Positions 1-64,000 of a stretch of DNA of 64,000 nt are shown one piece after another. Made by a program: the position numbers and the translations under genes. The stretch is taken from positions 310,001 through 374,000 of the forward strand of contig NZ_JACOGF010000003.1 of assembly GCF_014284335.1 (NCBI RefSeq), read 5' to 3'. The DNA is from Undibacterium hunanense (lineage in GTDB: Bacteria; Pseudomonadota; Gammaproteobacteria; Burkholderiales; Burkholderiaceae_D). Numbering within the stretch: position 1 is the stretch's first letter; every line of letters begins with the position of its first letter. The notes below the pieces were generated by a model. It did no database searches and was not told the DNA's origin. It saw nothing but the letters and a program-made list of their open reading frames with translations.

Positions 1-404
1 ATGGCTAGCACATCGCCAACATGTGCCTGTACCCTGACCACACCACGCGTAAGCTCCGGTTCAAATGCATCCAAACCGGCACCGGGTGCGGCTTCAAATG
101 CCTGAAAGATTGCTTCCCAACGCAGGTTCCGCAAAAATTCTGACTGGCGCAATAACAAGGTCTCGTCATTGCCAGGCTGCTTGCGTACCTGATCAAGCTC
201 CGCCCCCTGACCAGACTGCATCTGTGCGTGCTGTTCATCCAGACGGACACGCTCACCCTGCATGCCTTGCCAACCATGCCAGATCAGAATGGCCACACAT
301 AAAGCCAGCGACATCAATAAAAGAAAAGCCTGCACACCACGATTCCGCATATCCCAACGCCAAGGATTATTGTTCTCTGCAAAGTCGATTTGCACAGGTC
401 TCAT
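1..404 (-). CDS. PilN/GspM-like assembly protein, partial (runs off the window)
   Basis: The first 134 residues are visible. A short cytoplasmic N-terminus (MRPVQIDFAENN) is followed by one hydrophobic segment at about residues 25-45 (AFLLLMSLALCVAILIW) and then a charged, Gln-rich stretch of probable periplasmic coiled coil. This is the layout of PilN or GspM inner-membrane platform subunits. Its ATG overlaps the stop of the preceding PilM/GspL-like gene by four bases (ATGA), so the two are translationally coupled, as pilM-pilN usually are. Family assignment rests on topology and position in the gsp-like operon, not on a conserved motif. The C-terminus lies outside the window. Confidence 0.6.
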   Translation of the reverse strand, partial: MRPVQIDFAENNNPWRWDMRNRGVQAFLLLMSLALCVAILIWHGWQGMQGERVRLDEQHAQMQSGQGAELDQVRKQPGNDETLLLRQSEFLRNLRWEAIFQAFEAAPGAGLDAFEPELTRGVVRVQAHVGDVLA

Positions 405-1063
405 GCCGCAACTTCCCTTGGCAGCCAATGCAGCGGCCTGGCATCGCCGCTCCAGAATCTTTCTGTGGGCAATGGTGCCCCGAGTCTGAGCAACTCCAGT
501 GACAGCAGGGCATCCACATCCGCACAGCGCAATTGGCGTACCAGCCGCAATACACCTTCCTGCCAATACAGCAAAGTACTAACACCATCCCGCACAAAAC
601 ACCAGGCACCGGTTGGTGGCAAGCTTGCACATTGTTGTCGCCACATCACTACCAGTTGCGGCTGCAGACTGCGTAGCGCATACGCCTCCAGGGCCTGCAG
701 CAGGTTACGCGGCAATGCACAGGCCAGCATCGGCTCTCCCTTGTGCCAGTCCGCCTGTATCGTCCATTCAGCCGCCGGTTGTCCATACAAGTTCTCGAAG
801 CGGGCATTCAACAACAGAAAAGAATCATCCAGGCTGACAATTTCATCGGGCAGTTCCATTAAAAAATAACGTACCCAGCAATCTGCGACAACGACTACCA
901 AAGCAGCCTTTGTTGTCAGCAGGCCATGTAGTTCTTCACGCAAGGCTTGCCAGTCACCCGGCTTTGCAGTCAGTTTTTGTGGTGGACTGCCATCGGCACG
1001 AGCCAAGGATATTTCCTGCCCACCGATGTTTAAATAATTTTTTTCAACCCGCCAAAGTGACAC
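401..1063 (-). CDS. PilM/GspL-like protein of the pseudopilus platform
   Basis: A 220-residue soluble protein with no signal peptide or membrane segment. I see no sharp motif, but its position between the GspE ATPase and a PilN/GspM-like protein, and its alternating beta/alpha character (GKAALVVVVADCWVRYF-type strands), fit the actin-like cytoplasmic domain of PilM or GspL. That domain connects the ATPase to the inner-membrane platform. The start overlaps the end of gspE by 20 bases and the stop overlaps the next gene by four, so it sits inside one operon. It is shorter than typical PilM (about 350 residues), so it may be a reduced version. The function is inferred from context. Confidence 0.5.
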   Translation of the reverse strand: MSLWRVEKNYLNIGGQEISLARADGSPPQKLTAKPGDWQALREELHGLLTTKAALVVVVADCWVRYFLMELPDEIVSLDDSFLLLNARFENLYGQPAAEWTIQADWHKGEPMLACALPRNLLQALEAYALRSLQPQLVVMWRQQCASLPPTGAWCFVRDGVSTLLYWQEGVLRLVRQLRCADVDALLSLELLRLGAPLPTERFWSGDARPLHWLPREVAA

Positions 1064-2696
1064 GCTTCACCTCCTCTAATGTAGTTTGACCATTGGCGAC
1101 CAGTTTCAATGCATCTTCAAACAGGCTGCGCATGCCACTGGCACGTGCCATTTCCTTGATTTGCCGTAAAGGCCTGCGCTCTATCACCAGTTCGGCCAAC
1201 GCATCATCCAGTGTCAATATTTCTGCCACTGCGCGACGACCGCGATAACCTGTACCCCGGCAATCACCGCAACCTGTCCCGCGCCTGAAATGGTAATTTT
1301 TCACCATGGATCGATCCAGCCCGCTGCGCAGCAATTCCTCGTCATCAGGTTCATAACTGCTACTGCAATGATTGCAATTGAGTCTGACCAGGCGCTGTGC
1401 GATGACACCATTAAGCGAAGAGACGAACGAATACGGATCTATTCCCATATGGGCAAAACGGCCAAACACATCAAACACGCTATTGGCATGTACGGTGGAC
1501 AAGACCAGGTGCCCGGTCAGCGCTGACTGTACGGCTATTTCACCGGTTTCCTGGTCACGAATTTCTCCGACCATGATAATGTCAGGGTCATGTCGCAATA
1601 TGGAACGCAGGCCGCGTGCAAACGACAAGCCTTTTTTGTCATTCACAGGTATCTGCAAGATGCCTGACAAATGATATTCAACCGGATCTTCTATCGTGAT
1701 GATTTTTGCCCGACCCGTATTGATTTCAGTCATCGCGCCATACAAAGTCGTGGTCTTGCCAGATCCGGTTGGCCCGGTCACCAGCACCATGCCATAGGGT
1801 TCTGCCACCAGACGCCGTATGGTCGCCAGGTGGTCATCGGCAAAACCCGATGCATCCAGCGTCAGGCCACCATGCGCACTGACCATGGCCTGCTTGTCCA
1901 GTATCCGTATCACCGCATCTTCACCATGCACACTGGGCATGATGGATACCCGCAAATCGATCTCGCGCCCTTGCGCGGCCACCCTGAAGCTGCCATCTTG
2001 TGGCACCCTGCGCTCAGAAATATCCAGTTCGGCCAATACCTTGATGCGGGAAATAGCCTGCTCAGCCAATGCCTTGCCCGTCACCTGCGCTGCCTGATCC
2101 AGCACACCGTCAATACGGTACTTGGTCAACATGCCACTCGGGGTCGACTCAAAATGGATGTCAGACACACCCGTCTTCAAGGCATCATATAGTGTGGAGT
2201 TAACCAGCTTGACAGCGGGGCTGCCCGCATCGCTCAAGGCTGCATAACTGAGATTTTCCAGCAGATTCTTATGCTCGCCGTCAACTTGCTGGTCATGAAT
2301 CAGCACGTCGATGGAACGTACCGATTCTTCCTGTTTGGCCAGATAGGCATGTACCTCACCCGGCAGGGCAAGTCGCCATTGCAATGCTTCTGCAGCCAGT
2401 GTTTCCAGCCAGATTTGCAGATTCTGGTCATAGGGGTCGCAGACCACCGCTGTCAGTCCCTGCGCATTACGCAGCAATACACATTGCCTTACCTGTGCCC
2501 GTGCCAGTGGCAGACATTCAAACGCCGGTTCGTAGGCGAGCATGCCTGCCATGTCTATCACGATCAACTGAAACAAGGCTGCTGCCTGCGACAGCAAGGC
2601 GCGTGGCTCCAATTGCGTCAAGGCTTCCAGCTCAATAAAAAAACTTGCGCCCGAATGCCGGGAATTGAGATGCGCGGTACGCATACTTTCCATCAT
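1044..2696 (-). CDS. gspE: Type II secretion/pilus assembly ATPase GspE/PilB family
   Basis: A hexameric ATPase that powers pseudopilus extension on the cytoplasmic side of the inner membrane. From the chosen ATG the Walker A motif (GPTGSGKTTT) is at about residues 308-317, the Asp box (TIEDPVEY) near 335, Walker B (DPDIIMVGEIRD) near 370-381 and the His box (LSTVHAN) near 400. A four-Cys zinc site has CxxC pairs at 441/444 and 476/479. All key residues are present. The start was placed at the ATG preceded by AGGAG with nine-base spacing; an upstream in-frame GTG-type start is less likely. The N-terminal 150 residues form a divergent GspE-N-like region. It follows gspF by 80 bases. PilB is the main alternative, but gspG and gspF as neighbours favour a T2SS-like machine. 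Confidence 0.88.
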   Translation of the reverse strand: MMESMRTAHLNSRHSGASFFIELEALTQLEPRALLSQAAALFQLIVIDMAGMLAYEPAFECLPLARAQVRQCVLLRNAQGLTAVVCDPYDQNLQIWLETLAAEALQWRLALPGEVHAYLAKQEESVRSIDVLIHDQQVDGEHKNLLENLSYAALSDAGSPAVKLVNSTLYDALKTGVSDIHFESTPSGMLTKYRIDGVLDQAAQVTGKALAEQAISRIKVLAELDISERRVPQDGSFRVAAQGREIDLRVSIMPSVHGEDAVIRILDKQAMVSAHGGLTLDASGFADDHLATIRRLVAEPYGMVLVTGPTGSGKTTTLYGAMTEINTGRAKIITIEDPVEYHLSGILQIPVNDKKGLSFARGLRSILRHDPDIIMVGEIRDQETGEIAVQSALTGHLVLSTVHANSVFDVFGRFAHMGIDPYSFVSSLNGVIAQRLVRLNCNHCSSSYEPDDEELLRSGLDRSMVKNYHFRRGTGCGDCRGTGYRGRRAVAEILTLDDALAELVIERRPLRQIKEMARASGMRSLFEDALKLVANGQTTLEEVKRVTLAG

Positions 2697-2776
2697 ACTC
2701 ACAAGCTCCTTTCCTGATTCGGGGCTACGCCACATTGGCGCAGCACATTCATACTGCGATCAAACCTGCTATCCCT

Positions 2777-3958
2777 TTATTGCAAAGTGCCCGCCAGATC
2801 AAAGATGGGCATATACAACAACACCACGATCAAACCGATCACGATACCTATCAGTGCCATCAATACCGGCTCAAATGTTTTGCTGAATTTTTCTATCCAG
2901 AGGGTCGTTTCGGCATCGTAGAAAAGCGCTGCCCGTGTCAGCATCAAACCCAGTTGCCCCGAATGCTCTCCCACCCGCAACATGCGCAGGGCGATCGGTG
3001 TCGTTAAACCATTTTTCTCAAACGCATCAGAAAAATTACCTCCCTGGACGATGCCATAGCGCGCTGCCGACAAAGCCCTGGCCCTGTGCGCAGACAAGGT
3101 GCCACCGACCATTTCCAGTGCATTGACAACCGCGATACCGCCTTCCAGTAACATGCCCAGGGTCAGGTACAGGCGTGCCAGTTCCAGAATATTCACGCGC
3201 TGCGAAATACCAGGCAAACGCGTCAGCATCAACATCAGACGCCCCGAGCGTTTTAGCCGGCGCCACCAGGCCAGCAAACAAAAGACGATGCCCACTGCAG
3301 CCAACAACAACCATTTTCCATGTGCCGCCACTAAAGCGCCCCAGGCAATCAGCCATTGCGACATCAGTGGCAATTCCCTGCCGCTACCCTGGTACACCAC
3401 AGAAAACCGGGGTACAACATAACCAAGCAAAAACATGCTGACCAGACCACCAACAATCAGCAATATCGCCGGGTAGATTGCCGCACTGACGATGCGGTTG
3501 CGAATGCCATTGATACGAACCTGATATTCGATATAACGCGACAAGGCCTGCGGCAAGTCGCTGGTGCGTTCCGCGGCTTTGACAATACCGATAAACAGAG
3601 GTGGAAAATGCTCAGGCTCGGCAGCAACAGCGACTGAAAACCGCAAGCCATCCCGCATGCGCAGCAGCAAACGGGCAACGATGTTTGCTGTCTCGCTTTG
3701 CGCATCTTTCTCGCCCAGGGCTTCCAGGCTTTCTATCAAGCCCAGCCCGGCCTGTAGCAATGCCAATAATTCCTGGGTAAACAAGATCAGCGAAAAATTT
3801 TTGCCGCGTTTTTGCACCTGCGCCGATAAGGGCCGCACATCCAGCACCGTCATCTGCCTGACCACGGCCGCACGCGATGCGCCATCAGCATCCATTGCTT
3901 CCAGCTCCAGCATATGCACGCGATTATCACGGCCTACTGCGCGAACGGCGTAACGCAT
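2777..3958 (-). CDS. gspF: Type II secretion inner-membrane protein GspF family
   Basis: A polytopic inner-membrane platform protein of 393 residues, the usual GspF/PilC length. Two repeated cytoplasmic T2SSF domains are visible (FTQELLALLQAGLGLIESLE near residue 65, and LARLYLTLGMLLEGGIAVVNALE near 260). Three hydrophobic segments follow the usual pattern: about 165-190, 215-235, and a C-terminal one near 365-385 (LIGIVIGLIVVLLYMPIF). The gene lies 27 bases after gspG and 80 bases before gspE in the same direction, consistent with a single operon. GspF anchors the GspE ATPase and the pseudopilus base. Nothing looks broken. Confidence 0.88.
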   Translation of the reverse strand: MRYAVRAVGRDNRVHMLELEAMDADGASRAAVVRQMTVLDVRPLSAQVQKRGKNFSLILFTQELLALLQAGLGLIESLEALGEKDAQSETANIVARLLLRMRDGLRFSVAVAAEPEHFPPLFIGIVKAAERTSDLPQALSRYIEYQVRINGIRNRIVSAAIYPAILLIVGGLVSMFLLGYVVPRFSVVYQGSGRELPLMSQWLIAWGALVAAHGKWLLLAAVGIVFCLLAWWRRLKRSGRLMLMLTRLPGISQRVNILELARLYLTLGMLLEGGIAVVNALEMVGGTLSAHRARALSAARYGIVQGGNFSDAFEKNGLTTPIALRMLRVGEHSGQLGLMLTRAALFYDAETTLWIEKFSKTFEPVLMALIGIVIGLIVVLLYMPIFDLAGTLQ

Positions 3959-3985
3959 GCTAGCCTCAGTGCTCAGTTGCTGACA

Positions 3986-4426
3986 TCAGTTACTGACATC
4001 TGCCGCTTCACCGGTACCACCGGCACGGCCATCTTCGCCCAGCGATGACAGGTCAAATTCCTTGCCATTACGCCCGGGAATACGGTAAATATAGGCATTG
4101 CCCCAGGGGTCCATGGGCAGCGCTTTTTGCAGATAAGGTCCATTCCAGCGAGCAACACCAACTGGTCTGACCAATAGTGCATTCAACCCGACATCGCCGT
4201 TTGGATAACGCCCTACATCCAGCCTGTAATTGTCCAGTGCCTTACTGAACGACTCGATCTGTGCCTTGGCAACTTTTTGCCGCGATTCGCCTACCTTGGA
4301 AAAATACTTGGGCCCGACATATGCGCTCAGCAAGCCAATAATGGCAATCACCACCAGTAATTCCAGCAGGGTAAAGCCTGAAATATGTGATGAATGCTGT
4401 CTGGGCTTGCGTGAATCATTTCTCAT
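3986..4426 (-). CDS. gspG: Major pseudopilin GspG
   Basis: A type IV pilin-like protein. A short basic leader ends in the prepilin peptidase site G/FTLLELLVV, followed by the conserved hydrophobic helix with Glu at +5. The C-terminal half carries the GspG signatures: an LDNYRLDVGRYP-type segment, a WNGPYLQK segment and the DPWGNAYIYRIPG segment, ending in a calcium-site-like SSLGEDGRAGG. The protein polymerises into the pseudopilus that drives secretion across the outer membrane. It is the first gene of a leftward operon with gspF and gspE. The start is uncertain: ATG at 4426 is used, but a GTG six bases further upstream lies closer to an AAGGA ribosome site and could be the true start. Confidence 0.92.
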   Translation of the reverse strand: MRNDSRKPRQHSSHISGFTLLELLVVIAIIGLLSAYVGPKYFSKVGESRQKVAKAQIESFSKALDNYRLDVGRYPNGDVGLNALLVRPVGVARWNGPYLQKALPMDPWGNAYIYRIPGRNGKEFDLSSLGEDGRAGGTGEAADVSN

Positions 4427-4432
4427 ATGCAC

Positions 4433-4864
4433 GAACCATCCTTGAAAATAAGGCCATTAAATGTGACGAATTTCAATACCTCAATCTGCTTTATCAATAC
4501 CAAAATAGTCGTTTCAAATACCCTGCTATTGGAATATTATTGGCCAGACCGAATTCAATTTCGGTCTGACCAGTTTTATTCTACTATGCAAATTTTCTTT
4601 TGTGAATGTCAATTAACATTAAATTATGTGCGCTCGCACAAGAGAATCAGGTGCAACTTTAGTGCAAGGCCTGAGCGCACCGCAGCATAAGTGTTACTTC
4701 ATGGTGCATGATTTTTCTGAATTTTCCCCTGCGCGGTATCAGCACAGGTTGACACTGGCTGACCAGTGCAGATGGCGAACAGACAGATAGCCTTGGTCAA
4801 AATGAAAGTTAAATATCATTGGTATAAAAATTGCTCTTTGAAAATATCACTTCTGAGAGCAACC
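4433..4864. other. Divergent intergenic region between gspG and the GGDEF-EAL gene
   Basis: About 430 AT-rich bases that must hold the promoters of the leftward gsp operon and the rightward GGDEF-EAL gene. It contains a strong stem-loop (listed separately) and a short palindrome with TGTGCG/CGCACA arms at 4627-4640. I could not identify convincing -35/-10 pairs. No coding sequence is supported. Confidence 0.5.
4542..4580 (+). terminator. Stem-loop followed by T-rich tract
   Basis: The arms CAGACCGAA and TTCGGTCTG form a perfect nine-pair stem with a six-base loop, extended by flanking GG/CC pairs, then TTTTATT. On the plus strand this has the form of an intrinsic terminator, but no plus-strand gene ends here. 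It may block antisense transcription out of the gsp operon, or act as an operator or leader structure for the divergent promoters. Confidence 0.4.
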
Positions 4865-7207
4865 ATGAATCTTTACGACATACATGAATTTGTCTCCCCA
4901 CCTCAACCTGGGCCCAACTGCATGTCAGGACGCCATATCACACCTGAACTGAGCGAGATTCTGGCAAATTCCTGCCGTTACGATCCCATTGAAAGTGCAG
5001 CCTCTTTTGGTCGTTGGTGGCTGGATGCAAAAAGCGGTGAACTGGTGTTGTCCCAACATGCAGCAGACCTGCTTTGGGTAAGTGCGGGCTGGTATGCGAA
5101 TCTGGAAAGTGGTTTCAATCAGGCAGTACTCGACGATTTGAGCACCCTTACCAAGTCCTTGAAAACTCTGCCGGTGAGCAGCAGACAAACAGAATGCGAC
5201 ATACGTGTCATCAGTGAAATCCATGGCATGCGCTGGCTGCGCATGGTCATCCTGCCGGAAGCGACTTTTCATTCTGGCCTGATCGCCGGTGTCTTGCTGG
5301 ACATTACAGCCAGCAAACATGCAGCGATGCGCGAAAGATTAAGTTTTGAATCAACCCGTTTATTTGTCGGCACAGACACACTCGGCAGTGCCGTCACCAA
5401 ACTGATACAGCTGGTCTGCGAAAATCTTGGTTGGGAATGGGGTGCCTACTGGGCCTTGGAAACCGACAAACAGGGAGAGCAAAAACTCAGTTGCAGACAT
5501 TACTGGCATGGTGCGCAAGATGCTCTGGGCAGCTTTACCCAGGAAAGCCTCAGCATGCACATGACACCTGGCGACGGGCTCGTTGGCCAGGTATGGCAAA
5601 GAGGTGAAGCACGCTGGGTGGAAGACATGCAAAGTGATCATGAATTCTTGCGCAACAACAGCGCCAGTCAATGCAAGCTGCGCTCGGGTTATGTCTTTCC
5701 GGTTGCCTATGTTACCGACGAAGGCGAATGCCACAGTCCCGGAGTACTCGAATTTTACAGCCGCCTGTCACGCCAGCGCGAAGCCCAGTTACCCACCGTT
5801 TCAGCCAGCATCGGCGCCCTGATCGCACAAACCGCACAAAGACTGGAACAACAGGAAACCATACGTCAGTTGGCGCAGATAGACGGCTTGACCGAACTGG
5901 CCAACCGCAGCCATTTTTATCGTATGCTGGAAAAAACCTGTCTGGACAACGCCACCAACAAAACACCATTCGGTTTGATCTTTATCGACCTTGACCGTTT
6001 CAAACCGGTGAATGATGCATTTGGTCATGAAGCTGGCAACGTCGTATTGAAGGATTTCGCCCAGCGCCTGCAATCGCTGGTCTCTGGACGTGACCTGGTA
6101 GGCCGGCTGGGTGGAGATGAATTCGCCATCCTGCTACACCCGGATACGTCATCCACACCATTTGTAGAACAACTGGATGTGCTGGCCAAACAAGTGCTGG
6201 ATGCAGCCCAGGTGCCGGTATTGTTCAACCGTCATGAAGTCGCTATTTCGGCCAGCATAGGAATCAGTATTTTCCCTGAAAACGGCATGAGCAGCCCTGA
6301 CCTGTTACGCAGCGCAGACACAGCCATGTACCGCATCAAAAAAACCGGTCGTAATGCCCTCAGTTTTTTCTCCACCAGCACCACCCAGACGCTGGCAATG
6401 CAGCAGTCCGATCTGGCACAGCGCCTGACCATGGAGGTAGAGCTGTACCAGGCCATGACGAATCAGGGCCTGTTTCTTGAATATCAACCCATATTCGATG
6501 GCAACCGTCGCATCGTCGCAGTCGAAGCCCTGCTGCGCTGGCGTCGTTTGAACGGCGAAATGGTCAGACCCGACATTTTCATTCCCATTGCAGAACAAAG
6601 CCATCTTATCGTCCAGATCGGTAGCTGGGTGGTCAAACAGGCATGTCACGACCTGGCCCTTCTGCACAAGGCTGGTTTCCGCGATTTAAAGATGCACGTC
6701 AACATGGCGCCATCCGAATTTACCAGCAACACCTTGCCGGAAGAACTCAGCGCCGTGGTCGTGCAATCTGGCATTGCATCGCATCACCTGTGTCTGGAAT
6801 TGACCGAGAGTATGCTGATGCAACAGCCGGATCGCGTGATACCCATCATGCACAGCCTGCGACAACTGGGGTTTGGCATCAGCCTCGACGATTTTGGCAT
6901 GGGCTATTCGTCGCTGTCACGTCTGAAAAATCTACCGATCTCCTCCATGAAGATAGATCGCTCCTTCATCAGCGGCTTGCCAGACCAGGCCGAAGATCGC
7001 GCCATCGTCCGTACCATCATAGAACTGGGACGTAACCTGCGCCTCAATATCATTGCCGAAGGCGTGGAAACCGATAGCCAGCTCGCTTTTTTGCGCCAGT
7101 TTGGCGATACTCTGATACAGGGTTTTGTAATGTGTCACCCGCAGCCCTTGAATGAATTGATACGCCTGCATCAACCCGTGCCCAGGCCTGTCGATGTGCC
7201 CGCCTGA
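4865..7207 (+). CDS. PAS/GAF-GGDEF-EAL c-di-GMP turnover protein
   Basis: A soluble 780-residue signalling enzyme with no membrane segment. From the chosen ATG there is a PAS-like region at about 47-150, a GAF domain at about 160-320, a GGDEF domain with intact GGDEF at 416-420, and an EAL domain with EAL at 554-556. The other phosphodiesterase landmarks are all there: MHVNMAP, LELTESM, DDFGMGYSS, MKIDRSF and AEGVE. The RxxD inhibition site five residues before GGDEF is replaced (SGRD), so product inhibition of any cyclase activity may be lost. The start was chosen for a GAGAG element just upstream of the ATG encoding MNLYDIHEF; longer in-frame starts lie in AT-rich DNA. It is transcribed alone, divergent from gspG. 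Net activity (synthesis or hydrolysis) cannot be read from the sequence. Confidence 0.9.
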   Translation: MNLYDIHEFVSPPQPGPNCMSGRHITPELSEILANSCRYDPIESAASFGRWWLDAKSGELVLSQHAADLLWVSAGWYANLESGFNQAVLDDLSTLTKSLKTLPVSSRQTECDIRVISEIHGMRWLRMVILPEATFHSGLIAGVLLDITASKHAAMRERLSFESTRLFVGTDTLGSAVTKLIQLVCENLGWEWGAYWALETDKQGEQKLSCRHYWHGAQDALGSFTQESLSMHMTPGDGLVGQVWQRGEARWVEDMQSDHEFLRNNSASQCKLRSGYVFPVAYVTDEGECHSPGVLEFYSRLSRQREAQLPTVSASIGALIAQTAQRLEQQETIRQLAQIDGLTELANRSHFYRMLEKTCLDNATNKTPFGLIFIDLDRFKPVNDAFGHEAGNVVLKDFAQRLQSLVSGRDLVGRLGGDEFAILLHPDTSSTPFVEQLDVLAKQVLDAAQVPVLFNRHEVAISASIGISIFPENGMSSPDLLRSADTAMYRIKKTGRNALSFFSTSTTQTLAMQQSDLAQRLTMEVELYQAMTNQGLFLEYQPIFDGNRRIVAVEALLRWRRLNGEMVRPDIFIPIAEQSHLIVQIGSWVVKQACHDLALLHKAGFRDLKMHVNMAPSEFTSNTLPEELSAVVVQSGIASHHLCLELTESMLMQQPDRVIPIMHSLRQLGFGISLDDFGMGYSSLSRLKNLPISSMKIDRSFISGLPDQAEDRAIVRTIIELGRNLRLNIIAEGVETDSQLAFLRQFGDTLIQGFVMCHPQPLNELIRLHQPVPRPVDVPA

Positions 7208-7688
7208 TGGTTAAATCTGCCTGGTTTTTCACCGGCAGATTGCCCACCTCACCGATGTCCTTGACCAGCCCAATTTCTGATTACTGCCAGTAAGAAATCT
7301 GAAGAACTTCATTAAAGTTGATAACTGCGTCGCACGGCGTTTTTTCAGACAACGCGACTGGATTATGCTTGCGTGGACAACAAGCAGATAGCCCCTGCGT
7401 TTGACATACAAATGGTGTGACAAGACCCTGGAATGCAATGCCGTGTCATACCAGTATCGTTATCAATGCCCCCATCTCGCATGGAACAAAATGCAACACA
7501 AAGTGATGCTTCAAATAAATATTTCACGAAGCTGCATAAACATTTTGTTACACTCATCAATAACAGATGCCAGCCTTACAAGAAATGGCCTGCAAACTGC
7601 TGACATCAAGCTGCCCCATATCCATATCTGAATCACCCTTCGACCTGTGCAATAGCGTACCAATCAACGGCAACACTGAGGAGTAAGC
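7208..7688. other. Intergenic region upstream of the chemoreceptor gene
   Basis: A 480-base gap. Just after the GGDEF-EAL stop there is a hairpin with AATCTGCC/GGCAGATT arms (7214-7241), without a clear T-run, so it is only a weak terminator candidate. Further right lies a possible sigma-28-like element (listed separately) before the chemoreceptor. Short open frames here have no ribosome site or recognisable protein. Confidence 0.4.
7537..7563 (+). promoter_or_regulatory. Possible degenerate sigma-28 promoter for the chemoreceptor
   Basis: TAAA, 15 bases, then ATCAATAA. The spacing matches the flagellar sigma-28 consensus (TAAA-N15-GCCGATAA), but only five of eight -10 positions match. It lies about 125 bases upstream of a chemoreceptor start, the class of gene usually under sigma-28. 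It is weak on its own. Confidence 0.25.
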
Positions 7689-9239
7689 ATGAAATTTTCA
7701 GTCAAGATAGTCTTGTGTTCAGCCATACCTGCTTTATTGTTTGCAATAGGTTTAGCCACCTCCATTACCTCCCTGCTATCAACCCGTGCCCAGTTTGACA
7801 ACTACATTTCGACTGAACAGGCGCTGGAAAGAAACATCTCTGAAATGTATGCCCAGGGCCTGCAAATGGGCCAGGCACTCAGAAACGTCGTGCTGGACCC
7901 ATCCAACAAGAAAGGCGTTGATAATTTTCTGGCGGCACAAGTGGCCTACGACAAAGCCTTTGAACAGGCACAGAAAGTATCTGCAATAAATAACACGACA
8001 CAAAGCCTGGCAGAACTGCCCAAACTGAGAGCGATTCACGCCCAGACACAAGAAAAGATCGTCGCCATACTCAAAGAAAAAGGAGATGCAACGGTCGTAC
8101 TGAATGCAGAAGAAACCCCGGCCTGGAGAAACCTGCGTGGCGAATTGCTGAAGCAACGCGATGAAGCCGGCAAACGCTCTGCGCAAGAACATACCAACGT
8201 CAATGACAAGGTCAGTTTTGCCATCACCCTGTCAATCTGCCTGGCCGTGCTGGCCAGCCTGGTTGCCATCTTCCTGAACTTCTTTTGCCAAAAAACCTTG
8301 CACAAGGAACTTGGCGGCGACCCGGTCCAGGCCAGGGAAGCCCTGGCGAATATTGCCAAAGGCAATTTGTCCCAAAGCATAGACAACAATGCCAGTGACA
8401 GCAGCCTGATGGGCGTGCTGCAACAAATGCAGACCTCGCTGGAATCACTGGTCAACGGCGTACGCAGCTCTGCCACTGGCATCGCCCAGGCCACCGACGA
8501 AATTGCATCCGGCAGCATGGATTTGAGCAACCGCACTGAAAGTCAGGCCAGCTCACTGGAAGAAACAGCGGCCTCCATGGAAGAACTCAATTCCACCGTC
8601 AATCAAAATGCAGACAACGCCAGACTCGCCAATCAACTGGCAGCACAAGCGTCCGAAGTAGCCACACGCGGTGGTGCGGTAGTTGAACAAGTTGTTGGCA
8701 CCATGCGCGGCATCAATGAATCATCCAAAAAAATACAGGACATCATAGGCGTGATTGATGGCATCGCCTTCCAGACCAATATCCTGGCCCTGAATGCTGC
8801 AGTAGAAGCCGCCAGAGCCGGCGAACAAGGGCGCGGCTTTGCCGTCGTCGCTACCGAAGTACGATCCCTCGCCGGTCGCAGTGCCGATGCTGCCAAGGAA
8901 ATCAAATCCCTCATCAGCACCAGTGTTGAATCAGTAGAAAAAGGCTCCCAACTAGTGGACCTGGCTGGCACTACCATGAATGAAGTGGTTGGGTCCATCC
9001 GCAAAGTCAGCCAGATCGTCGCCGAAATCACCGCTTCCAGTTCAGAGCAATCCAGCGGCGTTGCACAGGTTGGCGAAGCCGTCACCCTGATGGACCAGAC
9101 CACACAACAAAACGCTGCACTGGTAGAGCAGATGGCCGCAGCCGCTGCCAGCCTGAACGAACAGTCCGGCGAACTGATGAGCGCCGTATCTGTCTTCAGG
9201 ACAAGGCAAAGTACGCCATTGCTGCGGCTGCAGGCTTAA
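7689..9239 (+). CDS. Methyl-accepting chemotaxis protein
   Basis: An inner-membrane chemoreceptor of 516 residues. The first membrane helix is at about 5-28, followed by a four-helix-bundle type periplasmic domain with the [15 protein letters not shown] segment, a second helix at about 178-200, a HAMP-like linker and a long signalling coiled coil. The hairpin tip that binds CheA and CheW is intact near residues 355-385 ([18 protein letters not shown] followed by GRGFAVVA). Glu/Gln-rich methylation helices surround it ([16 protein letters not shown]). It starts after a good AGGAG site. The C-terminus lacks a CheR-docking pentapeptide. It is monocistronic and convergent with the LysE-type gene. 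The ligand is unknown. Confidence 0.93.
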
Positions 9240-9258
9240 AATACAGTGCGGTGCTGCC

Positions 9259-9870
9259 CTACTTAATCAACGGCAAGGCAGCGCCGATAAAAACAAACAG
9301 CGTTCCACATGTACGGTTGAAACGTTTCTGCCCCCGTTCCAGCCACGGCCGGATGTAATGCGCCAGCCTTGCCAGTAAATACTCCACCAGAAATTCAATG
9401 ACCGCAAAGGTCACCGTCATGACGACAAACTGTGGCAACAGTGCACGCTGCATATCAATAAACTGTGGAAGAAAAGCACCGTAAAACAGCAGCACCTTCG
9501 GGTTCGCTATCGCCGTCAACAAGCCCAGACGAAACAAACTGATGCCACGTTTAGCCCCTGCGCTTTCTTTTGGCGCCAGATGAAGTGCAGGCGCACGCCA
9601 TAACTGTATGCCAAGCCAGACCAAGTAAATTCCCCCTGCCAGTTTCAGCACCAGTAAAGCGCTGGACGATGCTTGCAGTATTGCCCCCAGGCCAAACATC
9701 GACAAGGCAATCAGGCAGGTAAAACCCACCACACCACCAACGACGGTATAGGTAGCCTTTCTTGCCCCATACAAGGCACCATGTGTCATGGCAAGCAATC
9801 CATTCGGCCCCGGTGTAAGCGACAAGCCCAATACTGCGATAGCGTAAATAATCCAGGTATGCAAAGCCAT
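9259..9870 (-). CDS. LysE/RhtB-family amino-acid exporter
   Basis: A 203-residue integral membrane protein with about six hydrophobic helices and the family's N-terminal signature SLTPGPNGLLAM. The motif ANPKVLLFYGAFLPQF in the second half is also typical. Members export amino acids or derivatives such as threonine and homoserine from the cytoplasm. The ATG was chosen for AGGAG with seven-base spacing; an upstream in-frame start would add an unlikely polar leader. It is divergent from a GlxA-type AraC regulator 111 bases away, the usual arrangement for a regulator and the exporter it controls. The substrate cannot be deduced. Confidence 0.88.
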   Translation of the reverse strand: MALHTWIIYAIAVLGLSLTPGPNGLLAMTHGALYGARKATYTVVGGVVGFTCLIALSMFGLGAILQASSSALLVLKLAGGIYLVWLGIQLWRAPALHLAPKESAGAKRGISLFRLGLLTAIANPKVLLFYGAFLPQFIDMQRALLPQFVVMTVTFAVIEFLVEYLLARLAHYIRPWLERGQKRFNRTCGTLFVFIGAALPLIK

Positions 9871-9981
9871 GTAATTTCTCCTGTTTTTCAAACTCCAGTA
9901 ACTTACAGCAGTGTAAAGAATACGATCAATCATCAATGGTATTATTTAGACGTTTTTAGATAAATTTTAGACATCTCAATA

Positions 9982-10983
9982 ATGCATACTGAAACACTTG
10001 TGGCAGACATCCGCATCCTGTTACTGCCATTGCCAGAATTTGCGATGCTGCCCTTCGGGGGTTTTCTGGATAAGCTGCGCTTTACCGCAGACGAAGCGGA
10101 TTACAGTCGTCAGCGCCACTGCACATGGCAGATCCTGGGCCTTGAACCTGGCCATGTAGAATCAAGCAGTGGCATTGCCGTACAAACCCAGGTCACGCCG
10201 GCAGAAATCGGCTATCAAGATTTTGATTACCTGGTTATTTTTGGCGGAAGAAGCGCCAAAGTGACGCAAGCACTGGCCCCGCACTATAAAAACATGCTGC
10301 GTCGGGCTGCAGGACATGGGGTAACGCTTGTTTGCATCGACAACGCCTGCTTCCTGCTGGCGGCATGTGGACTGCTAGCTGGTCACAAGGTCGCACTGCA
10401 CTGGCGACACGAAACTGAATTTCGCGCCGCTTTCCCCCGCATAGAAGTCATGAGCGATCAAATGTACTGTTTTGATGGCAACCGCATCTCATGCGCCGGT
10501 GGCACGGCAGCGATAGACCTTGCCGTAGAAATGCTGACACGTGCCTGTGGGCGCACCAGGGCTCTGAAAGGTCTGGCAGACATGCTGGTGGATGAAGCGC
10601 GCAGCAGCGCTCATCAACTGCGGTCATTGGATAACGAAGTCAATACAGGGCGCCATGTAAGCCGCGCCATTGCACTCATGCGCACACTGCTTGGCAGCAG
10701 CAAGACAGCCGATGAGCTTGCCAGCATGGTCGGCATCAGCCGACGCCAGTTAGACCGTCTGTTCCTCGCAAGCCATGCCATGACGGCAAAAAACTACTGG
10801 AACGAAGTAAGGCTACAGCACGTGCAATGGCGCCTGCTCAATTCTGACCACAGCCTGACCACCATCGCCGACGAAGCAGGCATCTCGGATGTCAGCTACC
10901 TGAGTAAAATCTTCCGCAAACGATTCGGAAAACCACCGGCAGAATTTCGGAAAACCATCTCCCACCACATCGTCAATCCTTGA
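9982..10983 (+). CDS. GlxA-like AraC-family regulator with DJ-1/PfpI domain
   Basis: A 333-residue transcription factor. The N-terminal half (about 8-190) is a DJ-1/PfpI-type glutamine-amidotransferase fold with the nucleophile-elbow-like stretch VCIDNACFLLAACGLL. The C-terminal 100 residues are an AraC DNA-binding domain with two helix-turn-helix motifs (TADELASMVGISRRQLDRLF and TTIADEAGISDVSYLSKIFR). This architecture is shared by regulators of arginine, carnitine and glycine-betaine metabolism. It is divergent from the LysE-type exporter gene and probably controls it from the 111-base intergenic region. Whether the DJ-1 domain binds a ligand is unknown. Confidence 0.88.
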   Translation: MHTETLVADIRILLLPLPEFAMLPFGGFLDKLRFTADEADYSRQRHCTWQILGLEPGHVESSSGIAVQTQVTPAEIGYQDFDYLVIFGGRSAKVTQALAPHYKNMLRRAAGHGVTLVCIDNACFLLAACGLLAGHKVALHWRHETEFRAAFPRIEVMSDQMYCFDGNRISCAGGTAAIDLAVEMLTRACGRTRALKGLADMLVDEARSSAHQLRSLDNEVNTGRHVSRAIALMRTLLGSSKTADELASMVGISRRQLDRLFLASHAMTAKNYWNEVRLQHVQWRLLNSDHSLTTIADEAGISDVSYLSKIFRKRFGKPPAEFRKTISHHIVNP

Positions 10984-10997
10984 GCCGCCCCGATCGT

Positions 10998-11363
10998 TCA
11001 CATCGACTTGAGAATGTCCTGCCTCTTTGCCTCGTACTCTGTCTTGGTGATCAAACCATCTTTCAGAAGGGTATCAATTTCTTTCAGCTTTTCAGCAGTC
11101 GATACTGGTGCAGATTTGGTCCTGGCAGAATTTGCTACTTCGGTTTTCGTTGGACAGGCTTGTGCGCAAGTTTCCATTGCCGTCTTGCAGCTTGCCTCGT
11201 TAGCTAATGGAAACAGCTTGAAGCCGCTTATGCAAGTTGTGTGATTGGCCGAGCATTGCTGCGCGCAAGTACTATCAATGTTTGCAAAATCAACTTTCGG
11301 TGCACCGATACAAGCTGAAAGTAAGACAGTAAGTGCAGAAATCAGAGGTACAATTTTTCTCAT
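10998..11363 (-). CDS. Small SHOCT-domain lipoprotein
   Basis: A 121-residue protein with a lipoprotein signal peptide whose lipobox LLSAC puts the acylated Cys at residue 18. The middle has paired cysteines (CAQQCSANHTTC, CKTAMETCAQAC) that may form disulfides. The last 35 residues (KLKEIDTLLKDGLITKTEYEAKR) match the SHOCT (short C-terminal) module, thought to mediate oligomerisation. The mature protein should sit in the periplasm attached to a membrane. An in-frame TTG four codons upstream is a possible alternative start. It is convergent with the AraC-type regulator gene. Its specific role is unknown. Confidence 0.75.
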   Translation of the reverse strand: MRKIVPLISALTVLLSACIGAPKVDFANIDSTCAQQCSANHTTCISGFKLFPLANEASCKTAMETCAQACPTKTEVANSARTKSAPVSTAEKLKEIDTLLKDGLITKTEYEAKRQDILKSM

Positions 11364-11630
11364 TTTTATATTCAAGATGGCGACAGATGAAGACGACAGT
11401 GGCAGAAATAGGCCCGTATTTACCTATATGGTAGCCCAGTATTGTATTGCAATTTATCAATACTATTCCATAAATATTATTTACCAAACCGACAATTTTT
11501 TTGCGTCAGCTCAACATTGCTACATGACGAAAAAGACTATCTGCAAATATAGGATTACACTGGGAGCCATTCAGACATCATTCCTGTGATGTCTTTCCCG
11601 CCTCAGTCAAAGATTGAAGGAGCATGGCCT

Positions 11631-11933
11631 ATGCAACACCTACATGAGCGGTTTGGCGTACCAGATGAAAATTTGCTGGCAGCTCAAAATTCGTCCTCCA
11701 GACAAAAAGCACACACTTTCCAGATTTACGTCCCAACCCGCAAGGAAGTTGCCAAACTGGGGCGGAAGAAGATCACATCAATATTAATCGACTGGATGTG
11801 CCGCAGCCCCACAGAAATCATTCCCAGCCGAACCCAGATTATCGAGGTAAGAGACATCCTGCTGACCAGAAAAGACGCCGACAAACTCAACGGCCTGATC
11901 ACTATGTGCAATTACTACATCACGAATGACTGA
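11631..11933 (+). CDS. Hypothetical protein, 100 aa
   Basis: I do not recognise this protein. The ATG is supported by AAGGAG eight bases upstream, better than a longer in-frame start. The sequence is soluble and basic in the middle (RKEVAKLGRKKITSILIDWM), with no signal peptide or membrane segment, and contains four scattered Met and three Cys residues. The good ribosome site and the lack of an overlapping real gene argue that it is expressed. It is flanked by an AT-rich gap on the left and a terminator that belongs to the opposite strand on the right. Confidence 0.55.
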   Translation: MQHLHERFGVPDENLLAAQNSSSRQKAHTFQIYVPTRKEVAKLGRKKITSILIDWMCRSPTEIIPSRTQIIEVRDILLTRKDADKLNGLITMCNYYITND

Positions 11934-11946
11934 AATACATTTCCCA

Positions 11947-11972
11947 TAAAAAAAGCAGCCCGAAGGCTGCTT
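11947..11972 (-). terminator. Intrinsic terminator of the propeller-GGDEF gene
   Basis: On the minus strand AAGCAGCC and GGCTGCTT form an eight-pair stem with a TTCG tetraloop, followed directly by a run of T. It lies about 140 bases past the stop of the leftward diguanylate cyclase gene. On the plus strand the stem is followed by A, so it acts leftward only. Confidence 0.8.
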
Positions 11973-12110
11973 AAAAAAAACGTCAACACCGAGGAGATGT
12001 TTGCAGTAGTCTAGCGCAATAAGCTTACAAATTTGTGACATGGTGCACGAATAGAATAGGTATGATCTCGACACAAGGTAATAGTCAAACCCGTATATCA
12101 AACTCGCATA

Positions 12111-15020
12111 TCAAACCACATACTCAACCCTGTCCCTGCCCTGCTGCTTGGACCTGTACAAAGCCTGATCTGCATGTGAAATTAATTCAGCCGATGTCAT
12201 GGGCTTGTACGGGTCAAAAGCGATCACACCAAAGCTGCTGGTGACACTGATTGATTGTTGTTCGCCAATAACGATATTCTGCTCCCGGATGGATTGCAGC
12301 AATCTTTCCACCAGACTTTTTCCGTGAATTAAATCCAGGCCTGGAATGATGATCAGGAATTCTTCGCCACCATAGCGGCCAACCGCATCATATTGACGCA
12401 CTGTCGCATTCAGACGGCGTACAACCTCGACCAGCACCGCATCACCAGCGGGATGGCCATAGGTATCATTAATGCGCTTAAAATGGTCCAGATCCAGTAA
12501 AACCAGCAGCAAGAAGGTTTTCTGTCGCGCCGCCTTCACCAGTTCCATTTCCAAAATCTCCAGCATGGCAGAACGATTCCAGGCTGATGTCAAACCATCT
12601 CTCAAGGCGCGAATTTTGAGTTCTTCGCGCGAAAGCTCCAGCTCGCGGGTACGCTCTTTGACTATGGCTTCCGTTTGCGCCTGCAGTTCGGTTAATTTAC
12701 GCAAGCGATAGGTGTGAATGACAAAAACCAGGATCAGGCAAACCGCTCCAACCAGGATATAAAACCATACGGTCCTCCACCATGGGGGTTGAATGACCAG
12801 TTCAAGATACTTGATCGCTGACGATTGCTGCGCATCAGAATTGCTGACAAAGTATTCAAAGCGATAATTGCCGGGTTCCAGCGCGGTATAACGTACCCTG
12901 GGCGTCGTCGATGTGGACCAGCTTTTCTCCAGGCCAGCAAGCCGATAATGAAATTCAAGGGCACCACGGTTTCTGAAATTAAGGCTGACCAGTACAAATT
13001 CCAATGGCTGGGGCGACCACGCAAGGTCCATCGGCCTGTCTGCAAAAAAAGACTCACCTCCACGATGAATACTTTCAATCAGGCTGTTGAGTTCATGCTC
13101 TTTAAACAGGCGTTCAGGCTTAAGGATGTGTGAAATGCCATTGCTTGTTGCAACCCACATCGCGCCATCCGGATCTTCATAAAAACTGCGCCCATTGGTT
13201 TCATTCCAGACGAATCCATTGCTCTGATTGAATAATCGCCACTGCTTTTTATTCCAGACGGCGATACCAGCATCAGTACCAACCCACAACCATCCACGAT
13301 TGTCTTCCAGTAAAGAAAATATGAGCTTGTTTTTTAAGACCGGTGATTCTTGCTGCTGCAACTGTAAAACCCCATCCTTGACGCCTGCGCGTATCAGGCC
13401 AGCCTGCACCGTACCTAGCCACAAGCCATTATCACCAGCACAACTGAGCGCTGCCATGTTAGGCGGCTCGCCATTAAACTTCACCTGAAAATTATTCCAG
13501 CTCTTGCCATTAAAGCGCAGTAACTGCCTCCGGGAAAGAACCCAGATGTTTCCATTTGGGCTTTGGCACAAGTCACGAAAAATCTCTGTTTCAGGGATTT
13601 TCAGGCTATCCAAACCAGCGGGGCGCATCACATTAATTTTGCTGATACTGGTATCAATGACGAACAGCCCATTGGCAGTCGTCACCCATATATTGCCTTT
13701 GCTATCTGACAGCATTCGATAAATCTGGGGAAGCGTTGCAACCTGCGTATAAATTCGGGTTTTCGCGTCGAAACGCATCAGTTGCCCAGAATAAGTGCCG
13801 CCCCACACCGTACCGGAATTGTCAACCACCATACCTGACCATTGATGATCAATTTTCCCCAGCCCGTCTGTATTGGTGCTGAAATGCCGTTGATCAGGCC
13901 CCAACTGCGCCGGACCAGAACGTGTGCCTACATGCAGAACCCCTGCCCTGTCTCTGACCAGCGACAGGGCAACATCGTCAGGCATGCCTTGCGCCATGGT
14001 CCAACTTTCCCAATTGCCAGAACCCAGCCATTTGATCAAGCCAAGTCCGCGAGAACCCAGCCACATGCCACCATCTTTATCAAAAAGAAGCCCAGTCAGG
14101 CCGCCGGCTATTTTTAAACCATTCTGCTTGTCAAAGCTTTCCCAGCGATCTTTGTTCCAGCGTATCAATGACTGGTCAGCATTGGTCAATACCCGCCCCT
14201 CGGCATCGGCAGATATCCAAATTACCAACCCCTTCTTATGCAGGATATCGCCTGGTGGTGTTCTGTCTTTGAAACGGGTATCGTTGGCCGGAAGAACAGC
14301 AATATGTTGTTCGCCCCTCGCCCAAAGCTGCCCGCTACTGTCACGATAAAAACTATGCCAGCGATCATCCGGCACACCCTGCGACACATCCCAGACACGA
14401 ACTTTGGTGCCACTGTATTCGCAAATTGATTGCCCACATCCCAGCCAGAAATCACCATTTTTATCAAGATGCAAACCAAACAAGGCATCAGGCACCGTTT
14501 GCGCAAGGTTTTGCTGGCTTGGGAAAAGCACGGTGAGTTGCGGTTGGCCGTCAGACATTGTCAGCGCATATAAGCTTTGCTGACTGACAAAGAATAGCCT
14601 TCCGTCAGGAGACGAACTTAATTTTTGTCCCGCAGAAATGGGGACCTTTTTGCCGTCATTGAAAACCGATTCAAAACGCTCGCCCTTCCTTAGATATAAA
14701 GTATTATTATTGGCAACCCATAATCGGTTTTGAGCATCGACGTGCAAGGCTGCAATGAATGGTTCGGGCAACCCGTCTTCCCTGGAATAACGACGAAATT
14801 CGGTACCGTTATAACGAAATAATCCGTTTTCTGTACCAATCCAGATATAACCATCCCTGTCGTTCGCCATCGCACTGACCGACAGATTGCTAAGACCATC
14901 TTGTTGCGTGAAATACCGAAGCGGCATTTGTTGCGACCTGGCTGGCGCAGCCCACATCACCAGCATCAACGTCATCAAGCGAGCAAACCAAGGTAATAAT
15001 TTACCCACGTAACAATACAA
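12111..15020 (-). CDS. Two-component-propeller (Reg_prop/Y_Y_Y) membrane diguanylate cyclase
   Basis: A 969-residue sensor cyclase. An N-terminal signal peptide (hydrophobic core near 14-25, likely cleavage after PARS) is followed by beta-propeller repeats of the form DRDGYIWIGTENGLFRYNG, a Y_Y_Y domain near 650-740, one membrane helix at about 750-771, a short coiled coil and a GGDEF domain with active GGEEF at 884-888. The RxxD inhibition site (RQYD) is intact five residues before it. The periplasmic propeller should sense a ligand and control c-di-GMP synthesis in the cytoplasm. The start is a TTG, chosen because AGGAG stands eight bases upstream and it keeps the full signal peptide. The gene is monocistronic with its own terminator. 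The ligand is unknown. Confidence 0.9.
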   Translation of the reverse strand: MYCYVGKLLPWFARLMTLMLVMWAAPARSQQMPLRYFTQQDGLSNLSVSAMANDRDGYIWIGTENGLFRYNGTEFRRYSREDGLPEPFIAALHVDAQNRLWVANNNTLYLRKGERFESVFNDGKKVPISAGQKLSSSPDGRLFFVSQQSLYALTMSDGQPQLTVLFPSQQNLAQTVPDALFGLHLDKNGDFWLGCGQSICEYSGTKVRVWDVSQGVPDDRWHSFYRDSSGQLWARGEQHIAVLPANDTRFKDRTPPGDILHKKGLVIWISADAEGRVLTNADQSLIRWNKDRWESFDKQNGLKIAGGLTGLLFDKDGGMWLGSRGLGLIKWLGSGNWESWTMAQGMPDDVALSLVRDRAGVLHVGTRSGPAQLGPDQRHFSTNTDGLGKIDHQWSGMVVDNSGTVWGGTYSGQLMRFDAKTRIYTQVATLPQIYRMLSDSKGNIWVTTANGLFVIDTSISKINVMRPAGLDSLKIPETEIFRDLCQSPNGNIWVLSRRQLLRFNGKSWNNFQVKFNGEPPNMAALSCAGDNGLWLGTVQAGLIRAGVKDGVLQLQQQESPVLKNKLIFSLLEDNRGWLWVGTDAGIAVWNKKQWRLFNQSNGFVWNETNGRSFYEDPDGAMWVATSNGISHILKPERLFKEHELNSLIESIHRGGESFFADRPMDLAWSPQPLEFVLVSLNFRNRGALEFHYRLAGLEKSWSTSTTPRVRYTALEPGNYRFEYFVSNSDAQQSSAIKYLELVIQPPWWRTVWFYILVGAVCLILVFVIHTYRLRKLTELQAQTEAIVKERTRELELSREELKIRALRDGLTSAWNRSAMLEILEMELVKAARQKTFLLLVLLDLDHFKRINDTYGHPAGDAVLVEVVRRLNATVRQYDAVGRYGGEEFLIIIPGLDLIHGKSLVERLLQSIREQNIVIGEQQSISVTSSFGVIAFDPYKPMTSAELISHADQALYRSKQQGRDRVEYVV

Positions 15021-15527
15021 TTTTGCAGCTCCTTAAATTCGACGTAGCGTCATTTCGCTGCATACATATGCAATTTAAAATTCAAACGAATTTTCTGGTA
15101 CGGTGACGACAATAGAGTTGCCTTATATAAACACTGCCAATTACCAAAAGTAGGAAATTCAGCGCGGTAAGAGCAGCATGTCACAAAATAAATAAATGCG
15201 CTATAAGCGCAAGTATAAGATATGCGGGTTTCAGGGAGGTGACAGACAGGCATAGCAGATGCCATTAAGCACCCACAAAAATCAAAGTCTTGATCAAAAG
15301 ACCGGTGCCAATATCTACTGTGGGCCAGATTGCCAAAAACAATGACCTGAGACCCAAGCTAAGCCCAAGCCTGCAAAGCAAGGTGTAGACCACATAGACC
15401 AGACCAATGATGATGAATCGTCCGCAGGGTTGAAATATATGGATGCTGACCCCGCATCCCGTTACAGGCCCTCGACTGGCTGAGTTTTGTTATGATTGAT
15501 AACCAATATTGATCATCCATCAAACCC
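15021..15527. other. Intergenic region with a hydrophobic minus-strand open frame
   Basis: About 500 bases without a supported gene. On the minus strand from about 15490 to 15267 one frame stays open and encodes a membrane-like stretch (FIIIGLVYVVYTLLCRLG, then LFLAIWPTVDIGTGLLIKTL) ending in a stop, but it has no start codon or ribosome site. It could be the 3' end of a lost transporter gene or chance. The rest must include the promoter of the TTG-started cyclase gene. Confidence 0.35.
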
Positions 15528-15941
15528 ATGTCAAACATACTGTTGGAAGGTTACACCACCGACGAAATTCTGAATCTTCCTGCTGAACTGATGCAATCCA
15601 TCATACTCAGCGACGAAGCCCTGGTCTTCAAGGCCGGGTCAGCCAACATGCTGGGCCGCTTTTGCGTTTCTGGAGACACCCTCATTATGGAACTGGCGCA
15701 CGTCGATGGCGGCGGCGAAGGCGCCTTACCCGCCCTGGCATCACTGGCCAACCGCTATGCACAACGCGAAGGTTTGCAATTTCTGGAATGGCGTGTGCAC
15801 GCCGTACATTGTGCCAAGCCCAACCTGAAATTACGCCGCGTACTGGAAAGACGCGGCTTTATCGTTCGTGAATTACCAGACGTGGGAGAATGTTTTTGGT
15901 TGAGGAGCGCAGTCAATACCTTGCCCCCAAAGGGTGATTAA
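15528..15941 (+). CDS. Hypothetical protein, possibly GNAT-like, 137 aa
   Basis: A soluble 137-residue protein that I cannot place with confidence. The C-terminal half (LEWRVHAVHCAKPNLKLRRVLERRGFIV) resembles the end of an N-acetyltransferase fold, where a helix and the phrase RRGF precede the last strands, but the acetyl-CoA pyrophosphate-binding loop is not recognisable. Base composition resembles the core genes rather than the AT-rich genes to its right. It stands at the left edge of the accessory island; such small soluble proteins occur as immunity or accessory proteins in polymorphic-toxin loci, but that is inference only. Confidence 0.5.
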   Translation: MSNILLEGYTTDEILNLPAELMQSIILSDEALVFKAGSANMLGRFCVSGDTLIMELAHVDGGGEGALPALASLANRYAQREGLQFLEWRVHAVHCAKPNLKLRRVLERRGFIVRELPDVGECFWLRSAVNTLPPKGD

Positions 15942-16023
15942 GCGAGATAAAAGCCAGACGTAATACGCAGCAAAGCTAAGGAAGTAGAAAGGCAGCAAGG
16001 ATCAATCAATGCCGCTTTTTTAA

Positions 16024-16056
16024 TGCGCGTAAGAGCGATTTAGATCACGTAATCTG
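16024..16056. repeat. REP-like palindrome, degenerate copy 1
   Basis: GCGTAAGAGCGATTTAG, a short loop, then CGTAATCTG. It shares the pattern GCGATTAG...CGTAATCGC with two other intergenic copies near 17.85 and 28.07 kb. The arms are imperfect here. Confidence 0.4.
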
Positions 16057-16158
16057 TGTAAATGGATACACCTCTATTAATAAAAACTACACCGATTGTG
16101 TGATTAGATTTGACCCTAACCTGAATATACCACTTACTGGTTTAGCGACGAACGTACC

Positions 16159-16347
16159 ATGACAGAACTAAATGCACGTGTAGCACTTGAAAATAAGGTA
16201 TTAGCTTTATTGACATTTTTTGAGCCATTTAATGAATTTGACCAAGAAGAAAAATGTAGAATTTTATTTGGTTTAACCGATCCAAATGATCGTAAGACTT
16301 TCAGTGAGTTAATGGTTAAGGAGTTTTTTATTGTCTGTATTGGTTGA
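16159..16347 (+). CDS. Hypothetical small protein, 62 aa, immunity-like context
   Basis: An AT-rich short reading frame encoding a mostly helical acidic protein (VALENKVLALLTFFEPFNEFDQEEK). It has no recognisable family and a weak ribosome site. The end overlaps the next reading frame by 17 bases, where a strong AAGGAG precedes a TTG start, which suggests the two are translated as a pair. Alternatively both are halves of one ancestral gene separated by a frameshift. Its low G+C content compared with the flanking core genes suggests horizontal origin. Confidence 0.4.
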   Translation: MTELNARVALENKVLALLTFFEPFNEFDQEEKCRILFGLTDPNDRKTFSELMVKEFFIVCIG

Positions 16348-16630
16348 CGTCTTGCGTGATCCAAACTTCATCTTTCCATGGTTGCTTGAAGAAGCCAGTG
16401 GAACATTTGGTTTACCTTCGGCATGGAGTATCAAAAATCATAGGCAATTGTTCGAAGAAATCTATAGACAGGCATACGGCATTTGGAAAAATGACTTGGA
16501 TGCCGTTAGGTTTGTAGTTCCTGCGTTGAACGAATTGGGGATAGATACCGGTGATTGGGAGGAAACAAAAAATACTTTTGAAGTAAGGATGAAAACAGAG
16601 GAAGTTTTTATTTCGCAAAAATTGCCATAA
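16331..16630 (+). CDS. Hypothetical protein, 99 aa, TTG start
   Basis: I do not recognise this protein. AAGGAG stands seven bases before a TTG, making an independent start convincing. The protein is soluble and rich in aromatic residues (FIFPWLLEEASGTFGLPSAW, then EIYRQAYGIWKNDLDAVRFV), ending with an acidic-basic tail. It overlaps the end of the 62-residue gene before it, consistent with coupled translation. Size, AT-rich composition and position near an RHS locus fit an orphan immunity or accessory gene, but no conserved domain supports this. Confidence 0.5.
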   Translation: MSVLVDVLRDPNFIFPWLLEEASGTFGLPSAWSIKNHRQLFEEIYRQAYGIWKNDLDAVRFVVPALNELGIDTGDWEETKNTFEVRMKTEEVFISQKLP

Positions 16631-16801
16631 GGCATGATGAAAAAACCCTACAATTTCCACGAAATATTTGTCATCCCTGAATTACAGCACTAGAATTAGG
16701 GCCGCATTTAAATTTTCCACTATATTTAGTAGCAAGCCAATTTACTGAAAACATTAGCTTTAATCATGGTTGACTTGCAAGGTATTCATAAGGAGAAATT
16801 C

Positions 16802-17065
16802 ATGATTGATCCAAATACCGCCGCATACAGACCGATGCCTACCGGCCTAACTAAGACAGCAGTTTTTTCTCCCAACCCCCGAAAGCTTGGTGAAAAGCGT
16901 AAGGTTCAGGTAAAGAACACTGCTTACCCTTTTGACGAACTCACTGTGAGTGGATGGATTACGAATGACGTATGGGGTGAATCTTTCGTGTTTGAAGATG
17001 GAAAACTGGGCCATACGGTCTCTCTCAATCTCGCAGAGGTAAAAGACAACATGCTGAGAAATTAG
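16802..17065 (+). CDS. Hypothetical protein, 87 aa
   Basis: The start is fixed by AAGGAG six bases upstream of the ATG. The protein begins with a polar, Pro-rich stretch (YRPMPTGLTKTAVFSPNPRK) followed by what look like beta strands with aromatic residues (ELTVSGWITNDVWGESFVFE). No membrane segment or signal peptide is seen, and I cannot name a family. A plausible intrinsic terminator follows about 180 bases downstream, supporting a real transcript. It belongs to the cluster of small accessory genes left of the RHS locus. Confidence 0.5.
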   Translation: MIDPNTAAYRPMPTGLTKTAVFSPNPRKLGEKRKVQVKNTAYPFDELTVSGWITNDVWGESFVFEDGKLGHTVSLNLAEVKDNMLRN

Positions 17066-17242
17066 ATTGTCGCCAATTCCTATAACTAAGATAAAAGGCA
17101 TGCATAGCTTAAAAGCGTCTGCAAGAGCCAAATTCATTTGACAATCGTCGTTTTCAAATCGGGTATAAATTGTTTTTGCCACACAAGGTATAGAAATATG
17201 CAAATTGCTTCGAATCTTGCACACAACTTAACGGCTGATGCC

Positions 17243-17277
17243 GCCGATTGCAAAGATTGCGCAATCGGCTAATTTTT
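17243..17277 (+). terminator. Intrinsic terminator
   Basis: GCCGATTGC and GCAATCGGC pair perfectly over nine bases with a nine-base loop and are followed by TAATTTTT. It lies downstream of the 87-residue hypothetical gene and just before the convergent CPCC gene. Confidence 0.6.
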
Positions 17278-17295
17278 CTATCAAATGTGGTATCT

Positions 17296-17844
17296 CTATT
17301 TTTCTGAGATATATCGATCCCGACCATCCGAAAGGACATATCGTAGAGCATCCTCAGTAACAGCACCAATGTTTTGAAAATTCTGCTGCGCATCACGTAG
17401 CGACATATTATTCGGCCCACTGAGTCGATCAAATTCCGTTGTTCCGTCATCCTCCCAAAAACACACACGACAAATTTCATATGCGTCACTCACACGCAGA
17501 CTCCTGTATCTGCAACAGGGACAAGCTACCAGCACCTCAACATCGCCTTCAATTGCGCAGTTCAACCCTAGAAGGATAATTTGGTTTTTCAAATACGAGT
17601 TGGCCACCCCTGCATAAGAATGTTTAAGAGCAATCTTTAGTAGAGGATCATATATCGCATTTTTCGGATCGTCCGGCTCGTCAGTACCAGCAATCATCAT
17701 CTTTAAAACATCGGGAAGACCTTCATATTCAGGATCACCTGCATCAATGGACCACCAATCCAACAACAAAACTTCACGCTCATCCTGGAATAGTCGAGCA
17801 AGGTCGCGTCCCACTAACAAATCTATTGCTTCATCTCTAGTCAT
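17296..17844 (-). CDS. CPCC-motif cysteine-rich protein (immunity-type)
   Basis: A 182-residue soluble protein. The C-terminal half has a zinc-ribbon-like arrangement: Cys108, Cys110 and Cys111 in ACPCCRYRSL, then Cys125 and Cys128 in YEICRVCFWEDDG. This is the signature of the CPCC cysteine-rich family, which I recall as common in toxin-immunity neighbourhoods. The first 100 residues are acidic and helical. The gene begins right beside a REP-like palindrome and is convergent with the 87-residue hypothetical gene. Its base composition is moderately AT-rich. An immunity role is likely from family and context, but the partner toxin is not in the window. Confidence 0.65.
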   Translation of the reverse strand: MTRDEAIDLLVGRDLARLFQDEREVLLLDWWSIDAGDPEYEGLPDVLKMMIAGTDEPDDPKNAIYDPLLKIALKHSYAGVANSYLKNQIILLGLNCAIEGDVEVLVACPCCRYRSLRVSDAYEICRVCFWEDDGTTEFDRLSGPNNMSLRDAQQNFQNIGAVTEDALRYVLSDGRDRYISEK

Positions 17845-17849
17845 ATGAG

Positions 17850-17910
17850 CCCGCGTAAGAGCGATTAGATTCTATGGTTTCCGTCAACGCGTAATCGCCC
17901 TCTAGGTTGG
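17850..17910. repeat. REP-like inverted repeat, copy 2
   Basis: CGCGTAAGAGCGATTAGA and, inverted, CGTAATCGCCCTCTAG flank a loop of about 22 bases. The same core occurs near 16.03 and 28.07 kb. It lies just upstream of the CPCC gene start. Confidence 0.5.
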
Positions 17911-18837
17911 AAATGTATGAATGTCAGACCTGACCCCGCGCCCGCAAGCAAAACAGATCGATGCCAGAAATTGGTCATGATATCAGTGACACTATAATTA
18001 CACTACGATCCTCAGATAACACACCTTTGGATAATAGGCTGCAGACATTGAACGACAGCCGTACTCTGGCGCAATGTCGCCCATACTCGACCGTTTGCAA
18101 CAGCAGACTATCGCCCTGAATTATTTGGGTGGCCTGTCGCAAAGCGAAGTTGCAGCGTGCCTGGCCCCCCCATCGGCACAGTAATTGTCCAAACCGGTTT
18201 TTTTAAACAAACTGCGCGCCAACATCCATCTTAAGGCAAAGGCAGATGGCAACAGACTGGAAGTAGGTTTTTATGGCCGTGTAGTCCGTGTTGCGGGGGG
18301 TACATCAGTACTAGCTACGGGATAGGTTTGTGGCAGATGGGATTGATGTTCAATATGAACAGAGGCGTGTTTTGGGGCTAAGCCAGCTAAACCTTGAAGC
18401 AATCGAAAACTTGCTACATTCAAGAAATTGTCAATCTTCAAAAATTTACACAAAATTTTACAAAGTAGATATTTTCAGAATACAATTAAACAAGTTTAGC
18501 TCGGAAGCATTTTTTTCCTCCTTTTTTAAGGACTCAGACACCCACCGCCACACTCGCTAACATAATTTTTTAGCAATGCGCAATAGTTTCTGATTTCCTT
18601 TCACTCTATCCGCGACACGCGCTTGAGTCTTCTACAAAAGGTTGCAAGCAATACCGTAGGTAACACTGCAATGCAATTACGCACGTAACAACTGCGGTTT
18701 TGCTGCCTAAACTATTTTAGCCATCTGATTATGCGACTACTTGCCTTAACAAGTAGTCGCTTGCACGATGACATAAGAAATCAATGCAATTGGCATTATG
18801 CAATCACTATTTTTGATTTAAAAAATGGAATTTATTT
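17911..18837. other. Gene-poor stretch before the RHS locus
   Basis: About 930 bases, AT-rich toward the right. It holds a short inverted repeat GTCAG/CTGAC near 17930 and a sigma-factor fragment (listed separately). The final part should contain the promoter of the RHS genes. Short open frames near 18330 and 18731 have no ribosome sites and no recognisable product. Confidence 0.4.
18074..18234 (+). pseudogene. Remnant of an ECF-type sigma factor (region 4), frameshifted
   Basis: One frame encodes LDRLQQQTIALNYLGGLSQ then SEVAACLAPP, closely resembling the helix-turn-helix of sigma-70 region 4 (typically ALALAYLGGLSHSEIAxxLxxPLGTVKSW). At a run of seven C (about 18164-18170) the sense moves to the +1 frame, which continues as PIGTVIVQTGFF before a stop. 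Without the slip the two parts join into the expected PxGTV sequence. No N-terminal region 2 is recognisable upstream, so only a fragment remains. The frame change at a homopolymer could be real decay or a sequencing error, but the missing 5' part argues for decay. Confidence 0.55.
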
Positions 18838-21462
18838 ATGTATCTTTGTAAGCCATCGAGTGATAAAAGGTTCACTGGGCAAAGCTTGTTGCAAGTCTTG
18901 TCGAGAAAAATTTCAATACTCTTCCGCAATGCTTTATTGATGGTTAGTATTTTGGGTTGTTTGTTTCTCGGCACCCAAGCACAAGCGCAATCGTCTACCG
19001 CCCCTTTGGTGGATGAAGGATGGTATTTTGGTGAAACAAAGTATTCCACTGAGGCAGCTCTTGCCACGTTTTTATGCACAGGCTCTTACTATGATGGCGT
19101 AGTCGGTGCGCTTAAGAATATCGAGTACCTGGAAACGCCAACCGACGATGATCCACATAAGGGATTCAAATATTTTTGTAATCATCAAATGTCAGACAGA
19201 GTTGTTGTCACTGAACATTTGAATGGACAACCTTATGTTTACAGTTGCCCAGGCAATACCACTTACAATAAAAAAGTCAGGGCTTGTATTTGCCAGGCCC
19301 CCAATTATCGCTACTTTGCAAAAGTGGGTTACTGCATGGGAGTTATGCCCCAACCTGACACACCTGAGCCACCACCCGACGATTGTCCAAGTTGTGGCAA
19401 CCCAATTGTTATTGCGACCGGCGCAAAAATACAAAAAGAGCCAGATTTTACTGCTATCCATGCTGGCGAACTAGCTTTCACTCGCTTTTACGACAGCAAC
19501 CCAAACAAACCTGACTCTGTTGCAATTCATGGCTTTGGGATGAAATGGATGCATACCTACGAATCGCAGATCCAGCCAGAAGCAGCATTGGCGCTCAACC
19601 AAACACGTTCAAAATGCAATGTGTCAGCAGATTATAAGTTTTATTTTTGCGAAAACAATCTTCCGACAAGCGCAACAGCTATCCCTGACGCCATCTCTGT
19701 CACCAGAGCACGCGGCAACAAAATCTTCTTTGCCCGCAACGGCAATAACTGGCAAAGCGATCTCAACACCAATGACCGCCTCGTTGCTCAGTACAATACA
19801 GATAGCACTGCCATTACTGGCTGGACGTTTACCAATAGCTCGTCTGATGATGTTGAGCAGTATGATGCAAAAGGCCGGCTGATTTCCATCACCAAAAGAA
19901 ATGGTGTTGTCCAAAAACTGACATATAGTGACGGCACCACCAACGATACCAGCGTCGCACGTCTTCCAGTTGATGCGCCTGCCTGTACAAAAACGAGTGC
20001 CGGAGCAGTTTTGGCGCGTGGCAAATTGCTGTGCGTGACTGATAACTGGAATCATCAGATGAATTTTGCTTATGACGCCAAAGGTCGTATCAACAGCGTC
20101 ATCGATGCTGCCGGTGGCCAGTATCAGTATGCCTATGATGGTGCGACGGGTGGTTGCAATACCGATCCGAACAGCTACGCCTGCGCGGCCAATAACCTCA
20201 CATCTGTCACCTACCCGGATAACAAAACACGTTCTTACGTTTATAACGAAGCGAGCAACATCAATGGCGGCACAGCTTGCCCCTATGGTTCACCAGTTGG
20301 CAGCGGCCTGGGAACATTACCCAATGCACTGACTGGCATCATTGATGAAAATGGCAAGCGTTATGCGAGCTGGACGTATGATTGCTATGGACGCGCAACA
20401 TCGTCCGAGCATGCCGGTGGCGTAGAAAAAGTCGCATTGACCTATGGTGATCCTGACGCAAACGGTTCTAAAGCCACAACGGTGGACACCTACCTGGGGA
20501 CAACTACGAATCCACAAAAAGTATCAAATACTTTCCAGTTCAAGGCATTGCTGAATACCATAAGTCATACGGCACTTAATCAGCCATGTATCAACTGCGA
20601 CAACACCAGCAATAAAACCTACGATGCCAATGGAAATCTGTCGCGCAAGACAGATTTCAATGGAACAATTACTACTTACGAGTACAACCTTAGCCGTAAT
20701 CTCGAAACCAAGCGCGTTGAAGCAAGCGATACAGCACAAGCACAAACGACAACTACGACCTGGCATGCAAGCTACCGCCTGCCTATGCAAGTCAACGCTC
20801 CCCTATTACGTACAAGCTATACGTACGACAGCAAAGGGAATGTACTGACAAAGATAGAACAAGCCACCAGTGACGCTGATGGAAGCCAGGGCGCAAGCGC
20901 AGTGACTACAGGCAGTCCTCGCACCTGGACCTACACCTACAATAATGCTGGTCAGGTTTTAAGCATCAAAGGTCCACGTACCGATGTACTTGATAAAACC
21001 ACCTATATCTACGATACCCAAGGCAATCTGACCAGCATCACGAATGCGGCCGGTCATGTCACCACCCTGGGCAACTACGACGGCAATGGTCGTGCAGGTC
21101 AAATCACCGATGCCAACGGTATTGTCAGCACCCTGACGTATACCCCGCGTGGCTGGCTCAAGAAAAAAGTCACCAACGTTGACGGCATCAGTGAAACAAC
21201 CAGCTTTGACTATGACAACGTCGGCCAGATGACTACGATCACATTGCCAGACAATAGCAGCATCAGCTACAGCTTTGACGACGCACACCGCCTGACCAGG
21301 ATCAGCGACAACTTGGGTAACAGCATCAACTACACATTAGACAATATGGGTAACCGCATTAACGAAACCGTGACCGACAGCAGCGGTCGTTTGACACGCC
21401 AGATCAGCCGCAGCTTTGATGTTCTCGGCCACCTGCAAAAGATCACCGGAGGCGCCCAATGA
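18838..21462 (+). CDS. Secreted RHS/YD-repeat protein, N-terminal module (part 1 of 3)
   Basis: An 874-residue exported protein. A long signal peptide ends near residue 50 (LGTQAQAQS). Next is a Cys-containing N-terminal region (about 52-185), then a DUF6531-type RHS entry segment (SCGNPIVIATGAKIQKEPDF from about 185), and from about 350 onward many YD repeats such as YDAKGRINSVIDAAGGQYQY, forming the beta-cocoon shell. It ends abruptly in a repeat (SFDVLGHLQKITGGAQ) with no RHS core and no toxin tip. Its stop overlaps the start of the next YD-repeat gene by four bases (ATGA), so they are coupled. In ordinary RHS proteins these parts are one polypeptide. The start is the first ATG with a weak GGA upstream; a shorter start at the MVSILGCLF codon would give a conventional signal peptide. 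Confidence 0.85.
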   Translation: MYLCKPSSDKRFTGQSLLQVLSRKISILFRNALLMVSILGCLFLGTQAQAQSSTAPLVDEGWYFGETKYSTEAALATFLCTGSYYDGVVGALKNIEYLETPTDDDPHKGFKYFCNHQMSDRVVVTEHLNGQPYVYSCPGNTTYNKKVRACICQAPNYRYFAKVGYCMGVMPQPDTPEPPPDDCPSCGNPIVIATGAKIQKEPDFTAIHAGELAFTRFYDSNPNKPDSVAIHGFGMKWMHTYESQIQPEAALALNQTRSKCNVSADYKFYFCENNLPTSATAIPDAISVTRARGNKIFFARNGNNWQSDLNTNDRLVAQYNTDSTAITGWTFTNSSSDDVEQYDAKGRLISITKRNGVVQKLTYSDGTTNDTSVARLPVDAPACTKTSAGAVLARGKLLCVTDNWNHQMNFAYDAKGRINSVIDAAGGQYQYAYDGATGGCNTDPNSYACAANNLTSVTYPDNKTRSYVYNEASNINGGTACPYGSPVGSGLGTLPNALTGIIDENGKRYASWTYDCYGRATSSEHAGGVEKVALTYGDPDANGSKATTVDTYLGTTTNPQKVSNTFQFKALLNTISHTALNQPCINCDNTSNKTYDANGNLSRKTDFNGTITTYEYNLSRNLETKRVEASDTAQAQTTTTTWHASYRLPMQVNAPLLRTSYTYDSKGNVLTKIEQATSDADGSQGASAVTTGSPRTWTYTYNNAGQVLSIKGPRTDVLDKTTYIYDTQGNLTSITNAAGHVTTLGNYDGNGRAGQITDANGIVSTLTYTPRGWLKKKVTNVDGISETTSFDYDNVGQMTTITLPDNSSISYSFDDAHRLTRISDNLGNSINYTLDNMGNRINETVTDSSGRLTRQISRSFDVLGHLQKITGGAQ

Positions 21463-22868
21463 AACACCTCTTCAAACCAAGCCTATTGACACTGGCGCTA
21501 GCCAGCCTTGCCGGCGTTAGTCATGCCCAGTCCGCCGTCTATCAATACGAATACGACCAAATGGGTAATGTTACTAAAGTCACCAATGCCCTCAATGCAG
21601 CGACTGTACAAAGTTACGACCCACTCAGCCGTGTGCAAACGCAGACCGATCCTAACAACAAAGTCACCAGCTACACTTATGACGGACAAAACCGCCTCAT
21701 TAAAGTGACGGATGCGCGCAATCTTTCTACGCTATATAGTATCGATGGTTTAGGCAACCAATTAAGCCTCACCAGCCCGGATACAGGCGTCACCGCCACA
21801 ACGGTGGATGCTGCCGGCAATATCCTGACCAGGACCGATGCCAAGGGTCAGACTACCCGTTATACCTATGACGTACTCAACCGTATCACCAGCATCAGCT
21901 ATCAAGACGGCAGCAGCACTACCTACACTTATGATCAAGGCAATTACGCCAAAGGCCGCCTGAGCCAGATCAGCTACCAGAATGGCAGCATTGCCTACAC
22001 TTATAATGGTCGTGGTCAAATCCTGACTGATACGCGTCTCATCAACAATGTCACTAACGTGACCCGCTACCAGTATGACAATACCGGACGCCTGAGCAGT
22101 CTTACCTATCCTAATGGCCGCCAGATCAGCTATACCCGCGACAGCCTGGGCCGCGTCACCCAGATTGACACCAGCAAAGGCGGTATCACGACCACCATCC
22201 TGAGCCAGGCAACATACCAGCCCTTTGGCGGCATACAAAGCTACCGCAACAGCGCCGGACAAAACTACACCCGCACCTATGACAATGATCAGCGGGTTGC
22301 CAGCTACGTCCTTAACAATGCGGTGCAGGCCATCACCTATGATGCAGCCAACCGCATCACTTCCATCAATGAAGTCAACAACCCCAACCGACAAATCGGC
22401 TACGGCTTTGACAACCTTGATCGATTAACCAGCTACCAGACACCGCAGGTCAGCCAAAGCTTCACGTATGACGCCGTTGGCAATCGCAGCACCAAGACCA
22501 CAGGCACAGCCAATACCAGCTACACCTATGCCAGCACCAGCAATCGCCTGACCCAGGTGACCGATAGCCAAAACACCGCGATTGCCATGGACCCGAATGG
22601 CAGTATCACCAATAATGGTGCAGCGCAGTTCAACTATGACAGCCGCGGCCGCATGATGTCTGCCACTACCAGCATAGGTAATGTGCAATATGTGGTCAAT
22701 GCCCTGGGCCAGCGCGTGCAAAAGAACGCTCCTGCCAATGGCAGTAATCCAGCTACCAGCACCGTGTATCACTATGACCTGGGTGGCAAGATCATCAGCG
22801 AACGCACAGGCCAGAATGATGTTGATTACATCTACCTCGACAACATCCCTGTGGCTGTGATTCAGTAG
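21459..22868 (+). CDS. Secreted RHS/YD-repeat protein, middle module (part 2 of 3)
   Basis: A 469-residue protein with its own classical signal peptide (KHLFKPSLLTLALASLAG, then VSHAQ cleavage at about 24) followed immediately by YD repeats (YQYEYDQMGNVTKVTNA onward) to the end. The last residues, YIYLDNIPVAVIQ, correspond to the segment that in normal RHS proteins directly precedes the HTDxLGTPR-type core; here a stop codon follows. The core sequence reappears only in the next gene. Start overlap with the preceding gene (ATGA) indicates co-translation. It has no enzymatic domain; its role is structural, as shell wall. A separate signal peptide in the middle of an RHS shell is very unusual. 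Confidence 0.85.
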   Translation: MKHLFKPSLLTLALASLAGVSHAQSAVYQYEYDQMGNVTKVTNALNAATVQSYDPLSRVQTQTDPNNKVTSYTYDGQNRLIKVTDARNLSTLYSIDGLGNQLSLTSPDTGVTATTVDAAGNILTRTDAKGQTTRYTYDVLNRITSISYQDGSSTTYTYDQGNYAKGRLSQISYQNGSIAYTYNGRGQILTDTRLINNVTNVTRYQYDNTGRLSSLTYPNGRQISYTRDSLGRVTQIDTSKGGITTTILSQATYQPFGGIQSYRNSAGQNYTRTYDNDQRVASYVLNNAVQAITYDAANRITSINEVNNPNRQIGYGFDNLDRLTSYQTPQVSQSFTYDAVGNRSTKTTGTANTSYTYASTSNRLTQVTDSQNTAIAMDPNGSITNNGAAQFNYDSRGRMMSATTSIGNVQYVVNALGQRVQKNAPANGSNPATSTVYHYDLGGKIISERTGQNDVDYIYLDNIPVAVIQ

Positions 22869-22876
22869 AGCCTGCC

Positions 22877-25369
22877 ATGCATCCAATTCAGCTAACTGAC
22901 GTCCAAAACAAACAACAAAAATACACTATGTCGACCATTCAACAGACATTGCGCACCCGCTACACCATGGTGTTCGCTGCACTGATCAGCGCCGCTGGTT
23001 TCTGGTGTGCAGCACCTTCCGCCCAGGCCCAGGCCCAGGTTACAACAGGCAGCGTCTTCAACGTCTTCACCGGCGGCAAGATCACCCTGGGTGACACCAG
23101 CAACACGCAGGCATTCTGCAACCCCGGCTTTTATGACAGCTCCAAACTCAATGTGCTGGCCTCCAACCTGCTGGGCACCACCCAGTGCAAGAATGCTGCC
23201 AGCACCACACCGACAACGACTGCCTTGGTCACCGCCAGCGGCGGCAATGCCAGCCGCATAACTTTGCCTGCGTTTCAAAGTACCACCAACCCATTGGATG
23301 TGAACTATGCCAATGGTGCGCAAGTGCTAGTCAATAACGGCAGCACCAGCAACACCATCAATGGCGATAGTCAACTTGCTGTTACCAGTACCAGCCCTGG
23401 CACGGGCGGGACCAGCCAGACCCTGACCCTCAAAACCCAGGCAGGTGTGCTTAATCTGCCTGCCGGCGAATACGCCAAGGTCAACCTGCAAGTAAACAAG
23501 GTACTGCACTTCCAGGCTGGTGCCGTACCGACCCGCATCAAACAACTAAACCTGTCCAACTGCAATGGCACGTCCATGGAGTTTGAACCGGGTGATTACT
23601 ACATAGAAAACGCCAGTTGGCAGCAAAGCTGCCACCTCAAAGTAGCGACTGCTACAAACGGTAACGCTAACACCAGCGTCAAGCTCTACTTCAAGAATGC
23701 CTTCAACCTCGGAAGTGGCCCCACCTGCTGGAACATCAGTGGCGGCACCACGTGCGGTAACAGCATGACACCCGCCCAGATCGCCAACCAGACCCCCGAC
23801 AAGCTCAAGGTCTACCTCTACAGCGGCAACTTCACCACCGCACAGGGTGCACAAATAGCCGCCGGTATCTATGTGGACCAGGGCGATATCAGCCTGACAG
23901 TCGCAAACAACTTCGTCTTCACAGGCGATCTGTTCGCCAACAACATCAACATCACCAATGGCGGGCCAACCAGTCTGCTGTACAAACCGGTGTTCACCAG
24001 CATCATTTCACCGGCGAACAGTACACTGCCAAATATCAGCCTGGCGCAGCCAGCACCACAAGCCAACGGCAACTTCATTGCACCCGCAGCCGTAACCCTG
24101 ATGGCCACAGCCACACCGGCGACAGGTAGCGGCAACACAATCAGCCAGATACAGTTCTATCAGGGCAGTACGCTACTGGGTACGGCCACGGCACCAACAA
24201 CAGCCAACGGCGACAACTACAGTGTCAACTGGAACAACGTAGCAGCCAACAGCTATAGCGTGACGGCCAAGGCAACAGATAACAAGAACAACACGGCAAG
24301 CAGTACGCCAATCACAATCAACGTCATCAACAACACGCCACCGACGATCAGTTTGACAGCTAGCCCGGCCAATGCAACTACACCAGCCACCATCATCCTG
24401 AACGCCACAGCGACGGACTCGGATGGGACAGTAGCCAAGGTTGAATTCTTCAACGGAACAACCAGCATTGCCAATGTTACGCAGGCACCGTTCACCACAA
24501 ACTGGACGAACGTGGCAGCAGGCATTTACAGCATCACGGCCAAGGCGACGGATAATCTGGGCGCAAGCACGACATCAGCACCGGCACCAGTAACCGTGAC
24601 GGCGTATCAGCCCAAGGTCTATGATATTTATACAGACCAGATTGATACACCACGTGTCATCACGGATACGAACGGTAACGAAGTCTGGCGCTGGGATAGT
24701 GCGCCATTTGGAGAAACACTCCCGAACGAGCAGCCTACCCAGGCCACAAGCAAGTTCAGATTCAACTTCCGGTTTCCGGGACAATACTACGATAGTGAAA
24801 CCAATCTACACTACAATTACTTCAGGGATTATGATCCGCAGGCGGGTAGGTATGTGGAGTCTGATCCGATTGGACTCAATGGTGGTATCAATACTTACAC
24901 GTATGTGAATGGCAGGCCATTTGCCATGCGTGACCGATTTGGATTGGCTGGTGAGATTTCTGGCGGCTACTCTTTAGGTCTCACATTAGTTACAGGCACA
25001 GGTCAGGGATACACACTTGGATTTGATCTCAATGGTGCAATTGCCTTCAGTGAAAATGGTGCTATCACTATCTCGGTAAACTTGACTAATATAACAGACG
25101 CAAAAGGTGCATATGCTGGAGTGGGACAGGCGATTGGCGGAGGCATCGGAGACATGGCGAACAACGGATTTGACATGTCAACATCTGATTGGGTTGGCGC
25201 AAGCGCGGGATGGGGAAAGAGCGTGGGCGTCTCGGCAAATATTGGGCCCGGAGGTATCAGCGCTTCCAAAGGCGCGTTTAAAAAAGGGGCTGGTTTTGGG
25301 GGATTCTTTGGACAAGGTAAAACACGAACTTTATCGTGGACCATCAACGGATGTATTCCAAAAAAATAA
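22877..25369 (+). CDS. Secreted Ig-like/RHS-core protein with C-terminal toxin-like tip (part 3 of 3)
   Basis: An 830-residue protein. The signal peptide ends near 52 (APSAQAQA). Residues 55-375 form a Thr/Asn-rich probable beta-helix or surface-polymer domain, 380-485 and 486-577 are two Ig-like (Big_9-type) domains, and 579-690 is the RHS core: IYTDQIDTPRVITDTNGNEV, WRWDSAPFG, then YDPQAGRYVESDPIGL and a closing MRDRFGL. The final 140 residues are a variable Gly/Ala-rich tip (IGGGIGDMANNGFDMS, KKGAGFGGFFGQGK) without a known nuclease motif. In canonical RHS proteins the tip after this core is the toxin. An AT-rich membrane-protein gene follows 83 bases later and is the likely immunity gene. 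An in-frame ATG 17 codons downstream would give a shorter signal peptide. Confidence 0.85.
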   Translation: MHPIQLTDVQNKQQKYTMSTIQQTLRTRYTMVFAALISAAGFWCAAPSAQAQAQVTTGSVFNVFTGGKITLGDTSNTQAFCNPGFYDSSKLNVLASNLLGTTQCKNAASTTPTTTALVTASGGNASRITLPAFQSTTNPLDVNYANGAQVLVNNGSTSNTINGDSQLAVTSTSPGTGGTSQTLTLKTQAGVLNLPAGEYAKVNLQVNKVLHFQAGAVPTRIKQLNLSNCNGTSMEFEPGDYYIENASWQQSCHLKVATATNGNANTSVKLYFKNAFNLGSGPTCWNISGGTTCGNSMTPAQIANQTPDKLKVYLYSGNFTTAQGAQIAAGIYVDQGDISLTVANNFVFTGDLFANNINITNGGPTSLLYKPVFTSIISPANSTLPNISLAQPAPQANGNFIAPAAVTLMATATPATGSGNTISQIQFYQGSTLLGTATAPTTANGDNYSVNWNNVAANSYSVTAKATDNKNNTASSTPITINVINNTPPTISLTASPANATTPATIILNATATDSDGTVAKVEFFNGTTSIANVTQAPFTTNWTNVAAGIYSITAKATDNLGASTTSAPAPVTVTAYQPKVYDIYTDQIDTPRVITDTNGNEVWRWDSAPFGETLPNEQPTQATSKFRFNFRFPGQYYDSETNLHYNYFRDYDPQAGRYVESDPIGLNGGINTYTYVNGRPFAMRDRFGLAGEISGGYSLGLTLVTGTGQGYTLGFDLNGAIAFSENGAITISVNLTNITDAKGAYAGVGQAIGGGIGDMANNGFDMSTSDWVGASAGWGKSVGVSANIGPGGISASKGAFKKGAGFGGFFGQGKTRTLSWTINGCIPKK

Positions 25370-25452
25370 GTAGACCAAATTGCAATTAAATTAAATAGAT
25401 ATACTACTATCGTAGACCTTGAATTTTTAGTCTGATTTGATACAAGCGAAAT

Positions 25453-25992
25453 ATGCTTATGAATAAAAATCCAGTTATATTGGCGCGGCTTACGGTAGTT
25501 TTCTTTTTTTTTAGTGTAACTGCACTTATTCTTTCAAGAGTGAGCGCCGTGTGTAATTGGGGGCCATATATTGTATGTATGCATGTTTCTCTTTTTTTGT
25601 TGGGCGCATATGAAATTTGGTTAATTCGGAAATTTAAGAAAGAAGGATTATTAAAATCTTTTAAGTATCTTCTGGAATTGCCTAAGATTTTGTTAGCGGC
25701 ATTAGTTGTAACGATCATCTTGTTGCTCCCCACTTTCCTTCGTAACCCGTATGACTTCGGTGCATTGCCGGATGGAACAATTATTTATCAGAAATTTCTA
25801 TTTGAAGAGAATGGTAAATATTATTCAAAATTAAATAAACTACAATCTATAGAGATTACTAAGGACAATTATTGCAAGGAGCAGAATCGCTTTTTTGAAG
25901 TTTTTGCTAGTTTCTGGATACTAGCCGGATATTTTGAATTAGTTGCTGGTTACTACATCGTCAAGAGGAAAAAGAACTCTGTTGAAAGATAG
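25453..25992 (+). CDS. Four-helix membrane protein, candidate immunity to the RHS tip
   Basis: A 179-residue inner-membrane protein with hydrophobic segments at about 9-27 (ILARLTVVFFFFSVTALIL), 38-56, 75-95 (ILLAALVVTIILLLPTF) and 148-168 (FFEVFASFWILAGYFELVAG). A hydrophilic loop of about 50 residues lies between the third and fourth, and the C-terminus is basic. It is markedly more AT-rich than the RHS genes. It stands directly downstream of the variable RHS tip on the same strand, the normal place of the cognate immunity gene. A membrane immunity protein would suit a membrane-active toxin. ATG at 25453 or 25459 is possible; neither has a strong ribosome site. No family is recognised. Confidence 0.6.
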   Translation: MLMNKNPVILARLTVVFFFFSVTALILSRVSAVCNWGPYIVCMHVSLFLLGAYEIWLIRKFKKEGLLKSFKYLLELPKILLAALVVTIILLLPTFLRNPYDFGALPDGTIIYQKFLFEENGKYYSKLNKLQSIEITKDNYCKEQNRFFEVFASFWILAGYFELVAGYYIVKRKKNSVER

Positions 25993-26296
25993 TGGTAACA
26001 AGTTGCGCATTTACGCACAGTTAGGAAGCCTGGTAAGAAACTTGCGTCCATTCGGATAAAGTGTGGTTGTTGTCAACAACAAGTTTCGATTTGTTACAAC
26101 GATTATATGTTGGAGATAAATGGCGTAATCCCTTCTATCGCAGAATGGAGAAACATACTTGATCCTCTTCTGGGACGTGCTGAGTCTTGGGACGGAGTCA
26201 ATGTTAGAAGGAACTGGTGGACCGGGGTGTCAGCCAAGTGCGCGACGATCATGGCTGCATTGCAAATACTTGCGATAGCCCCGCTATCGCTGTGTT
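25993..26296. other. Intergenic region with a perfect inverted repeat
   Basis: No convincing gene. The right end has GCGATAGC, CCC, GCTATCGC (26272-26290), a perfect eight-pair hairpin followed by TGTGTTTTG, which could act as a weak terminator for the membrane-protein gene. An overlapping short frame starting at 26107 has no ribosome site. Confidence 0.35.
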
Positions 26297-26569
26297 TTGT
26301 GGCTTGTAGTCGCAATGCGCCCGATTGTCGAAAATATGGGCTTATTGTGGGCATCTCAGTACGTAAAGCTCAATGAAAAGTTCAATTCAGTTGTTTCGAT
26401 AATCGAAACAACTAGTTCAGACGGCAAAAATTATGAAATGACATGCCTGCCATTATGCAAACTGCCTGCCTGGCTGTACTCAATTAACCCCAATAAGGTA
26501 AAGACAGAGTTACGTGACAAAATCACCCGATATCAAAACGAGTGTGATGACGTACTTTGGGACCACTAG
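26297..26569 (+). pseudogene. Fragment of a phage antirepressor (P22 AntA/Ant N-terminal domain type)
   Basis: The encoded VAMRPIVENMGLLWASQY, EMTCLPLCKLPAWLYSINP and NKVKTELRDKITRYQNECDD stretches match the P22_AR_N domain of phage antirepressors, where the usual text is AMRPIVExMGL...MxCLPLRKLxxWL...NKVKPELRxKIxxYQxECDxVLxDYW. The frame begins inside the domain with no proper start and stops right after VLWDH, so the N-terminal strand and the whole C-terminal effector domain are lost. It marks former prophage DNA in the island. Confidence 0.75.
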
Positions 26570-26659
26570 TCAAAAGGTGGCAAAAATACTGGTGCATTAC
26601 AAATCCAGATGCTTGCCCCACGCCACCCTGCCCCTACCATAGCAAATGGCGTTACCCCG

Positions 26660-26866
26660 ATGAATCTCAAAATTCGCGATGTATTGGTGTTGCAGCAGCA
26701 AAAATACAAAATCATGCGCCAGATTGAAGAAGTCGAAAGCCCCGCAATACGTACCGGCTTGTTTACTGACCTGCGCAGGATATCCGACCTCCTTGGTACA
26801 GATCTGCCAGAGTTAGACGCCTTCGCCTATCCCCAAGCACAAAAACCGCTCCTGATCGAAGATTAA
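26660..26866 (+). CDS. Hypothetical small protein, 68 aa
   Basis: A short soluble protein with a helical, charged N-terminal half (LVLQQQKYKIMRQIEEVESP) and an acidic C-terminus. I recognise no family. The start codon is the ATG for MNLKIRDV; the ribosome site is poor. A second small gene follows after 13 bases in the same direction, suggesting a two-gene unit. Position beside the antirepressor fragment suggests phage or island origin. Confidence 0.4.
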   Translation: MNLKIRDVLVLQQQKYKIMRQIEEVESPAIRTGLFTDLRRISDLLGTDLPELDAFAYPQAQKPLLIED

Positions 26867-26879
26867 GAGGTAACCGACC

Positions 26880-27062
26880 ATGCAAACAACCACCAAACCC
26901 CTGACGAACGAAGAACGCCAGCTTGTAGAAGCAGCCCACCAGGCCGCCCTCGACAAGCTTAAAACCACCACTCACCCTGTCAAACGGCAGTGTTTGCTTG
27001 AAGAACTTACAGAATGGTGTGCATTGCTGGGTTATCCCGCGCCAACGCAATTAAGGCATTGA
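26880..27062 (+). CDS. Hypothetical small protein, 60 aa
   Basis: A small helical protein (NEERQLVEAAHQAALDKL, LLEELTEWCALLGYP). The ATG is preceded by GAGG about nine bases upstream, reasonable for translation. It follows the 68-residue hypothetical gene closely. No domain is recognised. It ends just before the direct repeat-like stretch ATACGCCAGCCATACACAG, which leads into the next hypothetical gene. Confidence 0.45.
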   Translation: MQTTTKPLTNEERQLVEAAHQAALDKLKTTTHPVKRQCLLEELTEWCALLGYPAPTQLRH

Positions 27063-27163
27063 CGCAATACGCCAGCCATACACAGACAAAAACCTGTGTA
27101 TGGCGACGGTATTGATACAATGTCACTTTGAACCAAAAAAATTGGCTGCCACATCAGGACAAT

Positions 27164-27550
27164 ATGACGGCTCCGAAAGAATCAAGTCTTGCAACGCTAG
27201 TAATGCGCCTTCGCGCTGTTACAGGCATACAAGTGCTAGTGTGCAAAACGGTGCTAGAACCGCTTTCAGATCAGCATCGTCTTTGGTATGTGGAACGATT
27301 TGAAGAGGGTTTGTCATGGTTCGGATCATCGATACTGATTGACCCAATAGAAGTTGACCCAGAATACTCTGGTTTAATTGAAACCATCCGCCTCGAAGCA
27401 AGAAACAAGCTCAACGCCGGAGAGCTAGGTGACGGCCGACGCGGGCGATCAGTAAGAATGTGGGGCTGGATGAAAAACGAACTCTATACGCGCCACAATA
27501 TTGCCTGGCGCACTCCGTGGGAAATGACGCCTTGGATTGCGATCGATTAA
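27164..27550 (+). CDS. Hypothetical protein, 128 aa, immunity-like context
   Basis: A soluble protein of unknown family with a basic, Trp-rich C-terminus (SVRMWGWMKNELYTRHNIAW and RTPWEMTPW). The start is the ATG preceded by AGGA; a longer in-frame TTG start 12 codons upstream lacks a ribosome site. No signal peptide or membrane helix is present. It sits with another 132-residue unknown between the RHS locus and an IS remnant, an arrangement typical of orphan immunity genes, but nothing in the sequence itself proves that. Confidence 0.45.
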   Translation: MTAPKESSLATLVMRLRAVTGIQVLVCKTVLEPLSDQHRLWYVERFEEGLSWFGSSILIDPIEVDPEYSGLIETIRLEARNKLNAGELGDGRRGRSVRMWGWMKNELYTRHNIAWRTPWEMTPWIAID

Positions 27551-27626
27551 CCCGCGTTTTCGCACATGAATATCAAAACTCACCCAATAACCTGAGATTC
27601 CTCTCAAATTCCAGCAAAGTGACATC

Positions 27627-28025
27627 ATGACCATCGAATCAACACTTATTCTCGGTGAACATTTGACTAAAGAATCGTTCGTAGAATATTTAAAGAAAGT
27701 AGGCGAAATAATTGGGGAGCCAGAACTGGCAGAGTGCCGGATGATCTATAACGAAGAGAGCCGCGCTCATGTTGATATCAATTTACTTACTGGCGATAGT
27801 TGCTGCTTTGAACAAGACGAACTTGATGAGTATGAAAAACTCTTAGGCACTGCCCCACTCTCATTTATAGAGCTTTCATTCTTCAGCGAGGTGGGTTCTA
27901 CCGATTTGGGAATTCAATTTACCAAGGCACTGAATTCACTTATCCCCGTTGTCTTGGACACGGGTTTCGATAAAGTATTTTCACCAAACGAAATTCCCAG
28001 CATTACTGCTGAACTGGCATATTAG
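27627..28025 (+). CDS. Hypothetical protein, 132 aa, immunity-like context
   Basis: An acidic soluble protein (SCCFEQDELDEYEKLLG, ELSFFSEVGSTDLGIQF) with predicted alternating helices and strands and no export signal. Strong negative charge is common in immunity proteins that mask basic toxin surfaces, but no specific family is recognised. The start is an ATG with a weak AAAGTGA element upstream. It is followed by a REP-like palindrome and then a convergent, IS-truncated gene. Confidence 0.5.
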   Translation: MTIESTLILGEHLTKESFVEYLKKVGEIIGEPELAECRMIYNEESRAHVDINLLTGDSCCFEQDELDEYEKLLGTAPLSFIELSFFSEVGSTDLGIQFTKALNSLIPVVLDTGFDKVFSPNEIPSITAELAY

Positions 28026-28065
28026 CTACAGCCCAAGTAGGTGCGAATATTGACTTTTTCGGCCT

Positions 28066-28110
28066 CGACATGCGTGCGATTACGTTTCACTAATCGCGCC
28101 TACACGGGAT
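28066..28110. repeat. REP-like palindrome, copy 3 (best preserved)
   Basis: TGCGATTACG, loop TTTCA, then CTAATCGCGCCTAC; read on the other strand this is GCGCGATTAGTGAAACGTAATCGC. The two arms pair through GCGATTA/TAATCGC. It lies between convergent genes, a typical location for such elements. Confidence 0.55.
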
Positions 28111-28375
28111 AATATTTTTCTAAAGACACCTCTATCTTGCAAAGGTACTGATAAATATCTCCGTTAGAATGCCGCAAATCCGGAAGAAGCGAACGAAAAT
28201 CATAACCTGGATTTTTAGTCGCCCATCTTAATGCTTCAAAAATTCCGCTCAACTCTTCTTCGCTGTATTCTTCGGGCAGCAACGCTATGGCGTCTATAGA
28301 AAGTCCCGCAAAGTCCGATACATCATTATGTTGATTTGCACTGAAAATTGACCCACTTTGCTGGATAAATTGCAT
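28100..28375 (-). pseudogene. Immunity-like gene beheaded by an IS21-type end
   Basis: The frame encodes an acidic protein (LPEEYSEEELSGIFEALRWA, YQYLCKIEVSLEKYYPV). However, its first 15 codons are the inverted-repeat end of an IS21-type element (the IS boundary is at 28329), so the original N-terminus was lost when the IS entered. What remains, about 75 residues, is the 3' part of an unrecognised small gene. A fused protein could still be made from the in-frame ATG inside the IS end, but it has no good ribosome site. Confidence 0.55.
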
Positions 28376-28803
28376 CTAAAATTGACCCACGTTTAGCACA
28401 CAATCCTACTTATCTTGATGAGTAGGGAGCAGGAGTGATTGACGTGGCATTACTAGGTATTATTCGACGCTGGCACATTCGTGACCAGATTCCATTACGG
28501 GAGATCGCCAGACGACTGGGCATCTCTCGCAACACTGTCCGCCGCTATCTGCGCTCTGAAGTCACAGAGCCTGCCTATGCGGAGCGACAAACAACCAGTG
28601 CTATCGACAAATACGCATTGCAGCTCTCAAGCTGGCTTAAAACCGAAGCAGGTAAAAATCGGAAACAACGACGCAGCTTAAAACAACTTCATCTCGATCT
28701 GAAAGAGCTAGGATTTGAAGGGTCGTATGACCGGGTGGCGGCCTTCGCCAGGAAGTGGAAGGTGGATCAAACTGACAGGGTCAATTCAGCTAGCAAACGA
28801 ACA
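28329..28803 (+). mobile_element. Internally deleted IS21-family remnant
   Basis: The left end TGTTGATTTGCACTG, followed by AAAATTGACCCAC and a second AAAATTGACCCAC copy, matches the multiple terminal repeats of IS21-type elements. It is followed by the 5' part of istA only. At about 28776-28803 a degenerate inverted copy (GGGTCAATTCAG then GCAAACGAAC) looks like the right end. All of istB and most of istA are gone. No target duplication is evident. Confidence 0.65.
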
Positions 28804-28809
28804 AGCTAA
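28435..28809 (+). pseudogene. istA: IS21 transposase IstA, N-terminal fragment
   Basis: The first 105 residues are typical IstA: IIRRWHIRDQIPLREIARRL followed by GISRNTVRRYLRSE, the DNA-binding helix-turn-helix, and then YDRVAAFARKWK. In full IstA (about 500 residues) a linker and the DDE integrase core come next; here the frame passes into 15 unrelated residues encoded by the putative right IS end and the start of the leucine-rich-repeat sequence, then stops. The GTG start has an AGGGAG site. It cannot transpose itself. Confidence 0.8.
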
Positions 28810-29390
28810 CCTCCTTAAAAGCTCTCTATCTCGGCGATACAAACATCACATCGCTTCAATCGCTTGATAAGCTAACCTCCTTAGAGAATCTCGATCTCAC
28901 CAAGACGGGAATCACATCCCTTCCATCGCTAGATAAGCTAACAGCCTTAAAGACTCTCAAACTCACCAAGACGAGAATCACATCCCTTCCATCGCTGGAT
29001 AAGCTAACCTCCTTAAAAGAACTCTCTCTAACCTCTTCAAAAATCACATCCCTTCCATCGCTGGATAAACTAACAGCCCTAAATACTCTCTATCTCGGCG
29101 ATACACAAATCAAGTTGCTTCCATCGCTGGATAAGCTAACAGCCTTAAATACTCTCTACCTCGGCTTTTCACAAATCACATTACTTCCATCACTGGATAA
29201 GCTAACCGCGTTAGATTCCCTCGATCTCAGCAATTCACAAATCACGTCGCTTCCATCACTAGAAAAGCTAATCTCTTTAGAAAGAGTTGAGCTTAATGGC
29301 TCACAACTCGTCGGAGTATCGCCATCGGAAAATAAAAAAATCTTCTTGGCTTATCAACTCAAATACCGGAAGATCAAAATTTCTATATAA
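28794..29390 (+). pseudogene. 5'-truncated SDS22-like leucine-rich-repeat gene
   Basis: One frame is open for 198 codons and encodes seven complete and one partial 22-residue leucine-rich repeats of the form SLPSLDKLTALNTLYLGDTQIT, then a C-terminal cap (GVSPSENKKIFLAYQLKYRK). The 22-residue length and pattern fit the SDS22/internalin class, which forms a curved protein-binding solenoid. There is no start codon in frame until TTG at 29115, inside the repeats; the 5' end has been replaced by the IS21 remnant, and a stop codon in this frame immediately precedes the repeats. The 66-base repeats are nearly identical in places (SLPSLDKLT), implying recent duplication. Its original function is unknown. 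Confidence 0.7.
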
Positions 29391-29459
29391 ATTTGTTAGG
29401 CGTCAAATCACCTTTTTGAGGAAAGCATAAATTGCTTGCATAGGGGGTCAATAGCCCGT

Positions 29460-29588
29460 ATCAACCCAAAAACAGCCAGCGAAATATCTGATTTGCGCGA
29501 TGCCAGCAAATTATTGGGGTATAGTAACAAACAGATAACGGAAACAGTGTATCGACGCGTTGGCGAAACGGTAAAACCGACCAGATAA
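29460..29588 (+). pseudogene. C-terminal fragment of a phage-type tyrosine integrase
   Basis: The frame encodes SEISDLRDASKLLGYSNKQI then TETVYRRVGETVKPTR and a stop. This is the end of a phage/island tyrosine recombinase, including the LLGHSxxxxT box (His replaced by Tyr here) and the catalytic-Tyr region VYRRVGE followed by KPTR. No start or upstream domain remains. It points toward tRNA-Ser about 130 bases away, the usual attachment site for such integrases. Confidence 0.7.
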
Positions 29589-29677
29589 GTAGGTGGTTGC
29601 GGAAAGGCTTTCCGCATTTTGTTAAATCAGCCTGCCAAATCTTACATCCCAAGCACTTTATTCTGTGGTGCCGAAAA

Positions 29678-29710
29678 TAAAAAAGCCCTTGATAATCAAG
29701 GGCTTTTTCG
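29678..29710 (-). terminator. Intrinsic terminator downstream of tRNA-Ser
   Basis: GCCCTTGA and TCAAGGGC form an eight-pair stem with a three-base loop (29685-29703). On the minus strand it is followed by TTTTTTATTTT, and it begins 14 bases after the tRNA CCA. The plus strand also shows TTTTT, so it may work both ways. Confidence 0.85.
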
Positions 29711-29717
29711 TATTCCG

Positions 29718-29807
29718 TGGCGGAAGCTGTGAGATTCGAACTCACGAAGGCTATAACACCTCGCCAGTTTTCAAGACTGGTGCATTCAACCGCTCTGCCA
29801 AGCTTCC
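29718..29807 (-). tRNA. tRNA-Ser (anticodon UGA)
   Basis: The minus strand folds as a class II tRNA of 90 bases with encoded CCA. The acceptor arms GGAAGCT and AGCTTCC pair over seven bases. The anticodon stem CCAGT/ACTGG encloses TGA (anticodon at 29771-29773). A long variable arm follows, and the T-arm is GTGAG-TTCGAAT-CTCAC. It reads UCA serine codons. A strong promoter lies just upstream and a terminator just downstream. Its 3' end faces the accessory island and an integrase remnant, consistent with use as an attachment site. Confidence 0.97.
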
Positions 29808-29816
29808 GAGCCGATG

Positions 29817-29845
29817 ATTATACCCGGATTATGCTTGTTCAACAA
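29817..29845 (-). promoter_or_regulatory. Sigma-70 promoter of tRNA-Ser
   Basis: On the minus strand TTGTTG, 17 bases, TATAAT, with the -10 hexamer ending 10 bases before the tRNA 5' end. Consensus -10 and ideal spacing make this a strong promoter. It lies between the tRNA and the stop codon of the EAL gene. Confidence 0.8.
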
Positions 29846-29848
29846 GGC

Positions 29849-31867
29849 TCAAATTTCTGTATGAAAATTCTTGTCCAGCAGGCTGATGATTTGTTCCGGG
29901 CTGACGGGTTTGGAATACAGGTAGCCCTGTACCTCGTCACAGCCAGCTTTGATCAGGAAATCGAGTTGTTCGCGGGTTTCTACGCCTTCTGCGATGACTT
30001 TATGGTGTAACTGTTTGGCCATGAGGATGATGGTGCTGGCGATGGCGCAATCGTTCGGGTCGCTCGGAATGCTTTGTATGAAAGAACGGTCGATTTTTAG
30101 CGTCTCAATAGGGAAACGTTTGAGGTACGACAGGCTGGAATAGCCGGTGCCAAAATCATCCAGTGCAAGCACCACGTCTTGTGCGGTGATTTGTTCCATG
30201 ATGGCGATGACGCTTTCCGAGCTGTGCATGAGCATGCCTTCGGTGATTTCCAGTTCCAGCCACTGGGGCGATATCTGATGGTGCTGCAAGGCTTCTTTAA
30301 CACGCACGGGCAGGTTATTGGTAAATTCCCGCGCTGACACATTCACGGCAATGCGGAAAGGTGCAATGCCGCTGTCTTGCCAGGCTTTGGCCTGGGCGCA
30401 GGCAGTTTCCAATACCCATTCGTCAATCTGCAGGATCAGGCCGGTTTCTTCGGCAACGGGGATGAACTCTACTGGTGAAATGAAGCCTTTTTCTGGATGC
30501 TGCCAGCGCAGCAAGGCTTCAACACCGATGATTTTGCCGCTGGCCAGATCCACCTTGGGTTGGTACACAAGATAAAATTCCTGATTTTCCAGCGCCTTGC
30601 GCATGGCAGATTCCAGATACAGCCTGCCTGCTATGCTCTGGTTCATGTTGTCGCTATAAAACAAAAAGCTGCCGGATACGTTGCCGGCACTGCGTTTGGC
30701 TTTGACCATGGCGATATCTGCTTTTTGCAGCAGAATGTCTGCACCTGCGCCATCTTGCGGGAAAACGCTAAGGCCGATGCTGGCACCTACCCGCAGTTCA
30801 TGCCCTTCCACGACAAACGCATTCTCGAGCGCGTGCAGCAGCTTTTGCACTACCAGGCTGGCATGAAAGTGCTGGTTAATATCCAGCAGGGCAATCGCAA
30901 ATTCGTCACTACCCAGGCGGGCGACGATGTCGTTTTCTCGCAGGGTAGTCAAAAACCGTGAAGAGACCTGGCGCAGCAGTTCATTGCCTATTTCATGACC
31001 CAGGGTGTCGTTGATGAGCTTGAAACGGTTCAGGTCAATAAAGATGATGGCAGCGCTGGTGTTATTGCGTTGTGATTGCAACAGGGCATTGTCCACCAGT
31101 TGTTTGAACAGGCTGCGGTTGGGCAGGCTGGTCAGGGCATCGTAATAGGCCAGGTAATTGATTTTATCTTCGGCTGCTTTGCGTGCAGTAATGTCGCTTA
31201 AATAGCCGATGATGCCTATGGGCATGCCATTGGTATCACACAAAGGGGACAGGTTCAGACTGGCCCAGAATACTTCGCCGGATTTCTTTTTACGGCGCAC
31301 TTCCATCTCGCGCCCGCCCTGCTCCAGAAAGCTGTCATACAGTTTCAGGCCATCGATGTCTTCGTCGTCGTACAGGAAAAGAATGTTCTTGCCGATGACT
31401 TCATGCGCATCATAACCAAACAGTTTTTCTGCACCACGGTTCCAGCTGATGATGAAGCCTGCCAGATCCATGGTAATGACGGATTCATGAATCTGATCAA
31501 GGATCTGGGTCTGCTGCAGCTGCGCTTGGGCGGATGCCTGGTATTGCTTGTCGAGCAAAGCGCGGCGTGAAAACAGTCTGGCTGTCAGTGCAGCGAGGAT
31601 GTTCAGTTTTTGTATATCGGCTTCATTGACGCGCCCCATTTTACCGGACAGTACATAGTAACTTTCTGCTGTAGCGGCACAATGGATGGCATCCGCCATC
31701 TGCTCCGGGTTGGGCAAGCCGCGCTTGAAAGCTGCATTGGCATCATTAAAAACGGTGCTGACAATGCGATTCAATTCTGCGTCCAGTGCTTCGTCCTGAA
31801 GACACAATACAGCCTCGCTCAGGCGGACGCCGATTTCCAGTTCATTGATCGCAGGCGGTATGCTCAT
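29849..31867 (-). CDS. PAS-GGDEF-EAL phosphodiesterase with degenerate GGDEF
   Basis: A soluble 672-residue protein. A helical N-terminal region (1-110) is followed by a PAS domain at about 120-230 (VITMDLAGFIISWNRGAEKL), a GGDEF domain whose signature is GSDEF at 319-323, and an EAL domain with EAL at 450-452. The phosphodiesterase residues are intact (AVNVSAREF, LEITEGML, LDDFGTGYSSL, LKIDRSFI, AEGVET). The change of the second Gly to Ser probably abolishes cyclase activity, while the retained RxxD (REND) and GTP-binding fold could serve as a regulatory domain. The start is the ATG two bases after the stop of the EAL-HDOD gene, with AGGA upstream, so the two form an operon and probably act together. 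Confidence 0.9.
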   Translation of the reverse strand: MSIPPAINELEIGVRLSEAVLCLQDEALDAELNRIVSTVFNDANAAFKRGLPNPEQMADAIHCAATAESYYVLSGKMGRVNEADIQKLNILAALTARLFSRRALLDKQYQASAQAQLQQTQILDQIHESVITMDLAGFIISWNRGAEKLFGYDAHEVIGKNILFLYDDEDIDGLKLYDSFLEQGGREMEVRRKKKSGEVFWASLNLSPLCDTNGMPIGIIGYLSDITARKAAEDKINYLAYYDALTSLPNRSLFKQLVDNALLQSQRNNTSAAIIFIDLNRFKLINDTLGHEIGNELLRQVSSRFLTTLRENDIVARLGSDEFAIALLDINQHFHASLVVQKLLHALENAFVVEGHELRVGASIGLSVFPQDGAGADILLQKADIAMVKAKRSAGNVSGSFLFYSDNMNQSIAGRLYLESAMRKALENQEFYLVYQPKVDLASGKIIGVEALLRWQHPEKGFISPVEFIPVAEETGLILQIDEWVLETACAQAKAWQDSGIAPFRIAVNVSAREFTNNLPVRVKEALQHHQISPQWLELEITEGMLMHSSESVIAIMEQITAQDVVLALDDFGTGYSSLSYLKRFPIETLKIDRSFIQSIPSDPNDCAIASTIILMAKQLHHKVIAEGVETREQLDFLIKAGCDEVQGYLYSKPVSPEQIISLLDKNFHTEI

Positions 31868-31869
31868 GG

Positions 31870-33060
31870 TCACATGTCCTGGCAAACCTGGTTGACCCAT
31901 GCATAGGCAGAGATCACGCAGTCATAATACTCGTCCGGCTTGAGTCCGATTTCGCCCAACAATGTCATGTCGAAACCGGCATGTGCCCGGTCGGCCCGCT
32001 CTACCAGGTCCAGGCACTTGCCCAGTTGCCCGGATTTGTGCAGCAAGGCATCCAGCACATCAGTATGCAAATTCAGTGGTTGCAGCACTTCTGCCAGCGG
32101 GTTGCCAAACAGTTTGTCCAGCAATGAAAACATGCCAACCATGAAGGCGCAATCCAGCTGGTCTTTATTGCCGCCCTGCTTGTGGCAGATAGCTTCCATC
32201 AGGCTGGCGCGAAAGGCAGCGCGTGGCATCAGGGGGTTCAGGCCACCGCCATTGTCATGCTGGCGCGCATACAACAGCAATTGCAGCCATCTTTGCAACT
32301 GCCGTCGGCCCAACAGGTTGATGGCCTGACCAAAACTGGATACCCGTACGGTCTGCGCAAAGGCGGCTGAACTAACCAGTTTAAACAGCATGAAAGACAG
32401 CGTTGTATCCTGCTTGAAGAGCTCTTCCAGCTCACGCGATTCTGCATCCCTGGCGACAAGGCCCAGCAGCTTCAGCAAACGCGTTCTGGCGCTGGCATCG
32501 GCGGCCTTGTTGCTGGCGGGTGGATTAAACGCATAATCGCCAGCAAGCCATTTAAAACCGGCTTCAACAGCCTGCTCTTGTAGTGTGGCACTGGACAGGT
32601 TCTTTGCCAGATGCATGCCGGTATGCAAGCGCCCCAGCCAGGGTTTAACCTGGACCGGTATGGCAGCGTGGCAATCTACCCCCAGGTTTCTGGCCCCTTC
32701 CCAGGCAGGTTCATAGCTGGCGTTAAAATCATCCAGCAGCACGGTAACGCCCAGCGAAGAAAAATGCTTTAACCTGAGTTGTACATCTTTATCGCTGACA
32801 TGCATTTCTGGCACGCACAGCGTCACCCTGGCGACAGGTAGCCGCGTGTCCAGATCAACGGGGATCTGGGCAACATCGCTGATTTTTACCAGCAATGAGA
32901 TCGGGCTTAGCCTGGAAAAGAATTCGCTTTCGTTCAAAAACTGAAGAATCGAAAACACTTCTCCCACAGGCATGTCACCAAAATCAGCTTGCAATGCCTG
33001 CAGTTGCTGCTTGCCGTTCATAACTGGCAAAAATGTGCCAATTCCTCGGTTTTGTGTCAT
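31870..33060 (-). CDS. EAL-HDOD (YuxH-type) signalling protein with degenerate EAL
   Basis: The N-terminal half resembles an EAL domain by fold pattern only (LGVTVLLDDFNASYEPAWEG) and lacks the EAL motif and metal ligands, so it should not hydrolyse c-di-GMP. The C-terminal half is an HDOD domain (about 200-380), for instance LFKLVSSAAFAQTVRVSSFG followed by QAINLLGRRQLQRWLQLLL. Proteins with this architecture control motility and biofilm genes, in some cases by binding nucleotides or partner proteins. It is directly followed by the PAS-GGDEF-EAL gene with a two-base gap. The start is uncertain: ATG at 33060 is used, while a TTG eight codons upstream is also possible; neither has a clear ribosome site. 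Confidence 0.8.
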   Translation of the reverse strand: MTQNRGIGTFLPVMNGKQQLQALQADFGDMPVGEVFSILQFLNESEFFSRLSPISLLVKISDVAQIPVDLDTRLPVARVTLCVPEMHVSDKDVQLRLKHFSSLGVTVLLDDFNASYEPAWEGARNLGVDCHAAIPVQVKPWLGRLHTGMHLAKNLSSATLQEQAVEAGFKWLAGDYAFNPPASNKAADASARTRLLKLLGLVARDAESRELEELFKQDTTLSFMLFKLVSSAAFAQTVRVSSFGQAINLLGRRQLQRWLQLLLYARQHDNGGGLNPLMPRAAFRASLMEAICHKQGGNKDQLDCAFMVGMFSLLDKLFGNPLAEVLQPLNLHTDVLDALLHKSGQLGKCLDLVERADRAHAGFDMTLLGEIGLKPDEYYDCVISAYAWVNQVCQDM

Positions 33061-33323
33061 AGGTGGAAGAGCAATTTGGATCAAAAATTGTTACAGATAT
33101 TAATTTGAGAATTTACCAATTGCAACACAATTTAATGCAACACATGAGGTATTTTGAATATTATCGGCAGGACAGTCTGTTTCCTTTAAAAACCAGGCCA
33201 GAACTTGCTATCTGCTTAAGCAGGTGTCGTAAAAATGCTTCACTGCAAGATATGCATGAATGACAAGCTGTTGACGAAATGCATAAGCATTTTACAAATT
33301 GATGGTTGACGCACCTGCCAGGC

Positions 33324-34583
33324 TCAGGTGGTTTTCAAGAAAATCTGTTGCAGATCATTTAAGAAAAGTTTACCCAAAGGCGTGGGCGAGATCGTCTGAT
33401 GGTCGCGATAAAGCAAGCCCTTCTTTTCTGCTTCAAGCAACTCACTCTCAATGGTATTGAGCAGCATGCCGGTACGTTCCTGGAACAGGTTGACGTTAAA
33501 CCCGCCTTGCAGGCGCAAGGCATTCAGCATAAATTCAAAACCCATTTCATCCGGCTGGATTTCGGCGGATTCCTGCACGGCATTGCCACTAGCCACGGCA
33601 TCCATATAGGCTTTGGGCTGCTTGTAGCGCGCCTGCCTGACCACACGGTGCGGGAACGACAGCTTGGAATGCGCGCCTGCACCTATGCCCAGGTAATCGC
33701 CAAAGTTCCAGTAATTCAGGTTATGTCGTGATTCGCGTTTTGCCTGGGCATAGGCTGACACTTCATAATTACCGTAACCGGCAGCGGCCATATTGGCATG
33801 GATAAGATCCTGCATTTCGGCACTGAGGTCGTCATCCGGTATGGCTGGCGGGTATTTGGCGAAATAGGTATTTGGTTCCAGCGTCAGGTGGTACAGGGAC
33901 AAATGCGGTGGCGCAAAAGCGATGGCGGTTTCCACGTCTTGCCTGACCTCTTCCAGGGTCTGGCTGGGCAAGGCGAACATCAAGTCCAGATTGAAATTAT
34001 CAAAATTTGCCCTGGCGATATCAATGGCGCGACGTGCCTCGTCACCGTCATGGATGCGGCCCAGCGCTGCCAGGTGGCGCGAATTGAAACTTTGTATGCC
34101 GATGGACAGGCGGTTGATGCCGCTCTGGCGGTAGGAACGGAATTTTTCTGCTTCAAAGGTACCAGGATTGGCTTCCATGGTGATTTCAGCCGCCCCATCC
34201 AGTGGTAACAGGGTGCGCACGTCAGACAGCAACCTGTCCAGTCCGGCTGCGGACATCAGGCTGGGGGTGCCGCCACCAATGAAGATGGTGTATATCTTGC
34301 GTCCCCAAATCAGGGGCAAGGCCATTTCAAGATCGGCCCGCAGCGCATCCAGATAAGCCTGCTCATCAAAACTGCTACGCACTTCATGCGAATTAAAATC
34401 GCAGTAAGGACATTTTTTGACACACCACGGAAAATGAATATACAGCGACAGCGGTGGCAGTTGCGCCAGGTTAAGACTGCCTGGCGACAAGTACTGGCTG
34501 GCCACGTTTTGTGGCACCACCGATAAATCGCGCTTGCTTGCCTGAACTGCGGGTGTTGCCGGAATAGGCTTGATCGGTATCAT
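33324..34583 (-). CDS. hemW: HemW, radical-SAM heme chaperone
   Basis: A 419-residue radical-SAM protein of the HemN-like family. The cluster motif CVKKCPYC (Cys54, Cys58, Cys61) binds a 4Fe-4S cluster, followed by IFIGGGTPSLM, ITMEANPGTFE and RLSIGIQSF, all typical of HemW. Older annotations call it oxygen-independent coproporphyrinogen oxidase; HemW instead handles heme delivery. It has an N-terminal extension of about 40 residues compared with E. coli. Its ATG overlaps the rdgB stop by four bases, and the rph-rdgB-hemW order is common in betaproteobacteria. The ~260-base gap after it has only a weak CACCTG/CAGGTG hairpin. Confidence 0.93.
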   Translation of the reverse strand: MIPIKPIPATPAVQASKRDLSVVPQNVASQYLSPGSLNLAQLPPLSLYIHFPWCVKKCPYCDFNSHEVRSSFDEQAYLDALRADLEMALPLIWGRKIYTIFIGGGTPSLMSAAGLDRLLSDVRTLLPLDGAAEITMEANPGTFEAEKFRSYRQSGINRLSIGIQSFNSRHLAALGRIHDGDEARRAIDIARANFDNFNLDLMFALPSQTLEEVRQDVETAIAFAPPHLSLYHLTLEPNTYFAKYPPAIPDDDLSAEMQDLIHANMAAAGYGNYEVSAYAQAKRESRHNLNYWNFGDYLGIGAGAHSKLSFPHRVVRQARYKQPKAYMDAVASGNAVQESAEIQPDEMGFEFMLNALRLQGGFNVNLFQERTGMLLNTIESELLEAEKKGLLYRDHQTISPTPLGKLFLNDLQQIFLKTT

Positions 34584-35164
34584 CTAAGTTTTTCAACAAG
34601 GGCACGCAAAGCCTGCCCACGATGGGATAACTGATTTTTTTGCTCTGCCGACAACTCCGCCACGGTCTTGCCAAGTGCGGGCAGGAAAAAATGCGGGTCA
34701 TAGCCAAACCCGTTTTCACCACGGGCATCAGCAATCAATTCACCGGGCCAGACGCCATCAGCAATGACTGGTTGCGGGTCAAATTCAGAACGCACAAACA
34801 CCAGCACACAATAATAATAGGCTGACTTGTCAGCAATACCAGCCAAATCCGCAATCAGTTTTTGATTATTTCGCAGGTCGGATTTGGGTTCACCTGAATA
34901 ACGGGCAGAAATCACACCAGGAGCACCGTTGAGGGCATTCACGCAGATACCGGAATCATCTGCCAGCGCAGGCAGGCCCGTCAGGCGCGATGCATGCCTG
35001 GCCTTGGTCAGCGCATTTTCTACAAAGCTGGGATAAGGTTCCTCTGCTTCCGGCACCTGAAATTCTGATTGCGAGTACAGCGTGATACCCAGCGGGGCAA
35101 GTATCTGGTAAAACTCTTTCAACTTGCCCTGATTATTCGATGCCAGGACGATTTTTTTGTTCAT
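34580..35164 (-). CDS. rdgB: Non-canonical purine NTP pyrophosphatase RdgB/HAM1
   Basis: A 194-residue cytoplasmic enzyme that hydrolyses ITP, dITP and XTP to the monophosphates, keeping deaminated purines out of nucleic acids. The diagnostic motifs are present: LASNNQGKLKEF at the N-terminus, ADDSGICVNALNGAPGVISA for substrate and metal binding, GENGFGYDPHFFLP, and SHRGQALRAL at the C-terminus. It is of normal length. It lies 13 bases after rph and overlaps hemW by four bases, so it is translated from a polycistronic message. Confidence 0.95.
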   Translation of the reverse strand: MNKKIVLASNNQGKLKEFYQILAPLGITLYSQSEFQVPEAEEPYPSFVENALTKARHASRLTGLPALADDSGICVNALNGAPGVISARYSGEPKSDLRNNQKLIADLAGIADKSAYYYCVLVFVRSEFDPQPVIADGVWPGELIADARGENGFGYDPHFFLPALGKTVAELSAEQKNQLSHRGQALRALVEKLR

Positions 35165-35177
35165 AGCGCTACCCTCT

Positions 35178-35915
35178 TCAGCTCGCCTGCAAGCCCAGCA
35201 CCTGTTTTTGCAAGGCGATCAGGTCGTTGATGCCTTCCTGCGCCAGATCCAGCAAATGATTCATGGTGGCGCGATCAAAAGTTTCACCTTCGGCAGTGCC
35301 TTGCACTTCGACAAAATGACCGTTTTCTGTCATGACCACGTTCATGTCGGTATCGCATTGCGAATCTTCAAGATAATCCAGATCCAGTACAGGGTGGGCG
35401 TGGTACACGCCAACAGAAATTGCAGCCACAAAATGCTTGACCGGCACCCGTGCGATAAGCCCACGCTCAACCAGTTTTGAAAACGCATCATATGCTGCCA
35501 CCATGGCACCGGTGATCGAAGCAGTACGCGTACCGCCATCCGCCTGGATGACATCACAATCGATATGCAGCGTGCGTTCACCAAATGCTTCCAGATCAAA
35601 GGCAGCGCGCAATGAACGGCCTATCAAACGCTGGATTTCCTGGGTGCGGCCTGATTGCTTGCCCTTGGCTGCTTCGCGGTCCATACGGCTATGGGTAGAA
35701 CGTGGCAGCATGCCGTATTCAGCCGTCAGCCAGCCCTGCCCTTTGCCTTTTAAAAAGCCGGGCACCTTGTCTTCGATACTGGCGGTACAGATAACGCGGG
35801 TATCGCCAAACTCGATCAGGACCGAGCCTTCTGCATGTTTGGTGAAATGGCGGTTGATTACAACTGGACGCAGGGCGTCCGCTGTACGCCCGCTAGGGCG
35901 AAATGTATTTGACAT
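35178..35915 (-). CDS. rph: Ribonuclease PH
   Basis: A 245-residue phosphorolytic 3'-exonuclease that trims tRNA precursors and takes part in RNA decay. The sequence opens with [20 protein letters not shown] and contains [35 protein letters not shown] and [19 protein letters not shown], all hallmarks of RNase PH including the phosphate-binding region. The length is typical and the C-terminus is intact, unlike the frameshifted K-12 allele. It begins five bases after the stop of the PP2C phosphatase gene, so the kinase/phosphatase pair is physically linked to RNA and nucleotide quality control. Confidence 0.96.
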
Positions 35916-35920
35916 GTATT

Positions 35921-36856
35921 TTAGTTTTTAGAAGTAATGCGTGACGATTTATGTATCGCGTTGCGGATTTCGGCAATAGCCTTTTCTATTTCAGCGTCAT
36001 TGAAGACGTCACCATCGGAGGTTTCCACTTCGGCATCCATGGGAGCCTGAATGGTCGTCGTGACAGAACCGATAGGCAGGGTATTGGTGGAAATGATGGT
36101 GGAATTATCCATCCTGTCATCACCTTCCCACATCATGGCCAGGGCGGTGACATTGTCACTCTGCTTGCCGGCAATATCGACGGCAGAGCGTATCAGTTCA
36201 GGCACGGCCCGCACGATGGTATGGTCATGCAGGCGCTGCGCCAGCATATGGTCAGGCAATACCGACCACAGGCCATCGGAACACAGCAGCAGCAAATCAC
36301 CTGGCTGCAAGACCGCACGACGTGATAATTCAACGATAGGTGCATTCGGCGCACCCAGGCAATTGAACAGTTTGTTGCGGTCAGGGTGAGTATGGCGTTC
36401 TGCCGGATCAACCTTGCCTTGCGCAATCAGGGTTTCCAGGCGCGAATGGTCTTTGGTACGAAGCAGAATCTGCCCCTGGCGTATCCAGTACAAACGCGAA
36501 TCACCGCAATGCGCCCAGTAGGCATAACCATTCTGGATCAGGCAGGCGACAATGGTGGTACGCGGGGTTTCCGGCAAATTATTGATGGCGCGATAGCGAT
36601 GTATCTCTTGATGCGCAGCCAGGAAACTGTCTTCCATAAACCGCTCAGGGCGCCCTATCATTGGATGCGCCTGCTGCTGGAAGAGATTACCTATGGTCTG
36701 CATGGCAATGGCGGCTGCCATTTCGCCCATGATATGGCCACCCATGCCATCCGCCAGCAAGAGCAAAATCGAATCGCGAGTGAAGCTATACCCCATTCGA
36801 TCCTGGTTGACCTTACGGCCACCAATATGACTTTCTTGATAAACGGAAAAACGCAT
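35921..36856 (-). CDS. PP2C-type serine/threonine phosphatase
   Basis: A 311-residue soluble phosphatase. PP2C metal and catalytic motifs are visible: [12 protein letters not shown] near the start, [15 protein letters not shown] (metal Asp/Gly), [29 protein letters not shown] and [11 protein letters not shown]. The core ends near residue 240; the last 70 residues are a polar, Thr/Asp-rich tail of low complexity. It is followed by rph after five bases and preceded by a serine/threonine kinase gene 102 bases upstream in the same direction, so the two probably form a reversible phosphorylation pair. Substrates are unknown. Confidence 0.92.
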
Positions 36857-36958
36857 GTGATATAAAAGTTAATTCTGATTTAATTCAGTTAATGGGGACT
36901 TCTGTTCAGTAGAACAACAGATGGTGTCAAGGACACTGTCATTTGCAAAAATGCAAAT

Positions 36959-37969
36959 CTAATTCAAGGTGCTCTCTTGTATTGTTGTATGGTCGCTTTC
37001 GACTTTTTTTCTTTTACCATTGATGAAAGTGGTGATCTTCAGACGAATTTTTTCCGTAAAAGTCAGTTCTCTCTGTGGCTGCGCCTGTATTGCCAGTGCT
37101 TTTTGCAGGGCAAACACGCTTTGCGGACGTTCCAGCGAATCCAGTTGCAGGCACCAGCGTACCACCTCGATCAATTCAGCAGAGTATAAACCTTCCAGCT
37201 TACGATAATGCCCTTCCATCTTGTCATTGGTCTTGCGCTGGTCAGATGGCTGGGGCGGCGCGCCTACCATGCAGGCAAATATCGAAGCACCTATGCTATA
37301 AATATCAGTCCAGGGGCCAAGGTTACCATTTTTTTGATACAACTCTGGTGCAGCAAAACCTGGCGTGTACATAGGGTACAGCTTGGGTATGTCGGTTTTC
37401 AGGGTTTGTCTGGCAGCGCCAAAATCGAGCAAAATCGGTGTGCCATCCAGGCGCAGGTAAATATTGGCCGGTTTCAAATCCAGATGCAGCAGCTTATTGG
37501 TATGCACTTCACGCAAGCCATTCATGACCTGGTTGAACATACGCCGGATAAAGCGTTCTGACACCAGTGGTTTTTCACCTTTATCGCGGCGACGCAAGAT
37601 ATGCTCTTGCAGCGAACGTCCCGATTCATAGGCCATTACCATATAAACCGTTTCGTTCGCCCGGAAAAAATTGATAACACTCACCACATTGGGGTGAGAA
37701 ATGCGGGCCAGTGCACGGCCTTCTTCAAAAAAACACTTCAGGCCTATGCGGTAAATCGGTAAATTCTCGTTAGAGATCGCAGGTACCAGCTCGCCCTGCT
37801 GACGCAAGGCAAGTGAACTTGGCAAATACTCTTTGATGGCGACAGCATTGCCATCTTCATCAGAAGCCAGGTATACAATACTGAAGCCACCGGACGCAAT
37901 TTTCTTTACAATGCGGTATCCGGCAATTTCCAGTCCATCTGGTAGAGGTGCGTTATTTTGTGCGGCCAT
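36959..37969 (-). CDS. Bacterial serine/threonine protein kinase
   Basis: A 336-residue Hanks-type kinase. It has a Gly-rich loop (IASGGFSIVYLA), the ATP-anchoring Lys46 in VAIKEYLP, the catalytic loop HLDLKPANIYL with Asp164, DFG at about 182-184 and the APE-like FAAPELY. The Arg of the usual HRD motif is Leu here, which may mean it does not need activation-loop phosphorylation. There is no membrane helix or extracellular sensor; the C-terminus is short and basic (INGKRKKVE). The start is the ATG six bases after GGAAGA; a TTG one codon upstream is possible. It pairs with the downstream PP2C gene and is divergent from yicC. Confidence 0.92.
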   Translation of the reverse strand: MAAQNNAPLPDGLEIAGYRIVKKIASGGFSIVYLASDEDGNAVAIKEYLPSSLALRQQGELVPAISNENLPIYRIGLKCFFEEGRALARISHPNVVSVINFFRANETVYMVMAYESGRSLQEHILRRRDKGEKPLVSERFIRRMFNQVMNGLREVHTNKLLHLDLKPANIYLRLDGTPILLDFGAARQTLKTDIPKLYPMYTPGFAAPELYQKNGNLGPWTDIYSIGASIFACMVGAPPQPSDQRKTNDKMEGHYRKLEGLYSAELIEVVRWCLQLDSLERPQSVFALQKALAIQAQPQRELTFTEKIRLKITTFINGKRKKVESDHTTIQESTLN

Positions 37970-38096
37970 CAATCTTCCAATTCACTATACAAAACGGATT
38001 GTGTTGATTATTGCGGTATTTGTAAAGAATATCCTAGTGTCTATTGCGCAATTTTGCCAATCTTATACACAGTTCATCCCTTTTAGAGGAAATACT

Positions 38097-39014
38097 TTGA
38101 GCATTTTTAGCATGACTGGCTACGCCACCAGCACCAATGAAACCGATGCTGGCACCATTACCATAGAGATTAAAAGTGTCAATTCGCGCTTTTTGGACCT
38201 GCAATTCAGGATCAACGATGAATTTCGTGCGGTCGAATCGCAATTCCGGGAAGCACTGACGCGCAAGCTGGCCCGTGGCAAAGTCGAATGTCGCTTCAGT
38301 TTTGGTAAAAAAGTCGCAGAAACCAATCATAAGTCGCTCAATGCCAGCCTGCTGGAGCAATTGTCCATTTTCCAGACGACGCTGAAATCCCGGTTTCCTG
38401 ATGCGGCGCCCTTCACCAACAATGAAATCCTGCGCTGGCCGGGCGTGATTGAAGAAGGTGAAATCAATGCCGAGTTTTTGCAGACCGCCATCAACGATAC
38501 CATCAACAAAACGCTGGAAGCCTTTGTCACCAGCCGTGAACGTGAAGGCGCCGCGCTGGAACAGGTGTTGATCAGCCGCATCACGGCCATGGAAGAAATC
38601 GTCACCCGCATTACGCCGCTGATGCCGCAAATTGTGCAGCAATTCCAGCAAAAAGCCACCACCAGGCTGGAAGAAGCCCTGGGCCTGGCCTTGCAGTCAG
38701 GCGGGTCCAATGCTGGCCAGACCATCACCCGCGAAGAAGCGCTCGACCGTATCCGTCAGGAAGTGACCGTGTACGGCATCCGTGTCGACGTGGCCGAAGA
38801 ACTGGCACGCCTGTCTGCCCATCTGACCGAAACCCGCCATATCCTGAAAAAAGGTGGCCAGGTCGGCAAACGACTCGACTTCATGATGCAGGAACTGAAC
38901 CGTGAAGCCAATACCCTGGGCTCCAAGGCTGCGTCAAAAGAACTGTCGGATGCATCGATGGAATTAAAATTATTGATAGAACAGATGCGCGAGCAAGTGC
39001 AAAACCTTGAATAA
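38097..39014 (+). CDS. yicC: YicC-family endoribonuclease/adaptor
   Basis: A 305-residue protein opening with SIFSMTGYATS, the universally conserved YicC start, and ending with DUF1732 text (GKRLDFMMQELNREANTLGS and MKLLIEQMREQVQNLE-like). YicC proteins act in RNA decay as endoribonucleases or regulators of sRNA turnover and are regularly found next to gmk. The start is a TTG preceded by AGAGG with seven-base spacing; this keeps the SIFSMTGYA sequence intact, and reading frames further upstream overlap the divergent kinase gene. It is followed by gmk after 141 bases. Confidence 0.92.
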   Translation: MSIFSMTGYATSTNETDAGTITIEIKSVNSRFLDLQFRINDEFRAVESQFREALTRKLARGKVECRFSFGKKVAETNHKSLNASLLEQLSIFQTTLKSRFPDAAPFTNNEILRWPGVIEEGEINAEFLQTAINDTINKTLEAFVTSREREGAALEQVLISRITAMEEIVTRITPLMPQIVQQFQQKATTRLEEALGLALQSGGSNAGQTITREEALDRIRQEVTVYGIRVDVAEELARLSAHLTETRHILKKGGQVGKRLDFMMQELNREANTLGSKAASKELSDASMELKLLIEQMREQVQNLE

Positions 39015-39155
39015 GCAGGCACATTTGCTTATACTCCCGCCACTATTTTCTCTGGGAAATAATTAAAAGCAAGGCAGGCAGCGCTTCTCCGCCTGTTTCT
39101 TGAACATCAAGCGCTTTGTTATTAACCAGAATTAACCACACCGGAGGACCGACCC

Positions 39156-39800
39156 ATGCAAGCCAATACTTCGACTGCCGGCAGTCTTTTCGTGGTAGCC
39201 GCGCCTTCTGGTGCAGGTAAATCGACCCTGGTGAATGCCCTGCTCGCTCAGGAACCGGCGATTAAACTGTCGATTTCGTACACCACAAGGCAGCCACGAC
39301 CAGGCGAGCAGGATGGCCGTGAATATCACTTCACGACACCTGAAGACTTTCTGGCACGCAAGGCACAAGGTGAATTTCTGGAATCTGCCGAAGTGCATGG
39401 CAACTACTACGGCACTTCGCGCATCATTATCGAAGCACAGATGCGATCCGGTACTGATGTCTTGCTGGAAATTGACTGGCAAGGCGCGCAACAGGTCAGA
39501 AAGCAATTTCCTGGTGCAGTTGGCATTTTTATCTTGCCGCCATCGATTCCAGCACTGGAAGAACGCCTGAAAAAGCGCGGCCAGGATGAACCACATGTCA
39601 TTACCAAGCGCATTTTGGCTGCGGGCGGTGAAATGGCACACTCTCCTGAGTTCGAATATGTTATTATTAATCAAGACTTTGCGACAGCCTTGTCAGAATT
39701 AAATGCAATCGTGAAAGCAACGCGCTGCCGATTTGCACAACAGGCAACTCGCCATTACGAGCTATTTGCCCAGCTTGGCATTCACGCCAATCCGAATTAA
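39156..39800 (+). CDS. gmk: Guanylate kinase
   Basis: A 214-residue enzyme that phosphorylates GMP to GDP with ATP, essential for GTP and c-di-GMP supply. The P-loop APSGAGKST is at residues 16-24, followed by the GMP-binding signatures [20 protein letters not shown] and [16 protein letters not shown]. The length is normal. GGAGG stands upstream of the ATG. It lies between yicC and rpoZ, a classic order in proteobacteria that continues with spoT. No oddities are seen. Confidence 0.97.
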
Positions 39801-39872
39801 TTCGCGAAACTCCACTTGGCAGCATTGGCAATTTTTAGTATTTTGTAAATAATTTAGTATTTAGGAAAAAAC

Positions 39873-40076
39873 ATGGCACGTATCACCATTGAAGACGCTC
39901 TGAAACAAATCCCTAACCGCTTCCAGTTGACTCTGTGTGCCACTTATCGTGCCCGCCAATTGCTGCAAGGCCATACACCAAAAGTGGACTCCAAGGACAA
40001 GCCTACCGTGATCGCCCTGCGCGAAATCGCTGAAGGCAAAATCGGTATTGAAATGTTGAAGAAGGTACCTGTTTAA
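39873..40076 (+). CDS. rpoZ: RNA polymerase omega subunit
   Basis: A 67-residue protein beginning [20 protein letters not shown], the typical betaproteobacterial omega sequence, followed by [14 protein letters not shown] and EKIGIEML-like C-terminal text. Omega helps the beta-prime subunit fold and, with its N-terminus, forms the ppGpp binding site 1 of RNA polymerase. That is fitting, since spoT is the next gene. AGGA lies upstream of the ATG. The gene is intact. Confidence 0.97.
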
Positions 40077-40159
40077 GCGTCGTTACACGATAGGTTTATT
40101 TATATCGTAAGCAAACACGCTCATATCAAGCCAGTATTCATCGGCCGGGACCACTCAGA

Positions 40160-42454
40160 ATGAACCTTAATGACAGTTATTCATCTCTGGAAATCAAACC
40201 GGCCGAATCAGCATCAGTCGCGCTTCCTCCTGCGCGCACCATTCCTGTAAAACATACTTCACCACTCGACGACCTGAACGGCGTGCGCGCACCCGCCAAT
40301 ATGACAGGCGTGGCATCCATCACTGCGCTGACCAATCGCATCGGCGAATACATGTCTGCCAGCGAATTGAAGCTGGTGAGAGAAGCCTATCGCTTTTCAG
40401 ATGAAATGCATCTGGGACAGGTGCGCAAGTCAGGCGAACCCTATATTTCCCACCCCATCGCCGTTGCGGAAATCTGTGCTGAATGGAAGCTGGACGTGCA
40501 GGCCATCATGGCGGCACTGCTGCATGACGTCATGGAAGATCAGGACGTCAAGAAAGAGGAACTGATAGAACGCTTTGGTGCACCGGTGGCGACTCTGGTG
40601 GATGGTTTGTCCAAGCTGGAAAAAATCGAGTTTCAAAGCCAGATCGAAGCCCAGGCAGAGAATTTCCGCAAGATGTTGCTGGCAATGGCGCGCGATGTCC
40701 GTGTCATCCTGGTCAAGCTGGCTGACCGCCTGCACAATATGCGCACTCTGGGCGTCATGTCGCCCGAGAAAAAACGCCGTATCTCGCGCGAAACCATGGA
40801 TGTGTATGTGCCTATCGCGCACCGTCTTGGTTTAAACAATATTTATCGTGAATTGCAGGACCTGGCGTTTTCGCACTTGTACCCCATGCGTTACCGCACC
40901 CTGTCCAAGGCAGTCAAGGCAGCGCGCGGTAATCGTCGCGAAGTGGTCAACAAGATCATGGAAGCAGTAAAGTCCACCCTGGCAGACGCTGGTATCAAGG
41001 CCGAAGTCTATGGGCGCGAAAAAACCCTGTACGGCATCTACCGCAAGATGCATGACAAACACCTGAGCTTTTCCCAGGTACTGGATGTATATGGCTTCCG
41101 CATTGTTGTGACGGATCTGCGTGACAGTTATTACGCCCTGGGCAGCCTGCACGCCCTGTACAAGCCCATGCCAGGCAAGTTCAAGGACTATATCGCCATC
41201 CCCAAAACGAATGGCTACCAGTCCTTGCACACCACCCTGATTGGCCCGTATGGCACACCAGTCGAATTCCAGATCCGCACCCGCGACATGCATCATGTGG
41301 CAGAATCCGGCGTCGCTGCGCACTGGCTGTACAAGAATGAAGAAGGCAGCCTGACTGACCTGCAACAACGCACGCATGCCTGGCTGCAGTCACTGCTGGA
41401 TATACAGAAACAAACCGGTGATTCGGCTGAATTTCTGGAACACGTCAAAATCGACCTGTTCCCTGATTCTGTCTATGTATTCACCCCTAAATCCAAAATT
41501 ATTGCACTGCCCCGCGGCGCAACCGCTTTGGATTTTGCCTATAACATTCATACCGACATCGGTGACCAGGCCATCGCCACCCGCATCAACCATGAACCCG
41601 TACCACTGCGTTCAGAATTGAAGAATGGCGACATCGTTGAGATCATTACCTCACCCAATTCGCGCCCTACGCCGAACTGGCTGACTTATGTGCGCACAGG
41701 CAAGGCCAGGTCGGCGATCCGTCATTACCTGCGCACCATCAACCTGAATGAATCGACTGAACTGGGCAAACAGTTGCTGGCGCAGGCATTGCTGTCAGTG
41801 AATCTAAACCCCGATCTGCCACCACCGCTGGTCGATAAACTGCTGAACGAATCCAGTGCCAAGTCGCTGGATGAAATTCATACCGACATAGGCATAGGCA
41901 AGCGCATGGCTGCTCTGGTTGCCAGACATATACTGGATCTGGTCGAGGATGACTCCCCTTCCATTCCTTTCCAGCAGTATGGTGACAAGATGGCCAACAA
42001 GCGCGATCCTGTCATCATTTATGGCAGTGAAGGCCTGTCGGTGCAACTGGCAGCATGTTGCCTGCCTATTCCTGGTGATGGCATCGTTGGCCAGTTAAAA
42101 CGCGATCAGGGCCTGGTCGTACATACCGATGATTGTGAATACGCCAAACGTCTGCACATCAAGGAACCGGATCGCTGGATAGACGTTAATTGGGGTGAAG
42201 ACCTGAACCGGCGCTTTGATTGTCGCATTGCCGTCACTGTCAGCAATGAGCGTGGCGCACTGGCACGCATCGCTGCAGAAATCGGTGAATCCGATGCCAA
42301 TATCAGCCATGTCAACATGGAAGATGGCGATGCCAACGACATGACCAATATCCATTTCACGATACAGATAGAAGGCCGCACCCATCTTGCCAAAATCATG
42401 CGCAACATCAAACACCTGACCGGTGTCACGCGCATTGTCAGGGAACACGGTTAA
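40160..42454 (+). CDS. spoT: Bifunctional (p)ppGpp synthetase/hydrolase SpoT/Rel
   Basis: A 764-residue stringent-response enzyme. The hydrolase HD domain is intact (YISHPIAVAEI with His98, LLHDVMEDQDV with His122-Asp123 and Glu126-Asp127). The synthetase domain (about 290-430) has GREKTLYGIYRKM and YIAIPKTNGYQSLHTTLIGP. Next come the TGS domain (VYVFTPKSKIIALPRGATAL, about 440-500), a helical/zinc-finger region with CCLPIPGDGIVG, and a C-terminal ACT domain (about 690-764). This is the full RSH layout. An N-terminal extension of about 50 residues precedes the HD domain, so a later in-frame start is possible. It follows rpoZ after 83 bases. Confidence 0.95.
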   Translation: MNLNDSYSSLEIKPAESASVALPPARTIPVKHTSPLDDLNGVRAPANMTGVASITALTNRIGEYMSASELKLVREAYRFSDEMHLGQVRKSGEPYISHPIAVAEICAEWKLDVQAIMAALLHDVMEDQDVKKEELIERFGAPVATLVDGLSKLEKIEFQSQIEAQAENFRKMLLAMARDVRVILVKLADRLHNMRTLGVMSPEKKRRISRETMDVYVPIAHRLGLNNIYRELQDLAFSHLYPMRYRTLSKAVKAARGNRREVVNKIMEAVKSTLADAGIKAEVYGREKTLYGIYRKMHDKHLSFSQVLDVYGFRIVVTDLRDSYYALGSLHALYKPMPGKFKDYIAIPKTNGYQSLHTTLIGPYGTPVEFQIRTRDMHHVAESGVAAHWLYKNEEGSLTDLQQRTHAWLQSLLDIQKQTGDSAEFLEHVKIDLFPDSVYVFTPKSKIIALPRGATALDFAYNIHTDIGDQAIATRINHEPVPLRSELKNGDIVEIITSPNSRPTPNWLTYVRTGKARSAIRHYLRTINLNESTELGKQLLAQALLSVNLNPDLPPPLVDKLLNESSAKSLDEIHTDIGIGKRMAALVARHILDLVEDDSPSIPFQQYGDKMANKRDPVIIYGSEGLSVQLAACCLPIPGDGIVGQLKRDQGLVVHTDDCEYAKRLHIKEPDRWIDVNWGEDLNRRFDCRIAVTVSNERGALARIAAEIGESDANISHVNMEDGDANDMTNIHFTIQIEGRTHLAKIMRNIKHLTGVTRIVREHG

Positions 42455-42515
42455 GCTAGCTGGACCACTTCAGCAGCAACCGCGCACCAGCAAACAAGCC
42501 ATACTGCCCTCATGT

Positions 42516-43064
42516 TCACGCTGGGTAGTCAACCTCAAGAATCGTCAGCTCGTCAACACCACCAGGCGTGCGCAGGGTCACGGTATCGCCTGCCCTGGCC
42601 TTGATCAGGGCCCGGGCCACCGGTGAAATCCAGCTGATCTTGCCTTGCAGGGGATCAAACTCATCTACCCCGACGATGCGGACAGTCACTTCATCTCCAT
42701 GCTGGTTTTCATAGGTGACGGTGGCACCAAAAAATACCTGGTCAGACCCATGGTGCACGCTGGAATCAAATACTTCGGCAATGTCGAGACGCTTGGTCAG
42801 AAAGCGTATGCGCCGGTCAATTTCGCGCAAGCGTCGTTTGCCATAGATATAGTCGCCGTTCTCTGAACGGTCTCCATTTGATGCTGCCCAGTGCACTATA
42901 TTGACAACCTCGGGTCGCTCAACATCCATCAGGTGCAAAAACTCTTCCTTCATGCGCTGATGTCCTTCCGGCGTCATGTAGTTTTTTACGCCAGCAGGAA
43001 TAGCCGGTGCGCCGAATTCTTCGTCGTCATCGGAGTCTGACTCTTTGATAAATGCTTTGCTCAT
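42516..43064 (-). CDS. greB: Transcription elongation factor GreB
   Basis: A 182-residue factor that stimulates cleavage of backtracked RNA by RNA polymerase. An acidic N-terminal tail (ESDSDDDEEFG, residues 8-18) precedes the GreA/GreB coiled coil (ASNGDRSENGDYIYGKRRLREIDRRI with the catalytic acidic tip) and the FKBP-like C-terminal domain (SWISPVARALIKARAGDTV). The YGKRRLREIDRRIRFL stretch is GreB-specific. It is convergent with spoT and divergent from the response-regulator gene. Confidence 0.95.
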   Translation of the reverse strand: MSKAFIKESDSDDDEEFGAPAIPAGVKNYMTPEGHQRMKEEFLHLMDVERPEVVNIVHWAASNGDRSENGDYIYGKRRLREIDRRIRFLTKRLDIAEVFDSSVHHGSDQVFFGATVTYENQHGDEVTVRIVGVDEFDPLQGKISWISPVARALIKARAGDTVTLRTPGGVDELTILEVDYPA

Positions 43065-43295
43065 TGCATGATTGTAACGGACTTGAAGGATTTAATTTTC
43101 TTTGTAGCACCAAAATCTGTGCATCCCTTATAAAATAGCTGGGACCTGCATGTCGGATGCAATTAAATTTAAAGCAAGCAAGCCTCTTTACCACTACGAT
43201 CTGGTTCACACTGAGCCAGCTACCAGTGTTGCATAATGTGACAAGCTTGCATTTTTCAGTAATGTGCAGAGGTCTGAACAAGAAATGGATTTTGC

Positions 43296-43943
43296 ATGAC
43301 AGAAAAAGCAGCAATTAATGTACTTATCGTAGACGATCATGCGGTTGTCCGTGAAGGCATTAAAAGCATTATATCTACCAGTACTGATATTGCCGTCGTT
43401 GCCGAAGCAGAAACCGGGCTGGAAGCCATACGCCTGTGCCGCCAGCATGAGCTACAGGTGATATTGCTGGATATTTCCCTGCCCGACAAAAACGGCATCG
43501 AAGTGCTGAAACAGATCAAATCAGAAAACCCGGGTGTTGCCGTGCTGATGTTTTCCATCCACAGGGAAGACCAGTATGCAGTGCGGGCGCTGAAAGCCGG
43601 GGCAGCAGGCTACCTGAACAAGCAAAGCGGCGGCAGCCAGATTCTGGATGCCATACGCCAGATTTCACGCGGCCTGAAATACATCAGCCCGCAACTGGCA
43701 CAGGAACTGGCCAACAATCTCAACCAGGAGCATGAAGACGCCCTGCACAAGACCCTGTCTGACCGCGAGTTTCAAACCATGACGCTGATCGCCTCGGGCA
43801 AATCGGTCAGTGACATTGCAAAAGAATTGTCACTTTCTGTAAAAACCATTAGCGAATACCGCTCGAGAATTCTTTTGAAGATGAAATTGCGGCACAATGC
43901 AGAGCTAACGCACTATGCCATCAAGAATCAGCTTGTAGATTAG
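43296..43943 (+). CDS. NarL/FixJ-family response regulator
   Basis: A 215-residue two-component regulator. The receiver domain (about 6-120) has acidic-pocket Asp13/Asp14 (VDDH), the phosphoacceptor Asp59 in ILLDISLPDKNG, and the conserved Lys in AAGYLNKQSGG. The C-terminal LuxR-type helix-turn-helix (about 150-210) reads LSDREFQTMTLIASGKSVSD then IAKELSLSVKTISEYRSRIL. No partner histidine kinase gene is adjacent; the next gene is a diguanylate cyclase 87 bases downstream in the same direction, which may be co-transcribed. Targets are unknown. Confidence 0.93.
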   Translation: MTEKAAINVLIVDDHAVVREGIKSIISTSTDIAVVAEAETGLEAIRLCRQHELQVILLDISLPDKNGIEVLKQIKSENPGVAVLMFSIHREDQYAVRALKAGAAGYLNKQSGGSQILDAIRQISRGLKYISPQLAQELANNLNQEHEDALHKTLSDREFQTMTLIASGKSVSDIAKELSLSVKTISEYRSRILLKMKLRHNAELTHYAIKNQLVD

Positions 43944-44030
43944 AAGGCAATATCGATGTGTAATCCGACCAGAACTTCAGCAATACTTTTATTGCAACAC
44001 CTTTGTTGGTAACGCCATTGGCAGAGCACC

Positions 44031-45677
44031 ATGTCAAAAACTCCAAATAATTCGCAATTCAAAACCCCGACTGACATCGCGCGCGAAACCTTCCGGCAGT
44101 TGGCCATACAAAGAATTGCGCCTACGCCCGATGCTTATCGCAAGTTGTATAACGACATATCCGGCGTCATTGACCCGCCACCAGAAGTGGTTGCCGAAGC
44201 GGCCGCGCCAGTGTCGGAAGCTGAAAATCTGCTGGCAGGTTTTGCGACCGGCCTGCAAGCTTCACAAACCGATTTATCGACCTTTGGTCTGCGCTTCAAT
44301 CGCGCGATTAAATCTGGCAACTGGCCCGACCTGGGCCGGGCGCTGACACAACTGACAGAACGCATTACCGCCCCGCCCCCTGCACCATCCAGCAATAACA
44401 TCAGCCTGGTCGATCCTGCTCCCGTAGCACAGACAAAAAATATTTCACTGGTGGACGATGCACCAGTGGAAGACACACGAGTACGGCTGCTCAAGGATTT
44501 GCTGCATCGCACACTGGCCCTGGCGCTGACATCACTACTCAAACCCAGTCCGCCACTATCGAATGAATCTGAAAGCCTGGCACAGGCAGTCAAAGTCGCC
44601 GGTAATGAGAGTGAACTGAACCATATTGCTGCACGCCTCAAGCAATTGTGCTTTCAAATAGAATTGCAAAGCGGCGACGGTGCCGAACAGCAGGAATTAC
44701 TGTTGCGTCTGTTTGATTTGTTGTTGACGAATATTCATGATCTGCTCGACAACGATAACTGGCTGCGCGGCCAGATTGAAGTGGTGCAGAATCTGATAGC
44801 TGGTCCGATAGATCATCGCGCCCTGCAAGAAGCCACCCGCAGCCTGAAAGATGTGATCTACAAGCAGGGTGTACTCAAATCCAGCATTGCAGAGTCGAAA
44901 ACCTCCGTCAAGAACATGATGACGGCGTTTATCGACAGGCTCAATGCCATGGCTGACAGCACCGGCGCCTACCAGCATAAAATGGGAGCCTATTCGCAGC
45001 AGTTGAGTACTGCCAAAGATGTTGCTGAAGTCACCAATCTGATCGCCAGCATCCTCAATGAAACAAAGGAAGTCCAGGTTGAAACCCTGCGTTCCAGAGA
45101 CATGATCGTGGCTGCGCAAAAAGAAGTCACTGAAGCAGAAGCCCGCATCAAGGAGCTGGAAAACAAACTCGCCCAGATGAGTGAACTGGTCAGGGAAGAT
45201 CAGCTTACCGGCAGCCTGAACCGACGTGGCATGGATGATGTGTTCGAGCGCGAAGCAGACCGGGCAGACCGCCGACAGACACCGCTGTGCGTGGCCTTGC
45301 TTGATCTGGACAATTTCAAAAAACTGAATGACACCCACGGCCATGCCGCAGGTGATGAAGCACTGGTGCATCTGGTACGCATCGTCAAGCAAACCCTGCG
45401 TTCTATCGATATGGTAGCCCGCTATGGTGGTGAAGAATTTGTCATCATCATGCCGGAAACCGAACTTGAAGAAGCCGCGCAGGCAATGATACGTGTGCAA
45501 CGTGAGCTGACCAAGCACTTCTTTACGGCAAACGAACAAAGGCTGTTTATCACCTTCAGTGCCGGTGTTGCCTTGCGCAACCCGAAAGAACCGCAAGATG
45601 CCACCATCAAACGGGCAGACAAGGCCATGTACGAGGCCAAACAGTCAGGCAAAAACCGGGTGATCAAGGCACCCTGA
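44031..45677 (+). CDS. Soluble diguanylate cyclase (GGDEF)
   Basis: A 548-residue cytoplasmic protein. The N-terminal 380 residues are helical with a Pro/Ala-rich linker (about 110-150) containing an imperfect duplication NISLVDPAPVAQTK / NISLVDDAPVEDTR, and end in a coiled coil (EVTEAEARIKELENKLAQMS). The GGDEF domain has active GGEEF at 466-470 and an intact RxxD inhibition site (RSID) five residues before it, so it should make c-di-GMP under feedback control. The N-terminal region resembles those of other betaproteobacterial cyclases with unknown sensory input. A bidirectional terminator follows. Confidence 0.93.
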   Translation: MSKTPNNSQFKTPTDIARETFRQLAIQRIAPTPDAYRKLYNDISGVIDPPPEVVAEAAAPVSEAENLLAGFATGLQASQTDLSTFGLRFNRAIKSGNWPDLGRALTQLTERITAPPPAPSSNNISLVDPAPVAQTKNISLVDDAPVEDTRVRLLKDLLHRTLALALTSLLKPSPPLSNESESLAQAVKVAGNESELNHIAARLKQLCFQIELQSGDGAEQQELLLRLFDLLLTNIHDLLDNDNWLRGQIEVVQNLIAGPIDHRALQEATRSLKDVIYKQGVLKSSIAESKTSVKNMMTAFIDRLNAMADSTGAYQHKMGAYSQQLSTAKDVAEVTNLIASILNETKEVQVETLRSRDMIVAAQKEVTEAEARIKELENKLAQMSELVREDQLTGSLNRRGMDDVFEREADRADRRQTPLCVALLDLDNFKKLNDTHGHAAGDEALVHLVRIVKQTLRSIDMVARYGGEEFVIIMPETELEEAAQAMIRVQRELTKHFFTANEQRLFITFSAGVALRNPKEPQDATIKRADKAMYEAKQSGKNRVIKAP

Positions 45678-45701
45678 TCTGTCAAACAGCGTGCATCAAT
45701 A

Positions 45702-45730
45702 AAAACGCAGGCCTGGTGCCTGCGTTTTTT
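45702..45730. terminator. Bidirectional intrinsic terminator
   Basis: AAAACGCAGGC and GCCTGCGTTTT pair over 11 bases with a five-base loop, with T-runs on both strands. It separates the rightward diguanylate cyclase gene from the leftward sugar operon, whose last gene ends at 45758. Confidence 0.9.
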
Positions 45731-45757
45731 CATCACCAAACCCCTGGCCTATGCAAT

Positions 45758-46507
45758 TTACTGTATGCGCTTCAGGAAGCCGTCTGGCGCGACAGTAATC
45801 TGCAGTTTGTTGTGCATGCTCTTGTCGATGACAAATTCCGGGTGTGTCTTCAGGTATTCATGCACTGCTGTCTTGGGGCTATTGCCTGGCTGCCAGGGGC
45901 GGTTATCAAAAACATCTGCCGGTACATCCTCAACAAAGGTATCAAACACCACGCAGTAACTGTCTTTACTGACCAGCGGAGCATACGCCTGCAATTCTGC
46001 CAGCACATGTTCATGCGTGTGATTTGAATCAAGAAACACCACGATACGCTGCTTGCCACGTGCAATATCCTGCACCTGCTGCACGATGTCGGGTGCAACA
46101 CTGGAACCTTCCAGCATTTGTATGCGCCTGGCCATGGGATGCTGCAAAATCGCATCCTTGTTATGCTGGCGGATATCGATATCGATGCCCAGCACCAGAG
46201 CATCCGGATTACCGCCACAGGCGGCATTCAGTTCCAGCAACGAGGCGGAATAAATAATCGAACCGCCATGTGCAATGCCGGTTTCTATGATCAGGTCTGG
46301 CTGTACGTTCCAGATGATTTCCTGCATGGCGACCATGTCGATGGGGTTTTGTATAATGGGCCGACCGAGCCAGGAAAAGTTGTACACATACTGGCGTCGC
46401 ATACTTTGTTCCAGCCAGCTGCGCGACTGCTCCCTGAACTCGCTATCCTGGCCCAGTTGTTCTATGCGTTGGTCACGTTCAGCTTCGAATTGTTTGATCG
46501 GGTTCAT
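45758..46507 (-). CDS. CmcI-type (cephalosporin hydroxylase/rhamnosyl O-methyltransferase) family methyltransferase
   Basis: A 249-residue protein of the CmcI family. The SAM-binding loop LIIETGIAHGGSI is at 72-84, the nucleotide-binding strand LGIDIDIRQHN near 106-116, and the metal-site-like VVFLDSNHTHEHV at 156-168. Relatives include mycobacterial rhamnosyl O-methyltransferase and sugar-modifying enzymes in surface-glycan clusters, so O-methylation of a sugar is the likely reaction. It is the last gene of the leftward operon and its ATG overlaps the stop of the preceding reductase-like gene by four bases. Despite the family name, it is not expected to act on cephalosporins. Confidence 0.85.
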   Translation of the reverse strand: MNPIKQFEAERDQRIEQLGQDSEFREQSRSWLEQSMRRQYVYNFSWLGRPIIQNPIDMVAMQEIIWNVQPDLIIETGIAHGGSIIYSASLLELNAACGGNPDALVLGIDIDIRQHNKDAILQHPMARRIQMLEGSSVAPDIVQQVQDIARGKQRIVVFLDSNHTHEHVLAELQAYAPLVSKDSYCVVFDTFVEDVPADVFDNRPWQPGNSPKTAVHEYLKTHPEFVIDKSMHNKLQITVAPDGFLKRIQ

Positions 46508-47337
46508 GGCATCCTGGCGTAATAGTTAAAAAGGACCGGCAGTTCAGTATTCAAATCACCTTGCATGGGGCCACACAAGGTATGCAGTTTCGTCGTAGAA
46601 ATCCGGGGAAAGCGTAGTTCGGGCGCCTGTTCTTCAAATGCGCAGGTCACACCCAGTGCCTGCAATTGCGCAGCCAGGCTGGCATGAGAAGTATTATGAC
46701 CACTGGCCAGATTGTAAATACCTATTTCACCTTCCATTGCAATCCGCGGCAGGCAACTGACAACATCAGCCACGGCAATATAATCTTTTTCGGAGCTGGC
46801 GGCGGAACGGAACAACAGCTTTTTATTGGTCGCAGCATCGCGCAATATCTCGGATAAAAAATTCTGTTCCGGCATACCTTGTCCATACACATTCGACAAT
46901 CGCACTACCCTGACATTGCGCCGGCTGTTCAGACATAAACTCTCCCCCATTAATTTGGAGATATTATATAAATCACCCGCAAGATTCGAATTTACTGTCA
47001 GTGCCGCCTGCTCGTCAGTAGACGTTGACCCGGCATACACACGGGTGCTGGACAGATAAGTCAGGGTGGAAAACTGACAGCGCTGCAATATATCCGCCAG
47101 CAGAAGAACATGTGCATCCACGGTCGCATACGGTCGCTGGCGGAAATCAGCCGTCAGACCTGCACAGTAAAAAACATGCCCCAGGTCTTCATTCGTCAGT
47201 CGTGGGTCTGCTTTTTCAGCGACATAACTGTTCCAGCCTGTGGCTTGCAAGGCAAGGTGCAAATGCTGACCGATAAAACCCTTGCCACCGATCAGGGTTG
47301 CACGTGGGGTATAAGTATAGGCTGCGTTGGATATCAT
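46504..47337 (-). CDS. NAD-dependent epimerase/dehydratase family protein (sugar 4-ketoreductase-like)
   Basis: A 277-residue short-chain dehydrogenase-like protein. The nucleotide-binding loop is LIGGKGFIGQHL near residue 15, and the active-site Tyr-x-x-x-Lys is YNISKLMGE near 123-131 with Ser in the preceding YLSSTRVYAG. It lacks the long C-terminal domain of dehydratases and is the right size for an NDP-4-keto-deoxysugar reductase, which would complete the pathway started by RfbF and RfbG. The start overlaps the acyltransferase stop by four bases. The exact stereochemistry cannot be predicted. Confidence 0.82.
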   Translation of the reverse strand: MISNAAYTYTPRATLIGGKGFIGQHLHLALQATGWNSYVAEKADPRLTNEDLGHVFYCAGLTADFRQRPYATVDAHVLLLADILQRCQFSTLTYLSSTRVYAGSTSTDEQAALTVNSNLAGDLYNISKLMGESLCLNSRRNVRVVRLSNVYGQGMPEQNFLSEILRDAATNKKLLFRSAASSEKDYIAVADVVSCLPRIAMEGEIGIYNLASGHNTSHASLAAQLQALGVTCAFEEQAPELRFPRISTTKLHTLCGPMQGDLNTELPVLFNYYARMP

Positions 47338-47822
47338 TTACGTTCCCCTATCTGTCGCAAGGGATTACCAACCTGTATCGAATAGGCAGCGATTTCGCCA
47401 CGGACGATAGACCCGGCCCCGATAACACAACCCTTGCGCAGGATGGCTCCATCCAGAATGATGCAATTGGCGCCGATCCAGACATCATCTTCAATCACAA
47501 TGCCACCCTTGCTTGGCAAAAAGCCTTGCTGGTTGATACGTTTGTTTTTGTCCTGATACGCATGATTGACTGGGGCAAACGTGCAATTGGCCGCGATAGC
47601 CACGTCATTGCCTATGTGGATGCCATTTCCTGTATACAGCACGCAACCAGAATTCACCACACTACGCTCGCCGATGATGACGTCGCCAGCACCACCTGCG
47701 GGTTTGATCTTCACGAAACTGTCTATGCAGGCAAAGGCAGCAACAACAATACGTGTCCCCCTGACTGAATCTTCAATATCAGCCAGTCTGGATACACGTG
47801 CGTCGGGATGTATGTCTATCAC
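47334..47822 (-). CDS. Left-handed beta-helix acyltransferase (WbbJ/LbH family)
   Basis: A 162-residue hexapeptide-repeat protein. Repeats such as VIIGERSVVNSGCVLY, GIHIGNDVAIAANCTFAPV and VIEDDVWIGANCIILDGAIL build the trimeric left-handed beta-helix that transfers acetyl or similar groups to sugars; the catalytic His is probably in PVNHAY. The start is a GTG in an unusual place: it overlaps a TGA that closes an upstream acidic-repeat frame, and it has no well-spaced ribosome site, so translation may depend on ribosomes arriving from upstream. It lies in the sugar operon between the C-methyltransferase and reductase genes. Confidence 0.82.
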   Translation of the reverse strand: MIDIHPDARVSRLADIEDSVRGTRIVVAAFACIDSFVKIKPAGGAGDVIIGERSVVNSGCVLYTGNGIHIGNDVAIAANCTFAPVNHAYQDKNKRINQQGFLPSKGGIVIEDDVWIGANCIILDGAILRKGCVIGAGSIVRGEIAAYSIQVGNPLRQIGERK

Positions 47823-47828
47823 GCCTCA

Positions 47829-47876
47829 AGCACTTTCATCGTCACTCTCATCTTTACCCTCATCGTCACTCTCATC
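47829..47876 (-). repeat. 24-base tandem repeat between two sugar genes
   Basis: Two 24-base units share 17 consecutive bases (GATGAGAGTGACGATGA). In the frame of the upstream methyltransferase, after its stop, they encode DESDDEGK DESDDESA and then a stop. They lie in the 69-base gap before the acyltransferase GTG. Confidence 0.7.
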
Positions 47877-47891
47877 ATGGTCAGGTGATGC

Positions 47892-49118
47892 TTAAATCTT
47901 CATTAACTCGGGAACTGCCACCACAAAATGCCCACCCCACTCCTCAACCGCAGCCAGGTCACGCATGATTTCCGTCTTCAGATTCCAGGGCAGGATCAGC
48001 ACATAATCCGGCTTGTCTGCCAGCAGGTAAGCGGCGTTGACAATTGGTATCCGGCTGCCGGGCATGTATTTGCCCTGCTTGTGGGTGTTGATATCGACCA
48101 CGTAAGGCAGCAGATCGGGACGCACGCCAGAGAAATTAAGCAGAGTATTACCTTTGGCCGCCGCACCATAGGCAGCAACGCGCAGACCCTTGCGTTTGGC
48201 ATCCAGCAAAAATTCCAGCAACCCAAACTTGGCTTCCTCTGCCCTTTCCTGGGCACGCCGGTAAAAATCCAGGGTCGTCATGCCGGCTTCGTGTTCCACT
48301 TGCAGCAACTGGCTGACACTGTCTTTTTCAGGGTAATGGCGAATGTCGGCTCTTTGGGCCAGCACACGCAAGCTGCCACCATGGGTAGGCCATTCCTGCA
48401 CATCAAATATATGCAGGCCATTGCGCTCAAACACAGACTTGACTGCATGCAGGGACAGATAAGAATAATGCTCATGGTAGGCTGTATCAAACTGGTTTTG
48501 CTGCACCATGTTCAGCAAATGCGGAAATTCAAAACTGGCCACACCCTGCTCACTAAGAATATCGGCAAAGCCACGGACAAAATCATTGATGTCCGGCACA
48601 TGCGCCAGTACATTGTTTGCCACCGCCAGATCGACCCGCCCCTCTGCGGCAAGCAGTTCACGCGCCAGTTCGGTTCCAAAGAAGCGTTCTATGATGCGTA
48701 TGCCTTTTTCGCGCGCTGCTGTGGCCGTGCTGGAGGTAGGTTCCACGCCAAAACAGGGGATGCCGGCTTCCATCACATATTGCAGCAGGTACCCGTCATT
48801 GGCAGCTACCTCCATGACCAGGCTTTGCTTGCCCAGCTTGAATTCCTGGCGCATGTCTTCCACAAATCGTTTGGCATGCAGCAACCAGCTTGACGAGCAT
48901 GAACTGAAATATGCGTATTCGGCATCAAACAGGTTTTCACGACCGGTAAAATCTATGGTTTGTACCAGCCAGCAGGCATCACACACCATGAGCTTCATGG
49001 GTAGCCAGATTTCTGAGGTGTTCAAGGTATCCGGGCGCAAGTAAGCGTTGGATGGAGGAGCAGAACCCAGGTCAAGAAAGCTCTGGGTCAATTCATGGTC
49101 GCAATGCCTGCACTTCAT
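47892..49118 (-). CDS. Sugar C-methyltransferase (TylCIII/NovU-like)
   Basis: A 408-residue SAM-dependent methyltransferase with the three-part layout of 3-C- or 5-C-methyltransferases of NDP-4-ketosugars. A zinc-binding N-domain (Cys3, Cys6, Cys46, Cys49) is followed by a central SAM fold (LVMEVAANDGYLLQY and FGVEPTSSTATAAREKG) and a C-terminal Methyltransf_14 domain (VAAYGAAAKGNTLLNF, GSRIPIVNAAYLLADKPDYV). TYHEHYSYLSL-like text carries the catalytic His-Glu-His-Tyr. It would install a methyl branch on the CDP-4-keto-6-deoxysugar. Its ATG overlaps the stop of the epimerase gene by four bases. Confidence 0.9.
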   Translation of the reverse strand: MKCRHCDHELTQSFLDLGSAPPSNAYLRPDTLNTSEIWLPMKLMVCDACWLVQTIDFTGRENLFDAEYAYFSSCSSSWLLHAKRFVEDMRQEFKLGKQSLVMEVAANDGYLLQYVMEAGIPCFGVEPTSSTATAAREKGIRIIERFFGTELARELLAAEGRVDLAVANNVLAHVPDINDFVRGFADILSEQGVASFEFPHLLNMVQQNQFDTAYHEHYSYLSLHAVKSVFERNGLHIFDVQEWPTHGGSLRVLAQRADIRHYPEKDSVSQLLQVEHEAGMTTLDFYRRAQERAEEAKFGLLEFLLDAKRKGLRVAAYGAAAKGNTLLNFSGVRPDLLPYVVDINTHKQGKYMPGSRIPIVNAAYLLADKPDYVLILPWNLKTEIMRDLAAVEEWGGHFVVAVPELMKI

Positions 49119-49678
49119 ACATTTACTCCTTGAAAATCTGTATCCAGCGATATTCCATGATTATCCCGGTCTGACATTTCACTCACCGCCAGCGGCCAGG
49201 TAATGGCCAAACGGCTATCCATGGGGTGCACACCCATTTCACTGGCTGGCATGTAGGGCTGACTATGACAATACAGCATTTCCACGTCATCTGTCATGGT
49301 CTGGAAACCGTGGGCAAAACCGGCAGGTATCAGATAAGAACGTTGATTCTGTGCCGACAGCAGGACGGCATGCCATTGCAGGAAATGCGGTGAGCCTGCA
49401 CGCAAATCCACCGCGACATCCCACACCTCCCCCTTCATGCAACTGACCAGCTTCATCTCGGCAAATGGCTGCAATTGCAGATGCAGGCCCCGCAATGTGC
49501 CCTTACGGGCGGTATAGGTGTGGTTGATTTGCGCTATCGGCGCTGTCCAGCCCAGCTCCTGCATATCGTCCGAGCAAAATAATCTTTGCAGATAACCGCG
49601 CTGATCGCCACGCGGCTTCCTTTGCACCAGTTGCAAACCCGTTATCGGTGTGGCCAAGAAATCAAATCGCCCGGACAT
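49115..49678 (-). CDS. dTDP-4-dehydrorhamnose 3,5-epimerase-like protein (RmlC family)
   Basis: A 187-residue cupin-fold epimerase, the normal size for RmlC. Recognisable motifs are DQRGYLQRLFCSDD, KGTLRGLHLQLQP with the catalytic His, KLVSCMKGEVWDVAVDLRAGSP, and YLIPAGFAHGFQTMTDDVEMLY. The start is the ATG eight bases after AAGGG; a much longer in-frame upstream frame would overlap rfbG and is not needed. Since dTDP-rhamnose genes are absent nearby and CDP-sugar genes adjoin, it probably epimerises a CDP-4-keto-6-deoxysugar at C3 and/or C5. It lies 34 bases after rfbG. Confidence 0.88.
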   Translation of the reverse strand: MSGRFDFLATPITGLQLVQRKPRGDQRGYLQRLFCSDDMQELGWTAPIAQINHTYTARKGTLRGLHLQLQPFAEMKLVSCMKGEVWDVAVDLRAGSPHFLQWHAVLLSAQNQRSYLIPAGFAHGFQTMTDDVEMLYCHSQPYMPASEMGVHPMDSRLAITWPLAVSEMSDRDNHGISLDTDFQGVNV

Positions 49679-49712
49679 GCTCATAGCCCTTTTGAAATTA
49701 TCAGCATATCGT

Positions 49713-50837
49713 TCATGCAGGCTGGCCTGGCTGTTGTGAGACGAATTGTGCAGCATGCAGATAGTCATCCATATCGCGCGCGCACAGTGCATCTGCCGAC
49801 ATGCCATTTTCAAAGTCACGATACCAGCACATGCTGTGCTCTACTGCTTCATCCAGTTTCCAGCGCGGAGCGATGCCCAGCGTCTGTCTGAGCTTGCTGG
49901 CATCCAGCGCCAGTAATCCGGCCTCATGCGGGCCACTGATTTCGGTGGCAAATTCTATCTTACCCTTGCCATAGGCAGCATGCGCCAGTTGCACCACTTC
50001 CCTGACACTGGCGGCACCATCCGGCCCTATATTCCATGCCAGGCTGGTCGACGGATTGCTCCAGGCATGTTGTGCCAGACATAAATAAGCAGACAATGGC
50101 TCCAACACGTGTTGCCAGGGGCGTACTGAATCGGGCCGTCTGATGTGCAGGGTGTCGCCATTGCGCCAGGCCCGTACCGCATCCGGCAGCAGACGGTCTT
50201 CTGACCAGTCACCACCTCCGATGACATTGCCGGCACGTGCGGCCAGTATGGCCGTACCCTGCTCCTGCAGGAAAGAATCGCGGTAGCTGGCCAATACCAG
50301 TTCTGATGCGGCCTTGCTGGCGCTATACGGGTCATGTCCGCCCAATTCTGCGGTTTCGGGGTACGGTGCCAGTTGCTCGCGGTTGCGATACACCTTGTCC
50401 GTCGTCACCATCAGGGCGACTTTCACGTCAGGGCGGCCACGCAGTGCTTCCAGCAGATTGGCGGTGCCCATGATATTGGTTTCAAAAGTCGCCAGCGGTT
50501 GTTTATAACTGGCCCTGACCAGTGCCTGGGCAGCGAGATGGAAGACAATGTCAGGCCGGGCGGCATCCACGGCCAACTTGACGGCATCAAACTGGCGTAT
50601 GTCACCAAAGTGGCTATGTATCTTTTTATCAATCTCGAGCACATCAAACAGATTGGGGCGCGACTCCGGTGGCAGCGCCAGCCCATGCACGATCGCCCCC
50701 ATGTGCGCCAGCCAGTTGGCAAACCAGGCGCCTTTGAAGCCGGTATGCCCGGTCAACAGCACCCGTTTACCACGCCAAAATCCGGCATCGGGAATAGCGT
50801 AACTATGCTGAACAATGTTTTGCATGCTTGCTGCCAT
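49713..50837 (-). CDS. rfbG: CDP-glucose 4,6-dehydratase
   Basis: A 374-residue short-chain dehydrogenase-type enzyme that converts CDP-D-glucose to CDP-4-keto-6-deoxy-D-glucose. It has the NAD-binding motif VLLTGHTGFKGAWFANWL, the RfbG-specific LPPESRPNLFDVLEIDKKI and HFGDIRQFDAV, and the active site TTDKVYRN with YSASKAASE. The start is the ATG two bases after the rfbF stop; alternative downstream ATG at 50825 is possible. It acts directly after the cytidylyltransferase encoded just upstream. Confidence 0.93.
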   Translation of the reverse strand: MAASMQNIVQHSYAIPDAGFWRGKRVLLTGHTGFKGAWFANWLAHMGAIVHGLALPPESRPNLFDVLEIDKKIHSHFGDIRQFDAVKLAVDAARPDIVFHLAAQALVRASYKQPLATFETNIMGTANLLEALRGRPDVKVALMVTTDKVYRNREQLAPYPETAELGGHDPYSASKAASELVLASYRDSFLQEQGTAILAARAGNVIGGGDWSEDRLLPDAVRAWRNGDTLHIRRPDSVRPWQHVLEPLSAYLCLAQHAWSNPSTSLAWNIGPDGAASVREVVQLAHAAYGKGKIEFATEISGPHEAGLLALDASKLRQTLGIAPRWKLDEAVEHSMCWYRDFENGMSADALCARDMDDYLHAAQFVSQQPGQPA

Positions 50838-50839
50838 GT

Positions 50840-51610
50840 TTACCACACCCGCCACGGAGCGTTTCCAGACTGCCACAAATCTTCCAGCAGGTTTTTCTCG
50901 CGCAGGGTATCCATGGGCTGCCAAAATCCTGAATGTTCAAAAGCCATCAATTCCTGGCTTGCTGCCAGGCCATTCAAAGGTTCAGATTCCCAACTGGTCG
51001 GATCACCATCGATCAAATCCAGCACTTTGGGAGACAGGACAAAATAGCCGCCATTGATCCAGCCGCCATCGCCGCGCGGTTTTTCGGTAAAACCACTCAC
51101 CTGATCGCCGTCACGTTCCAGCGCACCATAGCGCCCTGGCGGCAAGACCGCCGTCACGGTCGCCAGTTTGCCATGCGCTTTGTGAAAAGCGATGGAAGCA
51201 GCGATATCCAGATCAGCGACACCGTCGCCATAGGTAAAACAAAAAGCCTCTTCATTTTGCAGATAACGGGCAACCCGTTTGAGCCTGCCACCAGTCATGG
51301 TGTCTTCACCGGTATCCACCAGCGTCACCTTCCAAGGTTCGGCATGGTGTTCGTGCACCTCCATACTATTATTTTGCATGTTGAAGGTGACATCCGACAT
51401 ATGCAAAAAATAATTGGCAAAATATTCCTTGATCAGATAACCCTTATAGCCACAGCAAATCACAAATTCATTCACGCCATGGGCAGAATAGGATTTCATG
51501 ATGTGCCAGAGTATGGGGTGGCCGCCAATTTCTATCATGGGCTTGGGCTTGAGATGCGTCTCTTCGGAAATCCGTGTTCCCAAACCGCCGGCCAGGATAA
51601 CTGCTTTCAT
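50840..51610 (-). CDS. rfbF: Glucose-1-phosphate cytidylyltransferase
   Basis: A 256-residue nucleotidyltransferase that makes CDP-glucose from CTP and glucose-1-phosphate, the first committed step for CDP-linked deoxysugars. It begins [20 protein letters not shown] with the nucleotide-binding GGxGTR loop, followed by [19 protein letters not shown] and [13 protein letters not shown]-like active-site text ([11 protein letters not shown]). The length is standard. Its ATG overlaps the stop of the TPR-glycosyltransferase gene by four bases, and rfbG follows after two bases. Confidence 0.95.
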
Positions 51611-53811
51611 TGCTCGGGTCCTTCACAATAGATATTCCACATCTGACGATAGGCTTTTTCTACCGAACGGGCAAATGCCGGCTCATCCATCAGCAGCGAC
51701 TGTTCCATTTCTGACCGCAAACTGCCACGCAGGCGGCGCAAGGCATCCAGATCATGCGCCAGAATGACTGCTTTCTGCGCGTATTCATCTTCCGTATTGG
51801 CGATCCACTCTTCATGCCCTGCTGCTGTCAGGATACTGGCACCGATACGACCTACCGATGGCCTGTCCGTCAACGAGATGAAAGGAATGCCCATGTACAG
51901 TGATTCCAGCAAGGTCGTCCCGGAATTATGCGGGAAGCAATCCAGACCAATATCTATATGTTTGAGCACTTCCCATGAAGGTGAAGTGAAGCCAATCAGC
52001 AGTCTTGAACGGTCTATGCCATACCGCATGAAGCGTGACGCCATTTCATCCTGTACCTGGGGATCTTTAAAATCACCACTATTGATAATCAGTTGTGAAT
52101 TTGGCATGGCATCCAGTATGGTTGCCCAAACGCGCACCACCCGGTGGTTGATACGTGTCGAACGCGACAGACTGCCAAAGGTAATTACGCCATTTGATTC
52201 AAATGGTGATGGCCCTAATTCTGCCCTTCTGGTATCCGGCCTGTATACATAGGCAGGTCCATCCAGGCACCAGACTTTTTCGGCAAACAGGTGTGCGCAA
52301 TTGTCGGTAATGGTCGGCTTGTCGGTCAGGTAATAATCAATGGCACTCAAACCAGTGGTGTAGCCATATTCCAGCCAGTGCAAGGACACCGGGGCCGGCT
52401 TGCGGGCAAATACCGGCAGGCGGTTGCCGTTGGTGTGCCCGGCCACGTCGACCAGGATATCGATGCCGTCAGCCCGTATTCTTTCGGCCAGCACATCATC
52501 AGTCATGTCACGTGTAGGCACCCAATGGTCGATCTGCTTTTTATAATAGGCAGTGACATCGTCTTCAAACGGTGGGTTGGCATAGGCATAAACTTCTACC
52601 TGTTCCTTGTCATGCCCTTCCAGCAGCGGCAGCAAGAAGTATTTGCAGACATGATTGTAGAAAGCCTGGGTCACATAACCCACTTTCAGGCGCTTGCCGG
52701 GAACGCGCGCATTCTCAAACTTCTTCCATTGCGCCTTCAGTGGTGCAGCAAAGCGCAAGTCGAATTCATGGTAGGCGTTATAAATCACCTCTGGCGTCAG
52801 ATCCGGATGGTAATTCAGGCAAAATAATAAATTGGTGTAGATCTTGCGGTTGAAAGAAGACTGTCCATCTTCCCTGAACGACAAGGCCTTGATATAAGCT
52901 TCAATAGCTGCATCCAGATGGTTGGCTTCACGCAGGGTGTCGCCATAGGCTGCCCATATCTCGGGAATATCCTGTGTCAGTGACAATGCATGCTGGCCAC
53001 ATTCTATCGATTCCTGCACTTGCCCATTCTGGCGCAGGGCATCAATCAGGTTGGGATAAACCTGCAACAGATCCGGCTGCAGTTCCAGCGCGTGCCGGTA
53101 TTGCACAATAGCGAAGCTGTACATGCCGTGTTCGCGATAGGCCAGCCCAAGATTATTAAACAGGTAAGGCTGGCTGGGATCAATCTGTATGGCCCTGGAT
53201 ATATTCTCTATGGCGTCTTCGGTCCGACCGATAAAACGCATGGCATTACCCAGATTATTCAGACCCACCACCATATTGGGCTGTATCGTCAGGGCTTTTT
53301 CCAGATAAGGGATGGCGTCGGCGCAACGCTCCAGGGAAATCAGCACATTCCCCATATTCACCAGAATATGCGGATTGCTTGGCAGCAGCTCCAGCGCCCT
53401 GGTTAAAACTGGGAACGCGTCGGCAAATTTGGCCTGCTCGATGCGGGCCACACCCAGATAATCCAAGACAATGCCATCACGCGGCAGATATCTGGACAGC
53501 CACAAACTGGCTTCTTCCAGCTGCGCATACTGTTTACCAAGCAGGTATTTATTAAAGATACCGAAAGCGACTTTCCTGTTGTCCGGAAAATGCGGCATGA
53601 CGTCGAATGCCAGCTTCAGATACTGCATGCCCTCGTCGCACTCATTCAAGTCACCGCATATCCTGGCCAGCGCATACAGTGCATCCGGGTGACGGGGAAA
53701 ATGTCTGATGATATTCAGGCACACCTGTCTGGCCTGGGGCAAGGCACCTGCGTCAAAGTACTTGTTAACTTCACGCATTGCCTTTCGTGCATCAAAACTG
53801 GATTTGCTCAT
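51607..53811 (-). CDS. TPR-containing GT41 (O-GlcNAc transferase-like) glycosyltransferase
   Basis: A 734-residue soluble glycosyltransferase. About nine tetratricopeptide repeats fill residues 1-330 (for example [20 protein letters not shown] and [13 protein letters not shown]). The catalytic GT-B part follows at about 380-720 with GT41 hallmarks: [59 protein letters not shown], and [20 protein letters not shown]. Such bacterial enzymes transfer sugars to Ser/Thr of proteins, including flagellin. It is the first gene of the sugar operon and lies directly upstream of, and divergent from, the Ser/Thr-rich flagellin gene. The start is the ATG seven bases after AGGG. Confidence 0.9.
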
Positions 53812-54276
53812 GCCTGCGCCCTGATAAGGTGTAATTATTATTAAACAAATAGTCGATGACTTGATCAATAAGCTGATCTGCTTATTAATCTACTTATTGA
53901 TCTTCTAAACCGATTTTACATTTCTACGTATTTCTGTACTTTTTTACACTACCGAGAACGCAGCATTGCCTGTTTAAATAGGAAAATACCAGAAACCATA
54001 CGGCTCTGGCTTATTGTATAGCTAATGAATTCGTTTCCATATGTTAAATAAGGCCCTAAAACTAAATCAAATTTAGCCCTAAAGTATTTAAAAAACGCGC
54101 CGACAAGCGGAAACATCTTTAAAACTTGAGCGAAAAAAATAACATTTATTTTCAGAAACACGCTAAAACTTTTTTAGTCTCTACCGATACCCTTTACAAC
54201 GGCGGTCCAATAGTCAGCACGAAAGACCAAAGTTTCAGGCTACTACGCCAATTTGAATAACTTAGGGAGAATCACC
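53812..54276. other. Divergent control region between the sugar operon and flagellin
   Basis: About 465 AT-rich bases. On the right it carries the sigma-28 promoter and ribosome site of fliC. In the middle (54053-54084) there is a direct repeat GCCCTAAA around a small palindrome CTAAAT-CAA-ATTTAG, a possible operator. The leftward operon promoter could not be identified. A hydrophobic minus-strand open frame at 53949-54161 has no ribosome site and is not called. Confidence 0.45.
54164..54190 (+). promoter_or_regulatory. Sigma-28 (FliA) promoter of fliC
   Basis: TAAA, exactly 15 bases, ACCGATAC: close to the consensus TAAA-N15-GCCGATAA with six of eight -10 positions matched. It lies 86 bases upstream of the flagellin ATG, leaving a leader of roughly 75 bases. 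Confidence 0.75.
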
Positions 54277-55764
54277 ATGGCTGTTATTAATACCAATATT
54301 GCATCGCTGAATGCACAACGTAACTTGACTACATCGCAATCTGCGCTGAACACATCCCTGCAACGTCTGTCTTCCGGTCTGCGTATTAATAGCGCGAAAG
54401 ACGATGCCGCTGGTCTGGCTATTTCCGAACGTCTGTCTTCTCAAATCGGCGGCTTGAATCAAGCTGCACGTAATGCGAACGACGGTATCTCTCTGGCGCA
54501 AACTGCTGAGGGTGCGTTACAACAGATCGGTTCCAACTTGCAACGTATCCGTGATCTGGCCGTACAATCTGCCAACGGCTCCAACAGCGTTTCTGATCGT
54601 GCAGCTCTGAACAACGAAGCAAGTCAATTGATTTCTGAAATTAACCGCGTTGCCAGCAGCACTAACTTCAACGGCGTGAACCTGCTCGACGGTAGCTTCT
54701 CTGCACAAACTTTCCAAGTTGGTGCCAACGGTACATCAAACGATCAAATCAGTATCGCTTCCATCACCAGCGCAAAATCTAGCGCCCTGGGTGTTGGTGC
54801 ATCTTCCAGCTACGCTACGACAGTAGCCGGTGCAGGTGCAGTTACTACCACAGCCCTGTCTGCTGGTGACCTGTCCATCAACGGCTTCCAGGTTGGCGCA
54901 TCTGCAGCTGACGGCGTATCTTTCTCCAACTCCAACGCCAGCGGTATCGCTAAAGCAGCAGCGATCAATGCGATCAGCGGCAGCACAGGCGTGACAGCAA
55001 CAGTAGGTTCCACAACAGTTGCAGGTACAGCAAGTACATCTGCAACAGCGATTGCCTCCGGCGACATCACCATTAACGGCGTAAATCTGGGTGCCTTGAG
55101 CGCTTCGACTTCCGGCGCACAACGTGGTGCTCAGGTTGCAGCTGCTGTTAATGCAATCAGTACACAAACAGGCGTTACTGCAACATTCAATACAACAACT
55201 GGTGCAGTTGCACTGGCTGCTGCTGATGGCCGTAACATCACTGTAACTGCCAGCACCAATGCTGCTGCAGCTGCTGCCAACACAGGTATCACTGTATCTG
55301 CAACTGGCGCAACTGATATTGCAACATCAACACTGTCCCTGACTTCCACCAGCTCTGCCGGTATCACTCTGGCTAACGGTACTGGTACTGGTCTGACAGC
55401 TGCCAACCTGACTGGTGGCTTCACTTCTGCTTCGGTCACGGTCGGTGCGGGTGTATCTTCACTGAATCTGGGTACTGCTGCCGGGGCCACCGCCGCGTTG
55501 ACGACCATCGATGCGGCCTTGCAATCGATCAATAGTTCCCGCGCTTCTCTGGGTGCGTATCAAAACCGCTTCTCTTCCGCGATCGAAAGCTTGCAGACTA
55601 ACTCTGAAAACTTGACAGCATCCCGCAGCCGTATCCGCGATGCAGACTTCGCTCAGGAAACAGCGTCTCTGACACGTGGTCAGGTCTTGCAACAAGCTGG
55701 TACAGCGATTTTGGCTCAGGCTAACGGCTTGCCAAACGGCGTTCTGGCCCTGTTGCGTGGCTAA
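54277..55764 (+). CDS. fliC: Flagellin
   Basis: A 495-residue filament protein with no Cys. The N-terminal D0/D1 core ([20 protein letters not shown] to about 165) and C-terminal core (about 405-495, ending [18 protein letters not shown]) are typical. The central region is Ala/Ser/Thr-rich and has two flagellin-IN-type modules: [11 protein letters not shown]...[17 protein letters not shown] and [11 protein letters not shown]...[17 protein letters not shown]. The many surface Ser/Thr are plausible O-glycosylation sites for the GT41 enzyme encoded next door. The start is the ATG after AGGGAG. A sigma-28 promoter precedes and a strong terminator follows, so it is expressed mainly alone. Confidence 0.97.
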
Positions 55765-55815
55765 TAGCAGTAGGCTTATGTAAATTAGGTCTATACTTAA
55801 AGCATAAAGCATGTC

Positions 55816-55848
55816 CCCCTGGTCAAAAATTTGACCAGGGGTATTTTT
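55816..55848 (+). terminator. Intrinsic terminator after fliC
   Basis: CCCCTGGTCAAA and TTTGACCAGGGG form a perfect 12-pair stem with a two-base loop, followed by TATTTTT. It ends 16 bases before the flaG ATG, so flaG depends on read-through or its own promoter. Confidence 0.93.
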
Positions 55849-55864
55849 CTTGAAGGAAAAGATC

Positions 55865-56248
55865 ATGGACATCCGATCGATAGGGAACACTTCTCAATCT
55901 GGACAACTGATCACGGATAGACCAGCAGTAACTGACAGCAGCGCGCAGGTATACAAGTCAGCAGCTGCTTCAACCCAGACCATAGATGCCGTCAAGGCTG
56001 CATCATCTGCATCGTCACCGCCAGCAATCGACAAAGTGACCAAGGCAGTCGACGATATCAATAAAACTATCCAATCTCTGTCACAGTCTCTAGAATTCAG
56101 TGTAGAGGAACACAGTAATAAAGTAGTCGTGAAGGTGGTTGATCAGCAAACCAAAGAGGTTTTGCGTCAGATTCCTTCCGAAGAAGCCCTTGAAATATCG
56201 CGTTCGTTAGATAAACTGCAAGGTCTCTTAATTAAACAGCAAGCTTAA
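55865..56248 (+). CDS. flaG: FlaG-family flagellar protein
   Basis: A 127-residue protein. A polar, Ser/Ala-rich N-terminus is followed by the FlaG domain: VDDINKTIQSLSQSLEFSVE, then KVVVKVVDQQTKEVLRQIPS and LEISRSLDKLQGLL. FlaG proteins influence filament length and are normally encoded between flagellin and fliD, as here. The start is the ATG after GAAGGA, right behind the fliC terminator. The biochemical role is not firmly established in the family. Confidence 0.9.
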   Translation: MDIRSIGNTSQSGQLITDRPAVTDSSAQVYKSAAASTQTIDAVKAASSASSPPAIDKVTKAVDDINKTIQSLSQSLEFSVEEHSNKVVVKVVDQQTKEVLRQIPSEEALEISRSLDKLQGLLIKQQA

Positions 56249-56304
56249 TCATTTATTTAGTCAGTCTTACACCTAAATTTTAAATTGGCACGTAAATTCC
56301 CCTC

Positions 56305-56331
56305 TAAAGTCTAGTTTGCCTTAGCCGATAA
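56305..56331 (+). promoter_or_regulatory. Consensus sigma-28 promoter of fliD operon
   Basis: TAAA, 15 bases, GCCGATAA: a perfect match to the FliA consensus. It lies 34 bases before the fliD GTG and should drive fliD-fliS-fliT and possibly the following genes. Confidence 0.92.
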
Positions 56332-56365
56332 TTTAGTACAGTACGGTCTGACAAGGGGGAATAAC

Positions 56366-58378
56366 GTGGGCATACAATCTACAGGCTTAGGCGCCAATCT
56401 GGACGTCAATGGTCTGATTTCAAAGTTAATGACGGTCGAGAGCCAGCCCCTGACCACATTGGCGAAAAAAGAAGCCAGCTTTCAGGCAAAGCTGTCGGCT
56501 TACGGCACGCTGAACAGCGCGCTGAGCATTTTTCAGTCAAATGTTACCGGCCTCAGCAATCTGAGCACGTTCCAGTCCCTGACTGCCTCTGCCGGCGACA
56601 GCTCCATTTTGTCAGCCAGCACCACCAGCGTTTCCACCCAGGGCAGCTACAGCGTCAATGTCAGCAAGCTTGCACAGGCACAAACCATTTCCAGCGCAGG
56701 TCAGCTCAGTTCTACGGCCAGCATAGGTAGCGGCAGCAGCACCACGATCAGCTTTGAGTTTGGCACCATTTCAGGTGGCACTTCGGCAAATGGTGTGTAT
56801 ACAGGTGCCACCTTCACTCAGGATGCAACACAGGCCATTGGCACAGTCACGATAGATGGTGCCAATAACTCCCTGCAAGGCATACGAGACGCCATCAATG
56901 CCGCCAATGTCGGCGCGACCGCCGCCATTGTTGGTGACGGTAGTGCAACGCCTTACCATCTGGTGCTTACTTCTGCCAAAACCGGTGCTACATCCAGCCT
57001 GAAAATCTCGGCTACCGGCGATGCTGCCATACAAAGCCTGGTTAATTATGATCCGGCTGGTAGCCAGAACTTTACAGAAACAACAACAGCACAAAACGCC
57101 GCACTGACCGTCAATGGCATAGCCATTTCCAGTACATCGAATGCGGTGACTGGCGCGATCCAGGGCACCACACTGAATCTGAGCAAGGTCGGCACCACCA
57201 GCTTGTCACTGAGCGCCAACACCAGCGGCATCCAGTCCGCCATCAATGGTTTTGTAAAAGGCTTCAATGATTTCCAGTCAACATTAAAAACCCTGACTGG
57301 TTATGATGCCAGCACCCAAAAGGGTGGCATTCTGATCGGTGACTCTACCGCCAGGAATATCCAAAGTCAGGTCAGGTCAACCTTAAGTACTGCAGTCAAT
57401 GGTCTGGGCGGTAACATTACCACCCTGTCCAGTATCGGTATCAGTTTTCAAAAAGATGGCACGCTTTCCATCGACTCGTCCAAGTTACAAACTGCTCTGA
57501 GCAGTAATTACAATGACATCAGTGGCTTGTTCGCCTCCGTCGGTAAGGCAACAGACAGTCTGGTTGGATACAGCAGCTCAACTTCAGCTACCAAGCAAGG
57601 CGCTTATGGGCTGGAGGTAACTGCAATTGCCACCCAGGGCGGCTTGAAGGGTGATCTGGATCTAACTACAGGCAACACAACCATTGCAGCCAGCACCACC
57701 ATCAATGTCACGCTCAATGGAAAAACCGCCGCCGTCGCACTGGCAGCGGGTTCATATACGGCATCGTCACTGGCAACCCTGTTGCAGACATCGATCAACG
57801 GTAATTCCACCTTCAAAGACAATGGTTCAACTGTCACTGCCACTATTGATGGTAATGGATTCCTGCAATTGCAATCCACCAACTATGGCAGTGCATCGAA
57901 TGTCACCCTGGCAGATGGCACAGGCACGGGCGCTGCCAGTTTGACAGGTACTGTTCTTAACGGTACTGCCGGGGTGGATGTGGCGGGCAAGCTGAATGGC
58001 ATTACTGCCGCCGGTTCCGGCCAATATCTGACTGGTGCTACTGGCTCAAATGCAGAAGGATTGAAAATCCTGATCAGTGGTGGTTCGCTCGGCGCACGGG
58101 GCACGATCAATTTCTCCAGAGGTTATGCGTCGCAGGTAACGTCCCTGCTTTCTACTGTCGTCGGCACCTCTGGTTCGATTTCAAGCGCAACCGATGGTAT
58201 CAACCGCAGTATCAAGGACATTGGCAAGCAGCGCGATATATTGAATAGCCGTCTGTTTGACACTGAAGCACGTTATCGCGCGCAATTTACGGCTCTCGAT
58301 ACCATTGTGAGCAGCCTGAACAATACAAGTTCATTCCTGACACAACAACTGGCGGCATTGACGTCCAGTACGAAGTAA
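56366..58378 (+). CDS. fliD: Flagellar hook-associated protein 2 (filament cap) FliD
   Basis: A 670-residue capping protein. The N-terminal FliD_N domain begins GIQSTGLGANLDVNGLISKL, and the C-terminal FliD_C domain ends with DIGKQRDILNSRLFDTEARY and RAQFTALDTIVSSLNN. It is longer than the usual 450-500 residues. The extra length lies in a Ser/Thr/Gly-rich centre (about 410-560) that contains flagellin-IN-like stretches (TINVTLNGKTAAVALAAGSY). The cap promotes flagellin polymerisation at the filament tip. It starts with GTG after AAGGGGG. Below a consensus sigma-28 promoter, it is the first gene of a late flagellar operon. Confidence 0.96.
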   Translation: MGIQSTGLGANLDVNGLISKLMTVESQPLTTLAKKEASFQAKLSAYGTLNSALSIFQSNVTGLSNLSTFQSLTASAGDSSILSASTTSVSTQGSYSVNVSKLAQAQTISSAGQLSSTASIGSGSSTTISFEFGTISGGTSANGVYTGATFTQDATQAIGTVTIDGANNSLQGIRDAINAANVGATAAIVGDGSATPYHLVLTSAKTGATSSLKISATGDAAIQSLVNYDPAGSQNFTETTTAQNAALTVNGIAISSTSNAVTGAIQGTTLNLSKVGTTSLSLSANTSGIQSAINGFVKGFNDFQSTLKTLTGYDASTQKGGILIGDSTARNIQSQVRSTLSTAVNGLGGNITTLSSIGISFQKDGTLSIDSSKLQTALSSNYNDISGLFASVGKATDSLVGYSSSTSATKQGAYGLEVTAIATQGGLKGDLDLTTGNTTIAASTTINVTLNGKTAAVALAAGSYTASSLATLLQTSINGNSTFKDNGSTVTATIDGNGFLQLQSTNYGSASNVTLADGTGTGAASLTGTVLNGTAGVDVAGKLNGITAAGSGQYLTGATGSNAEGLKILISGGSLGARGTINFSRGYASQVTSLLSTVVGTSGSISSATDGINRSIKDIGKQRDILNSRLFDTEARYRAQFTALDTIVSSLNNTSSFLTQQLAALTSSTK

Positions 58379-58431
58379 AAAGAAGTAAAAGTAGTTGGTA
58401 GAATAGAAAATATCAGAGAGGATTAATCGCT

Positions 58432-58902
58432 ATGTTTGGCTCATCTCAAGTACGTGGTGCAAATGCCTATGCCAAGGTTGGCATAGAGACTGGTGTTGTT
58501 GCTGCCAGCCCCCATAAATTGATCGTGATGCTTTTTGAAGGCGCAATCGTGGCGATCTCCAATGCTTCGCAGCACTTAAGCAATGGGGAAATAGCCTCTA
58601 AAGGTCAGTCGATTTCGAAAGCAATTGCCATTATCGAAAATGGCCTGCGTGCCAGCCTTGATAAAAAAGCAGGTGGTGAAATAGCCAATAACCTTGATGC
58701 TTTGTATGAATACATGACCGCCCGTTTGATCAAGGCGAATCTGGAAAACAACGACGGCATGCTGAGCGAAGTCAGAAATCTGCTGAAAGATTTGAAAACT
58801 TCATGGGAAGCGATTGCGCCTGTCAATGAAGCCGTAACGGAAGCGCCAAAAATGAACGTTGACCCGCTGTCTCCTCGTCCCGCCAACTTTGTTGAGGCTT
58901 GA
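58432..58902 (+). CDS. fliS: Flagellin export chaperone FliS
   Basis: A 156-residue helical chaperone that binds the C-terminus of flagellin in the cytoplasm and keeps it unfolded for export. Typical text includes ANAYAKVGIETGVVAASPHK followed by LIVMLFEGAIVAISNA, and MTARLIKANLENNDGMLSEV. The C-terminus is slightly longer than usual (PKMNVDPLSPRPANFVEA). AGAGGA precedes the ATG. It lies 53 bases after fliD and six bases before fliT. Confidence 0.96.
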   Translation: MFGSSQVRGANAYAKVGIETGVVAASPHKLIVMLFEGAIVAISNASQHLSNGEIASKGQSISKAIAIIENGLRASLDKKAGGEIANNLDALYEYMTARLIKANLENNDGMLSEVRNLLKDLKTSWEAIAPVNEAVTEAPKMNVDPLSPRPANFVEA

Positions 58903-58908
58903 ATCAAG

Positions 58909-59244
58909 ATGAATAGTCTGGAACTGATTACATTGTATGAAAATGTCGCAACGATTACGGGCAATATGCTGGAAGCCGCCCGTTCACGCGACTGGGAACT
59001 GCTGGGACAACTGGAAAGCGATTGCTCAAGCCGCGTCCAGCAATTGCGTGAAAATGAAATTCCATCTGATCTTCCAGCCGATATGCGCGACAGAAAAATC
59101 CGCATTATCAAGCAGATACTGGCTGACGACAGGGAAATTCGTGACATTACCGAACCCTGGATGGCTCAGTTATCCGACATGATGAAAAGCTCCAGCACCA
59201 GCCAGAAGCTCTCCAGGACTTATGGTGTTGGCAATAGCGCCTGA
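58909..59244 (+). CDS. fliT: FliT-type flagellar chaperone
   Basis: A 111-residue all-helical protein (LELITLYENVATITGNMLEA, RDWELLGQLESDCSSRVQQL, DREIRDITEPWMAQL) with the size and position of FliT, the export chaperone of the cap protein FliD and, in enterics, a regulator of FlhDC. FliT is poorly conserved, so the call rests on the helical pattern plus the fliD-fliS-fliT order. It is followed by fliK after five bases. Confidence 0.85.
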   Translation: MNSLELITLYENVATITGNMLEAARSRDWELLGQLESDCSSRVQQLRENEIPSDLPADMRDRKIRIIKQILADDREIRDITEPWMAQLSDMMKSSSTSQKLSRTYGVGNSA

Positions 59245-59249
59245 CGACT

Positions 59250-60599
59250 ATGCCTGCGCGGCTCGATATACTCACTAAACCTGTAGCCAATATCGAGGCA
59301 CCGGCCGCCGTAGGCGCGATTGCAGAAGTCAAACAGGACATCACCCCGCGACTGGCGCAACTGGTCACAGGCCAGCTACTTAAGGGTGAAGTACTATCAA
59401 AACTGATGGATGGCAGTTTTACCGTAAGAGTAGCGGGTATAACAGCAAAAATGTTGTTGCCCGAAGGCAGTAAGACCGGGGATCAAATCCCCCTGCGTCT
59501 GATCGGTACTGAGCCACGCCCTACCTTTTTGCTGGAAAGCGATGCGGATGTCCATCAACTCCCCACTAACGCACCACAGTTACTGACACCAGGCCCGGGC
59601 AAACCCGGATTGCCATCTCCATCGCAGAATTATGCTGCGCCACAGACCACAGAGGCTGGCAAGGCAACACCTTTACCAGGCACTGCGGGTAACAACACCC
59701 CTGCGGTCATTGCCGAAACACCTCACGAAGCAGATGCATCGGCAGTAGTTACGCTGTACGGCAACAAAAGCTTGCCACAAACCGGCAATGCCCTCCTGGA
59801 CAAGGCGCTGGCACCAGCACTGCAGCAGTTGGCGACATCAAAAACCAGCGAAATCGTCAGCAAATCGCCGCTGCTCAATACCAATGTTGTTGACACCACG
59901 CCAGACCATCTGAGCAGCGCACCGACGTCATTAAGCAACACCGGGAAAATGATTGACCAAATTTTACAAACCGGACGTCAGACCGGCACGAAAACCAGTA
60001 TCAACAGCGAAGTACCCATTCTTGCCAGTCCTTCAGAATTAAAAGACGGCATAAGGACCGCGACCAAGCTGCAAAATCAAATCAGCACCAGCGGCCTGTT
60101 CTATGAATCCCACGTCGCAGAATGGGCGCAAGGCAAACGGGATATCGCCGACATCCGCAGTGAACCGCAATCCCAGCTCGGCTTATCGAAAGCGGCAGAC
60201 AGCTTGCAGGCCAGCAATACCACGTCCATCAATAAGGAAATGGGCCAAATTATTCACCAACAGCTCAATGTCCTGGAACAAAACGTTGTACGATGGCAGG
60301 GTGAGCTTTTTCCTGGTCGGAAAATTGACTGGGAAATCAGAAAAGAAAACGAGCAGGCACGGCATACGCAGGCAGGCAGTGAAGACAGCAGTTGGCAATC
60401 GGTCGTCAGTTTTGATCTTCCCACACTGGGAAAGGTAACGGCAACCATCAACCTGCAATCGAATACCGTTGGTTTGTCGCTGCGTGCCACGCAGGGTGAC
60501 ACGGTAGCCGCTTTAAAAAGCCATGCCAGCGAGCTAGCCTCTGCATTGCAAATGGCCGGCTCGCCGCTGATGTCTTTCGTTGTCAATCAAGATGAATGA
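59250..60599 (+). CDS. fliK: Flagellar hook-length control protein FliK
   Basis: A 449-residue protein. The N-terminal 330 residues are polar and Pro/Thr/Ala-rich with little predicted structure. The C-terminal 110 residues form the Flg_hook domain (QQLNVLEQNVVRWQGELFPG, then SFDLPTLGKVTATINLQSNT and GLSLRATQGDTVAALKSHAS). FliK measures hook length and switches export specificity by acting on FlhB. Its end overlaps the start of an FlhB C-terminal-domain-like gene, the partner expected for this switch. Placing fliK in the fliD-S-T operon rather than after fliJ is notable but occurs in this group. Confidence 0.9.
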   Translation: MPARLDILTKPVANIEAPAAVGAIAEVKQDITPRLAQLVTGQLLKGEVLSKLMDGSFTVRVAGITAKMLLPEGSKTGDQIPLRLIGTEPRPTFLLESDADVHQLPTNAPQLLTPGPGKPGLPSPSQNYAAPQTTEAGKATPLPGTAGNNTPAVIAETPHEADASAVVTLYGNKSLPQTGNALLDKALAPALQQLATSKTSEIVSKSPLLNTNVVDTTPDHLSSAPTSLSNTGKMIDQILQTGRQTGTKTSINSEVPILASPSELKDGIRTATKLQNQISTSGLFYESHVAEWAQGKRDIADIRSEPQSQLGLSKAADSLQASNTTSINKEMGQIIHQQLNVLEQNVVRWQGELFPGRKIDWEIRKENEQARHTQAGSEDSSWQSVVSFDLPTLGKVTATINLQSNTVGLSLRATQGDTVAALKSHASELASALQMAGSPLMSFVVNQDE

Positions 60600-60900
60600 G
60601 CCCAAACCGCAGATTCAGAATGCTGTCGCCCTTGCTTACCAGAATGGCGATGCGGCACCACGTGTGGTTGCCAAGGGTAAGGGCCTGATTGCAGAAGAAA
60701 TCATTGCCCGCGCTAAAGAACATGGCGTGCACGTGCACCAATCCAAGGAATTGGTCTCGTTATTGATGAAAGTCGATCTGGACCGGGATATTCCTCCAGC
60801 TTTGTATCGCGCAGTTGCAGAACTTCTCGCTTGGCTTTACCATATTGATAAAGGAAACTCAGAAGCAATTTCGGAGACGTCAGGGCAAAAACCGGTTTGA
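60592..60900 (+). CDS. FlhB C-terminal-domain-like protein (orphan, YlqH/FhlB type)
   Basis: A 102-residue soluble protein that matches only the cytoplasmic end of FlhB/EscU: NAVALAYQNGDAAPRVVAKG, then AKEHGVHVHQSKELVSLL and DIPPALYRAVAELLAWLYHI. It starts just after where the autocleavage NPTH motif would be, and has no membrane helices. It thus resembles the fragment that FlhB yields after self-cleavage. Such orphan paralogues can substitute for FlhB's C-terminal part in the export switch. The ATG lies inside the end of fliK (ATGAATGA), implying translational coupling. A start four codons upstream (TTG) is also possible. Confidence 0.85.
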   Translation: MNEPKPQIQNAVALAYQNGDAAPRVVAKGKGLIAEEIIARAKEHGVHVHQSKELVSLLMKVDLDRDIPPALYRAVAELLAWLYHIDKGNSEAISETSGQKPV

Positions 60901-60933
60901 TTGCCCATTTACTGAATGTAATTATAAAAATAT

Positions 60934-61695
60934 ATGCCATCCTCACCTCCGAGCCTAGGTACAGAAAACCAGAGCCCCTTCCAGGTCGACTCCCGGAGGG
61001 AGATCATCGGCTTGTTACGCGGCTTAAGGGAAAGCAAACAATTGATCAGCATGCTGATCAACAGCGGTTCCGAAGTATTCATCACGTCCATTCTGGAAGT
61101 TGATGACACCAATAACTTAATCATTATCGACAGTGCACCAAGCCAACTGGCAAATCAACGCATTACTGAAGCACCACGGGTTTCTTTTGAAGGCTTGCTG
61201 GACAAGATCAGCATACAGTTTTCATCCGACAACCTGGAACTGATCACGTTTGAAGACCGCCCTGCTTTCCAGTTTAGTATTCCGGCAACGGTAATACGCC
61301 TGCAAAGGCGCGAGTATTATCGTATCAACACCCCGCTATCAACACCGATACGTGCCCTGGTACCGGTACAGGTGGATACCCGGCAAGAAACCCTGAAACT
61401 GTCGCTGGTTGATATCAGTTGCGGCGGCATCGCCATACTGGATGAAAGAAAAGCCATGGATAGCACCATAGGTGTTATCTATGAGCATTGCAAACTTGAT
61501 CTGCCAACCATAGGATTGGTGGATGTGGTGTTGCAAGTCAGGAACTCACAGGATCTTATTTTGTTGAATGGCAAAACCAATCGCCGTCTGGGGTGTCAGT
61601 TCATCAACATGTCCAACAACGTGCTTGCCAGTGTTCAGCGTTACATCATGAAACTGGAACGTGAGCGCAATGCCAAAATGACTGGCATACGCTAG
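60934..61695 (+). CDS. ycgR: Flagellar brake protein YcgR (PilZ)
   Basis: A 253-residue c-di-GMP receptor that slows the motor. The N-terminal YcgR domain (about 18-115) is followed by a PilZ domain with both ligand motifs intact: RREYYR (Arg126, Arg130) and DISCGG (Asp160, Ser162, Gly165). When c-di-GMP is bound, YcgR interacts with the switch complex or MotA. It follows the FlhB-like gene after 33 bases and is followed by a terminator. With several c-di-GMP enzymes in this window it is the obvious downstream effector for motility. Confidence 0.93.
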   Translation: MPSSPPSLGTENQSPFQVDSRREIIGLLRGLRESKQLISMLINSGSEVFITSILEVDDTNNLIIIDSAPSQLANQRITEAPRVSFEGLLDKISIQFSSDNLELITFEDRPAFQFSIPATVIRLQRREYYRINTPLSTPIRALVPVQVDTRQETLKLSLVDISCGGIAILDERKAMDSTIGVIYEHCKLDLPTIGLVDVVLQVRNSQDLILLNGKTNRRLGCQFINMSNNVLASVQRYIMKLERERNAKMTGIR

Positions 61696-61720
61696 ACAAC
61701 AAGAGACCATCAGAAAGAAC

Positions 61721-61748
61721 AAGGGGCAAAATTGCCCCTTTGTTTTTT
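61721..61748 (+). terminator. Intrinsic terminator after ycgR
   Basis: AAGGGGCAA and TTGCCCCTT pair over nine bases with a two-base loop and are followed by TGTTTTTTT. It closes the fliD-to-ycgR transcription unit and faces the convergent fliE gene. Confidence 0.92.
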
Positions 61749-61805
61749 TGTGCAGACACAATCAAGGCAATCAATACACAAATTGCCTGGCATAAAATAC
61801 ACGGG

Positions 61806-62171
61806 CTATATCTGCATATTCATGATGTCATGATAGGCAGACACCAGTTTGTTCCTGACCTGTACCGTGGTCTGGAAAGATATATTCGCTTTTTGCATGG
61901 AAATCATGACGTCGGACAAACTGACCTTATCATCCCCCATGGCAAATTTTTCCCCCAGCTTTTGCGAACTCGTTTGCGCCTGGTTCACGCTATCCAGCGA
62001 GGCTTTCAGCGCGTCTGCAAAATCGAGCTTGCCTGGTGGACTGACATTGTCCGCCTGATTTACCCCCAAACCCGCGCCCACACTTGCACTGGCTTCCATT
62101 CTTGCCGCAGTTGCCTTCAACTGTGCCACCATGGCTTCTATGCGACTTGCGTCAATTCCGCCGATATTCAT
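61806..62171 (-). CDS. fliE: Flagellar hook-basal body protein FliE
   Basis: A 121-residue rod-base protein that links the MS ring (FliF) to the rod. The C-terminal helices are typical (FADALKASLDSVNQAQTSSQ, DVMISMQKANISFQTTVQVR, NKLVSAYHDIMNMQI). The start is the ATG seven bases after AAGG; a GTG one codon before it is less likely. It is divergent from fliF across about 200 bases, the same arrangement as in enteric bacteria. Confidence 0.95.
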   Translation of the reverse strand: MNIGGIDASRIEAMVAQLKATAARMEASASVGAGLGVNQADNVSPPGKLDFADALKASLDSVNQAQTSSQKLGEKFAMGDDKVSLSDVMISMQKANISFQTTVQVRNKLVSAYHDIMNMQI

Positions 62172-62373
62172 CACATCACCTTTTTTCAGACTTCTATGAC
62201 TGCTACATTAACAGTTGGCAAACAAAAGCGAAGCTGGAAAAGAGCAGGAAAACCAGTGTTTTTCCTGCCTTTGATTTTGCAAATTCAGTGGAAAATCGGT
62301 ATCAAGGAAAAAACTCATCTCCGGAAGTACACGCATGCAACTCATCGACACAATTATTGGCACAAGGTAATTT

Positions 62374-64000
62374 ATGGCAACCGCAGAAAATACCGTACTT
62401 GCCCCACCAGGCCCTGTTCTTCCGAATATCTTCGGATTACAGCAAACACCTGCCATTCGCAATATCTTGCTGGCCGTGGGTGCTGCCATCACATTGGCTA
62501 TCATGGTGGGTGTATGGCTGTGGAGCCAGCAGCCGGATTACAAGGTCCTGTTTTCCAACTTCAATGACAGAGATGGCGGCGCCATCGTCGCATCCTTGCA
62601 GCAATTGAATGTGCCCTACAAATACTCCGACGGCGGCAATGCCATTCTGGTGCCTGCCAACCAGGTCCATGATGCGCGCCTGAAACTGGCGGCACAAGGC
62701 TTGCCCAAGGGTGGCAATGTCGGCTTTGAACTTATGGAAAACCAAAAACTGGGGATTTCGCAATTCCTGGAACAAGTCAATTTTCAACGCGCGCTGGAAG
62801 GCGAACTGGCACGTTCCATACAGGCAGTTTCTGCGGTGCAGACCGCACGTGTGCATCTGGCCATACCCAAATCATCGGTCTTCATCCGTGATCAGCAAAA
62901 GCCCACTGCGTCGGTTTTGCTGAATCTTTACCCCAGCCGCGTGCTGGATCAGCAACAGGTCAGCGCCATTATCCATCTGGTCGCCAGCAGTGTGCCGGAA
63001 CTGTCGGCCAAGAGCGTCACCATCGTTGACCAGAATGGCAATCTACTGTCTGATCCCAGCAAACAGATGGCGAATAATAATCTTGACCCTTCGCAACTGA
63101 AGTATGTGCAGGAATATCAGCAAAACATCGTCAAACGCATAGAATCCATTATTTCGCCTATTGTCGGCTCCAGCAATGTGCGGGCTGAAGCGACGGCGGA
63201 TATTGATTTTTCCAGGTCAGAACAGGCAGCTGAAAGTTATCGCCCCAACTCACCGCCGGAAGCATCCACCATCCGCAGCCAGCAAACCAGCGAGTCCTAT
63301 AATAAATCTGCCAACCCCTCGGGTATACCTGGCGCATTGAGCAACCAGCCCCCCGTACCGGCGACAGCACCTATCGTTGCCAGCGCAGCCGCGACTGGTC
63401 AGGCAGGTGCAGCGAATGCCGGTTTGATGCAGAAGGACTCGACCACCAATTTTGAGGTAGACAAGACCATCAAATACACCCAGCAGCCCATGGGTGGCGT
63501 CAAACGCCTGTCGGTGGCCATCGTGGTTAATTACAGGACAGAAACTGATAAGGCAGGGAAAACCTCAACCCGCCCTCTGACGGACATAGAAAAAACACAA
63601 ATTACTGATCTTGCCAGGGAAGCCATGGGCTTCAACAAAGATCGTGGTGATACCCTGAATGTGGTCAATAGTCCCTTTGCCAGCCCTGAAAAAGAAACTA
63701 TAGTGGAATTACCACTGTGGAAACAGCCAGATGTCATTCAGATGGCAAAGGAATTTGGTAAATATGCACTTGCTGCACTGGTATTGGCTTACCTGTTTTT
63801 TGGTTACCTCAAACCCATGTTGTATAAGATAATGGGCAAGGACAAGGAAACACTGGAAGCGCTGGAAGCGGAAAAACAGAAAGTCCTGGAAGAAGAACAG
63901 CGCGAGGAAGAAGAAGCCGCCATCGTCAATCTTTCCAAAGAGGCTGAACAGCAGAATACGCGTCAGGGTTCCAGCTATGAAATGAATCTGGAAATGGCAA
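62374..64000 (+). CDS. fliF: Flagellar M-ring protein FliF, partial (runs off the window)
   Basis: The first 542 residues of the MS-ring protein. One membrane helix is at about 27-52 (NILLAVGAAITLAIMVGVWL), followed by ring-building YscJ/FliF domains (DYKVLFSNFNDRDGGAIVAS, SVQTARVHLAIPKSSVFIRD-like, SAIIHLVASSVPELSAKSVT). A Pro/Ala-rich variable loop lies near 300-350, and a second membrane helix near 455-475 (YALAALVLAYLFFGYLKPML). The cytoplasmic FliG-binding C-terminus is just beginning when the window ends. The ATG follows a short AGG element. It should lead a fliFGHIJ operon. Confidence 0.96.
   Translation, partial: MATAENTVLAPPGPVLPNIFGLQQTPAIRNILLAVGAAITLAIMVGVWLWSQQPDYKVLFSNFNDRDGGAIVASLQQLNVPYKYSDGGNAILVPANQVHDARLKLAAQGLPKGGNVGFELMENQKLGISQFLEQVNFQRALEGELARSIQAVSAVQTARVHLAIPKSSVFIRDQQKPTASVLLNLYPSRVLDQQQVSAIIHLVASSVPELSAKSVTIVDQNGNLLSDPSKQMANNNLDPSQLKYVQEYQQNIVKRIESIISPIVGSSNVRAEATADIDFSRSEQAAESYRPNSPPEASTIRSQQTSESYNKSANPSGIPGALSNQPPVPATAPIVASAAATGQAGAANAGLMQKDSTTNFEVDKTIKYTQQPMGGVKRLSVAIVVNYRTETDKAGKTSTRPLTDIEKTQITDLAREAMGFNKDRGDTLNVVNSPFASPEKETIVELPLWKQPDVIQMAKEFGKYALAALVLAYLFFGYLKPMLYKIMGKDKETLEALEAEKQKVLEEEQREEEEAAIVNLSKEAEQQNTRQGSSYEMNLEMA

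Follow-up and report, generated by a model that had tools for sequence, protein, structure and literature searches.

RHS toxin shells divided among neighbouring genes in Undibacterium hunanense and related bacteria

In Undibacterium hunanense, RHS/YD repeats and an Rhs-associated core are both present but spread over three chains, which are encoded by adjacent open frames on the plus strand of the window (the whole stretch of 64,000 nucleotides that was analysed). The first of the two breaks stands at the same site in three further sets of this genome and recurs across the family. We consider it probable that such sets specify a polymorphic toxin exported through Sec, with two or three neighbouring chains joining non-covalently to form its RHS shell.

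The three-gene set and its paralogues

The order of the genes, the motifs quoted by an earlier note on this DNA and the ATGA overlap are all present in the frames and in the Pfam and NCBIfam assignments, which place DUF6531 and RHS repeats in the first gene, RHS repeats only in the second, and a Big_7 Ig domain with Rhs_assc_core in the third. The features are as follows.

18838..21462, plus strand: P1 (part 1), 874 aa, corresponding to the N-terminal half of the RHS shell; a signal peptide and a variable region lead into the DUF6531 entry domain (aa 187-248) and YD repeats, from Pfam/NCBIfam and an alignment of 8 homologues
21459..22868, plus strand: P2 (part 2), 469 aa, corresponding to the other half of the wall as far as the core; apart from its signal-peptide-like start it consists of YD repeats
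22877..25369, plus strand: P3 (part 3), 830 aa, signal peptide, beta-rich region, two Ig domains, RHS core and variable tip
23039..24010, plus strand: beta-rich N-terminal region of P3, aa 55-378
24086..24541, plus strand: two bacterial Ig-like domains of P3, Big_3_5-like (aa 404-483, below cut-off) and Big_7 (aa 489-555)
24704..24946, plus strand: RHS repeat-associated core of P3, TIGR03696, aa 610-690
24947..25366, plus strand: variable C-terminal tip of P3, presumed toxin, 140 aa
25453..25992, plus strand: putative immunity gene, 179 aa, with three hydrophobic TM-like segments, 83 nt downstream of P3
401..4432, minus strand: end of a T2SS/T4P-like operon, 14.4 kb upstream of the set and divergent from it; a candidate exporter, a weak link in the window
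401-1063, 1044-2735, 2777-3958 and 3986-4432, minus strand: operon genes PilM-like, GspE, GspF and GspG (Pfam T2SSE, T2SSF, T2SSG)

The stop of P1 and the start of P2 share the letters ATGA, and P3 starts 8 nt past the stop of P2. The first ATGs of genes 1 and 3 give long n-regions, so that internal starts are possible. In P3 about 520 residues, comprising the beta-rich region and the two Ig domains, separate the signal peptide from the core. The beta-rich region found no match in Pfam or in a PDB sequence search, and some P3 homologues carry Ig arrays in its place; its identity as an MshQ-like pilus protein was considered and dropped, both searches being empty and the structural model poor. 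An autoproteolysis-like motif, DPIGL...DRFGL, spans the end of the P3 core and presumably has the corresponding role; the pattern used for this motif fits 73 of the 104 cores of the chosen loci. Further along, the window holds a short ORF at 29115-29390 with leucine-rich-repeat-like text (LPSLDKLTAL...).

The source genome (6.28 Mb, 108 contigs) contains four such sets: one in the window, a pair on contig C11 and a fourth on C21. Each has P1 parted from P2 at the homologous site, with a 4-nt ATGA overlap, and a P3 behind them; identities to the window set are 47-52% for P1, 53-74% for P2 and 60-70% for P3. The earlier note had allowed that parts 1 and 2 might turn out to be stand-alone proteins apart from part 3. 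In this genome they are not: all four P1 matches at E 1e-10 sit in sets, with none outside, and so do its four strong P2 matches. P2 also hits five other places weakly (E 1e-11 to 1e-14): P1 genes account for two of these, and two distant RHS frames, on C14 (2040 aa) and at the end of C43, for the remaining three.

The beta-rich regions of the two P3 paralogues on C11 (L009:7826-10273, L010:7458-10031) are equal in 218 of 222 aligned residues and their flanks differ, which looks as if produced by gene conversion. Orphan P3 pieces are found downstream of the C21 set at L011:7333-7863 and 8940-9392, with small genes between them; they comprise an Ig domain with part of the core, and a signal peptide with the start of the beta-rich region. 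Orphan pieces of Ig and core also occur in other genomes of the genus, and resemble the displaced tips that occur at other rhs loci. Transposase-like genes, of the RAYT type by their look, lie near two of the sets (L009:6056-6793, L011:2736-3194).

Break sites and occurrence in related genomes

P3 is found in 7 of 60 genomes, the source genome counted, every one in the genus Undibacterium. A P2 profile matches 55 of 392 family genomes at E 1e-50, the source genome again counted; the scan scored at most four candidates per genome, and numbers of sets per genome are lower bounds (the Collimonas locus L058 was missed). The surroundings of 97 places were fetched and classed with three HMMs built from the P1 repeats, P2 and the core, giving 96 family loci. 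The three-gene order that the earlier note had proposed to look for elsewhere occupies 21 of these, in 14 genomes, a count that includes L131, whose P2 is without its last quarter, and L124, whose P2 frame has a foreign tail. At 32 loci, in 21 genomes, P1 is followed by P2 and core in one gene, and 28 loci, in 23 genomes, are single chains. The rest are one locus with P1 and P2 joined and the core separate (L198, probably broken) and 14 that contig ends truncate, that are unclear or that lack a P2 call. Altogether the first break, between P1 and P2, occurs in 36 of the 392 family genomes including the source genome; 14 of the 36 also split before the core, and 9 also hold a single chain. The architecture analysis took in 115 chosen loci, from which duplicates and short extracts of the same places had been left out. 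A classed P2 is present in 112; L174 and L175 gave none, and L197 has no P2 call.

The form with P1 and P2 joined and the core separate also occurs outside the family (L200, L203). A plasmid of Massilia violaceinigra carries a two-gene case, whose annotation gives a DUF6531 protein and, after it, an RHS core protein; a plasmid search with P3 found 1129 records, none matching over 80% of the query, and the best 20 of the 1129 match its core or Ig part. Of 35 matches that a class-wide sample of 369 genomes gave beyond the source genome, 34 lie in frames of at least 1069 aa, and given such long frames elsewhere in the class an unbroken P1-P2 wall is probably ancestral. Among six class-level loci inspected, L220 plainly has P1, P2 and core in one frame; L221, L223 and L224 have no full core in the frame (two of them reach contig ends), and L222 is unclear. 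The sixth, L219:2609-8885 (G1028), is split elsewhere: its break falls inside the P1 repeats, the first half is present twice in tandem, and the last gene opens with a signal-peptide-like stretch, which suggests an independent split. On a quick tree of P2, built from 105 rows covering more than 90% of the model and with 36 of 102 inner branches weak, the first break needs at least six changes and the second at least seven, at defined sites, gain and loss being indistinguishable from the count; alignment A4 shows 89 of these rows, 16 being left out.

The break sites themselves are precise. At 57 first breaks, start and stop overlap by 4 nt in 46 cases and by 1 nt in 3 (49 of 57 overlapping). 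P1 ends in TG..Q in 40 of 57 and has TG within its last six residues in 50 of 57, and P2 opens with a signal-peptide-like stretch, then the next repeat. For the second break, the distance between the stop and the chosen start ranges from -4 to 609 nt. The placing of the breaks at repeat boundaries by the earlier note is supported. In close single chains the corresponding junction is a short linker, mostly of 5-11 residues (15 in L184, 19 in L067); in a distant group of single chains of about 1400 aa the P1 model ends 45-63 residues earlier. The further statement of the earlier note, that LDxxPVAV text directly precedes HTDxLGTPR text in ordinary RHS chains, stands for the close fused homologues, where PVAV text comes shortly before TDHLxTPR text and 3-20 residues separate the model end from the core start (139 in L151); the distant group is without the PVAV text.

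That each new chain brings its own signal-peptide-like start was also proposed earlier, and agrees with a simple rule of our own (distinct from SignalP) that looks for a basic start, a hydrophobic stretch and an AXA-like site. The rule accepts 54 of 57 P2 and 20 of 23 P3 chains and, in a strict form applied at the overlapping start only, 47 of 49 P2 chains of all chosen loci. P1 passes from some start in 85 of 96 cases, split and single-chain forms pooled. As controls, 146 of 7820 internal RHS stretches pass, as do 98 of 506 unrelated frames, some of which surely have true signal peptides.

Since the same first break is present in four paralogous sets and in 36 of 392 genomes, it is neither chance nor a sequencing slip, and the earlier judgement that these are not simple frameshifts is upheld. 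Slippage would be possible at such short overlaps, and an assembly error, a programmed frameshift or read-through might in principle yield one chain in vivo. The signal-peptide-like stretch that nearly always lies between the halves, in many genomes, and the wide range of starts at the second break make this exceedingly improbable, and with four paralogous sets and 36 genomes we reject frameshift or assembly error. Could the sets instead be single-chain rhs genes broken by mutation and decaying, with coincidental signal peptides? RHS genes are prone to rearrangement, some copies are indeed broken, and orphan fragments lie beside the C21 set. Part 1 is in two frames in L036, part 2 is short in L131 and has an internal stop in L140, and L042 and L173 are almost without a tip, so that part of the pool is decaying. 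Decay as the general explanation is nevertheless quite unlikely, because the same break, overlapping start and signal-peptide-like sequence are repeated in dozens of loci, and because of the recurrent TG..Q ending of P1.

Relations among the parts and to known shells

Do the separate chains belong to a single structure? Pairwise distances of P1 and P2 are correlated with r 0.61 over 56 split loci (0.72 in 18 three-gene and 0.77 in 32 two-gene loci), against 0.89 for the same measure in 34 single chains. In 50 split loci r is 0.72 between P2 and core and 0.50 between P1 and core, and -0.04 between P2 and tip; the tip thus varies independently of the shell. Shared descent of neighbours also yields such correlations, which therefore show co-inheritance rather than contact. 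Parts 1 and 2 are therefore co-inherited with part 3, a point on which the earlier note had called for a comparison with single-chain homologues. Two-gene forms share the break sites.

P1, P2 and the core align to successive stretches of solved single-chain shells; on RhsP (8h8a) P1 aligns from residue 133, P2 to 770-960 and the core to 1051-1140. The AlphaFold2 model of P2 (pLDDT 92.4) is a row of beta hairpins, which Foldseek matches to T6SS Rhs shells with a best E of 6e-26 and TM-scores by query of 0.29-0.69 (best 14 matches), and to TcC or TcB-TcC chains with TM-scores by query of 0.63-0.76. The P3 model is poor (pLDDT 60.8) except in the Ig domains.

A different reading of the same genes is that the exported chains form no common shell, with P3 acting by itself as a toxin, secreted or on the surface, and the other two serving as accessory or binding proteins. 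P3 is itself large, and P3-like pieces with Ig, core and tip occur in two genomes (G001, G029) where no P2 match was found. Yet P1, P2 and core are consecutive pieces of single chains and diverge together, and P2 and core form one chain in the 32 two-gene sets; we regard separate functions as unlikely, and favour a common shell.

An RHS shell made from more than one chain has a precedent. In the accessible text of PMC5851990 and PMC11435725, TcB-TcC is described as one YD/RHS shell from two polypeptides, with the core and variable toxin tip on the second. At the level of genes the shell is split in the sets described here too, and their chains may assemble alike; the P2 model matches TcC and the TcB-TcC fusion. 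The sets differ in the number of chains, two or three against two in Tc, and in the signal-peptide-like start that every chain carries, and the place of the break also seems different: position 28 of the P2 profile aligns to residue 148 of RHS2/TcC, so that a TcC start would be about 120 residues earlier than that of P2, repeat alignments being able to slip by one repeat. Tc toxins have SpvB and propeller parts in their B component and a TcA translocator; no SpvB or beta-propeller domain was reported by Pfam in seven P1 proteins scanned.

With the T6SS Rhs effectors (RhsA, RhsP, Tse5, Tse15, Tre23) the sets share shell repeats and fold, the RHS core and a tip behind it, whereas the solved effector shells are each one chain and T6SS-delivered, and the sheath gene was not found in the source genome. 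The 'T2SS/Sec-dependent' class of RHS polymorphic toxins (Zhang 2012) combines a signal peptide, RHS repeats and polymorphic tips, according to the accessible text of PMC3482391, which makes no mention of a multi-gene split shell. Signal-peptide-like starts (by our rule), RHS repeats and polymorphic tips are all found here. Bacterial teneurin-like proteins have, in the accessible text of PMC13018210, a YD shell, variable adhesion domains and a polymorphic toxic C-terminus with an immunity gene, some also having a signal peptide. They are one chain, and their FN-plug and NHL domains were not reported in the chains scanned here. The open-access literature, largely as titles and abstract starts, yielded no description of RHS shells split into separately exported chains. 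We place the split sets among the RHS polymorphic toxins, as a variant that may work like TcB-TcC without being a Tc toxin.

Proposed export and possibly interchangeable parts

By what route would the chains leave the cell? The earlier note had suggested that delivery need not be tied to type VI secretion, and for the source genome this holds: TssC, the T6SS sheath protein, found no match there by two models. Hydrophobic N-termini serve as transmembrane segments in PAAR-Rhs effectors, and the signal-peptide-like starts might be the same in a cytoplasmic, T6SS-delivered shell; TssC is indeed present in 10 of 17 tested genomes with split sets. The source genome with its four sets and six others are, however, without a TssC match, and no PAAR or VgrG domain was reported by Pfam in the seven P1 proteins scanned. 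T6SS delivery is thus rejected for the source genome and may apply in others, and as an explanation of the sets it seems very unlikely.

GspD of the T2SS scores over the cut-off in all 17 tested genomes with split sets. The T2SS/T4P-like operon comprises GspG-F-E, PilM/N/O/P-like proteins, a secretin with a C-terminal cohesin domain and three pseudopilins; Pfam backs GspE, F, G, the secretin, cohesin, PilO and one pseudopilin, PilN falls below the cut-off, and the PilM-like and PilP-like proteins are named by look. At the C21 set the operon immediately precedes P1, with 0.26 kb between them and both on one strand, and in G422 and G599 it is divergent from the split set at about 0.2 kb. It stands between two split sets in Collimonas (L216; the sets are L058 and L140, and P2 of L140 has an internal stop) and 6.6 kb from the set in Duganella aquatilis (L054, G604). 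In Pseudothauera (L052) it directly precedes P1+P2, with no core found nearby, and in G297 (L207) it directly follows P2+core. Besides the window, the operon with its cohesin-bearing secretin was noted at L213:1350-11103 and in L214, L215 and L216. About 0.35 neighbourhoods would be expected by chance, against six counted in the family set (C21, the window, G422, G599, G503, G604), a rough sum made after seeing the cases for 57 loci, 15 kb on each side and about 1.3 clusters per 6.4 Mb. At least two operon genes lie within 5.5 kb of 3 of 66 loci with any split, 2 of 12 unclear loci and 0 of 34 single chains, and most split loci have no T2SS-like neighbour in the fetched stretch (mostly 5 kb on each side). 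The secretin occurs in at least 209 of 392 family genomes and is so common that its presence alone says nothing on the operon as exporter. We do not claim the operon as the dedicated exporter; that it serves beside several sets as the export machine stays a lead.

The tips are diverse. Of 57 tips, 55 were scanned with Pfam at E 0.001, and at most 16 match a family, known toxin families among them: Ntox37 (2), Ntox33, Ntox22, Ntox24, DUF4329, HNH families, Tlde1, YkuD, M91, ADP-ribosyltransferase-type families such as Scabin-like, and DUF1843. The 140-aa window tip has no Pfam match, and the 179-aa gene downstream of it may, by its position, be the immunity gene.

We infer a course in which all three chains would enter the Sec pathway and meet in the periplasm: P1 with the entry domain and the front half of the wall, P2 with the other half, and P3 with the closing core and the tip. 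There the open beta-sheet edges at the two breaks would pair, and one shell would close non-covalently around the tip, which the core, by analogy with other Rhs proteins, would probably free by autoproteolysis. Anchoring or aiming the particle is probably the task of the Ig and beta-rich modules of P3, together with the variable P1 N-terminus. The T2SS or the neighbouring T2SS-like system are candidates for release through the outer membrane, and the targets would be other bacteria.

Some loci carry more than one first half. In Collimonas humicola (L058:1-11573) four P1 genes follow one another with 4-nt overlaps before a single P2-core gene, and L140, L122 and L133 have two P1 genes in front of P2; tandem P1 genes occur in 3 of 57 family split loci, 52 of which had more than 1 kb fetched upstream. 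Within these four arrays, identity between the P1 copies falls from 71-95% in the C-terminal halves (88-95% in L058) to 38-62% in the middles and 22-40% at the N-termini. A constant docking half with a variable front would suit caps that can be exchanged on a single toxin chain; the pattern might also have arisen through gene conversion of the C-terminal half. We tentatively entertain the broader idea that the split makes the RHS toxin combinatorial at both ends, with a constant P1/P2 docking face, alternative cap chains of polymorphic N-terminus, a separately exchanged tip and exit of the assembled particle from the periplasm via the T2SS-like machine found beside several sets.

If the halves are exported separately, the cage could be built outside the cytoplasm from parts, the toxin would be kept from its wall until after export, and caps and cargo could be swapped independently. 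The passage of a large RHS toxin through Sec, and its closing around its own cargo, would then become testable with shorter proteins. The recurrence of the divided sets in related bacteria suggests that toxin shells can be assembled from separate, swappable parts.
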